Below are positions 1 through 64,000 of a DNA stretch of 64,000 bases, piece by piece; within the stretch, counting starts at the first letter, position 1; the number at the start of each line of letters is the position of its first letter. The DNA lies in the NCBI GenBank assembly GCA_020342235.1, contig CP073217.1, positions 1 through 64,000 of the forward strand. The letters run 5' to 3'. The notes below the pieces were generated by a model. That model saw only the letters and a program-made list of their open reading frames with translations, made no database searches and was not told the origin of the DNA. The position numbers were made by a program, and so were the translations under genes. This stretch comes from Saccharomycopsis phalli (taxonomy: Eukaryota > Ascomycota > Saccharomycetes > Ascoideales > Saccharomycopsidaceae).

Positions 1-745
1 AATCCATTAACCAACTTGAAATTGATCCAAATAACACCAGGGCACTAGCAATATAGGTCAATGACCAGAGTCGAAAATTCGTTGGACTCACCGAGGAGGA
101 CGAAACCGACCCCTCAAATGACGAAACAAGCGGGTATGCTACTTTAGCACACGAAAACTCGCCACCTCTACAAACTTGGAATTAACAAAACATCAAAGAA
201 AGGCTCATCCAACCTTATTAATCCAGCCACCCCTCCCAATGCGGGAACTCAAATTACACATTTGAGAACGGGGCTCGTGACGCTATAGAAACCTCTAGAG
301 TACTCACTAAAGCAATTGGTGACATCGCCAAATCTTTCCAACTCCACGTAATGACCCGAACATGCTAAAGGCGACAGCCCCACCTACCCAAGATATCAGA
401 TCGGTTGAATGCGGTCCTTTGATCACTTAAAAAAACGAGCCGATTACCGACTAGAGGAAAAGCGACTCAAAGTAGATCCACCACAGATACAGGACCTACA
501 ACAATCACGCGTGAAGATATTCAAAGGAATGGCCTCAGATCAGGCAACCAAATAATGGCATGAAACATTCACCTCCCGTAGCAACTCACTCCTCAAGCAC
601 TACAGGTACGCAACCAAAATCAACGCCATGCCGCTCAAAGTGCATCTATCGTGCATTGATGAATTATTAGATTCAACACATGCTGGGATTCAGTGGTCAA
701 ACGTGACAATAAGGACAACCAGGCTTCGTACACAATCAATATAGG
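1..745 (+). mobile_element. Degraded LINE (family A) fragment with internal deletion
   Basis: The first 350 bases translate in pieces to the N-terminal part of the LINE ORF1 found at 22.4-23.9 kb (for example SINQLEIDPNNTRA against SINQLQIDPSATRA). From about 430 the sequence jumps to the 3' part of ORF2 (RADYRLEEKRLK, then IDELLDSTHA), ending near 745. The several kilobases between these parts are missing. Stops and small indels are frequent, so this is an old internally deleted copy in plus orientation. Its left end is outside the window. Confidence 0.8.
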
Positions 746-1587
746 TGCCGTCGAGAAACACTCCTTTCCCTTGATTGATTATGGTTAAATCCAGACATTA
801 TAGAATAAGTAAAGAGTACTATATATGTTTTATTGTTCCTTTAGAATAAAATGATTGATTAATGAATAAGTGATCCTTCTAGTTTCCAGTTGTCCTCTAT
901 CCGGTAAGGTGATCTCCTGTTATAGTTCACGCTACTATACCTCTGATATAGCATTCCCAGGATATCACGACAGGTACCATGTCTGATTCAGAGAGATCTA
1001 TAAACTCCGACAGGTGAACTCTCTTATGTACAAGATCTCTGACGATCTTCTTAATCCGTGAGATCTTCGACAGACAATCTCCTTACTCCGAGATATACAA
1101 CATCTCCTATGCCATCTTATGTGCATGCAATATGATGCTTAATCAAGCCATTTAGTCTATTTTTATCTATACTCTACATGCCTCTTCATGCACGTATCCT
1201 CTTTCTGTGCTCAATTTCACTACCCCCATTCTTCCCTTAATATCATTCTTTTGTATATGGTTCTCATTCTTTTCTTTATTTTTATGCAATACTTAATGTC
1301 TTCTCTTCCTAATTTTTCACTTTAATTTTTTCATTTTCTTTTCTCGCAACATAAATTCCTCTGCACCTCTTTGGCCTCTCGTTCTCATCCGATGCATTGG
1401 ATAATGCCGATCCAATCATTACTTGTGATCATACTCCCTATAATTTATTCCCTACATTATATTAATCATACATCTCCCTATTGAAGATTTCCTAATTTAA
1501 AATATTTCAGTTTAACGTATATTATCTGTCATCGCTCAATAGATTTTCCTTTTTGCTTGGTCCGCTCATTCCTTTTTATCTATCCTT
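746..1587. other. Noncoding AT-rich stretch with faint LTR traces
   Basis: No gene is supported. Near 820-850 there is a TTGTTCCTTTAGAAT segment like the end of the LTR-C family seen at 7.1 and 13.6 kb. Between 890 and 1130 there are repeated GATCTCC/GAGATCT phrases, also seen at 6.72-6.82 and 11.3 kb. From about 1200 the sequence is pyrimidine-rich and probably serves as the promoter side of the protease gene at 1689. Confidence 0.4.
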
Positions 1588-1623
1588 AGCCGTTCAGCAA
1601 TGCACGGCTGTCAATCTCTTTAA
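1588..1623 (+). promoter_or_regulatory. Conserved hairpin with small upstream ORF, before the first protease gene
   Basis: AGCCGT at 1588-1593 pairs with ACGGCT at 1604-1609 across a 10-base loop. An ATG at 1600 opens a 7-codon ORF (MHGCQSL). The same arrangement lies at the same distance (about 80-90 bp) before the paralogue at 4367, where the surrounding sequence has diverged. That conservation suggests a transcript or promoter element, but its function is not known. Confidence 0.45.
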
Positions 1624-1688
1624 CAACAATAATACATAGCCTAGTTAGCATTTTGTATAATGCCATTATTTCTTCTTCTTTCTTCGCA

Positions 1689-2636
1689 ATGCTATTTATA
1701 ATCTTCTTTTTCCATTTTTTATATCTAGTTTTTGCAGAAATCGTCACAAAAGATAGCCAAAAATATTTGGCTCGCATATCGAGTCCTGCCCACATTCTAC
1801 CTCTAACTGGCCCTTACCACTATACATATGACGATAATGCCGGCGAAGGTGTTGCTATCTACGTTATCGACAGCGCTCCGCTGATACCATTGTATCGCTA
1901 CCGACATCGTTTCATCAAAGAGCCCCAATTTATTTATAAGCGCCCAAGCGATGAGAAACGCCCACCTCATGATAACTCATATCATGCTATTAATGTTGCC
2001 CTTATTGCTGCGGGAAAAGATACAGGTGTCGCACCAAATGCCCAAGTTTTTATTATCCCTATAAAATTCAAAGATAAGCCGTTGAATATGGGAAACATTA
2101 TTAATGGAGTTAACCTTGCAATCAGTGATTATCACTCAAATCGTCTACTGTCACATCCAAAAGGCATTGTAATCAATATCAGTCTTGGCCATGACTCTAC
2201 TCCATATGATCCACCACATGAAATCCTGGACTATTTAGACGATATCCTTTTCGAAAATCCTAATGTTCATGTCGCGATTGCTGCAGGTAATGAAAATGAA
2301 AATGCCTGTAGAGTTCCGTTGGTCTCTTCAAAATACGCAAGTGCCGTTGGTTCATGCAATTATCGCGGTATTGAGTCGCAATTTTCTAACTGGGGAAGTT
2401 GCGTCGATTTTTTGGCCACAGCTGAAATGATTAAATATGATAATACCCAACTCAGCGGTACCTCATACGCCGCTCCGCAGGTATCTGGTCTCATTGCTTA
2501 CTTTATTTCAACCAATCCAAACCACGAAAGCACCTATAAAAATGGTGATTACGATTCACAAGAAATGAAAAACATTCTCAGACAACACGCCAAAAAATTT
2601 CGCATTACTCTGTATAAAGGTACTAAGCCCCATTGA
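1689..2636 (+). CDS. Secreted subtilisin-like (S8, proteinase K type) protease, propeptide missing
   Basis: A 315-residue protein. The reading frame is open from a TTG at 1653, but the first ATG is at 1689 and gives a clean signal peptide (residues 1-16, hydrophobic, ending VFA). The proteinase K-type mature N-terminus follows directly (KYLARISSP). The catalytic set is present: Asp61 in YVIDS, His99 in SYHAIN, oxyanion Asn201 in AAGN, and Ser259 in GTSYAAPQVSG. The usual HGTH motif is reduced to HAIN. There is no I9 propeptide, which family members normally need for folding. Compared with the paralogue at 4367, a one-base deletion just before the end replaces the last eight or so residues (KGTKPH stop against KGTKAPLIGNG). 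It may be an active secreted protease, an unusual lineage-specific form, or a pseudoenzyme. Confidence 0.75.
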   Translation: MLFIIFFFHFLYLVFAEIVTKDSQKYLARISSPAHILPLTGPYHYTYDDNAGEGVAIYVIDSAPLIPLYRYRHRFIKEPQFIYKRPSDEKRPPHDNSYHAINVALIAAGKDTGVAPNAQVFIIPIKFKDKPLNMGNIINGVNLAISDYHSNRLLSHPKGIVINISLGHDSTPYDPPHEILDYLDDILFENPNVHVAIAAGNENENACRVPLVSSKYASAVGSCNYRGIESQFSNWGSCVDFLATAEMIKYDNTQLSGTSYAAPQVSGLIAYFISTNPNHESTYKNGDYDSQEMKNILRQHAKKFRITLYKGTKPH

Positions 2637-4257
2637 TTGGAAATGGCGTTTAAAGTATAATCCTTTAACCATTTTGTGGCTCAGTATTGTACTGCTGTAA
2701 TGTTGAAGCCTATGACACAAGCTACTTGAGCATACTTTGAAATATCACGCAATGCCATTTCGCAGCACCACCAAGTTACAAAGTATGCTCTATTCTATCA
2801 CTATATGTGATATCTGACGAACACCCTAATCCAAGATATTCAACGTTCTAGTTGGGGAGATACATGCCATAATGTTCCAGATCATTTAAGAAACCCAAGC
2901 TTCGGTGCCATGAGGCTCAGTCGGAACCAAAGGATTCTTGGCGCCTTAGCTTGTTTTCATCCGAGGAAAAGGTCTCTGAGGTTGGCACAATAATTTTTTA
3001 ACTAAATGAGACAGCTATGTTGAGTTTTCTGGCAAAATTGGCCAGCGACCTTTGGGATGCCGAAGTAGAACTGGTCCGCTTTGTCACTTATCCACTTCCC
3101 ATCTTATGGGTTGATGAATTGAACTACTATTCCTGACATTGCTATTTCTTTTCCGGCTGGTGTTTTGGTAGGCTGGTGTAATATTTTGGTCGTTGATCGG
3201 CTGATTGGTGCCGTCAAAAAGTTTTATTCAGTTTTGAAGTGCTCACTCATATTTTGAAGGCCTACATTATTGAGTAGTCGTGCCTTAGGCTTGCTTTTGA
3301 GTGAGCAACAGAAGGCGCCGTTGACTTGTGTGATCAAGCCGTATACTATTTCGGTAGTTTGCGCCGTCCATACAAAAGAAATGTAAATTTCAGCATTAGG
3401 AGCAATTAATGGATTTGTGAGGTTAAATAATCATTTGTTCAACGTTTCGTCGATTCCGTAATTGTGGTAGTACTGAGTCTTCATGGTTTGACGTCTTATT
3501 CCCGCTCGTATCATCTTTTGAGAAGTCACTTTGGTCCTTCTCAAGTAGCCCATGAATGTATTTGGGTCATATCGACTTGTGTGAATGAATTCTCCATGAC
3601 AGTTTATTTATTTTTCTATCATTTGGGGTCTTGAGGTATTCCGCGTATTTCGTTTTTTTGCAATGGGAAGATTTTTTTTTTCTTCTTGGCAGAGGGTAAT
3701 GCACAGAAGTTGCAATGCATTTGAGGTAATGCCCACAGGAGGAAAGTGTGATTGAAATAAAAGATATAACCCTACGCTGGAAAGACCTTGAATGGCAAAA
3801 AAGTTATGTAGGTAAATCACAAAGATAGATCCATTAATAGCAGTGAGATATGGATACTACAATTTTCTGTATCCAATATACATGACATCCATAACAGCGG
3901 ATCTTATTTCCTATAAATAATATAATACTATATATATCTTATATCCAGTGCATTACTTACTTCCTACGTCATACATTAATTATCACTTGAACAAAATTTT
4001 TCTGTGGCCCCTTCGTCTCATAGCGCCGCTCCATACGTATTAACCCATACGGTATAATTTCCTTGCTTTCTTTTGTCAATTGTACTTCCCAATTAGATAC
4101 TTCAATGTATTTATTATTGTCTATTGTTACGCAATTCTCATATTTCATCCTTGAAAAATAATATATGCTTTCTTTTTTTATTTTCTGTTTCAATTTTTCT
4201 ATACTCCATGATCCTTTAATTTTTGCCTTCTGAGTACCCTATCATATTTATTCTTTC
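2637..4257. other. Intergenic sequence between the two protease genes
   Basis: No gene is supported. On the minus strand around 3210-3380 one frame of roughly 50 codons is open (FVWTAQTTEIVYGL) and then breaks; I do not recognise it, and it may be a decayed transposon or gene. From 3840 to 4250 the sequence is AT-rich and promoter-like. Confidence 0.3.
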
Positions 4258-4349
4258 GCCGTTCCATCAACATGCACGGCTATCCCTTGAGATATTCTAA
4301 TATATTAATCTACTTGACTATTTATACACCCTCTGTGTCCTTTCTTTGA
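4258..4349 (+). promoter_or_regulatory. Conserved hairpin and upstream ORF, before the second protease gene
   Basis: GCCGT at 4258-4262 pairs with ACGGC at 4276-4280. An ATG at 4272 opens a 25-codon ORF starting MHGY and ending at a TGA at 4347-4349, 17 bases before the protease ATG. It matches the element at 1588-1623 in position, stem sequence and the shared ATGCACGGC. An uORF this close to the start codon could lower translation of the protease; that is inference. Confidence 0.45.
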
Positions 4350-4366
4350 GATACTCATCTTTTATT

Positions 4367-5335
4367 ATGCTCTTTACAATTCTCTTCTTTCATCTCTTTC
4401 ACTTATCTCTCTCCCTCATTATTACAAAAGAAGCCCCAAAGTATTTGGCTCGCATATCGAGTCCTGAAAGAATCCTACCGGAAAGTGACGTTTACAATTA
4501 TCAGTATCAATCTCAAGCTGGTCGAGGCGTGGCTATTTACGTTATTGATACCGCTCCTCCAACAGACGCGTCTAGTTACAAAGACGGTTTCATCAATCAA
4601 CCTAAAATCCTTTATAAGGACCCAAGTGATAAAAATCGCCTACCACCAAATGATTCATATCACTCCATAAATGTTTCCCTTATTGCTGCTGGAAAAGACT
4701 TGGGAGTCGCACCTAACGCTCAAGTTTTCATCATCCCAGTGAAATTCAAAGAAGGATTTACAAGAACTGGCATCATGAAAGGAATTAATCATGCAATCAA
4801 TGATTATCACATGAATCGTTTAGTATCTCATCCTAAAGGTATTGTTATCAATGTCAGTGTTGGTTTTAGCACTCCTCCAGCCGAGTCGTCTGATTCCCTC
4901 CAGGAAGATATAGATAATATTCTTCTCGGGAATGAAAATGTTCATGTTGTTGTTTCTGCAGGTAACAGAGATTATGATGCCTGTAAATTTCCATTGGCCA
5001 GGTCACAAAAAACAATTACTGTTGGTTCATCCAATTTCAATGGTTTTGAGTCTCAATTTTCCAACTGGGGAGAATGTGTTGATTTCTTTGCTACAGGCGA
5101 GGAGATTTTTTTAAGTGAAACCCCAATCATAGGTACTTCATTTGCTACTCCACAAGTATCGGGACTCGTTGCTTACTTTATTTCAACTTACCCAAAATCC
5201 CGAAGCTCTTATATGAATGGCGATTTGACTTCAGCAGGGATGAAGAAATTACTCGCACTACGTTCCAACAAGAATCCTATAATTCTGACTAAAGGTACCA
5301 AAGCACCATTAATTGGAAATGGTATTGTGCCATAG
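4367..5335 (+). CDS. Secreted subtilisin-like (S8, proteinase K type) protease, propeptide missing (paralogue)
   Basis: A 322-residue paralogue of the gene at 1689, in the same orientation. The frame is open from a TTG at 4346, but the first ATG at 4367 starts a hydrophobic signal peptide (MLFTILFFHLFHLSLS). Asp61 (YVIDT), His99 (SYHSIN), Asn200 (SAGN) and Ser258 (GTSFATPQVSG) form the subtilase active site; HGTH is again changed to HSIN. The mature-type N-terminus (KYLARISSP) follows the signal peptide with no I9 propeptide between. The C-terminus is complete (LIGNGIVP). An LTR-type repeat begins 37 bp after the stop. The two genes are a tandem duplication that has diverged substantially but kept every catalytic residue, which argues for selection. 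Confidence 0.78.
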   Translation: MLFTILFFHLFHLSLSLIITKEAPKYLARISSPERILPESDVYNYQYQSQAGRGVAIYVIDTAPPTDASSYKDGFINQPKILYKDPSDKNRLPPNDSYHSINVSLIAAGKDLGVAPNAQVFIIPVKFKEGFTRTGIMKGINHAINDYHMNRLVSHPKGIVINVSVGFSTPPAESSDSLQEDIDNILLGNENVHVVVSAGNRDYDACKFPLARSQKTITVGSSNFNGFESQFSNWGECVDFFATGEEIFLSETPIIGTSFATPQVSGLVAYFISTYPKSRSSYMNGDLTSAGMKKLLALRSNKNPIILTKGTKAPLIGNGIVP

Positions 5336-5371
5336 CGCTTGAATCGTAACCCTGGCTGCTCTACTAAACAT

Positions 5372-5662
5372 TGTCGTGGTTCAGCGGTTTACCGACTGAA
5401 TCCGTAGATACTGAACATGAATGACCAATAGTGAGACAAGCATTGTCTTACACAAATGTGGGGACAATGCCTGACCACACGGATACATACATCCGACCTT
5501 GTATAAAAGGTAGAGAAAACACTATGACAACAATCAATTATCGTTTAGCTATCCCACCCATCCGGTTATTCAATATAAAGGAACAAAACAATTATTTAAG
5601 AAGTTTATAGATATATCCTAATTAATCATGGCTAACCGCTCCGGTAAATCTAAACTTCAACA
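5372..5662 (+). mobile_element. LTR-C family LTR with leader and start of gag (fossil)
   Basis: Starts TGTCGTGGTTCAGCGG, has a TATA-like CTTGTATAAAAGG in the middle and an AAAGGAACA end, then a short leader and the first codons of a reading frame (MANRSGKSKLQ). It is nearly identical to 12177-12468, so the two are fairly recent copies. It is a truncated LTR-retroelement piece, probably Ty1/copia type, and is broken. Confidence 0.65.
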
Positions 5663-6179
5663 AACATATACTTAGTTGTACTGATAAAATGTTATAAATT
5701 CTTGTAATATGTTACCACTTCGAATTTAATCATTAATATTCATTAATATTGGATGTCTTCCTTTTTATAAGAAAATAGCCTCAATCCTTTGATATTCCTG
5801 CAGGCGAAATATTTTATAATTCAGCACATACCTAGTAATAATAATAATAATAATTGTCGATGTCTATATCCTCGTCCATTGAGTGTGACATCGTTACAAA
5901 CTTATACTCAGATATTTAGTTAATTATAGATGAGTTTTTGTTCCTTTATAAGTGAATAATCGGAACGGTAGTGATGATTGGATTGATTTAGTTGTTTTCT
6001 TTGAACTACGGAAATATCCTCTCTTTGTAGGAGATAATATTCCCTTATAAGATCCTATTGTTATGAGTTTCACTGGGTATTACAACAGCATAACCGCTTA
6101 GTTGTCTTACTCAGTGAGTACATTACAACGTAGAATTGCTTCTCCGTTATAGGTGTCTTACTTGTGGTTCTCAACCTCA
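5663..6179. other. AT-rich spacer, nothing recognised
   Basis: No coding potential or RNA gene seen. A GTTCCTTTATAAG piece near 5940 resembles the end of the LTR-C family, and a short AATAATAAT run occurs near 5835. Confidence 0.3.
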
Positions 6180-6359
<180 letters not shown>

Positions 6360-6921
6360 TGACGTACTTAGTGTAGTCTCTTCTCTGATGGGGACTCTGC
6401 ACTAGTAGTAGTAGTGAGTCCAGTAAGTTACGAGGTATTATTGATAGTGCCGGGCTATCTTACAAACGTATACTATATTTATCTTGAACTAAAGATCTTC
6501 AGGTCTAAGCTACTATCTTTTATACCTGCATCTCTCACATATACGTGTCCACTGTGTGCTGGCGGAGTCATATTGATCATCATCATAAATCTGTCGAAAT
6601 CTAGCACTTCTCCTTATGGCAACCATATCTTCTATTATTGATAATTCATCTTCTTGTTACTATTCTAGCTATTTTCTGTCCTATTTATATTATTCTTTAA
6701 GATGCATTCAGTTATTCTTAACTTCAGATGTCTGTACCGGTGATCTCCTTAATGTATGACCCCACTGTCCATCTCCTTAATTTATGAGATCCCCAATAGG
6801 ACGATCTCCTTAATCTCTAGGATCTTCGACATCTTCAACAAAATCGGCGTCCATGTTTCCCATGTTGCTTATTCCGCTTATCACGTGATCATATTCTTGT
6901 ATCATACTTCGTATGACGTCA
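6360..6921 (+). mobile_element. Solo LTR, family 4, interrupted by another repeat (fossil)
   Basis: Begins TGACGTACTTAGTG and ends TATGACGTCA, like the 329-bp copy at 8900-9228. About 250 bp (roughly 6590-6838) of another repeat lies inside; part of that insert recurs at 45628-45735 and, reversed, at 27790-27925. No target duplication is visible because the left flank is now the AAT microsatellite. Broken and old. Confidence 0.6.
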
Positions 6922-7051
6922 AAGAAGTACTACGTTGTTTATTATATTTACATCTTTTATGATAACTACTTATGTAAGTAACATTGAGCATCATCATTAT
7001 ATTACGCAGAGTTGATTACTTGAATAACAAATGGGTTCAGTCTAAAAATAT

Positions 7052-7397
7052 CTGTCGTAGTTAATAGTATCGCCTGAATTAGACATAGTATTATGTGAAC
7101 TATAAACTACTTAATTATTTGTTTTGTTCCTTTAGGATTTGGATAACCGGATTGGGCTTTGCTAGATATAATATCTAGCTGAACTGTTCAGTTGAATTGT
7201 GTGTTCTATAAGAAGAGAACCCCTCCTTATATAGACTTTCTCCATCTCTTATCAGAATATTATCTTCCAATAATATCAATTCCAATATAACTGGAATTGG
7301 AGTATTCAGTCTTATCAACACCGGGAGTCGGTAATGTTCTTACCGACACCGACGTCGCACAGGTGAAATTGTTCTGCAGTGGTTGTTAACCACGACA
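7052..7397 (-). mobile_element. LTR-C family remnant with start of gag (fossil)
   Basis: On the minus strand it starts TGTCGTGGTTAACAACC and runs through CAATCCGGTTATCC and AAAGGAACAAAAC into a short reading frame (MSNSGDTINYD). It is a diverged relative of 5372-5662 and 12177-12468 and of the inverted pair at 13.6/14.3 kb. Broken. Confidence 0.55.
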
Positions 7398-7408
7398 ATA
7401 TCAAAGGG

Positions 7409-7743
7409 TGATATACTATCAAAAAACCTTAGACTGTGGTCAATCACAAGGAAAAACTTAATATGTAAATACGGCCCACATTATTAAATAAATAATATTG
7501 TAGGTTCGGAGCACAGAACTATCAGTAGCTACTATAACAATTATACATTGTTCCAATCGATACCGTAATATACATTCTGTATATAAAATTCTGAACTAAA
7601 TAACTTGGAGGCAGTAAATCCCTTTTATAAAGTATTATGGGTAGGGTAATACTGCTCCATCCGGTTGTAACCACATCATCAATAATCGTGGTTACGAGAC
7701 CAAGAACTCTGATAGGATAAGTACATTTCACTAATGTACGTCA
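7409..7743 (-). mobile_element. Solo LTR, family 1, 335 bp (fossil)
   Basis: Same length as, and closely similar to, the copies at 25686-26020 and 39378-39712. Termini on the plus strand are TGATATAC and GTACGTCA; a TATA box (CTTTTATAAAG region) shows that sense is the minus strand. It lies 135 bp beyond the 3' end of tRNA-Ser. Flanks show no matching 5-bp duplication, so this copy is older or rearranged. Confidence 0.75.
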
Positions 7744-7878
7744 TCAGCCCCAAGTTATTATTAAAATTGGCGAATCTATGTATGAGCTGAATAAGAATAG
7801 AATATCACAATGTAGATATTCATCCAAATACTGCAAAATCTACTCAAAGCTAGATCTTGGCTTAGTAAAAAAGATGAC

Positions 7879-7978
7879 GTCACAGACAGGATTCGAACCT
7901 GCGCAGGTAAAACCCAATGCCTAACAACTAGATTTAAATCATAGCAGGGCATCGCCTTAACCACTCGGCCACTGTAAC
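7879..7978 (-). tRNA. tS(GCU): tRNA-Ser(GCT) with 19-nt intron
   Basis: The 5' arm GTTACAG pairs with 3' CTGTGAC; the D-arm is TGGCCGAGTGGTTAAGGCG; the T-arm is GCAGG-TTCGAAT-CCTGT; and a long variable arm is present, as expected for a class II tRNA. The anticodon stem ATGCC/GGCAT encloses loop CTGCTA, an intron at 7923-7941, then A. Anticodon GCT reads AGC and AGT. A run of six T follows the 3' end on the minus strand as the Pol III terminator. Mature length is 81 nt. The intron must be cut by the endonuclease of which Sen2 (58006) is a subunit. Confidence 0.93.
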
Positions 7979-8159
7979 CAAGCTTTTTCCTCAAAAAGGT
8001 GATCTCCGATACCTTCCCTCTGGTGCATAGAAAGTACACGTGCCGTTCACGTGCATATATTTTTACTCAAAGGGATGTTGGAGACAACACTTCCCCACAA
8101 GAAGGTCGAGACAATTCTTCTCCACCAGGACGTCATGATGACGTACCTCGAATTTACGG

Positions 8160-8275
8160 GGTCACTTTAGGTTGTTGGTGGGTTGTTGGTGGTTTGTTGG
8201 CAAAAGTATCAGTGGGTAACAGTGTTGCGTCGGTCACAATGCACGAATTACAGCCGTAATATATGTATAATAATA
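8160..8275. repeat. Dispersed repeat shared with 23960-24070
   Basis: A segment around CAAAAGTATCAGTGGG and GCACGAATTACAGCCGTAATATATG recurs at 23960-24070 with few differences. There it adjoins LTR family 1-like sequence, so this is probably the far end or neighbour of an LTR-type fossil. No coding frame. Confidence 0.55.
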
Positions 8276-8899
8276 TATAAAAATTTGCTCCCTGATTTAG
8301 TGGACCTCCTGTCCTTTAAATACTAACTGGTGATTGCTTATTGTTCCTATTGTTCTCCTCCTCATCCTGCTTATTTATTATGATTCCTTTCTGAAACGAC
8401 CTTGATTATTCGTCACATACGTAGTATGTACGTCACATGACTGTCTTAGTTTGATCAATAATTTGCCTCGTCTCTTTCAAGAGCCTTTGTGAATTTCTCT
8501 AGGGAATTCAGTCTTTGCTGGTCATTCATTACCTAATTCCTCATACTGTCCAATGCAGCTTTGACCTCCGGTATGGACCATCTCTTTGACAGGTGACTGT
8601 CTTTTTCTTGGAGTGTATTCTGTGATAAGCATATGAATTCGCATTGTGAACTAGTTGGTTACCTGTTTTAGTGCTTGAGAGGACCTGAGCTAAAGCTTTG
8701 GCCCCTGGCGATCCAGCTCTTCAAATATTTTTCAGCTAGGAAGTATTGGAGTATTCGGAGATCAAAATTAAGGGATCTTGGGCCTTTGTACCCGAGCTTC
8801 TGATTTTGACCCTGAGGCCATGATGATCAGATTCGAATTGTCAAAGTTTCATTAGGCTTACCGTATGATATAAAGTGAAACTTGCAAAAATAACATCGA
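8276..8899. other. Repeat-derived noncoding stretch
   Basis: No gene is supported. The segment at about 8268-8325 (GCTCCCTGATTTAG and neighbours) has a diverged match at 57055-57115. The remainder shows no clear frame on either strand. Confidence 0.3.
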
Positions 8900-9228
8900 G
8901 GACGTACTTAGTGTTGTCTCTTCTCTGATGGGGACCTTGCACTAATAGTAATAAATAAATAATAAGTAGTAGTAGTGAGCTCAGTAGGATACGAGGTGTT
9001 ATTGATAGTGCCGGGCTATCTTACAAACGTATACTATATTTATTTTGAACTAAAGATCTTCAGGTCTAAACTAATATCCTTTATACCTGCATCTCTCACA
9101 TATACGTGTCCACTGTGAGGTGGCGGAGTCATATTGCGTATCATCATAGATCGGCGCCTATGCTTCCCATGTTGCTTATTCCGCTTATCACGTGACCATC
9201 TTCTTGTATCATACTTCGTATGACGTCA
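8900..9228 (+). mobile_element. Solo LTR, family 4, 329 bp, with 5-bp target duplication (fossil)
   Basis: Runs from GGACGTACTTAG (TGACGTACTTAG in the sister copy at 6360) to CGTATGACGTCA, with near-inverted ends. It is flanked directly by ATCGA at 8895-8899 and 9229-9233. Inserted beside or into the LINE-B remnant. Incomplete as an element: only the LTR remains. Confidence 0.8.
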
Positions 9229-9233
9229 ATCGA

Positions 9234-11250
9234 GCGTGTTGCATCCTTGACGTGTAGAATTGACAAATTAATTGATACAAGAGAGGTCTCGGAGCTCAAT
9301 GGTAGTATTAATAGCAGCAGTGTTGGACGCGGCGCATTGGCCTGGCATGATATGTGAAGTGAAAAATGGACGCGAGACATTTATTTCTCTCATAATGATG
9401 CCCTTATAACGGCCTCATAGGGATAAGGAATGTTTCTGGGGTATCTCAAGAGACCTGGATGAGATGGACCTGGATGTCACCCGGGCGTTATAGATGTTGA
9501 TGAGATTTGTGGAGAGTTTTTTTGAAGTTATCGTGATACCTATTATACTACTTTTGCGTAATATACCAATCTGGCCGATCCAGAACTTTGGCGACTTTGC
9601 ATCGATGAGATGGTTGCTGAGATAGTTTACAACTCTGGAGCGAATAGTGAGTTCTCCTAGTGGAGACATCTTCGCCTGTTCCTCATTTACCTAAGGGATT
9701 AGTTGTAATTCAGTAACTTCGAAAAAGGTGAAAGCTTCTCTGAGGATTGTGAACCCTCCACGCACCGTGACTAGATAGAGGTTATTGGACCATGATGATG
9801 GCTTTTGAGTTTTTATAGTGATAAAGGGCGACTTTGAGCATAGCTAGACTTTTTATTTGTTGATGGAAGTAACTAGTATCTTCATTATAGCTGGCAGCGA
9901 CTAAGCTCAGTAATTCTCGCCTGGTGGGCTTGATCTAAGGTTAATATGGTTCAAGGTTGACTCTCGAGAACCTTGTTTTCTGTTTCTGCCATTATCAATC
10001 ACTGGTTGGTAGTGGTGCCATTTATGGATGCGATTGAGAATTCTTCTGCTACCTGAGAGGGCTCGTATTATTAGCCCAGAGGAGGCTCTGCGTCTTCATT
10101 CTTGTCGGTGTCCGAGTGAGAATCATCACTTGGTCATCATGTAGGTTCTATTCCAAATCCAGATTGGTCAATTCGTTGTTATTGTTCCCTTGGTGCGTGG
10201 GGAAGTTGTCAGTGTGGTTCTTGTCATTATTCTGAATAACAGGCGTAGTCTAGTGGTTTGGAGTTGCTGGTGGGAAAGTCACTTGTGGTGGGATCTTTTC
10301 ATAATTCAGACTTTGTGAGACTATCTCATTATCCTGGCTTATGATCTGTTCTTCAGGTGGACTCATGTATTGCCCCTTTCTTGGATTTGACCGCTCTCTA
10401 GTAGCATATACTGTGTGGGATTGAATCTGTTGAGGTAAGACTTCTGCTTAGTAAATAGGTAGCGGTGACTCCATTTGAGAAGAAAAGCTTGGCACCATGA
10501 GTGTAGCTGTCTTTCAGAGTGATATTCCAGTCAATATGGGGATCTCCATTGATGGGATCTCTTGGAGGAATGGGGAAGAGTGTGCTCTCCCAGATTGATT
10601 CATTGGTTTTGTTAATGAGTAAAGCTTCAAGGTTGGTTGGTGAAAATCGGAGTGGGATGCTTCCATGCACAATGACTTGGGGACGTGAATTCTGAGTTCT
10701 TGGAGTGAGTGTCTGTCACATGAGACGCTTCAGGGAACTGTTCAAAGTTTCGACTTGCTTAGCTTGATGGTCCTTTCATCTTGGGAAAATGGGCCTTGAT
10801 TTGGGGTCTTTAGATATGAAAGTTTCGCCTGGACATGCAATTCCCTTTCTTCAACGCGGTCAGGGGGTATTTAGACGCCCTTTTTGGATTGGTTGGGTGG
10901 ATCAACACTGCTTTTGCCATTCGCGGGCGGCTACTTGGGCGTAACTGATATCTTTTTCTAGACCCTACTTAGGCCTTAAGCTTCCGGGCTTTAGACGAAA
11001 GAGTAACTTAGTACCATTCGGTTTCTTTCTGCGCTTGGAAGAGGTAGTTGTGGTTGTCTATGGTTGATTTTTGTCAGTTGGTGGCCTTAGCTCGTTCGGT
11101 GCATGTGAGTTTGAGTGTGTATGAATTATGAGCCCGGGTGTAATTATGAGGTAGAAAGTCTTCTCCAATCGGGAAAGAACCTATCTAAACGAGCCTTTTT
11201 ACAAGGGTCAGAGATGGCTTAAGAAGTTGAGTTGTATATCAATGATAATT
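9234..11250 (-). mobile_element. LINE family B, decayed 5' part (ORF1 and start of ORF2)
   Basis: Minus-strand pieces match LINE-A at low identity: 10398-10670 (DPHIDWNITLKDSYTHGAKL) corresponds to the ORF1 block DWSTIPIECTKRYSARLFF, and 9415-9669 (NLINIYNARVTSRSISSRSL) to the start of the ORF2 endonuclease (DIINIYNAPHDSKAHLKSRS). Many stops and frameshifts separate these blocks. The reverse transcriptase part is absent. Family B is clearly distinct from the nearly whole family A copy. Confidence 0.65.
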
Positions 11251-11351
11251 TGTGAAATCTTCAACGTGCAACTCTCACCAGTTATGAGTTTAGTTATTCT
11301 TTAATTCAGAAGTGTGTACCGGCCATCTCCCTAAATCTACGAGATCTCTAA

Positions 11352-11710
11352 CATAACATCATAATAATAATATGATTAGGTACTTCTATAGCTAGGAAAC
11401 TGTTAAAGAGAGATGACTCGGAAGCAGCTGTTCAATCTCGCCCCCGGGGGGAATATCTGTCAAGTCGCCCTTCTTGTGATGCTGTAAAAAAAGGAATTTG
11501 CCCATCCAGCACTAACGTGTAGAATCCTATAAGGGAATGAACTGATTTTGCGTCTATGAAGAAGCGGCGAATCTGCGCTCTGGTTGTGAGGCCGTCGCAT
11601 ATTGTTTCCTGAGTTTGGAATACCTCTATGTCTAGCATTACAATCTTCTTAATTTGTGATATGCAAAACATGGGACTGAAGAAATTAATTAATCCAATAA
11701 TTAACTTCAC
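11352..11710 (-). mobile_element. LINE family B, 3'-terminal fragment
   Basis: The minus strand encodes TRAQIRRFFIDAKSVHSLIGFYTLVL, the counterpart of the LINE-A C-terminus LGKVFADQKSVHKLLEFYQNVL. It is followed by a 3' end that reaches an ATT-rich tail near 11352 with CTATAGCTAGG nearby. A closely similar piece is at 52600-52800 on the plus strand. Confidence 0.65.
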
Positions 11711-12176
11711 AACAAACTAGAAGATGATGAGACTGCCATTTATACTATTATGCTTTTTAAGTATTCCGAAGAGGTCGTGGATTCATGCTATAAGACGAGA
11801 GGATTACTTCCACTCATTAATTAGTTATTGCTAATTAGAGTAGTTTATAGGCTTACCTTGTTTAGACATAGAATTACAGCGAATGGTCAGCCTTCTAATA
11901 GAGAACACCAATCCTCCTAATAGGTTATTGTCCACTAATCAGAAAGTGGCTACCATTGATCAGCGTACGCGCTACTGTATTCTGTGGCTGGGTTTGGGAA
12001 GCTACTCCGAACTCCTCCTGGAATACTAGATCTATTCTGACGTGGTTAGTTAACCACGATACTAATTAATTGCCCAACAAACCTCGGGCGTATGGATTAT
12101 AGAATATTAAATGATCTGGTAGAAATATAAATAGGATAGAAACTAACTAAAATTCATCACTAATTGAATTGTCTAC
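11711..12176. other. Repeat-derived spacer with a GTGGTTAGTTAACCAC palindrome
   Basis: No gene. The 16-base palindrome near 12041 resembles the termini of the LTR-C family (GTCGTGGTTAAC and reverse), so this stretch is likely a scrap of an LTR-type element just upstream of the copy at 12177. Confidence 0.35.
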
Positions 12177-12631
12177 TGTCGTGGTTCAGCGGTTTACCGA
12201 CTGAATCCGTAGATACTGAACATGAATGACCAATAGTGAGACAAGCATTGTCTTACACAAATGTGGGGACAATGCCTGACCACACGGATACATACATCCG
12301 ACCTTGTATAAAAAGGTAGAGAGAACACTATGACAGAAATCAATTATCGTTTAGCTATCCCACCCATCCGGTTATTCAATATAAAGGAACAAAACAATTA
12401 TTTAAGAAGTTTATAGATATACCCTAATTAATCATGGCTAACCGCTCCGGTAAATCTAAACTTCAACATCTACACTGGCAATATTTGGATGCCATGGCGA
12501 GAAATTCTAAATTGCGATATCCTACAGTATATATCCAAGCGAAATTTAGCACTGAAAACAACTTTAACATCCTTATATCAAAATATAGATACCAATATAA
12601 TCCTTCATATATGAAGTCAGTGCCTCATTAA
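12177..12631 (+). mobile_element. LTR-C family LTR, leader and 5' end of gag (fossil)
   Basis: The LTR and leader at 12177-12433 are almost identical to 5372-5628. They are followed by a 65-codon reading frame at 12434-12631 (MANRSGKSKLQHLHWQYLDA). The frame position directly behind an LTR and leader suggests gag of a Ty1/copia-like element. The rest of the element is absent; broken. High identity between the two copies suggests they are relatively young. Confidence 0.6.
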
Positions 12632-13586
12632 GGTCTCTGTAAATACTCCTCAATTCATGTTAAATAACTAACATATCTGCTATATTGCAACTGAACAATA
12701 CTGAATTACCTCACTCGCATAAATAGCTAAGCAGTTATTAGTCAATGTATAAGCTGCACAGTAGCCAAAAATGAGATACAGAGAAGAATCACAAAAGACA
12801 ATTGCTAGACAATTAAAAACAAAGGAATTGACAAAAATAAAAGGAACTAGCAAAGATTATCAAAAAGATAATGGGAAAAAAGAATGAAACCAAAAAAGAA
12901 GTAAGGCTGCTGATTATAGTCATCATGCAGAACTGATTGCGTTATATTACTTATTTTTCTCTATGACTGTTGTGATTTTGTGAATTCTCTCTATAATAAC
13001 CTTCATGCATTATTGCAGTAGATGATTTGGCTTTTACTATTTTTTCTGACTTATTGTATTGACACTTGCATCTTTGCTGCATGGGACTATAGTTAATTTA
13101 TTCTCCATAATTTTCTAGTGTGATTAGTCTTCTTCCATTGCATCCTCTTGCTTTGTGGATCTGAGCGTGATATCTAATTCCATACATGCACAACAATAAG
13201 GTAGCTTACTGATTAACGCTTATTATTTCATATATTTTCTATAACCTAATTTCTTGTATACTTGTATAGACGCCAAATATGCAATTTAAAATTTATATTC
13301 TATTTATTTAGATTAGCAGCCGCTACATTGATAAGTCACTCTCAGCAGACAAAATAAATTGTGATTTCACCTTCAGCAGTATGATCTTGTTGTGATTAGT
13401 CTAGAACCTTGTTAGCCACTGAAGAATAATTTGAGTATTTAAGCAGGATTCAGAAACGGAGTTATCGACGTCCGTCACTAAATACAATATTGGGTCATCT
13501 ATTCAGGATCCAACGCCATCTGAATTGTTGACAGTGGTTCCTGAAGAGACTTGTAATTCACTATAAGAAGGTTCATTTCGGCTGTA
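12632..13586. other. AT-rich spacer, nothing recognised
   Basis: No open frame of note, RNA gene or clear repeat was seen. A purine-rich patch (AGAAGAATCACAAAAGACAA onwards) runs from about 12780 to 12905. Confidence 0.3.
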
Positions 13587-14430
13587 ACTGTCGTAGGCTA
13601 TTGGTCTACCCAGGTCAGTCATAGTATTAACATAAACTTTAAACTACTTAATTATTTGTTTTGTTCCTTTAGAATTTGGATAACCAGATTGAGCTCTGCT
13701 AGATGCAGTGAGCTAGATGAATTACTATTGTGTTTGTTGTCTTCAATAACGAAAAGTCGACACCGCCTTAAATACATGACTTGCTCTGTTGTAGTTAGTA
13801 AGTAAGTATATCTATTTCTGTATTTAGTTATATATTGTCTTCGGAAACACTGTGATTAGATAAGTATATATTTACTCAGGAACATCCTGAGGCAGCATTC
13901 TGTTGAAGAAAACCCTTTCTCACCCCAAACGGTTATATGGGCTGAAAACCTTCAATGGGCGCAGTGTTGTTAGTGGTTTAAACATGACTGTCTATTGGTT
14001 GTGCAAGTCTGACTTTCCCTAGGCTATTGCCATCAGGCCGCTGAATCTTGTGACGATGGGCGCACGACTCGCCGGGGTCTATCATTGCTCGTTATCGAGA
14101 CTTCCTAGTATTCCTCTTCCGTGACTTTGTGTTACTCTTTCAGGAAACTTTCGTGTATTGGAGTGGTTGGCGGGGCTCAAACCCGATCACTACCTCATGA
14201 TGCGCCATCCATAAGGCATGAGGCGTTGCAGTGGTTAGTTAATCACGCAATAACATATAACGAACTTTAAAACTAATTCAGCTAGATTAACGTATCTAGC
14301 AGAGCTCAATCCGGTTATCCGAATTCTAAAGGAACAAAACAAATAATTAAGTAGTTTAAAGTTTATGTTAATACTATGTCTGTCCTGCGTAGACCAATAA
14401 ACTACGACAGATTCGGTTTTCTATTTCCCA
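13587..14430. mobile_element. Inverted pair of LTR-C ends around a LINE-A 3' fragment (fossil composite)
   Basis: The arm at 13587-13742 (minus) and the arm at 14285-14425 (plus) are about 95% alike over some 120 bp. Each contains the CTAAAGGAACAAAACAAATAATTAAG leader region and a gag-like start ending in YDR. Between them, 13808-14060 (minus) is a LINE-A 3' end (GGAACATCCTGAGGCAGC, CTTCAATGGG). A GTGGTTAGTTAATCAC palindrome lies at about 14230. The composite has no intact gene and its age is mixed. Confidence 0.6.
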
Positions 14431-15034
14431 ACAATAACTGTCACTTCTTACATGTCGTGGCAGCTGGTAACTTATTAGCATGTTTTGCAGATAAGCCTGG
14501 AATTACAAGCAGATGAAATTTGCTACTCGATATTTCTGAAAATAGAATAACGCAATATTAAAGTGGGCAAGTTATTAGCGAAGCAAGTGGAAGTAGCGAT
14601 ACTATTAATATATGCATTATAATGCACATGTCAATCGACTAATTAAGCTATTCTTGATACTTGGCATATAACTGCCTTGCATAAAATTTCCACCGTGACG
14701 ACTTAAACAACTAGAATTTAGCGACCTTAGTCGCTAATTAATATGTTTCATAATATTTATTACATACTTATTGTAATCTAATATTAAGAATAAATATCAA
14801 ACAAATGTGTCATTCAAACACTAGGCCAGATTGAAGATTTTGGATTTTAACCTACGTGAATTTCAGATAGTGAATTGCTCCAGCAAAATAATTATTAATA
14901 AATAAGATGGAATATTCTTTAAAAAACAATGCAATTAGGCTTAAAAATATTTAGGTTCATTTGAATAATTCGTTGAGAACAAGCAAACCTGTATGTTTAT
15001 ATAAATTTTACTCAGCTGATGTTTTACACGCGCA
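14431..15034. other. Upstream region of the first adhesin gene
   Basis: AT-rich, without coding potential or clear repeats; probably the promoter of the gene at 15086. Confidence 0.4.
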
Positions 15035-15046
15035 TATATATAAATA
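15035..15046 (+). promoter_or_regulatory. TATA box of the first adhesin gene
   Basis: TATATATAAATA lies 40-50 bp before the ATG at 15086. Similar boxes stand 35-60 bp before the genes at 31798 and 37590, so short 5' leaders appear typical for this surface-protein group. Confidence 0.55.
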
Positions 15047-15085
15047 GGTAATTTTCAGAAATATTTGATATCCAAAATTTGATAA

Positions 15086-18000
15086 ATGGCTGATCTAATT
15101 TTCCTGCTTTTATTATTTATATTTTTTGGTATTGCACTGTCTTTGGAAACATCACCTAGCGGTTGTAGTGCAAGATCTCAACCAACCGGTACTGGATTCG
15201 ATGTAAATATTTACGGTACATTATATAATGGGGAACGTGTGAATATATTGACAACGAGTGGATATAAAGACTACCCACTTGAAGCCACAATCAAAGGTGT
15301 TAACAATGCCCTGTTTCTGTTATCTCCTCCGCAAGGATATTACGAAGATTACTTTTATGGAAAAAAAATTTTTGTTTCCAATTTCTCCGCCGAATTTAAA
15401 GGGTACTTTAAACCTCCTCAAACTGGATTGTATGTGTTCAGTCTTAGCAACGCTGACGATGCTGCTATTTTATTTTTTGATACAGATTCTGCTTTTCATT
15501 GTTGTGATAGTTCAAATATTCCTTCGACATCCGTTCCAAAGAATTACGTATTAATTGGGACAGAAGCTGGTCCTTATAGCTGGACGGTATATCTCTACTC
15601 ACAATACTACTATCCACTTAGAGTTGCATACGATAATGTTGGGAGATATGCAACTCTAACTACGACTGTTCAGCCGCCTGGTGGACAGCCTCAAACTGAC
15701 TTTTCAAAGTACATTTATCAGTTTGATGAAGGTAACCCTGGTACCTGTCCAGTTGACACCACGCCAAGATCCACTACCACTACCACTGTTCCATGGACTG
15801 GCACAGTCACAACTACTGAAACAAGTACCGACACTACTGATCCTACTGCACCTGTTGTTATCAAAGTTGATTACCCCCGTAGTTATACATTAACTACTGA
15901 GCCTTGGACTGGGACAAATACTGTTACTTCCACTATCACTCCGACTGATCCAGCAGCACCATTAACAGTTGATGTTCTTACCCCTAGAAGTTATGTTTTG
16001 ACTACTGTGCCTTGGACCGGAACCAACACTGTTACATCCACTATCACTCCAACTGATCCAGCAGCACCATTGACAGTTGAAGTTCTTACACCTTTAAGCT
16101 ATGTTTCAACTACTATGCCCTGGACCGGAACCACAACTGTTACATCCACTATCACCCCAACTGATCCAGCAGCACCATTGACAGTTGAAGTTCTTACACC
16201 TTTAAGCTATGTTTCAACTACTATGCCCTGGACCGGAACCACAACTGTTACATCCACTATCACCCCAACTGATCCAGCAGCACCATTGACAGTTGAAGTT
16301 CTTACACCTTTAAGCTATGTTTCAACTACTGTGCCCTGGACCGGAACCACAACTGTTACATCCACTATCACCCCAACTGATCCAGCAGCACCATTGACAG
16401 TTGAAGTTCTTACCCCTAGAAGTTATGTTTCAACTACTGGACCTTGGACCGGAACTGATACTCAGACCTCCACTATCACCCCAACTGATCCAGCAGCACC
16501 ATTGACAGTTGAAGTTCTTACCCCTAGAAGTTATGTTTCAACTACTGGACCTTGGACCGGAACTGATACTCAGACCTCCACTATCACCCCAACTGATCCA
16601 GCAGCACCATTGATAGTTGATGTTCTTACCCCCATGAGTTATGTTTCAACTACCGAGCCCTGGACCGGAACTAATACTGCTACATCCACTATCCCTCCAG
16701 CAAATCCAACAGAACCTGGAACGGTTGTCGTGCTTACTCCGCCAAGCTACGTATTCACTACTGATACTTGGACTGGTACTTTGACCACAACATCAACAGG
16801 AACTCCTGCTCATCCTGGTGACCCTCAGACTGTTTATGTTTTGACTCCACAAGGTCCTTCTCAAGGTACTGTTTATACTACTGGTACTTGGACTGGTACT
16901 TTGACCACAACATCGACAGGAACTCCTGCTCATCCTGGTGACCCTCAGACTGTTTATGTTTTGACTCCACAAGGCCCTTCTCAAGGTACTGTTTATACTA
17001 CTGGTACTTGGACTGGTACACTGACCACAACATCAACTGGAACACCAGCAAATCCTAATGACCCGCAAACTGTTTATGTTTTGACTCCACAAGGCCCTTC
17101 TCAAGGTACTGTTTATACTACTGGTACTTGGACTGGTACACTGACCACAACATCAACTGGAACACCAGCAAATCCTAATGACCCGCAAACTGTTTATGTT
17201 TTGATTCCACAAGGCCCTTCTCAAAGTACTATTTATACTACTGGTACTTGGACTGGTACTTTGACCACAACATCGACAGGAACTCCTGCTCATCCTGGTG
17301 ACCCTCAGACTGTTTATGTTTTGACTCCACAAGGCCCTTCTCAAGGTACTGTTTATACTACTGGTACTTGGACTGGTACACTGACCACAACATCAACTGG
17401 AACACCAGCAAATCCTAATGACCCGCAAACTGTTTATGTTTTGACTCCACAAGGCCCTTCTCAAGGTACTGTTTATACTACTGGTACTTGGACTGGTACA
17501 CTGACCACAACATCAACTGAAACACCAGCAAATCCTAATGACCCGCAAACTGTTTATGTTTTGACTCCACAAGGCCCTTCTCAAGGTACTGTTTATACTA
17601 CTGGTACTTGGACTGGTACACTGACCACAACATCAACTGGAACACCAGCAAATCCTAATGACCCGCAAACTGTTTATGTTTTGATTCCACAAGGCCCTTC
17701 TCAAGGTACTGTTTATACTACTGGTACTTGGACTGGTACATTCACTACCACTTCCACTGGAACTCCAGGGCATCCTGGTGACCCGCAAACTGTTTATGTT
17801 TTGACTCCACAAGGTTCTTCTCATGGTACTGTTTATACCACTGGTACTTGGACTAGTACATTTACCACCACCAGGACAAGTTACCAAACTGACACTAACG
17901 GAGTAGTCAGTGTGTTTGTGGAAGTCCCACACGTTCCTTTTGAGCTCACTTCAAGGTCAAACGAGCCTCCTAGCCAACAAAGTGCCCGCTCCAGGGCTCC

Positions 18001-18160
18001 AGATGGTGCTTCAACACCATCAAATTCGGTGTCATCAAACCAACCTAGTTCCAGTTTTACACCATTAGTTGGACAAAGTTTAGAGGGGAAATCATCAAAA
18101 CTTGTTTCATATGGGATTGCTATTATTGCCGTTGCACTTGCTACTATTTTGATAATTTAA
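15086..18160 (+). CDS. GPI-anchored cell-wall adhesin: PA14/GLEYA lectin domain plus flocculin-type repeats
   Basis: 1024 residues. A signal peptide covers residues 1-20. A PA14/GLEYA-type domain spans about 25-225, shown by FKGYFKPPQTGLYVFSL, an adjacent DD pair (NADDAA, the calcium-binding position of Flo5-type lectins), AFHCC and YYPLRVAYDN. From about 235 come flocculin-type repeats built on PWTGT: a diverged copy, eight of 36 residues (STITPTDPAAPLTVEVLTP), then nine of 40 residues ([20 protein letters not shown]). A Ser-rich stalk and a hydrophobic tail (residues 1008-1024) preceded by EGKSSK form the GPI signal. It probably acts outside the cell in adhesion or flocculation; the sugar bound cannot be read from sequence. 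Repeat numbers are likely to vary between strains. Confidence 0.9.
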   Translation: MADLIFLLLLFIFFGIALSLETSPSGCSARSQPTGTGFDVNIYGTLYNGERVNILTTSGYKDYPLEATIKGVNNALFLLSPPQGYYEDYFYGKKIFVSNFSAEFKGYFKPPQTGLYVFSLSNADDAAILFFDTDSAFHCCDSSNIPSTSVPKNYVLIGTEAGPYSWTVYLYSQYYYPLRVAYDNVGRYATLTTTVQPPGGQPQTDFSKYIYQFDEGNPGTCPVDTTPRSTTTTTVPWTGTVTTTETSTDTTDPTAPVVIKVDYPRSYTLTTEPWTGTNTVTSTITPTDPAAPLTVDVLTPRSYVLTTVPWTGTNTVTSTITPTDPAAPLTVEVLTPLSYVSTTMPWTGTTTVTSTITPTDPAAPLTVEVLTPLSYVSTTMPWTGTTTVTSTITPTDPAAPLTVEVLTPLSYVSTTVPWTGTTTVTSTITPTDPAAPLTVEVLTPRSYVSTTGPWTGTDTQTSTITPTDPAAPLTVEVLTPRSYVSTTGPWTGTDTQTSTITPTDPAAPLIVDVLTPMSYVSTTEPWTGTNTATSTIPPANPTEPGTVVVLTPPSYVFTTDTWTGTLTTTSTGTPAHPGDPQTVYVLTPQGPSQGTVYTTGTWTGTLTTTSTGTPAHPGDPQTVYVLTPQGPSQGTVYTTGTWTGTLTTTSTGTPANPNDPQTVYVLTPQGPSQGTVYTTGTWTGTLTTTSTGTPANPNDPQTVYVLIPQGPSQSTIYTTGTWTGTLTTTSTGTPAHPGDPQTVYVLTPQGPSQGTVYTTGTWTGTLTTTSTGTPANPNDPQTVYVLTPQGPSQGTVYTTGTWTGTLTTTSTETPANPNDPQTVYVLTPQGPSQGTVYTTGTWTGTLTTTSTGTPANPNDPQTVYVLIPQGPSQGTVYTTGTWTGTFTTTSTGTPGHPGDPQTVYVLTPQGSSHGTVYTTGTWTSTFTTTRTSYQTDTNGVVSVFVEVPHVPFELTSRSNEPPSQQSARSRAPDGASTPSNSVSSNQPSSSFTPLVGQSLEGKSSKLVSYGIAIIAVALATILII
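15902..16765 (+). repeat. 108-bp coding tandem repeat, 8 units
   Basis: The PWTGT codons recur every 108 bp at 15902, 16010, 16118, 16226, 16334, 16442, 16550 and 16658. Units 4-5 and units 7-8 are almost identical neighbours, showing recent local duplication. Confidence 0.93.
16766..17845 (+). repeat. 120-bp coding tandem repeat, 9 units in two codon variants
   Basis: The TWTGT codons recur every 120 bp. Two unit types alternate in blocks, AHPGD and ANPND, in the order H H N N H N N N, with a GHPGD unit last. Each type carries its own silent codon set (for example ACTCCTGCTCATCCT against ACACCAGCAAATCCT), so exchange happens in whole units. Confidence 0.93.
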
Positions 18161-18700
18161 GTGTTTTGTACACTAAATTTTCTAACTGAGCAGAAATTTC
18201 TGGTGTGAATCTTTCAGCCGTGATGTTAAATATTTTGTACGCTCCTTTATAATTTTTTTTTGAACTTGATTTTATTGACTGTGTTATTATTTTGGTAGTC
18301 TAAGAGCTTAAAGTTTTCAATGGTATCGACAAAGGCATTGTCAATGGTACTGGCTGAAGGTTTATCTATAGTGCTACAACCAAGTATGCCATGATAATGC
18401 CTTTAGCTCCGGTCACATTAAAAATGCGATAATCTAGATTAAAATATTTAAACTCGCTTCATCCGGTCCTTCGTAACAATCTGCTGTAATGAAATACCCA
18501 AATACACATACTTTAATCAATATGTAATCATTAAACTTTAAATAAATTCCTTTCTTCGTGACTACTAAATCACAATGTTAATGCACTTGTCGTTTTTCTG
18601 GTACAGAAGATTTTGATACTCAATCAATCATTTATATACCAGATTACATGATTCCCGTTAGTGATACTGTTGAGTTTCATGTAGATCACGCCGTACCTTG
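18161..18700. other. Downstream region of the first adhesin, nothing recognised
   Basis: AT-rich 3' flank without coding frames. A TGAATAAA-type polyadenylation context is not clear; TTTAAATAAA occurs near 18536. Confidence 0.35.
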
Positions 18701-18826
18701 GCGAACTGTGCTTATTCAATTCGAGTTTTGCTCTGGTAATTTGCTGAGCCTGGGTGTAGAAGTATTACCCTACCAATGATGTCGTATAAAAGGAATCTAC
18801 TTCCTCATCGATTTTTAGTACATAAT
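18701..18826 (+). mobile_element. Left part of a diverged family 1 LTR, split by the LINE (fossil)
   Basis: GAAGTATTACCCTACC, GTCGTATAAAAGG and CTTCCTCATCG correspond to the TATA region of LTR family 1. The continuation (TTTTATATACAGAATGTATATTAC) is found at 23903 on the other side of the LINE. So the LINE inserted into an existing LTR-type fossil. Confidence 0.6.
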
Positions 18827-19076
18827 AATAATAATATTTATTTTTGTATTTAGCTATATATTGTCTCCGGCAATACGGTTATTCGACAGATATATTTTCA
18901 CTCAGGAACATCCTGAGGCAGCATTGCTGTTGAAGAAAACCCTTTGTCAACCCTCACTTGGTTGCTTGGGATTAAAAGCTTCAATGGAGGCAGTTATATT
19001 GTTGGTGCTTGGTGCTTGTATGGATTGTGTAAGAAGCCTGGTCACTCTTGTTGTCGAATGTGACCGCTGAATCTCA

Positions 19077-22000
19077 TCATGTGTTGGAGGAATCATATTC
19101 CAACACGTTCTGGTAGAACTCAAGGAGTTTGTGGACTGATTTTTGGTCGGCAAACACTTTTCCAAGCGTATTGCGTATGCCATGAGTGGAATCTAGTATG
19201 TCATCAATGCGCGATAGAATTCGAGCTTCTAGGAGCTCTGGGCATCGTAGGTCATGTATGATGGAGGGGGAGTGAGTCCCACATCGTTTGCACTTTGGGT
19301 CATCATTGCCAAATAATTTGAGCAACGATCCGTCTGTGAGGCTCTTTCCGCTGAGTAGTTGTGATGCCAAACTGAGGATTGCCTTGGGGCCTGCAAGTGC
19401 TTCCGTGAGGAGGAGCTTGGTTTTGTCTCGGTGCACTTTGAAAGGAGTGGTGCTGATTTTGCGTGCGTTCCTATAGTGGTTTGGGAATGATTCGCTGGTT
19501 GAGGTGATCATTGCTTGCCACTCTTTGGTTGCTGCGTCTGAGGCTATTTTCTTGAGCATCTGGATGCGGGTCCGTCTTGGATCTTGCATCGGTGGCGGGT
19601 CGTCCTCGAGTCGTTGTTCCTCTAGTGCATAATCCGCGCGTTGTTCAAGTAATCGAGCGGCTGCGTCAAACGTTCTGATATCTGGATTGTGGGGGCTGTT
19701 GCCTGTAACATGTCCTGGATAAGAGGGCGCTTTGGAATTATGATTCTCGTGCTTCCATTGATCGTGGTAGTTTGGAACAAACTTGAGCGGACTGGGTTTT
19801 GGCGTGATGTATTCATGAACCATCTCATAGATTTCATTATTGCCAAGGACTTGAGTAGGATCGTTGGTGGTGGAATACCACTTTCGATATAGATGATCGG
19901 GGTGGACGTGGGTCTGAGGAGGCCTAGCGCCAGTCGTAGGATTGAGTTGAATATCACACTGACCTGACCCCATTGGGTTTTTGTCATGCTGTTATAGAAC
20001 ACCTCGAGTCCATACGATATGATGGGGACTGCGCACGTTTTGAACAATATTATCGTGGTACGTCCCGTGGTTCCTCGTGTCATTCGGCTTAAGTACCTTA
20101 TTTGTTCAGCAGTACGGCGCATCTTGGACAATGTTTGTTTTAGATGGCTCCTGAAGCTGAGTCTTGAATCAAGGGTAATGCCTAATAACTTGACCTCGTT
20201 TGTTTCCTCCTTTCGTCCTCCGTTCGGAAGTTGGAGGCTAGATTCACAGTTCGGTAACCGTCTTCGATTCGGGAAGAATCGTATGTATTGTAGTTTCGGG
20301 CCATAGTCAAAGCTTGTGAAATTCTCTTGACCCCATTGATGGCATTCCTGTAAGCATCGTTGAAGTGTATGCTCAATGTCGCCTCGGGATCCCGTTTTGA
20401 CAATTGTAATGTCATCAATGAATCCTAAAGCCACAGCCCCTTTCCGCTCAAGCCGGTTGTAGAGGTCGTGGGTGTAGATCATGAAGAGGATTGGAGAGAT
20501 TGGAGAGCCTTGTGGGACACCGAACGTAACGGGGAGGTGCTGGTCTGATAACTGTCCATCAATTTTTAGCTGAGTGCTTCGGTTCTGGAGGAAGTTATTA
20601 GTCCAATTAATTATCTCGGGTGGAGCGCCGACGGCCTGCATCTTTTGTAGTAGGATCGGGTGGCTCATGTTGTTGAAGGCACCTTCAATGTCGACTAGGA
20701 CTGCTCCGGAGTGGCTGGAGTTGTCTAGTGGCATTTTCTGGTTGTCCTTGAGGTGAGTCTGGGCGTGGACCTTGAGGTTATTTACTAAGGTTGTAACCGC
20801 ATCCGTTGCGCAGTACCCTTTGCGCCCCCCAAATTGGTAAGATGGAAGTTGGATTTTGGCAACCAATCTTTGGGTCATGATTGACTCGAAGATTTTCCCA
20901 AGTATATTGAGTAAGCTAATTGGTCGAAATGATTTTGGTGTCTCGTAATTGGCCTTTCCCGGTTTCGGGATTACTACCGTGATGCTGGTTTTCCACTGTT
21001 TGGGGAATGCTCCAAGTTTGAGGCACGCGTTGTAGATCAATTCCAACTGGTCAGGGAAGGTTTTCCCATGCCAAAGCTCCCTGATTTGACCAACGGTGAG
21101 CTGGTCAGGACCTGGAGCTTTTTTGAGCTTTAGGTATCTGATGGTGTTGAATATTTCCTCCTTCGTTATTGGTTCGATGTCGTCCCAATGAGTGTTGTGC
21201 GGTTGGAACGAAGCTGGCGTGAGGCTCTCACCTACAGTGATCTGTGGGTAAAAGGTTTTGCCAAAGGCTTCGTGTTGTTCCTCGTACAGTTTCATCATTC
21301 TATGGCGCTTTGCTGGGTTTGTGTATCTGTAAGCAGTCCAGATGGTGGTGTGGTCCAACTTGAGTAAGAAATCATTCCAGCACTTGGATTTGGCTTTTTG
21401 AACAGTTTCCTGAAAGGCCTTCTGAGCATTGCTTCGTTCTGGATTGTCCATTGCGAGGCTTGTGACAGTTCTATACGCGTCTTTGACTTCTTGAGTGAAC
21501 CACCTTTTTGAGCGGCTATTTACTAGTTTCATCGGGGTGTTTCTGTCAATTAGTTGCCTTAGACTCTGGGTTAACTTGGCGGATGCCTTGTTTAGTTCAT
21601 CCTCTGTGTGGATGGCGCTTGCGAACCGACGTTTATCTAGTGTTGCACGTACCTTTGACCAGTCCGTTTTAGAGTAGTTATGCACCGTTTTTGGCTTGAT
21701 CTTGTTCGACATGTCGGGAGGGCGGAGTGATACGCGAAGACCGAAGTGGTCGGAGCCGAATTGCCGAAGCTTTGGCTGTGGTGTCACTTGCCCTTCCAAC
21801 TTATCGCTGATTAGTATAACATCAAGAGTGTTACCGTCACGGTGTGTGGGCTGGTCGATGATGTTAAGGCATTGGAGTTTCCCCATTTCCATGATGTCAT
21901 CGATCCTCAGTGTGGCCTTCCGTGCTTCCACCCCTGCTATGTTGCGAGAGGTAAAGGCTGGGTGGGCTGCATTGAGGTCGCCCATGATAATTCCATTGAA

Positions 22001-22429
22001 AATTCCTTGTTTGTCTATAATGTAGTTTCTTACTAGTTTTAGCGACCGGGACTTGAGGTGGGCCTTGGAATCGTGCGGCGCATTGTAGATGTTGATGATG
22101 TCTACAACTTGCTTTCGTGATTCTAAGGTGATTCCCACACAGTCTCTATCTTTTAATTCATTGATATACCTTGTGCGGTAGCCATATTGTTGATCTTTAA
22201 TTTTCTTGTTAACATATGTCGTGGCCCTAGGTCGGGCTGACTGGTCGTTTACCTCAGGGAGGTAATCATATTTGTCATAGGCGGCGTGGTTGCAAGTCTC
22301 ATCGGGGTTGCACTGACGTGCAGTCTCCTGGACTAATAGTATTACTGCCGAATTCTTGTAATGGTCAAGGACCGCTTCTAGATGCGGCCTTCGTTTCTGG
22401 ATGTTGATCGAGATGATTGTTATCTTCAT
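19077..22429 (-). pseudogene. LINE-A ORF2: apurinic-type endonuclease, reverse transcriptase, Cys/His finger (one frameshift)
   Basis: From the ATG at 22427-22429 a 935-residue frame runs to 19622. Endonuclease motifs: VQETAR, GDLNAAHP and GSDHFGLRV. Reverse transcriptase motifs: SFRPISLLNILGKIFE, VDIEGAFNN, GVPQGSPISPILF and GFIDDITIV (catalytic DD kept). The C-terminal domain with CKRCGTHSPSIIHDLRC (C-x2-C-x8-H-x3-C) is in another frame, 19077-19973. The frames overlap between 19622 and 19973, so a single indel lies there, probably near 19650-19720, since protein similarity to other copies switches frame there. ORF2 overlaps the end of ORF1 by 65 bp. The host-like function is target-primed reverse transcription of its own RNA. 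Confidence 0.92.
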
Positions 22430-23882
22430 TGTGATCCAACTTGGCTTGAGTCACTGTGGGAAACCATCTGAGTTCGACTTGACCGTAGATTATATCTTGA
22501 TGTCGAGTTCTCATCAGAGCTGGGTAAGTCTCCGTCGTATTGATCACTAGATCTTTTGGGATCTTGGGTTGACTGGAGGGGTTACTCGTGGCGTTTGGGT
22601 TTCCCGGTGTGCCGCTTTGTGCGGTGGAAGCAGGAGGGATGGAAGATGGTTGGCTCGTTTTTGACTTGGAGCCGCGGCTTCGGCGTGGCCGTCGCGGTGA
22701 CTCTTTGAGGAGGTCAAGGTGAGTCCGTTTCCGGATGTTGCGCTTTCCCTTGTACTCGGTTAGTCTGTGGATTTCTCCTTCGATGCAGTAGCGTTGTTCT
22801 GACGCGAATTGCGCTGTTGCCTCGTCCGGGAAGAATAACCGAGCTGAGTAGCGTTTTGTGCATTCGATAGGGATTGTGGACCAATCCGGCATGTTTTCTG
22901 GGCTAATGAGTGGTCTTGGTGCGGAACACAAGGCTTCTCCTTCCCACTGCGCATTTCTTAAGGTTCTCGAAATTTCGAGTGCGACGTTGTCGGGGGAGAA
23001 GGTTGCTGGGACGTTTTGGATTACCCGTGAGACCCATGGTTTTGTGTTGAGTGGTCCTGGTGATCCGAGCGCAGATTGGAGTGTCAACTTGTTTTCGTCG
23101 GTGAAGGGTTCGTTTAGGTGGACCCTGAAGTGGTGCGCCGCGGTGAGGCTGATCATGCTGATCTTGCATGCCGACTGGTCAATGATGGCTTTGGACTCAA
23201 CTTCAAATTGGATGCGTTTTGTAGCGTCCCATGTTCGACTTTGAGGATTAACGTAATAGGCTAATCTACCAGCGGTTTCAAGGTCTTTGCCAGTTGGTCT
23301 TTGCTCCCGGGTTTTGGTTCTGGTTGCAGTGTGGCCACGTTTTGATGAGGTGGCCGGGGGTGCGAGGAATGCATGTTGGGTTTGTAGAAACTGAATGGCT
23401 TCCTCCTGTCCAGCTTGGCGGAGGAAGGTGGTTGTATCAAGTTTGTAAAACCGGGCGGCCCCAGAGATTGCGTTAGTGAGTACTCCCTAGGCCTGTATAG
23501 CGTCACGAGCCCTGTCCTCAAATGTGTAATTTGAGTTCCCGCTTTGGGAGGGGTGGTCAGTTTCATATGGTTGGATAAGCTTTTCTTCGACGTTTTGTCG
23601 GTTCCAAGTTTGTGGGGGTGGCGAGATGGCACCTGGTGGGGTGTTGTATCCGCTTGTTTCGTGCTCTGAGGGGTTGGTTTCGTCCTCCTCGGTGAGGCCA
23701 TAGGATTTTTTAATTTGGCCGTTGGTGTGTGTTGCTGGTGCCCTGGTGGCACTTGGGTCAATTTGAAGTTGGTTAATAGATTCGCCGTGGAAATCCATAC
23801 GGTTTGCTATTGTTTGGGGCCCTAATGGGTCGCCCGGGGGTTCAAACTCATTTTGTGTTTCACCAAATTGGGAAGAACTCAT
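22365..23882 (-). pseudogene. LINE-A ORF1, one in-frame amber stop
   Basis: One frame runs from ATG at 23880-23882 to the stop at 22365 and is interrupted only by TAG at 23487-23489, after DAIQA. Without it the product would be about 505 residues. It has no CCHC knuckle; the middle holds NKLTLQSALG and RLFFPDEATAQFASEQRY blocks also seen in family B, and the C-terminal third is basic and then rich in Pro, Ser and Asn. As in other LINEs it probably coats the RNA. At the same place the old copy at 1-745 has Ser, so the stop is a lesion of this copy rather than a family trait. Confidence 0.85.
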
Positions 23883-23902
23883 TTTTTTTTTTTAGTACAT
23901 AA

Positions 23903-24070
23903 TTTTATATACAGAATGTATATTACAGTATCTATTAGAACATAGTATGACGGACCTCCAATTTACCGACCCACTTTAAGTTGGTAATGGTAGTTTTTGC
24001 CAAAAGTATCAGTGGGTGATAGTGTTGTGTCGGTCACAATGCACGAATTACAGCCGTAATATATGCATTT
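23903..24070 (+). mobile_element. Right part of the LTR split by the LINE, and a shared repeat (fossil)
   Basis: TTTTATATACAGAATGTATATTAC matches the inner part of LTR family 1 and continues the piece ending at 18826. From about 23960 it merges into the repeat also found at 8160-8275. No coding frame. Confidence 0.6.
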
Positions 24071-24079
24071 TAATATAGT

Positions 24080-24224
24080 AACTAAGATATGACTTAGTAA
24101 AATAGCTAAAATATATTTGCTTGACTATTCAGAGAATACTCTAACTATTTATATCTGGAGAAAGTAAGACACATTCTGATGTACTAACAAAAAAAAACCT
24201 TAGACGGTCATCAATCATAAGGAA
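24080..24224. mobile_element. Two LTR-type scraps (fossil)
   Basis: 24100-24175 (GCTTGACTATTCAGAGAATA and flanks) recurs at 43680-43765. 24176-24224 is the end of LTR family 1 (TGATGTACTAAC to AAGGAA), cut off where LINE sequence begins at 24225. Both are short and broken. Confidence 0.55.
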
Positions 24225-25027
24225 GCACTAGAGGAACAGCGACTCGAAGGCGACCCACCACCGATACAAGATCCAAGGCGGGCCCGCATCCAGATGCTCA
24301 AGACAATGGCCTCAGACGCGGCTACCAAAGAGTGGCAAGAAATGGTCACCTCAACCAGTGACTCACTTCCAAACCACTATAGGAATGCGCGCAAGATCAG
24401 CACCAGTCTGTTCAAAGTGCACCGAGACAAAACCAAGCTCCTCCTCACAGAAGCGCTTGCAGGCCCCAAGGCAATCCTCAGTTTGGCATCACAACTACTC
24501 AGCGGAAAGAGCCTCACAGACGGATCGTTGCTCAAATTATTTGGCAATGATGACCCAAAGTGCAAACGATGTGGGATTCACTCCCCCTCCATCATACATG
24601 ACCTACGATGTCCAGAGCTCTTAGAAGCTCGAATTCTATCGCGCATTGATGACACACTAGATTCCACTCATGGCATACGCAATACGCTTGGAAAAGTGTT
24701 TGCCGACCAAAAATCAGTCCACAAACTCCTTGAGTTCTACCAGAACGTGTTGGAATATGATTCCTCCAACACATGATGAGATTCAGCGGTCACATTCGAC
24801 AACAAGAGTGACCAGGCTTCTTACACAATCCATACAAGCACCAAGCACCAACAATATAACTGCCTCCATTGAAGCTTTTAATCCCAAGCAACCAAGTGAG
24901 GGTTGACAAAGGGTTTTCTTCAACAGCAATGCTGCCTCAGGATGTTCCTGAGTGAAAATATATCTGTCGAATAACCGTATTGCCGGAGACAATATATAGC
25001 TAAATACAAAAATAAATATTACTATTA
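24225..25027 (+). mobile_element. LINE-A 3' fragment, 5'-truncated, inverted relative to the whole copy
   Basis: Nearly identical to the reverse complement of 18841-19625. It encodes the last 160 residues of ORF2 without interruption (24294-24776, including CKRCG...RC), then the 3' untranslated part and a tail AAATATTACTATTA. It starts abruptly inside an LTR scrap. 5' truncation is the usual result of incomplete target-primed reverse transcription. With the whole copy it forms a head-to-head inverted repeat with a spacer of about 4.6 kb. Confidence 0.9.
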
Positions 25028-25129
25028 AACGGAGAAGAGACTACACTAGGATCGTCATCATGTGACCAACTTTTTATATCAAATAATGTGAAATAACACA
25101 TGAGGTATTATTCCATATAATAAAAATTA

Positions 25130-25201
25130 GGTCGTACCCGGGTTCGAACCGGGGTCTACGGAATCAGAATCCGCCGTGTTAAACCTCTACACTATACAAC
25201 C
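25130..25201 (-). tRNA. tQ(CUG): tRNA-Gln(CTG)
   Basis: The 5' arm GGTTGTA pairs with 3' TACGACC. The anticodon arm is GCGGA-TTCTGAT-TCCGT with anticodon CTG, which reads CAG. The T-arm is CCCGG-TTCGAAC-CCGGG. No intron; 72 nt; a run of five T follows on the minus strand. A solo LTR begins 56 bp upstream of the 5' end. Confidence 0.93.
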
Positions 25202-25257
25202 ACTTGTTGAGAAATTTTAGTAAGTGTGGTACATTACCCTGTTCAACAAAAATCCCC

Positions 25258-25544
25258 TGTAACGAGAAAAGGTCAAGACTACTCTTCACGTGATTGTACC
25301 CTGTGATAATGTTGTGATTGTGTTCCTTAGTACTATTGTGATTGTGTTCGGAGTGTCCCACATATTACACAAGTACAAATCCATTCTTAGGAAAAGTATA
25401 AATAGCTGTTTAAGTTGCTAGTAATGGGATATCTTAAGTTCACTTTAGAACTATTTACAACTTATATTTGTAGTTACTCTTATTATCTTATTGATTAACT
25501 CGATATAAGTGTTATAGCAGAAGCGTTGAATAAATTCTGTTATA
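25258..25544 (+). mobile_element. Solo LTR, family 2, 287 bp, TSD TCCCC, 56 bp upstream of tRNA-Gln (fossil)
   Basis: Runs from TGTAACGAGAAAAGG to TTCTGTTATA and is flanked by TCCCC at 25253-25257 and 25545-25549. An internal TATA (AGTATAAATAGC) gives the sense direction, away from the tRNA. It is nearly identical to 39775-40061. The end is TA instead of the common CA, also in the other copies. Only the LTR is present, so it is a relic of recombination between the two LTRs. Confidence 0.88.
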
Positions 25545-25550
25545 TCCCCT

Positions 25551-26214
25551 TGTAACGAGATAAGGTCAGGACGCCCTTAGTCACGTGCTCATATGGTTAT
25601 GAAGGTATGCATCGCGATATCTGGAGGGTATTGGATGAAGTAATTAGAAGTGGCGCAGCAACTGCTTACGGGAGGTAGCGTTAGTTGATGTACTAACAAA
25701 AAACCTTAGACTGTAATCAATCATAAGGAAAAACTTAATACGTAAATACGGCCCACAATATTAAATAAATAATATTGTAGGTTCGGAGCACAGAACTATC
25801 AGTAGCTACTACAACAATTATACATTGTTCCAATCGATACCGTAATATACATTGTGTATATAAAATTCTGAACTAAATTACTTGGAGGCAGTAAAGCCCT
25901 TTTATAAGGTATTATAGGTAGGGTAATACTGCTCCATCCGGTTGTAACCACATCATCAATAATCGTGGTTACGAGACCAAGAACTCTGATAGGATAAGTA
26001 CATTTCACTAATGTACGTCATTAGTCTATCTACCTTAGGTAGCATCGGGCTACCCTACTTAGGAAAGAGTATAAATATGAAGGAAATACAATATTGAGGA
26101 CAACCAAGGATTTGGAGATCAACTTACAACTTATATTCTGTAGTTAGCGTATCTTGTATTGCTAATTGGATTGTATAAGTGATATAACGAACCCATCGAA
26201 CTAATTTCGTTATA
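25551..26214 (+). mobile_element. Older family 2 LTR, split by a family 1 solo LTR (fossil)
   Basis: Starts TGTAACGAGATAAGGTC immediately beyond the younger copy and ends TTTCGTTATA at 26214. Its middle is displaced by the family 1 LTR at 25686-26020. Diverged from the young copies and without visible target duplication, hence older. Confidence 0.7.
25686..26020 (-). mobile_element. Solo LTR, family 1, 335 bp, TSD TTAGT, nested in the older family 2 LTR (fossil)
   Basis: TGATGTACTAAC to GTACGTCA on the plus strand, flanked by TTAGT at 25681-25685 and 26021-26025. Sense is minus, judged from the TATA box. Closely similar to 39378-39712. Only the LTR remains. Confidence 0.9.
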
Positions 26215-27196
26215 ATTGCACGTGATGAAATGTCAATTTGTTGATAGTTTTTCAGGATTGGGATCCACGATATACTCGCCTGGCATGTGTTGTGTAAAGT
26301 GATGAGGTAACTCCTGAAGTTAATACAAAGTCAATATACTATGATTCATTTCCTATTTTTGTCTCAGGGTTTACTCGGGCGGTTACATAACTAGTGTGAT
26401 GAGTCCAAACATGCAAGTGAACAAAAACGACTTGATGAAAACCTTTTTCTGATACAAAGGTTGCAACACTCCCGTTCTCAGATGCTAGAGGAAAAGACGT
26501 TAGTGCATACAATCAAAGAGAGACAGGGAATTGGCACATCTTATAGCGACCATCTCCTGGGACATTATTGAATAGCATGGCTTAAGCGTCAGGCTTTTAC
26601 AGTGCATATAGCCAGAACCAAACACCATGTACCAAGGGTTCCTGTAACTGCAAGGGAATCCTCTGTTTAATTTCATTATTTCTAAGTGAAGCAAGCTTCA
26701 CAAACGGCAAATGGTTATGATTTCTAGCTTCGGCTACCTTCAACAAGAAGTGATAAATGTTATAACCTTGCTTTGGAAAGAACATAGATAGTATTAAGGT
26801 AGTTGGATAGAAACTAAGAACCAAACTATCTAAAGTGAGTGGGATATGTTTCCTATACAGAAAACCAAGAACGATGCAATGGCATTTCTTTAGACACTTT
26901 AAAGAAACACAATAATTGAAGCAATTGACAGTTCTTGAATTATTTATGAGTAGGTTCTACTTCAGCACCGCAACAACCAAGCCCATATCAATAACGAAAT
27001 AATCGGGTATTCCTTGGGGATACTTCTTTTACGATAAGTTTAAATCAATGAACAGATAATTCAATACGCAGTTAATCAATTCACACTTATACAACAGGCA
27101 ATCAACTGTGTTAATTACATTTTCCATATTTGTGTATTAGAAATCTATAAGCCAGAACATAGTGCAACTGTGCATCGGTAACAACAGAAGGTCAAA
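26215..27196. other. Noncoding stretch, nothing identified
   Basis: Short frames on the minus strand (26500-26824) have no recognisable motif. It may hold decayed retroelement sequence, given what follows, but I cannot support that base by base. Confidence 0.3.
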
Positions 27197-27370
27197 ATAA
27201 TGGTGATTTGCGCCAATTGTGGAACAACCAGTCATATTTTACAGTGTTTAAACGTGCCTTCTGATGATAATAACAACAAGAGTGAGATAATTTTACGACG
27301 GAGAGTTGTTTCTCGTTTTCCTACTACTGAGTTGTCCAAGATCAAATTACATACTTTGACTTTGTCGTAA
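27197..27370 (+). mobile_element. Possible gag zinc-knuckle remnant (fossil)
   Basis: A short frame has CANCGTTSHILQC, close to the CCHC knuckle of retroelement gag proteins but with one residue fewer before the last Cys. It lies 1.2 kb before an integrase-like remnant in the same orientation, so the two may derive from one old copia-like element. Broken. Confidence 0.35.
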
Positions 27371-27789
27371 TTTAGCATTTCTCACAATGTCTTACCTGTG
27401 GAATATATCCGGCTATCCTTCAAATTATGCTGTCTAAGACATCAGTTGTTTACCTGATATCTTAACTTGCCTTTTTATCATCTGCAACATATTATCTGCG
27501 ACAGAGGGCTGTGCTTCTGCTCATTTGCATCAGGGAAAAATTTATCAGGATATGTTAAAGGGCGTAGTATAGTACCTAAGGTATGGTTTATTAAAATAGC
27601 TAAATTGTGTTTATTTAGCTATTCAAGGAAATGTGCCTATTTTTACTTGAGAAAGAAGATCTGGTTTCTTGCTAGAATAGGAATGGACCTTACTAGACAA
27701 TTACCCTTAATACAAGAGATAGAGTCAGAAAGTCATAATATATTAGAAGGAGTAAAAAGTGTTGAAGATGTCGAAGATCTTGTTGAGGA

Positions 27790-27925
27790 AGTTAACTGAC
27801 CTAATAGTATTATGAGGCCGTACGGACAATGATCTCAGAAGCCGAAGGTAACTGAAGGCATTCCAGAAAATAATATAAATAGGATGAGAAATAGCTAGTA
27901 TAGAAACAAGAAGATGAATTATCTA
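27790..27925 (-). repeat. Dispersed repeat, also at 6645-6780 and 45628-45735
   Basis: On the minus strand CTTGTTTCTATACTAGCTAT and CCTATTTATATTATT recur, followed by a phrase like GAGATC. Probably part of an LTR-type fossil; no coding capacity. Confidence 0.5.
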
Positions 27926-28394
27926 TAACAGTAGTTATGGATGCCATAAGGATCTGCTAGATTACGACAAAAAGGTCAAACATGGGGCTAAGAAAGTTAG
28001 AGAAAGAGTTAAAAGGAAGAGATGAGAATGATAGCGAGCAGAGTCAAGAAGTTAGAATCCCTCTTTTTATTCCAAAGGGTATGGTGGCACGGTAAATACT
28101 GTTTAAGACAGCAGGTATATTACTACAAAAAGCAAGTAAAATATTAATTCACCTGGAGGAAACAGCGTTCAAATGAACAATACGCTATACGCTTTATGTC
28201 ATTAACCTTGTCTCGGTAATAGGCGCCACCAATAGAGGCGCCTATGATTTTAATGTTGAAATATAGAATTGCTAATTATTTCATTCTGGTACCAGTGTAG
28301 TGAATTAGTATAACAAGGAATATGGGCTAAGCAAGACTGACAATCAAGTGACTAGTTGTTAACAACGTACTGTAGTCAAGAAGATGGTTCCTAC

Positions 28395-28740
28395 ACCAGA
28401 GCAGCACATCGTTCAGCCTGCCCAGCCGCTTAAATTTCTACACGTGAAGGCGTACAGACCTTTTAATTATAGGTCATGGGATAAGTACACATATTTCCTG
28501 ACTATTATTGATGGTTATATTAGGTATAGCGGCTAAGTTTCTTATGATAAGTATCCAACAGAGCAGGATCTCTATTACACTACTGTTGAATAAATATATT
28601 AAAAATATGTCATCAAAATTTCAGGTGGAAAGTGTAATTCTAGTTTTAATTCTTGTTGCTGCAGTCCAAGATCACGCTGTATGTGATCGTGACAAAAAGT
28701 TATATGACGCTGTAATATTTTGGGGTGCACCGATGCGACT
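28395..28740 (+). mobile_element. Ty1/copia integrase-core remnant (fossil)
   Basis: The translation contains LKFLHVKAYRPF, YTYFLTIIDGYIRY and similar, resembling the start of the copia integrase core (pattern LHTD..GP, then YFLTFIDD.SR). Many breaks; neither a complete domain nor LTRs were seen around it. Old. Confidence 0.5.
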
Positions 28741-29270
28741 AAAGATGTGTTAGTTTTTCAACCCGAGTTCCCAGAACTCTGTAAGTTTGTGGATCTTTTT
28801 GCGGACGGTAAAAGGATTCCGTAGAAAATTCCTGTGATTGCGGTTTGTATTTAATTCTTCTAATACGGCAGTAGGTGTCATAGAGGATTTCAGGAAATGG
28901 AGTTCCGCACTTGATGCAGATAAGGCTGTTCCCTGTAATGAGGAGGCGTATCAAGTTATCCACAGGAATTTTCCCGCTTAATAGTTGACTTGTTGAACTG
29001 AAATTTCACTTGGGCCTTCAATGGCTTCGTATAATAGAACTTTGTTTTGTCAGTGTATACCTTGATTAGTACACAATTGGTTCCCCCAGCACAGATGTAG
29101 TGCTCTGGGAGGGCAATATCCTATTTATAGTTACTGTAGACCCCGCATGGAGTTTTCCTACCCATTTGAAGGGTTTTCTCTAAGCAACATATATAGCGGT
29201 GCGTGCCTAGTCTTAGACGATGAAGTATCAATCTCTCTGGAGCCGAAGTATAACTATAGTCTTAAATTAA
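28741..29270 (-). mobile_element. LINE (probably family B) 3' fragment
   Basis: The minus strand encodes NSLICIKCGTPFPEILYDTYC, the counterpart of the LINE-A finger PKCKRCGTHSPSIIHDLRC, with the His replaced by Tyr. On the plus strand near 29240 GGAGCCGAAGTATAACTATAG resembles the family B 3' terminus, which suggests that two decayed ends meet here. Confidence 0.5.
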
Positions 29271-31730
29271 CAAAATATGAAAAATGAGCTGCTGAGATGT
29301 GTAAACTAGGCCTGAAAGATGATCTTTTAATATAACACATGTACTCTCGATATTTACTTCTGTGAAATTATAGAAATTTGTCTCGGCACCACGTCAACTA
29401 CTTTTCTCCTAGCACGCATTGTTTCTCAAGTATTCAATCAACTTATGTTGTCTGTTTTGTCTAAACTCATCAGATGGTTCTTTTCCTATTGGCTTGCAAA
29501 CCTGCTATTTTTATTTTGTTTCGTGGTTTTGGCACTTATCTAACAACTTTTATTTGTTTCTCCTTCTTTTCTGTCAATTCAAAGGTGCATACTTCACCAA
29601 TCATAAATTAAAGACGATCATTACTTAAATTGAACTATATTAGCCTTGGCGCTTCAGTCATTTTCAAACAAACATTAGTGACGTGATTGATGTGATGGTC
29701 TGCTAAGATGAGAAATTTTTAATAATTTTAAAAAAGAATATGCCCAATATTTTCATTTAATGGAGAACAATTGAATTTACGAGTGTCTTTAATTCGGTGA
29801 AGAACCAAATGGCATCTGCTAATCAGTTAAACCTTGCATAAATGTGCTTTACGTTTGCATGATTTTGCCATCCCCATCAACGAATAGTTAAGTCAGTAAT
29901 TCGTTTTCTCCAATTAAATTAACCAAAAAAGATCATTATGTATATATTTACGAGAGCATCAATTAGGTATAAATTGTATTACACTTGCATTGCTGCTTTT
30001 GTGGTAGATTACAGGAGAGCTACCCAATTGGTAGGCCATTTAGTGGAGATCTTTCGTAACCTGTAAGCAAAATTTCTAATAGTTTTACCTTAATCTTTGT
30101 AAATTTTGCTATTCAAGTACAATCTTTCCGCAAAAACTCTAGTAGACTGAATGGGATTCTTGGTATCAGTTTTGTTGGATTTCTGGATATACCATGTAGA
30201 ATTTAGTTTGTCAGAATAGGAAGGTGATGCTGCAGGTGGAGACCTTGTTTGCTTAGAAATACGATGCTATTTGATATATTGAACTTTAATATATTTTGGC
30301 AAGATTTAATTTACAGCATATGGCATGTAATTATCATTATTGTGTGATTGACACAATTTAGGACACACACTAATCCTCTTAGAGTAATAATCCATTAGTA
30401 CCATTATTGTGTCACTAAAAACTAATGATAATAATAGACATCAAAACTATACAATGATCGAAAGGGGTAAAATTTCTCATCAGTTAATTGGAATCTGTTT
30501 GAAGATTTTGCGTATTCTGAGAAATTATACTAGTCAATAGCACTTAAGAGTGATCTCATTAAAAATTCCGACTTTAGTCTTTTGCTGTTATGGTTTGGTC
30601 TGCAAAACTTGAATATACAACCAAAGTCACGTGCAAATTACTTCTACATAACCCATGTGCAGCAGTACTAGTAACAGTGAACCTCAAAATCTACAAAAAT
30701 ATTACACTTTACAACCACTGTAATGTAACCTGATACTTCAATAGACTCGTACTTTTCATTTATGGTTCCTCAGATGATATGACTGCAAAGCTGTAAAATT
30801 ATCAATCTGGACTTTCTCTTATTTGATTTTATAATGTTGAAATACTCAATACAAAAGGAGCAATTCTAGGGTACAATTTATACGACTGATATTGTTATTG
30901 AGGATAAATCATCCAGTAAATGTGAACTGAGATTCAAAAATGTAAAAGTTAGCAAATCTTGACTTCTATGTATTGAACTAAAAAGTTATGTATACCATAA
31001 TTAAGTACTTTCTTTGCCAAATACAACACTTCAATTGAATGTATTTAACTAGTGATTGCACGTGGGATAAGTTAAATTTGCAGATGGCTACAGTGACATG
31101 ATATCACCTGAAAAGTTGTATTAAATTCAAAGTACTGTCACGTATTTTTTCATAATTTGTTTACCAGAATTTAATTATTTCATTGTCTGATATATCTGAC
31201 TGCTGCGAGGCAAATTGAGGGTATAGACATGCAACCAGGTGGCTTAAAATTGCACCTCTATTCAGTTAAAGAGTTACTAAAGTATCTACACTTAAAGTTT
31301 TAACAACATTGAATCTTTAGGAGCTAGTAATTTGTTTCTGAAGTGAATGTAGCCTTCAATTGGATCATATATTGCGTAGGATGGCACAATCAGAATCCTT
31401 GTTACTTCTACATAAAACAAATTTAATCGATTGCAGAATATCATAGCGTGTTAATTAAAAGTGAATTCTACTCCACTTTGAATATGTAGTCTTGCTAAAT
31501 TAAATTCACCAAGCCTTGCAAACAAGGGATTTTATACGATTTAATTGACATGCATTGGATCCAGGAAAACGAAATTTTTGGGCTTGTTCCAGCTTACATG
31601 AGATGGAGGCCCAATTGGTACCAGTCAAATATGCCACATTAGCATTGTTCTATTGTTATATTAAACCTTAATACATGTAATTAGCAAAAAATATAGTCAT
31701 TATACAAGACATACTAGTCAAAATATAACT
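29271..31730. other. Long intergenic region upstream of the second adhesin
   Basis: About 2.4 kb of AT-rich sequence with no gene, tRNA or clear repeat. Long upstream regions are typical of regulated adhesin genes such as FLO11 (family knowledge); whether that applies here is inference. Confidence 0.4.
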
Positions 31731-31738
31731 TATAAAAG
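31731..31738 (+). promoter_or_regulatory. TATA box of the second adhesin gene
   Basis: TATAAAAG lies 60 bp before the ATG at 31798. Confidence 0.6.
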
Positions 31739-31797
31739 GATGCCATTTTTCAACTATGTAAACCTAACGAATTCATTTTATTGCACTGTTTGTTAAA

Positions 31798-34700
31798 ATG
31801 AAAATTGAAATTCTAGCACTATGTGCGTTTACCTTCTTTGGGACTTCACTCGCGGTAGAGGGAGATCCACTGAACTTGGGTGCAGTCAGTGCAGTTGATG
31901 GTTGTGTTATGACTGCTCTGCCAATTCGGTCTGGATTTGATGTTACCTTTTATCAAAATCCAATTTGGGTGCCACTCCAATACTCTGTGATTCAAGATGG
32001 ATATAGAAATGGTGCTATTGTCGGATCAGCTACCGGTATTAACAATGTCAATATAAACATTCAAGTGCCTTTAGACAGTAATGTTGTGGATGGACAGGTC
32101 TTTGGGGTTCCCATTACTATTTCCAATTTTAGTGCAGCTTTTACTGGGTACTATCAAGCTCCTGAAAGTGGCTATTATAATTTCCAGCTTGACAACGTTG
32201 ATGATGGAGCCGGCTTCTTTATTGGTGACGGTTCTGCCTTTAGCTGTTGTGGCAGTAAAGGACAGCCACCATCCATTCCAGAAAATAACATTTACGCAAT
32301 AGGTGTCGGTATTTCCCCATCAAGAAATATCTATCTTCAAGCTGGAAGCTACTATCCAATTCGGGTCATGTACTTCAATGGTGGAAGTCTTGGCTCCCTA
32401 CAGTTTGCTGTTAGGTTACCTAGTGGGGCTACAGTAACCGATTTTGGCAGTACTGTCTCCCAGTTTGATGAAACAGGTACATGTCAGTCTATTGTTACTA
32501 CCATCACAACGTCTCGAAGTACAATAACAAGCCCGGTTCCTTGGACAGGTACAGTGACTAGCACACTATCTTCTATCAATCCAACTGACCCAGATGTACC
32601 TGTTATTGTGTTTGAGGAAACTCCGCGGACTACTCTTACCTTAACAGTACCTTGGACTGGGACAATAACAAATACTTTGACTAATACTGACCCAAACCTT
32701 TCATCTCCTGTCACAGTTATTGTCGAAACCCCCCGTCCTTCCATTACTGTCACCGCGCCTTGGACTGGGCTGACAACCAATACCATCACCAACACCGATC
32801 CTAATCTTTCATCACCAGTTTTTATTGTTGTTTTAACTCCACAGGGTCCAACCACAGTGACTGCTCCTTGGACGGGAACAATCACAACTACCTCGACTGG
32901 TACGCCTGCAAACCCCGGTGATCTAACAACAGTAGTGGTCCAAACTCCTTTCAATAGAGTTACAACTACTACCCCGTGGACTGGTACCACTACAGATACT
33001 ACCACTATTTTCCCAATAGGTAGTACTGGTGTTATCTCTGTTATTGTTCAAACACCGGATATTCTGACAACAACCGTCCCTTGGACTGGAACTACCCCAC
33101 GAACTTCAACTTATCCTCCTTTAAATCCTGGTGACCCATCATTGGCAGTTGTTGAAACTCCGTTCTCTAGAACTACAACAACTACCCCTTGGACTGGTGT
33201 TAGTACTGATACTACCACTATTTTCCCAGACGCTAGCACTGGTATAATATCCATTATAGTCTTAACTCCTGGTGTTGGTGGAGGAGTTCCTGTTACGGTG
33301 ACTTCTCCTTGGACTGGAACAACATCAACTACTTCCACTGGTACTCCTGCAAAACCTGGTGATCCAACAACGGTGGTTATTTTGACTCCTACCAATCCTG
33401 GTGGTGGAGCTGGAGGACCTCCAAGTGATACCACAATAACTTCTCCTTGGACCGGTACTACCATAACTACTTCAACTGGTACTCCTGCAAACCCTGGCGA
33501 TCCAACAACGGTGGTTATTTTGACTCCAACTGTCACCGGAAGTGTTCCTGTTACAGTAACTTCTCCTTGGACTGGAACAATCACAACTACTTCAACTGGT
33601 ACTCCTGCAAAACCTGGTGATCCAACAACGGTGGTTATTTTAACTCCAACTGTCACCGGAAGTGTTCCTGTTACAGTAACTTCTCCTTGGACTGGAACAA
33701 TTACAACTACTTCAACTGGTACTCCTGCAAAACCTGGTGATCCAACAACGGTGGTTATTTTGACTCCTACCAATCCTGGTGGTGGAGCTGGAGGACCTCC
33801 AAGTGATACCACAATAACTTCTCCTTGGACCGGTACTACCATAACTACTTCAACTGGTACTCCTGCAAACCCTGGCGATCCAAAAACGGTGGTTATTTTG
33901 ACTCCAACTGTCACCGGAAGTGTTCCTGTCACAGTAACTTCTCCTTGGACTGGAACAATCACAACTACTTCAACTGGTACTCCTGCAAAACCTGGTGATC
34001 CAACAACGGTGGTTATTTTGACTCCTACCAATCCTGGTGGTGGAGCTGGAGGACCTCCAAGTGATACCACAATAACTTCTCCTTGGACCGGTACTACCAT
34101 AACTACTTCAACTGGTACTCCTGCAAACCCTGGCGATCCAACAACGGTGGTTATTTTAACTCCAACTGTCACCGGAAGTGTTCCTGTTACAGTAACTTCT
34201 CCTTGGACTGGAACAATTACAACTACTTCAACTGGTACTCCTGCAAAACCTGGTGATCCAACAACGGTGGTTATTTTAACTCCAACTGTCACCGGAAGTG
34301 TTCCTGTTACAGTAACTTCTCCTTGGACGGGAACAATCACAACTACTTCAACTGGTACTCCTTTAAACCCTGGTGATCTAACAACAGTGATTATTTTAAC
34401 TCCTATTCAAAGGGTTACTACCACAGTTCCATGGACAGGTGTTGGTCTTACTACAGCAACTATTTTCCCAACTGGTGGAAGTGGGACTATCTCTGTCATC
34501 ATTCAAGTTCCTCATTCATCCGGATATTTTAATGCAACCACAACCACTACAACTCAAATCAATGGTGGCGGACCAAATACCAGTGGTGTACCAAATACTA
34601 GTGGTGTACCAAATACTAGTGATGTACCAAATACCAACGGTGGAACAGGTTCTAATGGTGGAACAGACTCTAATGGTGGAACAGGCTCTAATGGTGGAAC

Positions 34701-35463
34701 AGGCTCTAATGGTGGAACAGGCTCTAATGGTGGAACAGGCTCTAATGGTGGAACAGGTTCTAATGGTGGAACAGGTTCTAATGGTGGAACAGGTTCTAAT
34801 GGTGGAACAGGCTCTAATGGTGGAACAGGCTCTAATGGTGGAACAGGCTCTAATGGTGGAACAGGTTCTAATGGTGGAACAGACTCTAATGGTGGAACAG
34901 GCTCTAATGGTGGAACAGGCTCTAATGGTGGAACAGGCTCTAATGGTGGAACAGGCTCTAATGGTGGAACAGGTTCTAATGGTGGAACAGGTTCTAATGG
35001 TGGAACAGGTTCTAATGGTGGAACAGGCTCTAATGGTGGAACAGGCTCTAATGGTGGAACAGGCTCTAATGGTGGAACAGGCTCTAATGGTGGAACAGGC
35101 TCTAATGGTGGAACAGGTTCTAATGGTGGAACAGGTTCTAATGGTGGAACAGGTTCTAATGGTGGAACAGGTTCTAATGGTGGAACAGGTTCTAATGGTG
35201 GAACAGGTTCTAATGGTGGAACAGGTTCTAATGGTGGAACAGGTTCTAATGGTGGAACAGGTTCTAATGGTGGAACAGGCTCTAATGGTGGTTCACAGCC
35301 TAAGGTACCAACTCAAGTTCTGACCCTCGTTTCCTTGAATTCCCCTTCACCATTAACTCAATCTACTCCATCAATTGGCCAAGCGTTCCAAGGAGGCTCA
35401 TCTAAACTTGTGTCTTTCCATATTGCTGTTCTCAGCATTATCGCTGCAATTGTAATGGTATAA
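31798..35463 (+). CDS. GPI-anchored cell-wall adhesin: PA14/GLEYA domain, flocculin repeats, Gly-Thr-Ser-Asn stalk
   Basis: 1221 residues, paralogous to the gene at 15086. Signal peptide 1-19. The PA14/GLEYA-type domain spans about 35-230 ([21 protein letters not shown] in [23 protein letters not shown]). About 15 PWTGT repeats follow, first diverged, then an array of 46- and 40-residue units. Residues 948-1163 are 36 copies of GGTGSN (two read GGTDSN). The C-terminus has GGSSKLVSF followed by a hydrophobic tail, a GPI signal very like that of the first adhesin (KSSKLVSY). The Gly/Asn-rich stalk is lacking in the first adhesin and would lengthen the presentation of the lectin domain. A cell-surface adhesin is well supported; the ligand is unknown. 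Confidence 0.9.
33307..34320 (+). repeat. Coding tandem repeat of 138- and 120-bp units in order X Y Y X Y X Y Y
   Basis: PWTGT codons occur at 33307, 33445, 33565, 33685, 33823, 33943, 34081 and 34201. X units (138 bp) end with a [16 protein letters not shown] linker; Y units (120 bp) end with [10 protein letters not shown]. The unit after an X carries ANPGD and the unit after a Y carries AKPGD without exception, so linker and following unit move together. Confidence 0.9.
34639..35286 (+). repeat. 18-bp coding minisatellite, 36 units, with a 216-bp higher-order repeat
   Basis: The unit is GGTGGAACAGGYTCTAAT. Marking units by the codon after ACA (t = GGT, c = GGC, d = GAC) gives tdcccctttccc, tdcccctttccc, cc, nine t and c. 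The first two blocks of 12 are identical at 34639-34854 and 34855-35070. The unit is a multiple of three, so changes in number keep the frame. Confidence 0.95.
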
Positions 35464-37540
35464 GAGCTTAACCAACGTATTGACCCATTGAATTCGCCTA
35501 TTGGTCTCCCTTTGTATTCCCTTATTTTCTTCTTTATTTGTGTTTACTATTGGACAGTATGTATTTTTCTTCCTTCCCTGAAGAAAATCAATTTTAAGTG
35601 TGTTTGTGACGAATCTTAGGTATTTTAGACAAGATCCTGCCTTGAGGAAATGTGTAAATTTTCATTTCATTGATTATTTATATGTCAATAAATTATTGAT
35701 TTATAAGTGTAGGTAAATAGAAAAATCTTCTTAACATTTATGTCTATTATGATTTAATTTTTTTTAGATAGTTGGGATTATAAATTCAAATGCTATTGGA
35801 ATTTGAAATAGTTTAAAAACTTTTGCAAAGACACACTGAGGAGCAATTGAACATGATTAGATTCAATCGCAGAATCTGGCACATTAGAATATACGTTCGT
35901 AATCACAATAAATCGTTGACTGAAACACAGTAAAAGTCACCGTAGTGAAAGGATCCACAATTCTGATAACTGAAAAGACAATTATTAGATAACCCATACC
36001 GAGACTTGTACAGGTTTCTCGAGGGCCTGTTCAAGTTAAGAGCATCTTGTCTTATAATCAATTATAGAGTCGTTGGCCCTTCTATCTGCGGCATGGTAGG
36101 AGGCACTTCGGTCATTAACCTAACTTAATGGTTTCAAGTCCATTTCCCATCTATTTGAAAGCAAACTGGCCCTTTCGTGGGCTTTCTATCGTACTTTAAC
36201 CAACTCCTTTAACAGTCGTACTTCCTGGTTCACGGCATTTTTTTCAGATATTCATATAGCGGACCTGGACACAGTATTTGATGGAAAAGGTAATCTCATT
36301 TTGGGACCTAGAGTATGCATAGTCTTGAGCAAATCCAATCATCACAATTGGTTGCAATGTCCATCATCACTCCTTACTAATAATAACAAAATTGTAACAT
36401 CGAAAGATCATAAATAGTGAGTAAATTATTATTTCTGTCGCAATTGAAAACACATGATAATGTGCAATTATCACCACTGGAATTAATAGTTGCGTAATAC
36501 GGTAGAATGCGTCGTTACCTTGTCACCAATGTGAGTGGCTCTATCACGTGAGGAAAACTTTCATTGTCAGCGATTTCAGATATTCACTAATAACCTGTGG
36601 TAACAAAATGTGCATGATGTTTTCTGCATTGGTTTGGAAATATTCTGTAATTAGGTTTTAATGAATGGATCAATTTCAAAACGAACTGACATACCTTGAA
36701 GTGAGAAAGTTTCCTTTTATTTAATTGTAACCACAGCACTTGATTACATAATCAAGGTATCAACATCTTTTTTCCCGTTGGAAAATTGCTTCTGAAACGT
36801 TATAATTATGGCACATACTACTAATTTGTCCGCCGATCAGCAGAAAGTGTATTCGATATTCTATGGAAACAAGAACTTTGTTCTAGCGCAACCTACCACT
36901 GAACCCTGAAATCCTTGGGTACAAGCTATACTTTGCATTTTTCAACCAATTCTCAATCGTCACATTTGATGTTCACTTTGATACATGCATTAATCATTGG
37001 AGGTACATTTGGTATTACCAATATCCACTATAAGTGGCATACCTATATCTCATTGTTCTATTTGCCATGAATAGCCCTGTGCAGTTGTCTTGCTAAGAAT
37101 AGATAAGTTACAGTTTTCAGATGTTTTGAATGCCTCAGTTTGGCTACTATTTATTATCAACTTCAGTGCCTTCTATAACAATTTTGATGGCTAAATGATT
37201 ATCTGACTCTTTTGATTGGTTTATGAGTATTTATCTTAACATATATCTTTATTAAGTTTTTCATGGGTCTGACATCTATAATCCCACAGTAACATTTTAG
37301 TGATGTACACAGATACTCGAAAATGGTGGCTACCATAAAGCCAATACTATATAAAACAGGCATATCATGGGAAGATATTCAGATTCCTCTTTTGTAAACG
37401 TAGGTGTCTTTGAAACGTCATTTATTGCTGCATGATATTAATGGGATCCCTGTTGGGACTTTTTTACAATGGATTGCACTCATTAGTGAAACAGCCATGC
37501 GCCCTGCATATTACCACTTCACAGGATACATGCGATAGGT
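35464..37540. other. Intergenic region, nothing recognised
   Basis: About 2.1 kb of AT-rich sequence between the second adhesin and the gene at 37590. No RNA gene, long frame or known repeat was found on either strand. Confidence 0.35.
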
Positions 37541-37543
37541 ACT

Positions 37544-37555
37544 GTATATATATAC
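37544..37555 (+). promoter_or_regulatory. TATA box of the 447-residue secreted protein gene
   Basis: GTATATATATAC sits about 35-45 bp before the ATG at 37590, inside the short palindrome CTGTATATATATACAG. Confidence 0.5.
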
Positions 37556-37589
37556 AGTGAAATGGTTATGAATAATTTATAGCAACAAA

Positions 37590-38933
37590 ATGTTTCTGCT
37601 TTATTTTATATTAACTCTATCATTATCATTGGCTCTACCTCTAGAGAACTTACCAGTGAATCGTCAGCGAGTTGACATTTCTCCTGCGGGAAATGTTACT
37701 TCCCTGGAACCAGCGAGCGAGGATATGGAGATGAAAAAATTACAAGTTTCACACCCACATCCTGCTTCTAATTTGTTGGATGAGCCAGACTATGAATATG
37801 TCAACATTTACAATTGTGATAATATCAATGCCAACGAGCTTTCTGATATCAACAACGCTCCGTATGGATGTTGGTACGAAGCTTCTATCGTTTACACCAT
37901 GAATCTAGGGAAAGCGGCATCGTCTAATATCTCAAGCACCATTGACAACATGAAATCATTCACAAAACAGTACAAGGCCTACTTGAGATTGATGCAGCAT
38001 GCTTTGTATGACGACTGGGGGAAATGGTACGCGAACAATCTGGGAAGGCAGTTCTACAGCTGTTCACAAAAGAAAAAGAAGGCTTATAACACCGTTGACA
38101 TTGAAAAATGTGAACATACTCCTCTTCCAAGCACTAACCAGTACACTATCATGTTGAATCAGGATCTCAATATCAATGTTGAGAATGCGTTTATCGGCGA
38201 TGATAAGATAAATGACGCATGTGCCTCTATGAGTGATTATTGGAACATAACGTTTCATCCACATGATTTAGGCCTAGTCAATTATTCGACTCGCATGCAC
38301 GGCAGTAATGATAAAAATGATAATAGCGAATATGCCATCCATAACACTACAGCTCCAAAGATCATGAACATGATTCCAAATCCAATGGCTAACATGACGT
38401 CACAAAATGTTAGCGATATAAATAGTTTAATTGACTTTTTAAATGATAATCTTTATAAAGAGGCAGCCTGTGATCTTTTTGACTTGTTGGCACCAATACA
38501 GGTGTTTGCTACAGTTTCAGACACTGTCACCAACATCAAAATACAGGGCCAACAGGAAATGCAATTTGAGAAGAAACAAAAAGAAATGATGATCTTGAGT
38601 ATTGTTCTCGGAATTGTGGGAGTTTTCAGTGTGGTTCTAGGCCCAGAAATGGCAGTGGCCCTTGATGTTGCAGTAAGTACCGCTGGAATTGTTGGAACAT
38701 GGGCTATACAGGGACACATTTCTGCCGGCGATATTATCTTAAACTTGGTAGGTGTTATTTCTGAAGGGCTTCGTGGTATAGCAGGTGGCCTAAAGTTGGG
38801 TCAAGTTGTCAATACATTCAGATATGAACGCTCCTTGGGAAACTTTCTCGGTCTGATGAAACATTTTCCTCATTATGCAGACACAATGACTACGTTGTTT
38901 GGGTTGGTTTATCAACCGCCACAATCATCTTAA
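37590..38933 (+). CDS. Secreted protein of unknown function with a C-terminal hydrophobic Gly-rich hairpin
   Basis: 447 residues. Signal peptide 1-16 (LLYFILTLSLSLALP), then a polar segment with NRQR that could be a processing site. The middle part (about 70-330) has six Cys outside the signal peptide and several N-glycosylation sites (NIS, NIT, NYS, NTT, NMT, NVS), consistent with a secreted folded domain. Residues 333-415 hold two or three hydrophobic, Gly-rich segments (LSIVLGIVGVFSVVLGPEM and DIILNLVGVISEG) separated by short polar turns. I do not recognise the family. The layout loosely resembles C-terminal parts of fungal killer-toxin-like chitinases, but with no chitinase domain; that comparison is tentative. 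The gene looks intact, is single-exon and shares its TATA arrangement with the adhesins. Confidence 0.8.
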   Translation: MFLLYFILTLSLSLALPLENLPVNRQRVDISPAGNVTSLEPASEDMEMKKLQVSHPHPASNLLDEPDYEYVNIYNCDNINANELSDINNAPYGCWYEASIVYTMNLGKAASSNISSTIDNMKSFTKQYKAYLRLMQHALYDDWGKWYANNLGRQFYSCSQKKKKAYNTVDIEKCEHTPLPSTNQYTIMLNQDLNINVENAFIGDDKINDACASMSDYWNITFHPHDLGLVNYSTRMHGSNDKNDNSEYAIHNTTAPKIMNMIPNPMANMTSQNVSDINSLIDFLNDNLYKEAACDLFDLLAPIQVFATVSDTVTNIKIQGQQEMQFEKKQKEMMILSIVLGIVGVFSVVLGPEMAVALDVAVSTAGIVGTWAIQGHISAGDIILNLVGVISEGLRGIAGGLKLGQVVNTFRYERSLGNFLGLMKHFPHYADTMTTLFGLVYQPPQSS

Positions 38934-39377
38934 TCGTGCTTTTGTCGAGGGAAGTAGATGTGTACTTAATCCAAGCTGGTTCTTGGTAGTCACTATTAAA
39001 TACTAGTGGTTTCTCAATGAGGCTAGTGGTATAGTCATATATGAAACATTAGAATGCTTTTACTTCTATGCTTTTGGAATTTTAACTGAAAACATGATGT
39101 TTTCTATCTCACAAATGATAAACTGATAATAGAAAATTATAATCTTTAACTTGAAATATACATAAATATTATTATTGTATGATAATACCTTAATCTAGTA
39201 GCATTACCATTACTTGCGTATGCTATTGAGCTTGTAAAATTCTTATATTATGCCATTTATGGTATCAAACGCGTGTCAGGTTTCTTAATATTACTACCCA
39301 TACTATCAAAACACAGAATAAGCCTTTAAACTGACGCAAAATCCAATACACTTTAAATACACCAACATACCATATGC
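38934..39377. other. AT-rich spacer before the LTR cluster at tRNA-Leu
   Basis: No coding frame or RNA gene. Ends at the target duplication of the LTR at 39378. Confidence 0.35.
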
Positions 39378-39712
39378 TGACGTACATTAGTGAAATGTAC
39401 TTATCCTATCAGAGTTCTTGGTCTCGTAACCACGATTATTGATGATGTGGTTACAACCGGATGGAGCAGTATTACCCTACCTATAATACCTTATAAAAGG
39501 GCTTTACTGCCTCCAAGTAATTTAGTTCAGGATTTTATATACAGAATGTATATTACGGTATCGATTGGAACAATGTATAATTGTTATAGTAGCTACTGAT
39601 AGTTCTGTGCTCCGAACCTACAATATTATTTATTTAATATTGTGGGCCGTATTTACGTATTAAGTTTTTCCTTATCATTGATCACAGTCTAAGGTTTTTT
39701 GTTAGTACATCA
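39378..39712 (+). mobile_element. Solo LTR, family 1, 335 bp, TSD TATGC (fossil)
   Basis: TGACGTACATTAG to GTTAGTACATCA, flanked by TATGC at 39373-39377 and 39713-39717. TATA box CCTTATAAAAGG about 110 bp inside. It is the same length as the copies at 7409 and 25686. It lies 405 bp upstream of tRNA-Leu, behind the family 2 LTR. Confidence 0.92.
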
Positions 39713-39774
39713 TATGCGTTCATCAATTTAAGCACCGCAAATTTCAGAGTAGTACCGCTAGTTTCTCAAATCAA

Positions 39775-40061
39775 TATAACAGAATTTATTCAACGCTTCT
39801 GCTATAACACTTATATCGAGTTAATCAATAAGTTAATAAGAGTAACTACAAATATAAGTTGTAAATAGTTCTAAAGTGAACTTAAGATATCTCATTACTA
39901 GCGACTTAAACAGCTATTTATACTTTTCCTAAGAATGGATTTGTACTTGTGTAATATGTGGGACACTCCGAACACAATCACAATAGTACTAAGGAACACA
40001 ATCACAACATTATCACAGGGTACAATCACGTGAAGAGTAGTCTTGACCTTTTCTCGTTACA
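39775..40061 (-). mobile_element. Solo LTR, family 2, 287 bp, TSD ATCAA, 56 bp upstream of tRNA-Leu (fossil)
   Basis: Reverse complement of 25258-25544 with few differences. Flanked by ATCAA at 39770-39774 and 40062-40066. Sense points away from the tRNA. Perfect duplication and high identity make it a young insertion. Confidence 0.92.
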
Positions 40062-40117
40062 ATCAAACATTTTTGTGGCCATCCATATATCCTAACTAGA
40101 AAATTAGTTTTCAAGTT

Positions 40118-40198
40118 GGTAACGTGGCCGAGTGGTCTAAGGCGCCAGGTTAAGGTCCTGGTATCTTCGGATGCGCGAGTTCGAATCTCGCCGTTATC
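40118..40198 (+). tRNA. tL(AAG): tRNA-Leu(AAG)
   Basis: The 5' arm GGTAACG pairs with CGTTATC. D-arm TGGCCGAGTGGTCTAAGGCG; anticodon arm CCAGG-TTAAGGT-CCTGG with anticodon AAG, which reads CTT and CTC after inosine change; long variable arm; T-arm CGAG-TTCGAATCTCG. No intron; 81 nt; a T5 terminator follows at 40204. Confidence 0.94.
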
Positions 40199-41376
40199 AA
40201 TAAGTTTTTGCATTGTAAATTAATGTGTGTGAATAAAATTACTGGAATTCCCTTTGAAATATTTTTTAAGTGGGTCGTCAAGATACCAAGAAAAAGGTGT
40301 ATGTCTAGTATAGCCGCACGTTAACCGTTGTGAATAGAATTTCCATAACCCCAGTAAGGTAGCTATCAATATGGCAGCGTAGATATTCTAATTGTATGAC
40401 CGTATTATACGGTTAATATGATCTATCATACACCCAAGACAATAGTATGCTGTAAGATTACAAGTATAGTATGTCACAAACGTATCACGAAACGGAATGT
40501 GTACATACGAGATCTATTATAAAAGATGCAAGCTATTGTACTTTGTTTGGAAGTTAGTAAAAATCACAGCAAAAGTAGTGCCAGGGGACTGATAAGAACG
40601 TAATCTTTCCCACCAGTGTATCTTGGACTCGTCTTATATTTGCTACGTACTCGAATAAATAGCCAGTGCACCCTTTTGAATCGTTTGTATAGAACCCTCG
40701 GACTGCTTATAATTACTAACAGCGCATATGATAGCACCAGATGCGTTATTGTCTGACACAATGGCGTTTTAGTCGGAGTGAATCTTTTTTTGCTTACTGA
40801 CATATTTGTGCCGCACGATGAAATTAGCGAGGTACATTCTGTATGATTTATTACTTCTACTGTTTGGCCGGTTATTCTCTGTTACTGGTTAGACAGGCAG
40901 TACCAGTTTCAGGAAGTAATTTTTGATTAATAAAAGTAAGAATTAACAGACAAGAAAATGCAAGGCCATGCTGAAGCTTTAATACTTTTTATTACCGAAT
41001 TTCATCTGCTTCACAGACGACAAAAGGGCAATCAGGCGAGTCTTCTAGGTACTAATTTGTCGTGGCAATGAATAATTAAAATAATATCAGTGATGAATTC
41101 ATCACTCGGCCATTTTTTTGTAGTTTATGATTCCATGAGTAGTTTTCTTCCTGTTGACAACATTCAATACCGATATGATATTTTTTTCCCAATGAGAACA
41201 ACAGTCAATGGGCTCTTCATTGTATATAAAGACAAGTCGCTAAATAAGGAATGTGTTGAACTAAAAGCTAGATAGAAATATGTTGGGAATACGTCTCCGT
41301 TGATCAAGAATACTGGCGTCCTGAAGTTACCCGCCCGATGTAGTGATAAATCTTTTGGGCCATTGAGAGTGACGGC
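40199..41376. other. Intergenic region before DCR2
   Basis: A 79-codon ATG frame on the minus strand (40564-40803) has no recognisable features and is not called. Nothing else seen. This stretch marks the change from repeat-rich to gene-dense sequence. Confidence 0.35.
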
Positions 41377-43182
41377 ATGTTGTCGAAGAAGATCATTAGG
41401 ACTGGTATATACATTAGTTCCTTTATAACGACTCTTTTTGTGGTCTGGTACTTTTATTTCCAACCTATTTCCCTGGAAGGTCAATTAACCATCGACTATG
41501 AGCTTGATCCGTACATTGTAGATGTTCGATTCAAGACATGTTCGAGGTTGAGTAACAGTTGCGGGATAACTGATAATGATACCAAGAACTCTCCGAATAT
41601 TATGTGGGTTAAGATTGGCAAGAAGTTATATCTCAAGAACCAGCATCAGTGGAACTGGAATTTCAATGAATATTATCTTTTTGTGAAGCTAGTAATGAGC
41701 AAGCAGTTGCAGAGCGACCAGTATTTGCAGGAGAATTTTTACAAGAAGCCTCGATTCTTGAACCATGTCTCTGTTTCTGATCCAGCAACGGATATTGACG
41801 GTTTTCCGGTAAGAATCGTTGAGGATTTCAATAATAAGGCCGAGTCCTTTTCTGATTTGGTGATGAAGTACACCAAGAACATTTTGTATCTGAATAAGCG
41901 AGGCATCGACGATTTGAAAATTCCAAATAACGATGAGGTTCTGAAGCTCGGGTGGGCGAGAATCAAACACGGCTTGTGGGGTAAGTATGGGCCGTTGGAT
42001 ATCGCGAATACATTAAAAGCGATTGATATTTTATACGGTGAGGACGCGGTGGAGCCGCGGCCAAGCTGGTTCAAGCTCAAGAGCCGGTTATTGATAACTG
42101 GACAGGACTATGTGACGTTTCTCACTGTTTCCAACAAGAAGTTGCAGGACTCGTTCCGGGCCAGCTATAAGAAGCCCGTGTTGAAAGTGAACAAGGACGG
42201 CAAGTATAAAATCATGCAGGTGGCGGATTTGCACTTTTCCAACGGCTATGGCAAATGTCTTGAGCCAGTTCCTCCAGAAACCGCGGCAGGTTGTCAGGCA
42301 GACCCACGGACGCTCCGCTTTGTTAAGAAGATGTTGGACCTTGAAAAGCCGGACTTTGTGGTTCTCACAGGTGACCAGGTGTTTGGCGAAACCGCTCCTG
42401 ATGCCCAGTCTGCTCTTCTCAAGGCGTTGGCGATCTTCATCCAGTTGAAGATTCCGTTTGCTATCACGTTGGGAAACCACGATGATGAGAGTAGTTTGAG
42501 CCGTGTTAATATCATGCGGCTTGCCCAGAGTCTTCCATATTGTTTATCTGAGATTGGGCCTGATAATATAGCAGGTGTCGGTAATTACTACCTTCTAGTG
42601 CAGGGTCCGAAATCCAAGAACCCTGCGATGCTGTTGTGGTTCTTGGACACGCACAAGTACTCTCCGACCCCAAAGACCAATCCTGGGTATGACTGGATCA
42701 AGAACAACCAGCTTGACTGGGTGGAGACCGAGCGGATCAACCTCCGGCCGGCAATCAATAAGTACACGCATATTCATTTGTCCATGGCGTTCTTTCACAT
42801 TCCTCTTCCCGAGTACGGCAAATTCCAAGAAGGAAACTCAGTGGGCAGTTTCAAGGAAGGCATCACTGCTCCTTCGTACAACACAGGTGCTCGTTCGGTG
42901 CTAGGCAGAATGGGAACCAGCGTGATCTCTGTGGGACATGACCACTGTAACGACTATTGTCTCTTGGACCATGATGACACAAATTCGAACGATGTCTGGC
43001 TCTGTTATGGAGGTGCTGCTGGAGAAGGTGGATATGGTGGGTACGGGGGAACTGCTAGACGACTCCGGGTATTTGAGATTGACACAAACATGAACAGTAT
43101 TACCAGTTGGAAGAGAGTTGAGGGAAGGGAGAATGAGGTTTTGCACAAACAGACTTTGGTTGATGGCGGTGTTGCCAAATGA
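41377..43182 (+). CDS. DCR2: Dcr2-type metallophosphatase, membrane-anchored
   Basis: 601 residues (yeast Dcr2 is about 580). A single hydrophobic anchor lies at residues 8-30 (ISSFITTLFVVWYFYF) after a basic start, so it is a type II membrane protein of the secretory pathway. The calcineurin-like phosphoesterase fold is complete: ADLHF (Asp/His about 281-284), LTGDQ (about 331), LGNHDDE (about 365), SMAFFHIPLPEY and GHDHCNDYC (about 518), then LCYGGAAGEGGYGGYGGTARRLRVFEID. In S. cerevisiae Dcr2 acts in cell-cycle start (Sic1) and on Ire1 in the unfolded protein response. All metal ligands are present. Codon use is richer in GC than in the genes to the left. The ATG at 41377 is the first in frame and precedes the anchor. 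Confidence 0.92.
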   Translation: MLSKKIIRTGIYISSFITTLFVVWYFYFQPISLEGQLTIDYELDPYIVDVRFKTCSRLSNSCGITDNDTKNSPNIMWVKIGKKLYLKNQHQWNWNFNEYYLFVKLVMSKQLQSDQYLQENFYKKPRFLNHVSVSDPATDIDGFPVRIVEDFNNKAESFSDLVMKYTKNILYLNKRGIDDLKIPNNDEVLKLGWARIKHGLWGKYGPLDIANTLKAIDILYGEDAVEPRPSWFKLKSRLLITGQDYVTFLTVSNKKLQDSFRASYKKPVLKVNKDGKYKIMQVADLHFSNGYGKCLEPVPPETAAGCQADPRTLRFVKKMLDLEKPDFVVLTGDQVFGETAPDAQSALLKALAIFIQLKIPFAITLGNHDDESSLSRVNIMRLAQSLPYCLSEIGPDNIAGVGNYYLLVQGPKSKNPAMLLWFLDTHKYSPTPKTNPGYDWIKNNQLDWVETERINLRPAINKYTHIHLSMAFFHIPLPEYGKFQEGNSVGSFKEGITAPSYNTGARSVLGRMGTSVISVGHDHCNDYCLLDHDDTNSNDVWLCYGGAAGEGGYGGYGGTARRLRVFEIDTNMNSITSWKRVEGRENEVLHKQTLVDGGVAK

Positions 43183-43980
43183 TCAAGTGAACAGACAGAA
43201 ACTAGTAGATATTAGTTGGTCGTTGAGGTGATTCTAGTGAGCTGGTATATTATTAGAAGCAATTTAGTTTATAATTATAATAAACTAGTTTATTGGAAAT
43301 CCTAGTTTGATATTAATAAAAATGATTCTCATAGACTGTTTACAGTTGCAAGTGATGCAACCAAGTTGACATTGACACATGGAGAAATCTGTCATTTTAT
43401 GCAGGCACGGTCAAATGACAGACGTTCAACTCAGACATGTATCCCAGAGACGTATGGTTATTAAAGGTGATGAATCTGGTGAATATTACGAAATAATGAT
43501 ACTATGTTATAGTGTCTGTGCTTAAAATGTTAGAGGTTTCAAATGTAAGCCATTATACCCTAGTTTGAGCGTACATTGGCATAAGAGACACAACCAACGT
43601 TTGAATTGCTTATTGTAGCATTATAGTTAATAAATATAAACATCTCTTACGGTGTAATATAGCAACTAGGATACGGGTTTGGTAAAATAGTTAATATATA
43701 TTCGCTTGACTATTCAGAGAATAGTCTGACTATTTATATCTGAAAAAAGTAAGACACATTCTTTGGTCTAAGGGAATGGACTTGGCTAGACCATTGCCTT
43801 TGACTAGGAGACTGGATCAAAAAGCAAGCATAACAGAAAAAGAAAGGAAAGAACAAACAGACGGTAAATAAATCTTTAAGGTAACCCTTTCATCTTCTTC
43901 ATTACATACGGTTAAAGATATCTATATTACTATTAGCAAATATTTTCAGATTCTAATACACTATTTACAAACCCTTGGCA
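43183..43980. other. Intergenic region with one LTR-type scrap
   Basis: 43680-43765 matches 24100-24175 (GCTTGACTATTCAGAGAATA), and 43770-43800 (GGGAATGGACTTGGCTAGACC) has loose matches at 27680 and 51950. The rest shows nothing. Confidence 0.4.
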
Positions 43981-43982
43981 AG

Positions 43983-44849
43983 TCACGCCCCCACCAATCG
44001 CAAGCCGTCTTCATCTCTTTTATCATCTCGTTTTTCGACGATTTCAACGTCTTCCAAACTCTGCACCAAGATCTTCTCATTGCCGCAGTTTAGCTCAAAG
44101 ATGAATACGCCACTAATCACCCGCTCATTGTACCCACCGGCAGTGAATATCCCGCTCACTGTGTTATTAAGGTCGGCAATATTGATTTTCTTATAAATGG
44201 CCTCGTCGAATTTTGTAATGTTATATCTGCCCAAATTCGCGTCGTTGGTGTCGTGGAACTTGCTGTTTCCATCCAGTAGATGCTGACACCCGTGGCTACA
44301 ACTTTGCCATTTAATCACAATCTTGTAAGTCCAGTCGAAGATCCCGTTTCTTTTTATCGCGTCATTAAACATGGGCACGGCGTTCACTAAATCAGACTCT
44401 AGGTCCATGCCCTGATGAACTTCCTGGGCAGGTTCCTGGAGAGAAACGTTGAGGATATGCAACTTGACATTGGAATTTAGCAAAAAGTTATTTACAAGCA
44501 TGCGAATTGCCCTGTGGGTTGCAAAATAGGCGTACTGGCCCTTTATCACGGGGAGATATGGATGGGTGTGTGGACATATTCGCAAGATAACGTTGCTGCT
44601 AATAAGATCCGACGGCAAATTGCGGTCCAACAAGTCAGGAACCGTCTCTTTCAATTGCTCAATTATTCTGTTGGCATTCACTAGCCGTTGCTGTTTTCTG
44701 GTATTATTGTCCTGGTTTAGTGTGCTGAACCGGAGAGGTTCGTCCAAACATCCAATGAAATGGCGATTGGGTCTGAAAAATCCCCGCCGGGCTACTCTTG
44801 TGGTTAATAAACTGTATTTTCTAGCAACACTCTGGCTTGAAATGAGCAT
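43983..44849 (-). CDS. Conserved-looking protein of unknown function, probably mitochondrial
   Basis: 288 residues from the ATG at 44847-44849. The first 30 residues are rich in Arg and Ser and lack acid (MLISSQSVARKYSLLTTRVARRG), as in a mitochondrial targeting sequence. The body has a mixed alpha/beta pattern with a tyrosine-rich stretch (QYAYFATHRAIRMLVNNFL), a long beta-like run (DWTYKIVIKWQSC) and a C-terminal SGVFIFELNCGNEKILVQSLEDVEIVE. This order is loosely like small NTF2-fold mitochondrial proteins of the DUF2358 type, but I do not recognise a family with confidence. Codon use and composition are those of an ordinary host gene. Its promoter side (44850-45072) meets a LINE-A fragment. 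Confidence 0.75.
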   Translation of the reverse strand: MLISSQSVARKYSLLTTRVARRGFFRPNRHFIGCLDEPLRFSTLNQDNNTRKQQRLVNANRIIEQLKETVPDLLDRNLPSDLISSNVILRICPHTHPYLPVIKGQYAYFATHRAIRMLVNNFLLNSNVKLHILNVSLQEPAQEVHQGMDLESDLVNAVPMFNDAIKRNGIFDWTYKIVIKWQSCSHGCQHLLDGNSKFHDTNDANLGRYNITKFDEAIYKKINIADLNNTVSGIFTAGGYNERVISGVFIFELNCGNEKILVQSLEDVEIVEKRDDKRDEDGLRLVGA

Positions 44850-45072
44850 TGCTCAGTCGCGATGCTGCGCGCCGAATCTGTGTATACCGGGCTCGGAACC
44901 ATGTGGAGGATGAGTGTGGTTGAGTGCGGCTGTGGTGATGTTGTGTTTTTGTCATTTGGAAATGGCCGAGATTCGGTAGTGGGCAAAGAAGGGAGTATGG
45001 TTTGTACAAGTTGATGTAGTCTAGTTGTTGTGTTATAAAATTGCAATGAAATGGGTGTAATAAAGAGTAGTT

Positions 45073-45298
45073 TCCACTCATGGCATACGCAATATGCTTG
45101 GAAAAGTGTTTGCCAACAAAATATCAGTCCACAAACTCGTTGAGTTTTACCAGAACTTGATGGAACATGACTCCTTCAACACATGATGAGATTCAGCGGT
45201 GACATTGGATAGCAAGTGTGACCAGGCTTACACAATCAATACAAGCACTAAGTACCGACAATATAGCTAAATACAAAAATAAATAATATTATTATTAT
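45073..45298 (+). mobile_element. LINE-A 3' fragment (about 225 bp)
   Basis: Matches the last part of the whole copy: CACTCATGGCATACGCAAT, AGTCCACAAACTC, ACACATGATGAGATTCAGCGG, then ATATAGCTAAATACAAAAAT and an ATT tail. 5'-truncated and diverged by several percent. Confidence 0.85.
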
Positions 45299-46340
45299 AA
45301 AGAGTAGTCACTTCTTGCTTCTAGTCTAGTCCATTCTTTCTAGTCCATTCTTTCCAGCCCAGTCCATTTCATTCTATCACTTTGTCGTATGACTTCTTCC
45401 TGAACCATATCTTTGGTACATAGATAACGGCCTAGTCAAGCCCTTTCCTATAATAATATTCATGTATGGCTATAGCTATAGTAGACTCCCAGAGGAGATT
45501 TATACATTGCCGTAAACGACAAAGGAAACTGTGATGGCAGCCCTCCTAACGTGCTGTAGCAAAAAGGAATACTATGTCGTAATCTGGCGTTTCTCTCAAT
45601 GGGTTCCATGTCTTACTATTGTAGATATTCTTATTCTTGTTACTATTCTAGCCATTTCCTGTCCTATTTATATTCTTTTCTGATATGCCTTCAGTTACCT
45701 TTAACTTATGAGATCCTTGTCAGCATGGCCTCCTCAACAAACTACCAGTCCAACACAGACGAGTAGAGTCCTACATTTTAAGCTTTGCCATATGAGAAAA
45801 GGCGGGCTTGATTAGCGGTGGTAATTCCTTTGTGTCTGTTTTTGGGCTCGAAAGGCCAATCGTGCTGGGCAGGTGGCCCTTTCGTATCTGAGGATGAGTC
45901 GAGAGAAAACCCTTTGAATGGGGATAAAAACTTTTGAGTTGATCTTTAAGAAACTGTTGAAGAGAGATGGCACAAGTCACCTACGACGTAGGAAAGCTCA
46001 CTCCAATGTTGATTACTCTGGATATTTACCAATGTAGGTTGAATTTTTTCTCTGGCACAGTTTCCTTGGTCGCAGATGGCAAAGTATAAATCTCCTCTGA
46101 GCCTAGTATAGCAATAGCCTTGAATAAATATTACTATTATGTTACTCGCAAGAGGCGGGCCAGATTAATTTAATGGCATGTGATGGCCCCAACTGATTCG
46201 ATGCACACCAGCTAAATTTCAAAATTTAGTGAGTGTAGGCTGAACAGAATAAACGAGTTTGATAGCTATGATGAAATGTAGCGATGACTACTGTTGAAAC
46301 TGCTGTGAGATTTCCAAGCGACTACGTTCAAGCATATGGC
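45299..46340. mobile_element. Mosaic of LINE-B 3' ends and other repeat scraps
   Basis: 45450-45520 (minus) carries GGCTATAGCTATAGTAG. 45628-45735 is the dispersed repeat of 6645. 45770-45990 (minus) and 45880-46145 (plus) include the family B 3' region (GGGTTTTCTCTCGACTC, reversed GAGTCGAGAGAAAACCC) and the end CTAGTATAGCAATAGCC followed by AATAAATATTACTATTA. Two family B ends in opposite orientation overlap here. No intact frame. Confidence 0.6.
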
Positions 46341-46605
46341 AAGGCTCTGGTAGATGTGGTGTGGTAGAGTAGAATAGTGTTGTTATTCTAGTAGAGCTGA
46401 GCTGGACTAGAATAGTGTTGCGTTATTCTACTAGAGCTGAGCGGGACTACAACAGTATTACATTCTAGACGAATCCCTGTGCGGCAGAGTATAATAATAT
46501 TACATTATTCACTAGCCCTAGCGGCACTACAACAGTATTACATTATTCTAGACCAATCCCTGCCGGAAAGACTAGACCAGTATATTACGTTATTCCAGCC
46601 CAAAA
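46341..46605. repeat. Degenerate tandem repeat of about 60-75 bp, 3' of the Munc13-like gene
   Basis: Phrases such as AATAGTGTTG, TTATTCTAGTAGAGCTGAGC, GGACTACAACAGTATTACAT and CCAATCCCTG recur four to five times with divergence. No coding. Confidence 0.6.
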
Positions 46606-46615
46606 GTACGCTACT

Positions 46616-49600
46616 CTACAATAGACGGAGCCCCTGAGTGGCAGCACGGGCAATAATCTCAGCCTTGGTGGTCAGCGCAACCTTCTCGCGCTCCAACAAG
46701 CGACGAGCAACATACTGTTTCTGATCCTTGACAATCAATATACGAAGGATAATGTCTTCGGTCTCGGCGATGCGGGACAACGGGTCCGACTTTGCCGCCT
46801 GGACTTCCTTTTCTGCAATGGCACGGGCCTTTGCTGATCCTTGGGCCATAACGGTACGCGAACGGGCGACGGTTCCGGCTCTGGTCAATTTGACGTCCAG
46901 CTGGTGCTTCAACTTTGCCTTGGCAATCTCCGGGATGGCATAGTAGTTTTTCTGTGAGATGTACTTGTTGACGTCAGCGACATATTGTTTCTGCTCATCA
47001 ATCAAGTCGTTGACCGGAGTGGTGTAGTATGCGTTGATGAGAAACAACCGTTGGTAGCGCAGGTTCTGTAACTCCTCCAACGGCGGTCCTTCGCCCTTGG
47101 AATGGAAGAAATCGACGCACAAGAACTTGATCCAGGTGAAGCAGACCTCCAACTCCTTTTGGGTGAGCGGACGTGTGTTGTTTCCTGTAAGGTTAGCCCG
47201 TGCAAGTGTGCTTGTGACGGCACTCTGCCATCGTTTTGGTTCGGCGGAACCAACAAGCAAGGAGTTTCGTGCGACGCTGAGCGGCGGAAGAAGCAACAAG
47301 TCTGCGGTGGATAAGATCACGGACCAAGCCTCCAAAATGACCTTGAAGAGGAGCTTCTTGGTGAGGGACTTGTCGAGAATGAGCAAGTTGGAGTTCAAGT
47401 ACGTGCCAAGCGGGTATATTGCGTCGATTTGCTCGGCCTCATAGGGCAATGCTGCGCCATTGTTGCCACAGACGGAGCGCAACGTCTGGCGCGAGATGGA
47501 AAAGTGAATGTACCCGCTAAACTTGTTGACCATCAAGGTGATTGCGCGGTCACGAATACGGATCAACGAGCGATGTGCGCGGCCAAGACAAAAGAGCGCA
47601 TCGAGCTTGTCACTCTCCATGGAAATCAGACACAACAAACGGCCCTGGGTGTCCAAATCAAGCCACTTGTCGTGCGGAATGCCATTGTCGTTGTAGTTTC
47701 GCGGATCAAGATGGATCGTGCATCGGCCCACAATCTCATGGCTTCCTGCTTTGCTCTTGGAGTCGTCCCAAATGGTTGCGGTGACAAATCCGGGGTTTGA
47801 TACCGGCACATTGAGCTCGAACTCCTCGTTCCAGACCGGGTTCAAATCGTCCAAGATGATGCTGGTTTTCCCGACAGTCAGCTTCGACGACGAGTCTGTG
47901 AGCACAACATATGTGTCTGAGTATCCATCTGCACCAAGAGCCGGCAAAGCTTCAGCACGAGCGACCTTGATGGAGAACAAATTGAGCGAGTTTGTGGGCT
48001 TGGCCGGTCCCTCGTGCTGCTGGATCGTGGCTGACACCTTTTCCGGGTTGATTTGCTCCTCAAGCCGATCAATGTTCTCGAGCATGGCGCCAATGTTGTT
48101 GAGAAGCACACATGTGCGTTCGCTGAAGCTGTAAGGCTGCGGAGCAACGAGCTTGGCGCCAGTGACCGCGGCACGTGCCTCGGAGAACCATTTCATGGCG
48201 ATGCTGTTGCTGTTGCTGCTGCTGCGGTTCACGCCGCCGTCGTCATCTGGAACCGGGTCATCTGCATCGTCCAAATCCAGGGCAATGAGCTCGGCGCACC
48301 GGTATCCATATGTGATGATCGACTGCGAGATCCCGCCAATGATGACGGTGTAGAGTTTGTTGATCTGGTACTCGTTTTGCCAGTCGAGGTCCTTTAGAAT
48401 TTTCAATGGTGCCTTGAAGATCTCAAAGCAGTCGAGCACCGAGCTCGAGCTCTTGCTGAAACTCGACCTCTGTTCTTCTGCCAACGAAAAGTCGTCCTTT
48501 GCAAGCGCATTCGCCACCAATTCGGGAAATCGTTGCACTGTGGCGTCGACAAACCGTTCAACGTACGGGTAAAAGAACGTCTCGAGCTGGAACGGGAAGG
48601 GGTACTTTTCTGCGTCGACGGCACGCGCATATGCTGCGCGGATGTCCAGGAGCCGGAGGTAGAGTTCCTGCGAGTCGTTAAACGGTACTGCGTCGATGCC
48701 CGCGCCCGAGTCCTGGAGGTGCCGCAGAATGTGCCTGAGCATTGACTTGGAGTCCTTGGCAAAGCCAAGCGTGAGCTCGCGCGTGACGATGCCGGCAATG
48801 TCGAGGAACCCGAGGAACGGCGCAGGGAACCGCGTGCACGTGGTGTCGATGACGCCTGCAATCGCAAGCGCCGCCTCGTAGACGTTGCCAAACTCAATCG
48901 AGCTGTCGCGCGGAATCTGCGCGAGAATCGCCACGTACTTGGAGTCAATCGCCTTGCCGAGCGCGTGCGTGAGCTTCTTTTCCCACGACAGCGCGTACTT
49001 GCCGTCAACAACCCGCTCGTCAAACGTCGGGTCCTGCGCAAGAAACTCGAGAAACCGCTTGTACTTGTTGAACTTGGGCCGCGGCTCGGCAAAGAGCGCA
49101 AGCATGCGGTCGCGGACCATGGCCATGGTGTGGACGTACCCTGTGACCACGTTGTTCCCCCACTCGGCGCGGTCCGGCGCGGGCCAGGCGGCGATGTCGG
49201 CGTCGGCGTCTTTCAAGGACACAAACGCATACGTCACAACGTCCTCGCAGGCAGCAGCGTCAATGTCGGTGATCTCGCCGCCGGGAGACGTCACATTGGC
49301 CACACTGTTGCTGGCAGCAGTGTAGAGCAAGCTGCTGTTGCTGGTGTCGCCAATCCGCCAGCAGCGCGCGACGTCGTGGATCAAGTCCTTGGTGGTGTTG
49401 GAAAAGAGCGTCGCGTCCGCCGCGTGGAACCGGAGACACGCCTCAAGGAACCGCGTGTAGTACGCGCGCGGCTGCGCAGGGATCACGTAGTACGGGCCGT
49501 CCTTTGCCGGCGGGAGCGGCTGGAAGCGCATGCCGGCAGGCCGCCGGAGCCGCGGGAAGAGCGCCTCGGTCGCGTCCTGCTCTGCGCGCTTCCACGCCTG

Positions 49601-50512
49601 ATACTGCTCCTCCGAAGCAAAGTCCAGCGGCCGGAACGTGCCGTCGTCTGCGTGGGTGTTTTTGAACAATGCAACCAAGTCGTTGAGAAGCGCGGTCTCG
49701 GTCGACACCCCCCGCAACCGGTTGACGTCGCTCTGCACCGTGGCAGAATCCTTGCCAAAAATCTGTCCAACCAACTGCGCGGCTGCCATCTCGGACACGC
49801 TGCACAGCGGCTCGTTGTACACAGCCTCATCGAGGTTCGCGGACAGCACTGCGCGGTTTGCGCTGCTGAGCGACTCCTTTATCTCCTGGAGCTGGGCGAT
49901 GCTGCTGTCTGCGCCCTTTTCGTGGCGGATTGCGCCCATGAGAATCGTAATGAACGTGCTGACCTCGTGGAATATCCGGGTATTGGCCTCTTCGCGCTCG
50001 CCCTTGATGTAGGGCAACTCGCGCTGCACGACCTTGGTGTACTCGCCGATAAGCGTGGCGGCGGTGCGGCTGTCGCCTGGCGAAAGCGTGCCCTTGCTGA
50101 GCACAGAGAGAAAGCTGAGACAGCAGCGCTTCGACGACTCGGGCAAGTCTGCGTGCTCCTTGCGCAACGCAATGTTGGTGAATGTGCTCGTGAGGTTCTT
50201 GACCGTGTCCTTGGGAAGCTGGCCCGGCACGTCGTCCCGCTCAAAGTGCAGCTTGAGCTTTCCGATCCGGTTGTTTGACACCGCGCTGTTGTACGAGTGC
50301 CGGCGTGTGTTTGTGACGCTCGGACTGAGACTCGCGCCGCCGCTGGGCACAGGCGCAATGGGCTTCCTGAACCGCGGCTCAATCACGTAGTTGATGATGG
50401 CAACCTGAAGCACCTTTTCGTACACCTGCTCCAAGGCCACCTCGCCTACCAGAAGCCGCGCCAACGAGTCGGTTGCGCTGGTTACCGACAGTACAGTGTT
50501 GATTCGTTGCAT
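46616..50512 (-). CDS. Munc13/Ync13-like protein with C2 domain
   Basis: 1298 residues from the ATG at 50510-50512; the frame is open a little further but only from a GTG. The central C2 domain is at about 842-967 (IKVARAEALPALGADGYSDTYV, DLNPVWNEEFELNV, IWDDSKSKAGSHEIVG); acidic residues of the calcium loops are mostly kept. The flanking helical regions fit the MUN domain halves: about 560-800 (LDWQNEYQINKLYTVIIGG) and about 1010-1100 (YLNSNLLILDKSLTKKLLFKVILEAW). The family primes SNARE-mediated vesicle fusion; fission yeast Ync13 works at the division site. To my knowledge S. cerevisiae lacks it, which helps place this yeast. The 5' half is strikingly GC-rich. It is divergent from the SWIB gene with only 95 bp between start codons. 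Confidence 0.85.
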   Translation of the reverse strand: MQRINTVLSVTSATDSLARLLVGEVALEQVYEKVLQVAIINYVIEPRFRKPIAPVPSGGASLSPSVTNTRRHSYNSAVSNNRIGKLKLHFERDDVPGQLPKDTVKNLTSTFTNIALRKEHADLPESSKRCCLSFLSVLSKGTLSPGDSRTAATLIGEYTKVVQRELPYIKGEREEANTRIFHEVSTFITILMGAIRHEKGADSSIAQLQEIKESLSSANRAVLSANLDEAVYNEPLCSVSEMAAAQLVGQIFGKDSATVQSDVNRLRGVSTETALLNDLVALFKNTHADDGTFRPLDFASEEQYQAWKRAEQDATEALFPRLRRPAGMRFQPLPPAKDGPYYVIPAQPRAYYTRFLEACLRFHAADATLFSNTTKDLIHDVARCWRIGDTSNSSLLYTAASNSVANVTSPGGEITDIDAAACEDVVTYAFVSLKDADADIAAWPAPDRAEWGNNVVTGYVHTMAMVRDRMLALFAEPRPKFNKYKRFLEFLAQDPTFDERVVDGKYALSWEKKLTHALGKAIDSKYVAILAQIPRDSSIEFGNVYEAALAIAGVIDTTCTRFPAPFLGFLDIAGIVTRELTLGFAKDSKSMLRHILRHLQDSGAGIDAVPFNDSQELYLRLLDIRAAYARAVDAEKYPFPFQLETFFYPYVERFVDATVQRFPELVANALAKDDFSLAEEQRSSFSKSSSSVLDCFEIFKAPLKILKDLDWQNEYQINKLYTVIIGGISQSIITYGYRCAELIALDLDDADDPVPDDDGGVNRSSSNSNSIAMKWFSEARAAVTGAKLVAPQPYSFSERTCVLLNNIGAMLENIDRLEEQINPEKVSATIQQHEGPAKPTNSLNLFSIKVARAEALPALGADGYSDTYVVLTDSSSKLTVGKTSIILDDLNPVWNEEFELNVPVSNPGFVTATIWDDSKSKAGSHEIVGRCTIHLDPRNYNDNGIPHDKWLDLDTQGRLLCLISMESDKLDALFCLGRAHRSLIRIRDRAITLMVNKFSGYIHFSISRQTLRSVCGNNGAALPYEAEQIDAIYPLGTYLNSNLLILDKSLTKKLLFKVILEAWSVILSTADLLLLPPLSVARNSLLVGSAEPKRWQSAVTSTLARANLTGNNTRPLTQKELEVCFTWIKFLCVDFFHSKGEGPPLEELQNLRYQRLFLINAYYTTPVNDLIDEQKQYVADVNKYISQKNYYAIPEIAKAKLKHQLDVKLTRAGTVARSRTVMAQGSAKARAIAEKEVQAAKSDPLSRIAETEDIILRILIVKDQKQYVARRLLEREKVALTTKAEIIARAATQGLRLL

Positions 50513-50607
50513 GGCCTTGGGGAAAACCACCCGTGCCACTTTGGCCCTATGCACGTCCGGGTAACATGTATATTGAGGGAGCGCTGCGGCACGGGGTCGC
50601 AGGTTCC
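50513..50607. promoter_or_regulatory. Compact divergent promoter (95 bp)
   Basis: The whole space between the ATG of the Munc13-like gene and the first-exon ATG of the SWIB gene. No TATA box is evident; both genes look like housekeeping genes sharing one promoter. Confidence 0.5.
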
Positions 50608-51253
50608 ATGGACAGGTATGTCAAGATGATAGATGTGCGTATCCCGCCAACCTGAATTGTACTGACAAAAGGCGATATTGAGCGTCTCGGACTTGCAGCA
50701 GGTGTCTGCCAAGCGCATCCGCGGCGCATTGGAGGCATTGTACGCCGAGGACTTGCTGGCCCACAAAAAGCAGCTTGGCGGACTCATTATGCAACGGTAC
50801 CAGCTTTTGCTCGACTCCAAGGCGCTGCTGCCGCCGGAAGATGCCGTAATGGCCGCCGAGTTGGTTTCCCTGCTGGGATCCCGGCCCTCGGGCTCCGTCA
50901 AGGTCCTGCGCCGCAAACGACAACGGACCGACGCTCAGCGCACCCTGGGACTTGCCAAGAAGTTGCAATTGAGCGCCGACTTGGCTGCTTTTGTTGGCGA
51001 GGACCAGTTGGCGCGGACTCAGATTGTCAAGAAGACATGGGAGTACATTAAGGAGCACGACTTGCAGGACCCCAAGGACCGGCGGAATATTCTCTGTGAC
51101 GAGAAGATGGCGCGGGTGTTTGGCAATGAAGTTACAATGTTTGGTTTGAACAAGGTGATTGCCCAGCATGTGAGTGCGATAGAGGGAGGTGAAGCCGAGG
51201 GTGAAGATAATGGTGGAGGTGGAGGTGTGAGTGAAGGCGAAGGCAGTGCCTGA
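50608..51253 (+). CDS. TRI1: SWIB/DEK-C domain protein (TRI1/UAF30 type), one 37-bp intron
   Basis: Exon 1 is 50608-50634 (MDRYVKMID), the intron is 50635-50671 (GTGCGT donor, TACTGAC branch site, AAAAG acceptor), and exon 2 is 50672-51253, giving 202 residues. Without splicing the ATG runs into a TGA in the intron, and exon 2 alone opens only with TTG. Splicing gives KMIDAILSVSD, matching the N-terminus of S. cerevisiae Tri1 as I recall it (PMVDAILSVS). Residues 1-60 are a DEK-C-like domain. The SWIB domain is at about 108-175 (RTQIVKKTWEYIKEHDLQDP, DEKMARVFG, VTMFGLNKVIAQH). The tail is rich in Glu and Gly. Uaf30 is a subunit of the RNA polymerase I upstream activating factor; Tri1 is its paralogue, so a nuclear role in transcription is likely. 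Confidence 0.9.
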
Positions 51254-51390
51254 ATAGAATTTATTGCGAAATGTAAATCTTGTATATTGAGAATATTGTA
51301 CGTCTGGTTTTGGTAGTGTATTGGACTTGATGTATTTGTCTCAGTCATCTTGCAGGTCAATCAACATAACATGTTGGTTTCATGTTGGCT

Positions 51391-51710
51391 ATCATTCAGT
51401 CAATATCATTCAGTCAATATCATTCAGTCAATATCATTAATACTGGTTGTATCATTCAGTCAATATCATTCAGTCAATATCATTCAGTCAATATCATTAA
51501 TACTGGTTGTATCATTCAGTCAATATCATTCAGTCAATATCATTCAGTCAATATCATTCAGTCAATATCATTAATACTGGTTGTATCATTCAGTCAATAT
51601 CATTCAGTCAATATCATTCAGTCAATATCATTCAGTCAATATCATTAATACTGGTTGTATCATTCAGTCAATATCATTAATACTGGTTGTATCATTCATA
51701 TTGATTGTAT
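51391..51710. repeat. 14-bp satellite with an 18-bp spacer in a 3-3-4-4-1 higher-order pattern
   Basis: ATCATTCAGTCAAT is repeated 3, 3, 4, 4 and 1 times, each block closed by ATCATTAATACTGGTTGT. The two units share ATCATT. Block lengths are 60, 60, 74, 74 and 32 bp. A decayed continuation appears near 52130-52215. Apparent ORFs over it are by-products. Confidence 0.95.
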
Positions 51711-51789
51711 CACCCAGGTTGGTTAGTCGTCATTTAGTTTCGACATCATTCTGTTGGTCAAAAACATTAGGACCACCGTACTAGTACCT

Positions 51790-52120
51790 AGGAGGATGGC
51801 TCAAGTCACCTCCAAAGATCTAAGCAAAAACTCATTGTCCTCCAATGCTCACCTTACAAGCTCTAGTATAAAGTTGACACCTCCGTTGCAGAGTATTTGC
51901 AACAAGATAAAATGGTCACCTTGAAAATTTATTTACCATTAGAAATGGCCTAGCCAGGTCCATTTCCTCTACACAACATCACTCCGTCCTTCTCGTGACC
52001 TCTGATCATGGTCAAGGTCTTATTACTCTCCTTGAAATGCGTCTTATCTTCTCCAGATATAATTGGTCAGACTATTCTCTGGGAGCCTAGTATAGCTATA
52101 GCCTTGTATAATTATTATTA
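51790..52120 (+). mobile_element. LINE-B 3' fragment
   Basis: GGATGGCTCAAGTCACCT to GGGAGCCTAGTATAGCTATAG and an ATT tail near 52110, similar to 45960-46145. No coding part remains. Confidence 0.55.
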
Positions 52121-52207
52121 GATGTTGGTCAAATATACTGTTTATGTTGGTTGTTATCATCCAGTCAATTATCATGCATGGTGGTCAATTATCATGCATG
52201 TTGGTTG

Positions 52208-52466
52208 TTATAACATTTATTGTTGTATTTAGCTACATCTCCTCACTCAGGAACATCAGGCTCCATTGCTGAAAACTCAAGACTCTCAAATAGTCGCTTG
52301 GGATTAAACTTCAATGGGAGCAGTCATATTCTCGGTACTTGGTGCTTGTATTGATTGTGTAAGCCTGCTCACCCTTGTCGTCAAATGTCACCGCTGAATC
52401 TCATCTTGTGTTGAGGTAATCATATTCCAACATCTTCTGGTAAAACTCAATGAGTTTGTGGACTTG
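52208..52466 (-). mobile_element. LINE-A 3' fragment, 259 bp
   Basis: The plus strand reads TGTATTTAGCTACAT, CTCAGGAACATCAGGC, TTGGGATTAAACTTCAATGGG, CACCGCTGAATCTCATC, as in 18841-19140. Several indels; older than the copy at 24225. Confidence 0.85.
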
Positions 52467-52491
52467 GTTGTTATCATTCATGTTGCTTGTA

Positions 52492-53010
52492 TTGTATTAT
52501 TCATGGCTATAGCTATACTTCCGCTCCAGGGAGATTGATATTTCACGTCCAAGACTAGAAACGGCGCCGCTATATATATTACTTAGAGGCCTTATCTGGC
52601 CCAACAATATTCCATGACCTACCATGCCCATGTTTAGAGGTATTCCAAACTCAGGAAACAATAGGCAAAGGCCTCTTAACCAGAACGCAGATTCGCCGCC
52701 TCTTCACAGACGCAAAATCAGCTCATTCCTTATAGGACTCTACACATTAGTGCTGGATGGGTAGATTCCTTTTCTTTGTAAAGCACCACAAGAAGGGCGG
52801 CCGGTCCTAGGAGCAAGACTCCACAGCTCCTTCTGAGCCATCTCTTCAACAGTTGAAGATCAAGTCGATAGTTTATCCTGTTACAAGGGTTTTCTCTCGA
52901 CTCCAAAATTAACGGCGCCGTCCTTTGTTTTACACGGTGAAATATCAATCATACCCTCCAGGCAGCCTAGTATAGCTATAGAAGTAAATAAGCATATTAT
53001 TATTATATGT
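52492..53010. mobile_element. LINE-B 3' ends, inverted (52492-52575 minus; 52600-53010 plus)
   Basis: The plus part encodes EVFQTQET and TRTQIRRLFTDAKSAHSL, matching the family B fragment at 11432-11710. It continues through TTTTCTCTCGACTCC to CAGCCTAGTATAGCTATAG with an ATT tail. The minus part is only the terminal 80 bp (CCTGGAGCGGAAGTATAGC on the minus strand). Confidence 0.65.
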
Positions 53011-53039
53011 TGCTCAGAGAAAACCCTTCAAATGGGTAG

Positions 53040-53830
53040 AAAACATCTTCCCAGACCAGTGGAAGGAAAGCATCACAGTGGTAATCCCCAAGCCGGGAAA
53101 ACTAGACTATAACGTGGCAAAGGCCTATAGGCCAATTAGTCTCTTGAACATGGGAAAATTCTACAAATCAATCATGACTCAGCGCCTCGCAGCAACAACT
53201 AAGCTTCCAAATGAACATTTTGGGGGTAGAGGAGGTTACTGCACTACAGACGCTGTCATGTTACTAGTCAACGAATTGTCACGGTACAGACAAGATCAAA
53301 AAGTCAGAACATCGTGTGTTTACAGAAGGAATCCGCACCTCATCCAAGCACCGTCATTCTGGGGCAGTATTGGTGGACATGGAAGGTGCCTTCAACATTG
53401 AACACATACTTCTCGCCAAAATGAAACAGGTAGGAGCTCCTCCTGAAATGATCAATTGGATCAGCAGCTTCCTAACTAATCGCAAGACAACGCTCCGAAT
53501 CAATAATAAACTTTCGGAATCGTGAATTCCAGCAACGTTTGGAGTACTGCAAGGCTCGCCCATCCTTTTAATGATCTACTCACACGACTTCAACAAGCGA
53601 CTCCAGACAATGGCATAAAAGTAATAGGATTCATTAATGACATTACAATCTTCAAACAGAAGACGATCCAGAAGGCTCTCTCGGAGAGCCTACGGATCTG
53701 CCACCAATGAGCACAGGAAAACCACACTAGTTTCGACTATGGTAAAAAGCTACAATACATTTGCTTCTACCCAAACACCACTGGATCGATCCTTCGCCTT
53801 CCAATTGAATGCCGATTAGCAACATAATAT
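53040..53830 (+). mobile_element. LINE reverse-transcriptase fragment, frameshifted
   Basis: Encodes ESITVVIPKPGKLDYNVAKAYRPISLLN (53078-53401), then in other frames GAVLVDMEGAFN, GAPPEMINWISSFLTNRKTTL and IGFINDITIF. The catalytic FIDD box reads FIND, so the first Asp is lost, and at least three frame changes occur. Similar to LINE-A ORF2 but diverged; it begins right behind the family B tail at 53010. Confidence 0.8.
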
Positions 53831-54108
53831 GCTCTTCCCTCCTCGCAAAGCTGACTATAAAATTTCTTTGGATTCCTGTACATTTCTTCTGCTGTAACTG
53901 TGTCAAAGCACTGCTCTAAGACCGCTGCAATTAGATTCTTTTGGATTGGCGTTAACTTTTTGCACACATTAGGTTCATCAGATTCAATAATATCCATGAG
54001 CTCTAGTTCCCCGAAAACACTTTCAAACTCTGTCTGCCAGTCTAAAAACCTAAAGTGTTCCGTCTGTGGAGGAAGCTTTCTTAACCGGAATAGACTGGGT
54101 TGCAGCAC
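53767..54108 (-). mobile_element. Possible copia-type gag fragment (fossil)
   Basis: A 113-codon open stretch without ATG start has FLDWQTEFESVFGELELMDII and then ALEQCFDTVTAEEMY-like order, resembling the N-terminal region of Ty1/copia gag proteins (W..E....L....L.D.I). Family assignment is tentative. No LTR found at its sides; broken. Confidence 0.3.
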
Positions 54109-54528
54109 ATGAAATCGACCTGGCTCAGCCTATTTTCAACATTGAAACACATTCTCACTTGTGCACATGCTAATTTAATAAATAATAAACCACATATATG
54201 ATGACTGCTATTCTTGTATTTAAAATACAGATCAATTGTGGCCAACAAGCTTTTGAGGATATACCATGCAGCTGAACAACGCCAACTGAGGTACACAAGT
54301 GACAATATATTTATTTTGTATTTGACTATATAGAAAAATATGCCCACGCACATGCAACAGAAACAAAAGATTCACCCGACTCAACAACCACTATGGTGTA
54401 TAGCACCCTTTAAAATTAAATAGGTCAAATCATGGATTGTCCCGCCAACAAAGGTTTGGCCAACGCCCATGCAGCAATGCATTCCAGCAAAACTGCACCA
54501 TCACTTCATCGTCCCATTTGCAAGTTGA
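54109..54528. other. 3' flank of ERG10
   Basis: Nothing coding. ATATATTTATTTTGTATTTGACTATATAG near 54303-54335 resembles the terminal 30 bases of LINE-A on the minus strand, but it is too short for a firm call. Confidence 0.35.
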
Positions 54529-55740
54529 CTAAAATTTTGCCCGCGATTGCAAATTTTCAACAATCAACGAAGAGGCACCACCTCCGCCATTACAAATCCC
54601 CACACATCCGTACTTTCCGCCTTCTTGGCTCAACACACTCAACAATGTGACCAAAATCCGCGACCCCGATGAGCCCAAGGCATGTCCTAAGGCAACTGCC
54701 CCACCATAAACATTGAGCCGCTCTGGCGGGATATTTAGGATTTTCTGGTTGGCGACTCCAACTGCAGCAAAAGCCTCGTTGATTTCAAAGAAATCAATAT
54801 CCAGAACTTGCAATTTGCCGTGCTTCAAGGCCACAGGGATCGCTTTGGAAGGACAAGTAGTGAAATTGATCGGCTCCTGTTCAGCTTCTCCCCAGCTGAC
54901 GATTCTGGCAAGCGGTTTAAGTCCCAACTCGCGAAGCTTCTTCCCGCTGACTAGCAAGACAGCGGAAGCACCGTCACTAAGCGGCGAGGAATTGACCGCA
55001 GTAATGGTACCGTTCTTTTCAAAAGACGTTTTGGCTTTACCGACAAACGGCTCACTAAATCGCAAATACTCCTCATCCTCAGTGAAACTTTTTTCAGCAG
55101 AACTACGGGTCTTTGGAATCACCACAGGCACAATCTCCTGCTTGAATTTACCAGCCTGCGAAGCGGCTCTGGCCTTTTTGTAGGACGCTATGGCAAACGA
55201 ATCCTGCTCTTTTCTACTAATGCTATAATCCCGCGCGACTTTCTCGCCAGCAAGACCCATGGCAAATCCCTCAAGAGCATCAGTTAACCCGTCCCGTTGT
55301 AAACCATCCACCAAGTTCACAGACCCAAACTTTGGATTTCTGTCTGATTTCCGCAATTCCGTAGCATAATACGGGGCATTCGACATCGACTCGCTCCCTC
55401 CAGCCACAACAATATCAGCATATCCAGTTAGAATCGTCTGTGCACCAATAATGACAGCTTTTAGTCCCGAGGAACACACTTTATTTACTGTGGTGGCCAC
55501 TATATTGTCTCCAAGCCCAGCCTTTTGTGCAACTTGTTTCGCAGGCGACTGCCCAAGATTCGCCTGAATCACAGACCCAAAATAAATCTCCTCAACGTCC
55601 TTCTTGCTTACTTGCGGCACTTTCTCAAGACACCCTTTGACAGCAATAGCACCTAATTCTTGCGAAGTCAACCCAGACAATGATCCTAAAAAGGACCCTG
55701 TGGCAGTCCGTGCAGCAGACACAATATAAACCTCGGTCAT
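54529..55740 (-). CDS. ERG10: Acetyl-CoA C-acetyltransferase (thiolase)
   Basis: 403 residues; family members are about 395-400. It joins two acetyl-CoA to acetoacetyl-CoA, the first step of the mevalonate and sterol pathway. Catalytic residues are in place: Cys89 in NKVCSSGLKAV, His353 in GGAVALGHALGSSGSR, Cys383 in GICNGGGGAS. The usual GHPLG reads GHALG. The C-terminus (SRAKF) is not a peroxisomal SKL signal, and there is no N-terminal targeting sequence, so the cytosolic form is expected. The ATG at 55738-55740 gives MTEVYIVSAARTATG, the standard family start. tRNA-Lys lies 123 bp upstream in the same orientation. Confidence 0.96.
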   Translation of the reverse strand: MTEVYIVSAARTATGSFLGSLSGLTSQELGAIAVKGCLEKVPQVSKKDVEEIYFGSVIQANLGQSPAKQVAQKAGLGDNIVATTVNKVCSSGLKAVIIGAQTILTGYADIVVAGGSESMSNAPYYATELRKSDRNPKFGSVNLVDGLQRDGLTDALEGFAMGLAGEKVARDYSISRKEQDSFAIASYKKARAASQAGKFKQEIVPVVIPKTRSSAEKSFTEDEEYLRFSEPFVGKAKTSFEKNGTITAVNSSPLSDGASAVLLVSGKKLRELGLKPLARIVSWGEAEQEPINFTTCPSKAIPVALKHGKLQVLDIDFFEINEAFAAVGVANQKILNIPPERLNVYGGAVALGHALGSSGSRILVTLLSVLSQEGGKYGCVGICNGGGGASSLIVENLQSRAKF

Positions 55741-55863
55741 GGCGAAAAGTGGCTAAAAAATCAAGTATACTCTTTACTTAAATATTTCTGCCTCGACTTG
55801 CCAAAAAATACTCCACATTATGCAACTCCCGAAAATGATCCATTACCCCGGCCAAAAATAAAA

Positions 55864-55935
55864 GCCCAATGCGGGGCTCGAACCCGCAACCTTTCGATTA
55901 AGAGTCGAATGCACTACCGATTGTGCTAACTAGGC
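55864..55935 (-). tRNA. tK(CUU): tRNA-Lys(CTT)
   Basis: The 5' arm GCCTAGT pairs with ATTGGGC (with G-T pairs). Anticodon arm TTCGA-CTCTTAA-TCGAA with anticodon CTT, which reads AAG; T-arm GCGGG-TTCGAGC-CCCGC. No intron; 72 nt; a TTTTATTTTT tract follows. Confidence 0.94.
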
Positions 55936-57544
55936 CGCTTTGTTTGAAAATTATTTTGAGGCCTATCTAAGTGATCAATTGGGAGCAGCAAAAAAATCTG
56001 CAACACGTGAATACCTGATGTGTAAGTATTTCGTATTCCCATAAAGACACGATGCTGACTACTAAAAAAAATCAAACAAAGCCCGCGAAATGTTGTATAA
56101 AATACGCCAGTGTGTTGTGGTTAGTCTGAATACCTTCACAATACGAAGCTTTTTCCCTTTTTAGTCGTAAGACCAGAGCCTCGTAAAGGCGCTGCACAGG
56201 CTAATGACCTGTGGTGATTTACGTTTCGTAAATAGAAGTCGACACTAAAAACACATTCAACGGCCTGCACCTGATATACGTTGGAACTATTGACACTAAA
56301 TTAGGATTACCGTTGTTAGTTTATGAAGCCACATTCCAGAATATGGTCTGCTCGTATTTGCAGGTTTACTTATTTTGGGAATGGTAACACTACAAATACA
56401 GAATGACTTACTAGACCTTCTAAAAATAGCAGGATACATCATTCAAAGCCACCATCTAGTATGTTTGGTGTTGTCCTGGCAATTTGGTGCGTAGATATCG
56501 GAACCCCAGGGCTCTATCCCGAAGATTGCTGATATTTTCTACGAATCAATACATGGGGGATTTATACTCTGAAAGCAAGTATCGAGCGTCCTCTTTTTGT
56601 TAGACCGGTTGATCTCATAATTTACGTCACTAGTAACAGCTGTAAACTACTGTCGTGTCTCGTACCCCATCGGATCATATCTTGCATGGTCGTTACTAGT
56701 CTAACGTATAATAAACTAGACTTAAGTGAGCACACTCATCATCCATGTCAGGATAAGGAACCACGCAGATAGTAGATTGAGACAGGAAATTAACCAAGTC
56801 AACAGCTGCTTTTTTGTAGGGACGAGAGTCATTCTTCGGACCAAACATATCTTTTAGGAATTGTTATTTTGCGAGTCATTTCACTATCTTCACTTGCGGA
56901 CTTTATATATATTAGCACTCCTTAAATGTAGGTTATCAGTAGTGTGCCAGTCATTCGATGACGTGCCTTGTATTGACTGGGTAGCTTAATTGGTGTGTGT
57001 GTGAAGGAGCAAAGATCTTTGTTGGTACAAAGTTGTTGCACAGTACTCTAGTTACCACTATATATATAAATATAAATTCGCTCCCCGATTTAGTATACTA
57101 TCCGTTCCTTTGATAATGTGAGTGCCATATTTGGCTTGCATACATGTCTCAGATATTTCTTCACAAGTGAGCGTATATGGACACATTTTTGCCACATGAC
57201 AAAGATACAAACTACCCCGTAAATACAAGGCAGTTGCCAAATGAATTAATTCAGGTGGCTGGTCAATAGTAATTCAACCTCTTTCAAGGCAAACTACTTG
57301 AATCTCCATTCCTTGGCTGAAAAGCCATCATAATTGATAAAATTGTGGTTAATTTGGGGCCGTTTTGTTCATTTCAGTCCACTCTATATTACAATTTGGC
57401 CATGGAATATTCAGAAAACATATTAGGCAATAATCTTAGGTATTTGATAGAGCTATTCTACCAAGATTTGGTCATTTGCAATCACCTCGACTACATTTTT
57501 GGCTGAGGTTATATACTCACAATGTGAAATCAAATTTCAAGGAT
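55936..57544. other. Intergenic region between tRNA-Lys and tRNA-Trp
   Basis: No protein gene seen. 57055-57115 resembles 8268-8325 (GCTCCCCGATTTAG, GTTCCTTTGATA), probably a repeat. The segment 56155-56250 has a mixed stem-rich look (GTCGTAAGACCAGAGCC, GACCTGTGGTGATTTACG) and could hold a small RNA, but no known family was recognised. Confidence 0.3.
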
Positions 57545-57627
57545 GATGTGGTGGCTCAATGGTAGAGCTTTCGACTCCAGTAACCCAGTGTAATCGAAGG
57601 GTTGCAGGTTCAATTCCTGTCCATGTC
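57545..57627 (+). tRNA. tW(CCA): tRNA-Trp(CCA) with 12-nt intron
   Basis: The 5' arm GATGTGG pairs with CCATGTC. D-arm TGGCTCAATGGTAGAGC; anticodon stem TTCGA/TCGAA with loop CTCCAG, an intron of about 57581-57592, then A. Anticodon CCA. T-arm GCAGG-TTCAATT-CCTGT. A run of six T follows at about 57641. The exact intron ends could shift by a base. Confidence 0.92.
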
Positions 57628-58005
57628 ATTTCCTTTCTTTTTTGCTTGCACTCAGAATGCAAATTAACTAGTCTATTTATGACTGTTTATCACAAAACAT
57701 GTGACTAGTGGGATATTGTTCACCATCGCTCGTAACCGTGCGTCACATTAGTGCTCATAACCATTTTTGTTTATAAGATTTTTCTGGAGATGAATTTACA
57801 TTCACAAAAGTTTTTGCATGAGGTAAGTTTAGTAAAGTTTTCTTCATATGATGACAACCATTTATTGCTTGATGTCCATGAGAGCAATGATTTCTCAATA
57901 GACTACAACGGTATCTGATTTGAAGTTAAAAACATTCATTTTATCTTTTGGTTGGCAGTACTAATATTAGTGGGTATAGATAGATAATAATACACGTTAC
58001 ACAAC
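57628..58005. other. Promoter region of SEN2
   Basis: AT-rich; a Pol III terminator run at its start; no clear TATA box. Nothing else seen. Confidence 0.35.
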
Positions 58006-59166
58006 ATGAGTAAGTACAAGCAGAGACTTCACCAGAAGTACCCAGATCCACTTCCTATAACCGTAATATTCGACCAAGCTGTCGTACCAAGTATCATTCC
58101 TCATAATTTAGTAACGTGGTTCCAGTTTATCGCTGAATATTGTTACAAGAGTGTGTTGGTCGCTCGTCGTGCTGCTGATCGTGCATGGATTACTGACTCG
58201 AAAATTTTGGTAAAGTGCGAACAAGGCGTGTTTAAAGTGGAGATTGACGGGCAAAAAGACGATGCGGCAAGGCTCTGGCGACAAGGATTTTTTGGCAAGG
58301 GAATTTTAAGCAGAAGTGAGCCGACTTGGTACGAAAGAACCGAGCGACGGTTGGGGTTGGTGAAAAATTATAGTGTGCAAGACTTGAGTTCGGAAGAGGT
58401 GACTGAATTACGACGACAGGAGCGACGAGAGTTCAAGGCAATGCGGGAGAAGTTTGAGGAGCAGCAATTGGAATTGGAAAAGCAGATTTCTGAGAAGGTG
58501 GGAAGTGAAGAAGCATCGGGTAAAGAGGTGCAAGAATTGGTGAGTGAGTTGGAGAAATTAAAAAAGACGAAATTGAAGAGTGACATTCGGCTGTTCCGTC
58601 GGTCACACAAGGTGAAATTGTACCAGGGAGAAATCACTCGTCTGGAGGACCAGCAAATCATTGAAAGTGGGGTCTTGCAGCGGTTGGAATATCTTCAGTT
58701 GATGCCAGAGGAGGTTTTCTTTCTCCAGTTTGCCGTGGGAATTGTGGATTCTGGGCTCTCTTCAGTGGAATTGTACAATGGCTTGTGTAAAAGTAGGCAT
58801 TTTGCACGAAACTATGCGGTGTATCATTATTATCGGTCCAGAGGCTGGTGCGTGAGGTCGGGGATCAAATTTGGCGTGGACTTTTTATTGTATGAAAAGG
58901 GGCCGCCGATTTCTCACGCTGAGTACTGTTTGCATGTTGTGGACGAGAATTGCGACTTGAATTTCATTGAATTTTCAAGTTTGCAAAGAGTCATTGGTGG
59001 TGTTCGTAAAACGTTGGTGTTGGTGTATGTCAAGGGACCTGATGAATCAAAGATGAAAGAGTTGAAAGTGTACCAAGGAGATGAGTATTTGAAGGAGCTA
59101 TTGAGACTGTATTCGGTGACAGAAGTGGTCTATCGTCGGTGGTTGCCTAGTCGAAATCGTGATTAG
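58006..59166 (+). CDS. SEN2: tRNA-splicing endonuclease subunit Sen2
   Basis: 386 residues (about 377 in S. cerevisiae). Sen2 cuts the 5' side of tRNA introns as part of the Sen2-Sen15-Sen34-Sen54 complex. The C-terminal nuclease fold is at about 265-386: VYHYYRSRGWCVRSGIKFGVDFLLY, KGPPISHAEYCLHVVD and RKTLVLVYV. The catalytic triad is Tyr296, His304 and Lys335. Residues 125-200 are a charged, likely coiled-coil insert rich in Glu and Lys (EEVTELRRQERREFKAMREK). The N-terminal PLPITVIF and WFQFIAEYCYKSV match the family. The ATG at 58006 is the first in frame. The tRNA-Ser and tRNA-Trp genes in this window are natural substrates. Confidence 0.95.
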   Translation: MSKYKQRLHQKYPDPLPITVIFDQAVVPSIIPHNLVTWFQFIAEYCYKSVLVARRAADRAWITDSKILVKCEQGVFKVEIDGQKDDAARLWRQGFFGKGILSRSEPTWYERTERRLGLVKNYSVQDLSSEEVTELRRQERREFKAMREKFEEQQLELEKQISEKVGSEEASGKEVQELVSELEKLKKTKLKSDIRLFRRSHKVKLYQGEITRLEDQQIIESGVLQRLEYLQLMPEEVFFLQFAVGIVDSGLSSVELYNGLCKSRHFARNYAVYHYYRSRGWCVRSGIKFGVDFLLYEKGPPISHAEYCLHVVDENCDLNFIEFSSLQRVIGGVRKTLVLVYVKGPDESKMKELKVYQGDEYLKELLRLYSVTEVVYRRWLPSRNRD

Positions 59167-59674
59167 AAGTTATTGGTGAAATAGAGTGGAGACTAAACAC
59201 AGATGGAGAATAGTGGATTTGGTAAAATATCAGTAAGCATGATTAATGTATGGATTTCAATGAGCCAATTGTAATCTATGATTTTTTCTACATCATCCCT
59301 GGAATCAAATTTAAGCTAATGTTAAGTATACGGTACCCACGAAGTTGCAATGACAAATATTTTGGTATAATTTGCAAATAGATTCAAAAGAATGAACTAG
59401 CCAATAGAAAAATTGGCAGAGAAATTGAGTAAAGAGTGCAAGATCATATTACACATGCTGTCAAACATGAATATTCAGTATTTGATATTCAATTCCATTT
59501 GTTTGCTCAATGAGAAATCACACAGAATGCTTCCCATTACATACATTACAAAGCATATACCATATTATACCACTTTAAAATACATACTGCACCAAGTATA
59601 TACGAGACACTACGTCATCCAGCATTTCTGTTATAGCATTGGATCAGTATTGATACAACAATGTAATTGCGACA
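59167..59674. other. Intergenic region between SEN2 and LCL2 (converging genes)
   Basis: AT-rich 3' flanks of both genes. A TTG-opened frame at 59413-59802 overlaps LCL2 and is not accepted. Confidence 0.35.
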
Positions 59675-60052
59675 TTATACTTTACCATTCCAAGCGTCAA
59701 TCACCCATCCACAGTCCCTTACACCTTTGTTTTTGGCCTTACTGGCTAGCACCGGATCGTCATACACTTTTTGCAACTTTGGATCAGAAACAGCCGGCTT
59801 AGAAATGCAGACATAGTGCTCTCCTCCAGGGAAAACACACTTTAGTTGACTTTGAGGAAACGGACAGTCACAGTCGACTGGCTTTTGAACACACTGCTTG
59901 GTCGATGGGCAAAGATATTGCTGGCAATCACTATTTAAAACTTGTTGTTCATATGGTGGTTCTTCGTGATGCTGTTCTTCTTGATGTTGGAAATTGAAGT
60001 TGAAAAATGCCTCAGCACCAGCCAATATACTCAATAAGACGAATGCCTTCAT
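59675..60052 (-). CDS. LCL2: Lcl2-like secreted small protein
   Basis: 125 residues from the ATG at 60050-60052; the frame extends upstream to another ATG at 60094, but the downstream start gives a clean signal peptide (MKAFVLLSILAGAEAFF). The Lcl2 family pattern is clear: NSDCQQYLCPSTKQCVQKPVDCDCPFPQSQLKC, then GGEHYVCISKP. Eight Cys form a compact disulphide-bonded domain in the endoplasmic reticulum or outside the cell. In S. cerevisiae Lcl2 is named for long chronological lifespan and is linked to ER-associated degradation; the biochemical role is not settled. The gene converges with SEN2 and is divergent from CDC45. Confidence 0.92.
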   Translation of the reverse strand: MKAFVLLSILAGAEAFFNFNFQHQEEQHHEEPPYEQQVLNSDCQQYLCPSTKQCVQKPVDCDCPFPQSQLKCVFPGGEHYVCISKPAVSDPKLQKVYDDPVLASKAKNKGVRDCGWVIDAWNGKV

Positions 60053-60794
60053 GTTAACAAGTGGAGTTTTGTCCGCAGGCTGAAAACTATACATCACGTG
60101 ATATGAAACATGGTTTGTGGCAATTTATACAGACGCAAATCGTTGCTGAGGTCAGATATTACTAAGCCAGTTAGCTGTACACGTAGAATTATCTTAATAT
60201 TTAAGAGACGATATTTATCTGTGGAGAATAGTCATACTAGATTTATTATTTTTTTTTGGTTCTTGGTTATATAGTCTCGGGAAATGGCGACAAAATGTAT
60301 TTTCACAATCCTGTGGCAGACAGTTGACAGCCATTGGGTAGGGCAGTTGACAACCTTTATTAGATCATAGCTATGGAGTTGAAACTTTTGTGAGAGCAGT
60401 TTTGTTGATTTATAGTAGTTGTGTCATTTAGAGAAGTACGGCGATGTATTGTCAAAAGAATTAGCATCCTAGCATAGCATGAGTCAAATGCTATATCAAT
60501 GACAATAAACTATCAGATCTAATACATTACGCCGACACTAACCAACAGTAATTCAGTACTAATACCGATTCTAATACGCCAATTCTAATAGATCAATGCT
60601 AAAGGGCCAGAAAATTCCTTATAGCTTGCTGGAGCATTGTATAGAACTGAGTCTAGAATGGTTCAAAACTTATATCCGGTACATAACCCTGGTTCGAACC
60701 CTCATTGATACCTGAATTACACCAGTCTCAAGTCGGCCATTTGCCAGTCTCGATACTCCATCTGGTCACATGACCACATAAAAACATTTCGCGT
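60053..60794. other. Intergenic region between LCL2 and CDC45
   Basis: 60240-60400 has a decayed LINE-A-like 3' end (TTGGTTATATAGTCTCGGGAA, ATTTTCACAATCCTG; compare TTAGCTATATATTGTCTCCGG). A GGTTCGAACC at 60690 looks like a T-arm, but no full tRNA folds around it. Otherwise nothing. Confidence 0.4.
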
Positions 60795-60800
60795 ACGCGT
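60795..60800. promoter_or_regulatory. MCB element (ACGCGT) before CDC45
   Basis: ACGCGT lies within the palindrome CGCGTACGCGT at 60790-60800. MCB sites bind MBF and drive G1/S transcription; S. cerevisiae CDC45 is in this class. The site is only 9 bp before the ATG, which is unusually close. Confidence 0.6.
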
Positions 60801-60809
60801 AGCTTCACC

Positions 60810-62831
60810 ATGTATTTAAACCCCAATGACTTCCCTGGAGCGTTCAAGAAGATCAAAAAGACTTCGTTGACACATTCAACGTGCAAGTTGGTCATCTATG
60901 TATCGTGTCTCTCGATTGATTCGCTCTGTGGTGCCAAGGTCCTCTCGCTTCTTCTTCAAAAGGAAATTATACCTTACCAATTGATCCCGGTGGTGGGATA
61001 TAGCGACTTGAAAGGCCACTATGAGAAGTTGGACAGCGAGATTACCAATGTGATAATGCTAGGGTGTGGAGCAATGGTTGATATTGAGGGTTTTTTGGGC
61101 ATTGACGGAGCCCTGTATGTGCAGGATGGTCATGTGAAGCGACAAGTGTATATTTTGGATGGGCATCGGCCGTGGAATTTAGATAATGTGTTTGGGTCTG
61201 ATATTGTGTGTTGTTTTGATGATGGGATGATTGATGAGGATTTGAAGGAGGAGAAATTGGCGTATGAAAAGTTGTTGGAGGATGACGAAAATGAGGATGA
61301 TGAAAAAGAGGATGATGAAAAAGAGGATGATGAAAAAGAGGATGATGAAAAAGAAGATGACGAAAAAGAGGATGATGAAAAAGAGGATGATGAAAAAGAA
61401 GATGACGAAAAAGAAGATGACGAAAAAGAAGATGGGAACGACACTGATAATGACAAACCCGAGGAAATGGCAAATTCAAAAAGATCGCGGGACATTACCG
61501 AGTTTGAAGAAACCCTCGAAACATATTATAACCAGGGAACCACGATTTCCACTTCTGTGGCGGCTCAGATGTACTCGATGGTTTCGTCACTCAACAATGA
61601 GGCAAATATCGACCTGCTCTGGCTTACAATTATAGGAACCACGTCGCTAGATTACCTCTACCCCCAAGTATACAAGAAGTTCTATCCGTTGTTAAATGAC
61701 GAGGTGTTGCGAATGGCTGGCGGGTCCGAGCGAAGCAGAAAGGCGGACAACATGTCGATTTCCATTGGAAAAGACTACTACTTGTTTCTCCTTCGGCACT
61801 GGTCGTTGTACAACAGTTTCTACTACTCCAACTTTGTCAATGCCAAGCTTTCTCTATGGCAGGAGGAAGGCCGGAAGAAGTTGAACAAGATGTTTGCGAA
61901 AATGGGCATCAGTTTGCAGGTAGCAAACCAGAACTGGCTATACATGGACATTGACGTCAAGCGCAAGTTGGACTCGATTTTCTCCAAGTATTTGGAGATT
62001 TACGATTTGCAGGATTTGGTGCGCGATGGCTTTGTAAGGCAGTTTGGCTATAACGGACAACTTTCAGCCAGCGAGTACGTGGAATCATTGATTGCGTTGC
62101 TCCAGCACAACCAAGTGCAGTCAGAGGAAGCGGTGGAGGAAAATTCACTTGACAAGAGCGAGTCTGATATTATGCGGCGAATTGAGGACAAGGAGAATGT
62201 CTGGGTGACCAATTTTTGGTCTTCCTGGGACGCGGTATCGAACCAGAGCGGTAAGAAGAACCGGGGCATGGTCATGATCAATAAGGGGCTTGAAATTGCG
62301 CGGGAGTCGCAGCAGATTATCTTCAAGACCGGGGTGATGGTGATGGAGAAGAAGATGATCAAGAATTTGCGGGTGTTCCGACTCGTGGTGCTCAAGGACG
62401 AGTCGATTCCGAATTTGGCGTTTTACAGAAATCCGCTTAATCTTACGCGACTAGGCCAGTGGATTTTAGAGAGCTTGGCGGAGATTGAGTATCTGCCTTT
62501 GCTTCCCCTTGTTCTTGCGGTGCTAGACGTGGAAACCGACACGTATTTGTTGATTGGAATGGCGCCACTTTACTCACGCAGCATGCTCGCCAGCAAGACC
62601 CAGGAATCACGGCAGACGCACCGGCACAAGCGCAAGCATCGTAAAGTGGAGCTGGAGGAGATTAATGTGAGCAAGGTGATTGTTAATACGTTTAGTATTG
62701 CGTTTAAGCAGGTGGCCAGTACTACAGGTGCGAAGGTGAGGATAGATAGTTTTGAGAGTTCGGTGATTGAGGTTCGGAAGGACGATTTGTCGCCATTTTT
62801 GGAGAAGTTGACTCTTTGCGGGATGGTGTGA
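60810..62831 (+). CDS. CDC45: Replication initiation factor Cdc45
   Basis: 673 residues (650 in S. cerevisiae). Cdc45 joins Mcm2-7 and GINS as the CMG helicase at replication origins. The N-terminal DHH-like part is recognisable: CKLVIYVSCLSIDSLCGAKVLSLLLQ, PVVGYSDL, then VYILDGHRPWNLDNVFG and VCCFDD. An acidic linker follows at 150-225. The C-terminal part includes LLWLTIIGTTSLDYLYP, LFLLRHWSLYNSFYYS and GISLQVANQNWLYMD (the family's conserved block). The end, SPFLEKLTLCGMV, fits the family's C-terminus. The acidic linker is expanded by an in-frame minisatellite. The ATG at 60810 is supported by the conserved start (MYLNPNDFPGAFKKIK). Confidence 0.96.
   Translation: MYLNPNDFPGAFKKIKKTSLTHSTCKLVIYVSCLSIDSLCGAKVLSLLLQKEIIPYQLIPVVGYSDLKGHYEKLDSEITNVIMLGCGAMVDIEGFLGIDGALYVQDGHVKRQVYILDGHRPWNLDNVFGSDIVCCFDDGMIDEDLKEEKLAYEKLLEDDENEDDEKEDDEKEDDEKEDDEKEDDEKEDDEKEDDEKEDDEKEDDEKEDGNDTDNDKPEEMANSKRSRDITEFEETLETYYNQGTTISTSVAAQMYSMVSSLNNEANIDLLWLTIIGTTSLDYLYPQVYKKFYPLLNDEVLRMAGGSERSRKADNMSISIGKDYYLFLLRHWSLYNSFYYSNFVNAKLSLWQEEGRKKLNKMFAKMGISLQVANQNWLYMDIDVKRKLDSIFSKYLEIYDLQDLVRDGFVRQFGYNGQLSASEYVESLIALLQHNQVQSEEAVEENSLDKSESDIMRRIEDKENVWVTNFWSSWDAVSNQSGKKNRGMVMINKGLEIARESQQIIFKTGVMVMEKKMIKNLRVFRLVVLKDESIPNLAFYRNPLNLTRLGQWILESLAEIEYLPLLPLVLAVLDVETDTYLLIGMAPLYSRSMLASKTQESRQTHRHKRKHRKVELEEINVSKVIVNTFSIAFKQVASTTGAKVRIDSFESSVIEVRKDDLSPFLEKLTLCGMV
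61278..61440 (+). repeat. 15-bp coding minisatellite (EDDEK) in CDC45
   Basis: One EDDEN unit, nine EDDEK units (GARGATGAYGAAAAA) and a partial EDGN unit. Two codon variants, GAGGATGAT and GAAGATGAC, are interspersed in the order gggg a gg aa, indicating unit duplication rather than point mutation alone. Confidence 0.93.
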
Positions 62832-63090
62832 GGCAAAGGGAAAGGGAAGGGAAGGGAAGTGAGAAGGTGAGAAGGTGAGAAGGTGAGAAGGTGAGAAATG
62901 AGAAGGTGAGAAAATGAGAAGGTGAGAAAATGAGAAATGAGAAAATGAGAAGGCGAGAAGGCGGGAAAATGAGAACGAAAATAATGTAAAAGGTACAAGG
63001 TGAGAGAGCAAGAGTGAAAAGGGAAAAGTGAGAAAGAAAGTAAATGTCAAAGATAAAAGGTGAGAGAATGTGAGAGAGTGAGCGTGCTGG
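62832..63090. repeat. Polypurine tract of GAGAAGGTGA-type repeats, 3' of CDC45
   Basis: About 250 bp of nearly pure A and G on the plus strand, built from 10-bp GAGAAGGTGA and 9-10-bp GAGAAAATGA variants. The complementary strand reads as long Ser/Phe/Leu frames that are artefacts. Confidence 0.9.
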
Positions 63091-63631
63091 AAAACGTAGA
63101 TAGCATAATACAACGTCATTGTTACATAGACACTACCATGTAATATAAATCAAAGAGCCCACAACTTCTAGTTTGCTTTACCAAGACCTGCCTTTTATTG
63201 TTACTTCTTGACAATGAGAGCTTCCCCACATGCATATTGCAGAAGATCCGACTGAGCCGTTGTAAATACAACTATAAGTATGCGAGTTTTACATAATTAC
63301 AAGTAGGAAATGATACCAGTGGTTTTGATTGCTATCTCATAATGTGTTTTAATTACACAAAACATTAATTACCTCAAACTGTTTTAGTAGCTGTCCATCC
63401 ATCTTGGACTGTATCTTAGAGCCAACTACATTCCAGAACTAGCACACCACAAGAAAACAAGAAGCACCACATGCCAAGCGGATAATTGCAGCATGAACAT
63501 GTACCATGATTCAAGTTAAGCGCCGAGAATTGTATATAAAGCGAGGTCCCTGCCAGAATCTGGCGTCCCGACTATTCCCACGTGACACGATATCGGGATA
63601 TGTTCCCGGGTAACAAAACACAGTCCACACC
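63091..63631. other. Promoter side of the gene at 63632
   Basis: TGTATATAAAG at 63531-63541 is a likely TATA box about 95 bp before the ATG. Nothing else recognised. Confidence 0.45.
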
Positions 63632-64000
63632 ATGAGCCACAACGACACAATAAACAGCGAAATATTTGAGGATCTGACCCGGAAACCGGCCCGCGGACCT
63701 GAGCGGTTCAGCAGCGCGATCTTCCGGTCGTTCAAGAAGTCCTTCTCGCCGCTCGGGCTGGAGTTCAGCGACAAATCAATGTCGACGCGCGACGAGTCGT
63801 TTGACTTTGTATTGCGCCGTGGCGGAACCGATCCCGACTTGAAGATGTTCAACAACGGCCGGCTTCTCCGCGAGTCGCGCATCAATTCGCTCCGGCAGGC
63901 CGAAGTGACGTCGGGGATAATCTTCCAGCAGATTTACGGCGACAACAAGCGAAGCCGGCGCAAGGGCATCTTGTCAGAGAAGAAAGGCCGCATCGACGAG
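63632..64000 (+). CDS. 5' part of an unidentified protein gene, cut by the window edge
   Basis: An ATG at 63632 (context CACACCATGAG) opens a frame that stays open for 123 codons to the end of the window. The product starts MSHNDTINSEIFEDLTRK and is rich in Ser, Arg and Phe, with a basic patch near the end (NKRSRRKGILSEKKGR). It has no signal peptide or membrane segment so far. GC content and codon use (CGC, GGC, CTC) resemble the 5' half of the Munc13-like gene. I do not recognise a family from this fragment. Confidence 0.7.
   Translation, partial: MSHNDTINSEIFEDLTRKPARGPERFSSAIFRSFKKSFSPLGLEFSDKSMSTRDESFDFVLRRGGTDPDLKMFNNGRLLRESRINSLRQAEVTSGIIFQQIYGDNKRSRRKGILSEKKGRIDE

Follow-up and report, generated by a model that had tools for sequence, protein, structure and literature searches.

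LTRs of three related families, here called A, B and D, stand at a nearly fixed distance upstream of tRNA genes in the Saccharomycopsis phalli genome (14,148,124 bases in 8 contigs). Among 44 insertions tied to a tRNA gene, 42 lie 54–60 bp upstream of it, with a median of 56.5 bp and a standard deviation of 1.28 bp for those 42, and the remaining two lie at 48 and 86 bp. A first-pass annotation of the window, which is the 64,000-nucleotide stretch C6:1-64000, had anticipated a sharp genome-wide peak near 56 bp, and the genome bears this out. A second group of families, some with closely related integrases, keeps a shorter distance of about 13 bp.

In the window, a tRNA-Gln(ctg) gene on the minus strand (25129-25201; ARAGORN; Rfam RF00005, 62.7 bits) is the anchor from which the distance is measured. 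A 287-bp family A solo LTR with the ends TGTAAC...GTTATA lies on the plus strand at 25258-25544, 56 bp upstream of the tRNA 5ˊ end, and shares its sequence at 287/287 positions with six further LTRs elsewhere in the assembly. Its target-site duplication (TSD), TCCCC, is present on both sides as first described (plus strand, 25253-25257 on the tRNA side and 25545-25549 for the other copy). Beyond it stands a family B LTR in two plus-strand parts, a 5ˊ part at 25551-25685 and a 3ˊ part at 26026-26214, and between them lies a 335-bp family C solo LTR (25686-26020, plus strand) flanked by the TSD TTAGT at 25681-25685 and 26021-26025, as had been proposed. When A and 5 bp are subtracted, B falls 57 bp from the tRNA, again in agreement with the earlier measurement, and A, B and C indeed amount to three insertions stacked at one tRNA gene. 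The second family A solo LTR of the window (39775-40061, minus strand, TSD ATCAA) lies 55 bp upstream of its own anchor, a tRNA-Leu(aag) gene at 40117-40200 on the plus strand (ARAGORN).

The suggestion that the outer LTR is an older copy of the same family was not sustained. Pairwise BLAST aligns A and B over 22 bp at their starts and a 31-bp internal stretch alone, which rules out a single family, and we therefore treat B as separate but related. The 5ˊ 135 bp of B are 100% identical at four places in the genome, the window included, so B is not visibly older. Once the C insert is removed, a single difference in 324 positions separates the window copy from an unbroken one at C2:424948-425271. 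The flanks of the window B were compared for a TSD and do not match (CCCCT versus ATTGC); its intact 5ˊ end suggests that B nevertheless landed at this position.

Other features of the window can be described by the look of their reading frames. Frames resembling those of a non-LTR (LINE-type) element, endonuclease and reverse transcriptase included, occupy 19077-23156 on the minus strand, and a truncated LINE-type-looking copy on the plus strand (24294-24776) ends beside the tRNA-Gln locus. Two long frames at 15086-18160 and 31798-35463 look like secreted, adhesin-like proteins with tandem repeats. A tRNA-splicing protein encoded at 58006-59163 shows 46% identity to Saccharomycopsis crataegensis and 65% to an unnamed protein. 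On the scale of the genome, Copia (RVT_2) and integrase matches gather in blocks, roughly one to a chromosome, in which tRNA genes are interspersed. These blocks are at C1:735-830 kb, C1:2042-2143 kb (C1 having two), C2:386-434 kb, C3:1680-1717 kb, C4:378-450 kb, C5:1172-1226 kb, C6:215-310 kb and C7:1099-1141 kb. In S. fibuligera, one study describes one copia LTR island per chromosome as a proposed centromere (PMC5106798).

Genome searches gave 34 matches for A, 15 and 36 for the two halves of B, and 45 for D, the third relative, which was reached via B. Seventeen of the 36 B-half matches and 12 of the 45 D matches were dropped as cross-matches between B and D or as small overlaps. The tRNA genes came from ARAGORN runs on selected stretches of the genome and in some cases from Rfam, with 63 of 806 candidates scored in the genome tRNA search. 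Insertions were tied to tRNA genes by hand, and for nested copies each intervening LTR or element plus 5 bp was subtracted. Of the tied insertions, 25 are direct, with 23 at 54–59 bp and the others at 48 and 86 bp, and 19 are nested, all of them at 55–60 bp. All 14 tied copies of A (13 direct and 1 nested) fall at 54–58 bp and all 12 of B at 55–60 bp, while 16 of 18 D copies fall at 54–59 bp and the other two are the outliers. The tied insertions are spread, in both orientations, over 38 tRNA genes that represent many isoacceptors. A full 5/5 TSD was found for 25 of 33 copies tested (A, 15/17; B, 5/10; D, 5/6), and these duplications are AT-rich and varied in sequence. The expectation that the LTRs always point away from the tRNA proved wrong, since 32 of 44 point toward it and 12 away.

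The shorter distance belongs to families E, Eˊ, F, G and H, whose LTRs end in TTACA, as opposed to GTTATA (TG...TA) in A, B and D. The 27 listed insertions of these families, which were collected because they adjoin tRNA genes, lie 11–18 bp upstream with a median of 13 bp. Family E is represented by an LTR at C1:2143075-2143363 (TSD AAATT). A full-length E is found at C6:260632-266165 (13 bp from tRNA-Asp), an F copy with a 1571-aa frame is 13 bp from tRNA-Thr, and a G copy is 14 bp from tRNA-Asp. A single H LTR at C2:432319-432622 stands between two tRNA genes, tRNA-Val and tRNA-Ala, at 12 bp from each. The window contributes a short G-like LTR fragment (8002-8042, plus strand), a partial match only, whose start would fall about 12 bp upstream of a minus-strand tRNA-Ser gene (7878-7978), the position typical of this class. 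In a blind check, the rule placed a tRNA gene 12–13 bp to the left of the F LTR at C2:2159739, and a tRNA-Pro gene was then found at 12 bp. Beyond that F LTR, a D copy at C2:2160170 is 56 bp from the same tRNA-Pro, which replaces an initial reading of D as lying inside a tRNA-like gene.

At least five A, B or D copies lie inside or against LTRs of the shorter-distance class and still keep 56–60 bp. For example, an A copy at C7:1135145 inside an Eˊ LTR is 58 bp from tRNA-Ala, D copies inside a G LTR (C2:1196226) and an H LTR (C6:253563) are at 57 and 56 bp, and a B copy abutting the end of an Eˊ LTR (C2:416391) is at 56 bp. With subtraction, B copies inside an older G LTR (C4:682074) and in a further LTR seen by eye (C3:1682020) are at 57 and 60 bp. 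Because the distance is kept when the DNA at this position has been replaced, the ruler follows the tRNA gene rather than the local sequence, and the data thus support a distance counted from the gene. Deeper stacks follow the same two spacings. Four landings are present at a tRNA-Ala gene at C6:217304, with F at 12, E at 13, G at 12 and D at 56 bp (E and G by hand subtraction), and a stack at C6:234147 has B, A and B at 57, 56 and 57 bp.

A uniform pass over the tRNA genes in the examined stretches gave a similar picture, although ARAGORN missed some tRNA genes there that an earlier run had found. The nearest LTR belonged to A, B or D in 16 cases, 14 of them at 54–58 bp; the exceptions are one at 48 bp and one at 146 bp, the latter an A copy that is 57 bp from a neighbouring tRNA-Leu. 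The shorter-distance class was nearest in 25 rows (one tRNA-Asp appearing twice), of which 23 are at 12–16 bp, and the exceptions are an Eˊ fragment at 29 bp and an F scored at 233 bp, whose true start, in a piece too short to match, is at 12 bp. As a control, none of 29 family C copies (those over 250 bp in the examined stretches), measured straight to the nearest tRNA with no subtraction, fell at 54–60 or 11–18 bp upstream. These direct distances cluster loosely at 96–98 bp upstream and 82–85 bp downstream of tRNA genes. Family C (335 bp, TGATGT...ACGTCA) has 46 matches genome-wide and occurs in the window at 7409-7743 and 39378-39712 besides the copy inside B. Random points in the examined stretches fall at 54–59 bp in 0.13% of cases. 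Under an even spread of direct insertions across the first 150 bp, the observed 23 of 25 would correspond to P about 2e-30, a value that conveys scale only because the interval was chosen afterwards and the copies are related.

Another 26–27 copies, mostly fragments, are not tied to a tRNA gene: with pieces merged by hand, 10 belong to A, 7 to B and either 9 or 10 to D. The D count varies with the treatment of two old pieces at C6:295896-296195. The untied copies include the only full-length B (C4:431549-436816) and, next to an H LTR, a full-length D (C6:275027-279573). Rfam found no RNA gene within 1.5 kb of two intact A copies at C2:2147492 and C1:762318, both with 5/5 TSDs, which speaks against a missed 5S or other RNA gene beside them. 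The 5S search of the genome (47 of 409 candidates scored) gave one match, at C2:294603, far from both. These two copies look like off-target landings. LTR copies far from any Pol III gene, which the first pass had set against its own proposal, do exist. Another A copy, in a G LTR at C4:439520, is at odds with the ruler, at 418 bp from tRNA-Gly, and for an A copy in a G LTR at C7:1102685 there is no tRNA gene in the surrounding stretch examined.

The proteins of these elements place them near Ty3. A 760-aa ORF of family A contains RNase H (residues 69-194), H2C2 integrase zinc (326-382) and rve (405-498) domains, the last with a score of 27.9, below its cut-off of 32.6. The order of RNase H before integrase is that of Ty3/gypsy elements (Metaviridae), and the ORF matches the Ty3 integrase 7q5b_A with an E value of 1.8e-90, or 4.6e-77 when a five-family profile is used. 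The LTRs of A, B and D, however, lack the TG...CA ends of Ty3/gypsy elements. Two 3.3-kb A copies, at tRNA-Gln (57 bp) and tRNA-Val (54 bp), are the same except for 3 inserted or deleted bases, and the 760-aa ORF of both is devoid of a reverse-transcriptase domain, so that these copies probably moved in trans. A chromodomain was not found by sequence, with no Pfam match up to an E value of 10; in the comparison with 7q5b and the profile, homology ends before the Ty3 chromodomain, and about 80 more residues follow.

The integrases of A, B, E and F are closely alike across the two distance classes. Pairwise identities are 68% for A-B, 67% for A-E, 66% for A-F, 71% for B-E, 64% for B-F and 65% for E-F, compared with 43–47% to G, and therefore the ruler has moved some 43 bp between closely related elements. 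The integrase tree joins B with E (73% bootstrap) and adds A next (39), and because A is not grouped with B, the ruler does not simply follow the clades. As an explanation of the ruler, the tree is weak and not concordant. A possible switch is a tail of about 12 residues at the C terminus, present in A and B and absent from E and F, since the A and B frames run about 12 codons past the E and F stops. However, E and F keep the DNA after their earlier stops, and thus the tail may only reflect conserved DNA near the 3ˊ LTR. The D copy inspected has a broken frame there.

Ty3 offers the closest comparison, with its RNase H-then-integrase order, homologous integrase, 5-bp TSDs and solo LTRs fixed upstream of tRNA genes. 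Published work describes placement of Ty3 via TBP/Brf1, with docking between the TATA box and the start (PMC8632968), and insertion 1–4 bp away from where transcription begins, which is about 15 bp from the mature 5ˊ end (PMC5911963, PMC5006619). Families E–H, at 11–18 bp from the mature end, are near this site, whereas A, B and D lie about 43 bp farther out and have LTRs that end in TA rather than CA. In the review table of PMC5911963, Ty3/gypsy tRNA targeters insert at the start site or no more than 33 bp from the mature end, with one downstream. Among them, Tj1, Tca8/beta, Tyl3, Tyl6, Ylt1 and DGLT-A are at the start site or 6–33 bp from the mature end. The only entries of that table near 40–64 bp are the non-LTR elements TRE5 and NLTR-B. 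A search that covered open-access titles and abstracts and this table yielded no Ty3/gypsy element at about −56, and section 20 of PMC13148404 gives no tRNA distances.

Elements of the TRE5 type do share the longer distance and tandem stacking, with TRE5-A at 40–54 and NLTR-B at 39–64 bp upstream of tRNA genes (PMC5911963, PMC5391098). The study PMC5391098 puts the amoebal TRE5-A at 47±3 bp, describes binding of its ORF1 protein to TFIIIB subunits, and reports that TFIIIB covers −40 to +5 on yeast 5S. The integration chemistry of TRE5-A and NLTR-B is different, with no integrase or LTR, whereas the families studied here have LTRs and 5-bp TSDs. TRE5-type elements are non-LTR elements that use target-primed reverse transcription.

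Taken as a whole, the best explanation, and one that we consider reasonably probable, is a ruler set by the tRNA gene, with TFIIIB as its presumed anchor and the two classes flanking it. The A, B and D integrases would dock on the upstream face of TFIIIB to give the −56 class, and the separation of about 43 bp between the classes would compare well with the span of about 40–45 bp that TFIIIB occupies on yeast 5S. New copies would enter between the tRNA gene and older copies, pushing the latter outward. It is plausible that Pol III factors do the measuring, and the contrast between about 56 and about 13 bp in sister families makes it likely that their integrases read the same tRNA-gene protein complex from opposite sides. 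A more elaborate version, which we offer only tentatively, holds that one integrase lineage, with sisters less than 36% apart, reads TFIIIB from both ends and strikes mirrored positions that bracket the TBP complex. The C-terminal tail would flip −13 to −56, and upstream regions would be ordered strata with the newest copy of each class nearest the gene. An exact mirror through the centre of the TATA box predicts 47 bp between the sites, by our own reading of the Ty3 oligonucleotide, and 43 bp is observed.

The anchor might instead be some other component with a constant place at Pol III genes. Candidates are TFIIIC bound to the A box, the polymerase, which serves Ty1 in this way, and the border of the first nucleosome upstream. 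Each of these also stands at a fixed distance from the tRNA. Ty1 likewise inserts upstream of genes transcribed by Pol III and relies on AC40/AC19 of Pol III and on nucleosomes (PMC10050235, PMC3545840). It has copia gene order and spreads over a region of about 1 kb in steps of about 80 bp. Against such an anchor, the standard deviation of 1.3 bp among 42 insertions is tighter than this periodic pattern. Moreover, the −13-class relatives occupy the Ty3 position, where TFIIIB is the known anchor, and we regard an anchor other than TFIIIB as unlikely, though a serious competitor.

Two further accounts dispense with a ruler read from proteins at the gene. Copying of LTR-bearing tRNA segments, or recombination between LTRs, could multiply one spacing in place of repeated landings, and it would suit the LTR-rich stacks, the several B copies without TSDs, layouts shared by some loci (474 bp at two tRNA-Gly loci) and the H LTR between two divergent tRNA genes. 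It fits poorly with 44 insertions that are distributed over 38 tRNA genes for many isoacceptors, point either way and carry different TSDs, which makes it very improbable. Selection by the integrase of a DNA sequence or bend that happens to occur at −56 is harder still to credit. The AT-rich TSDs would suit it, but they vary, and the target is a unique flank in some cases and elsewhere, at an unchanged distance, an Eˊ, G or H LTR.

To our knowledge, Ty3 is the only element with structural information on the way its integrase gauges the distance to a Pol III gene. Matched integrases that are 64–71% identical and land about 43 bp apart, both precisely, could reveal the residues that set the ruler. 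In addition, the stacks give the relative order of landing at single tRNA genes.
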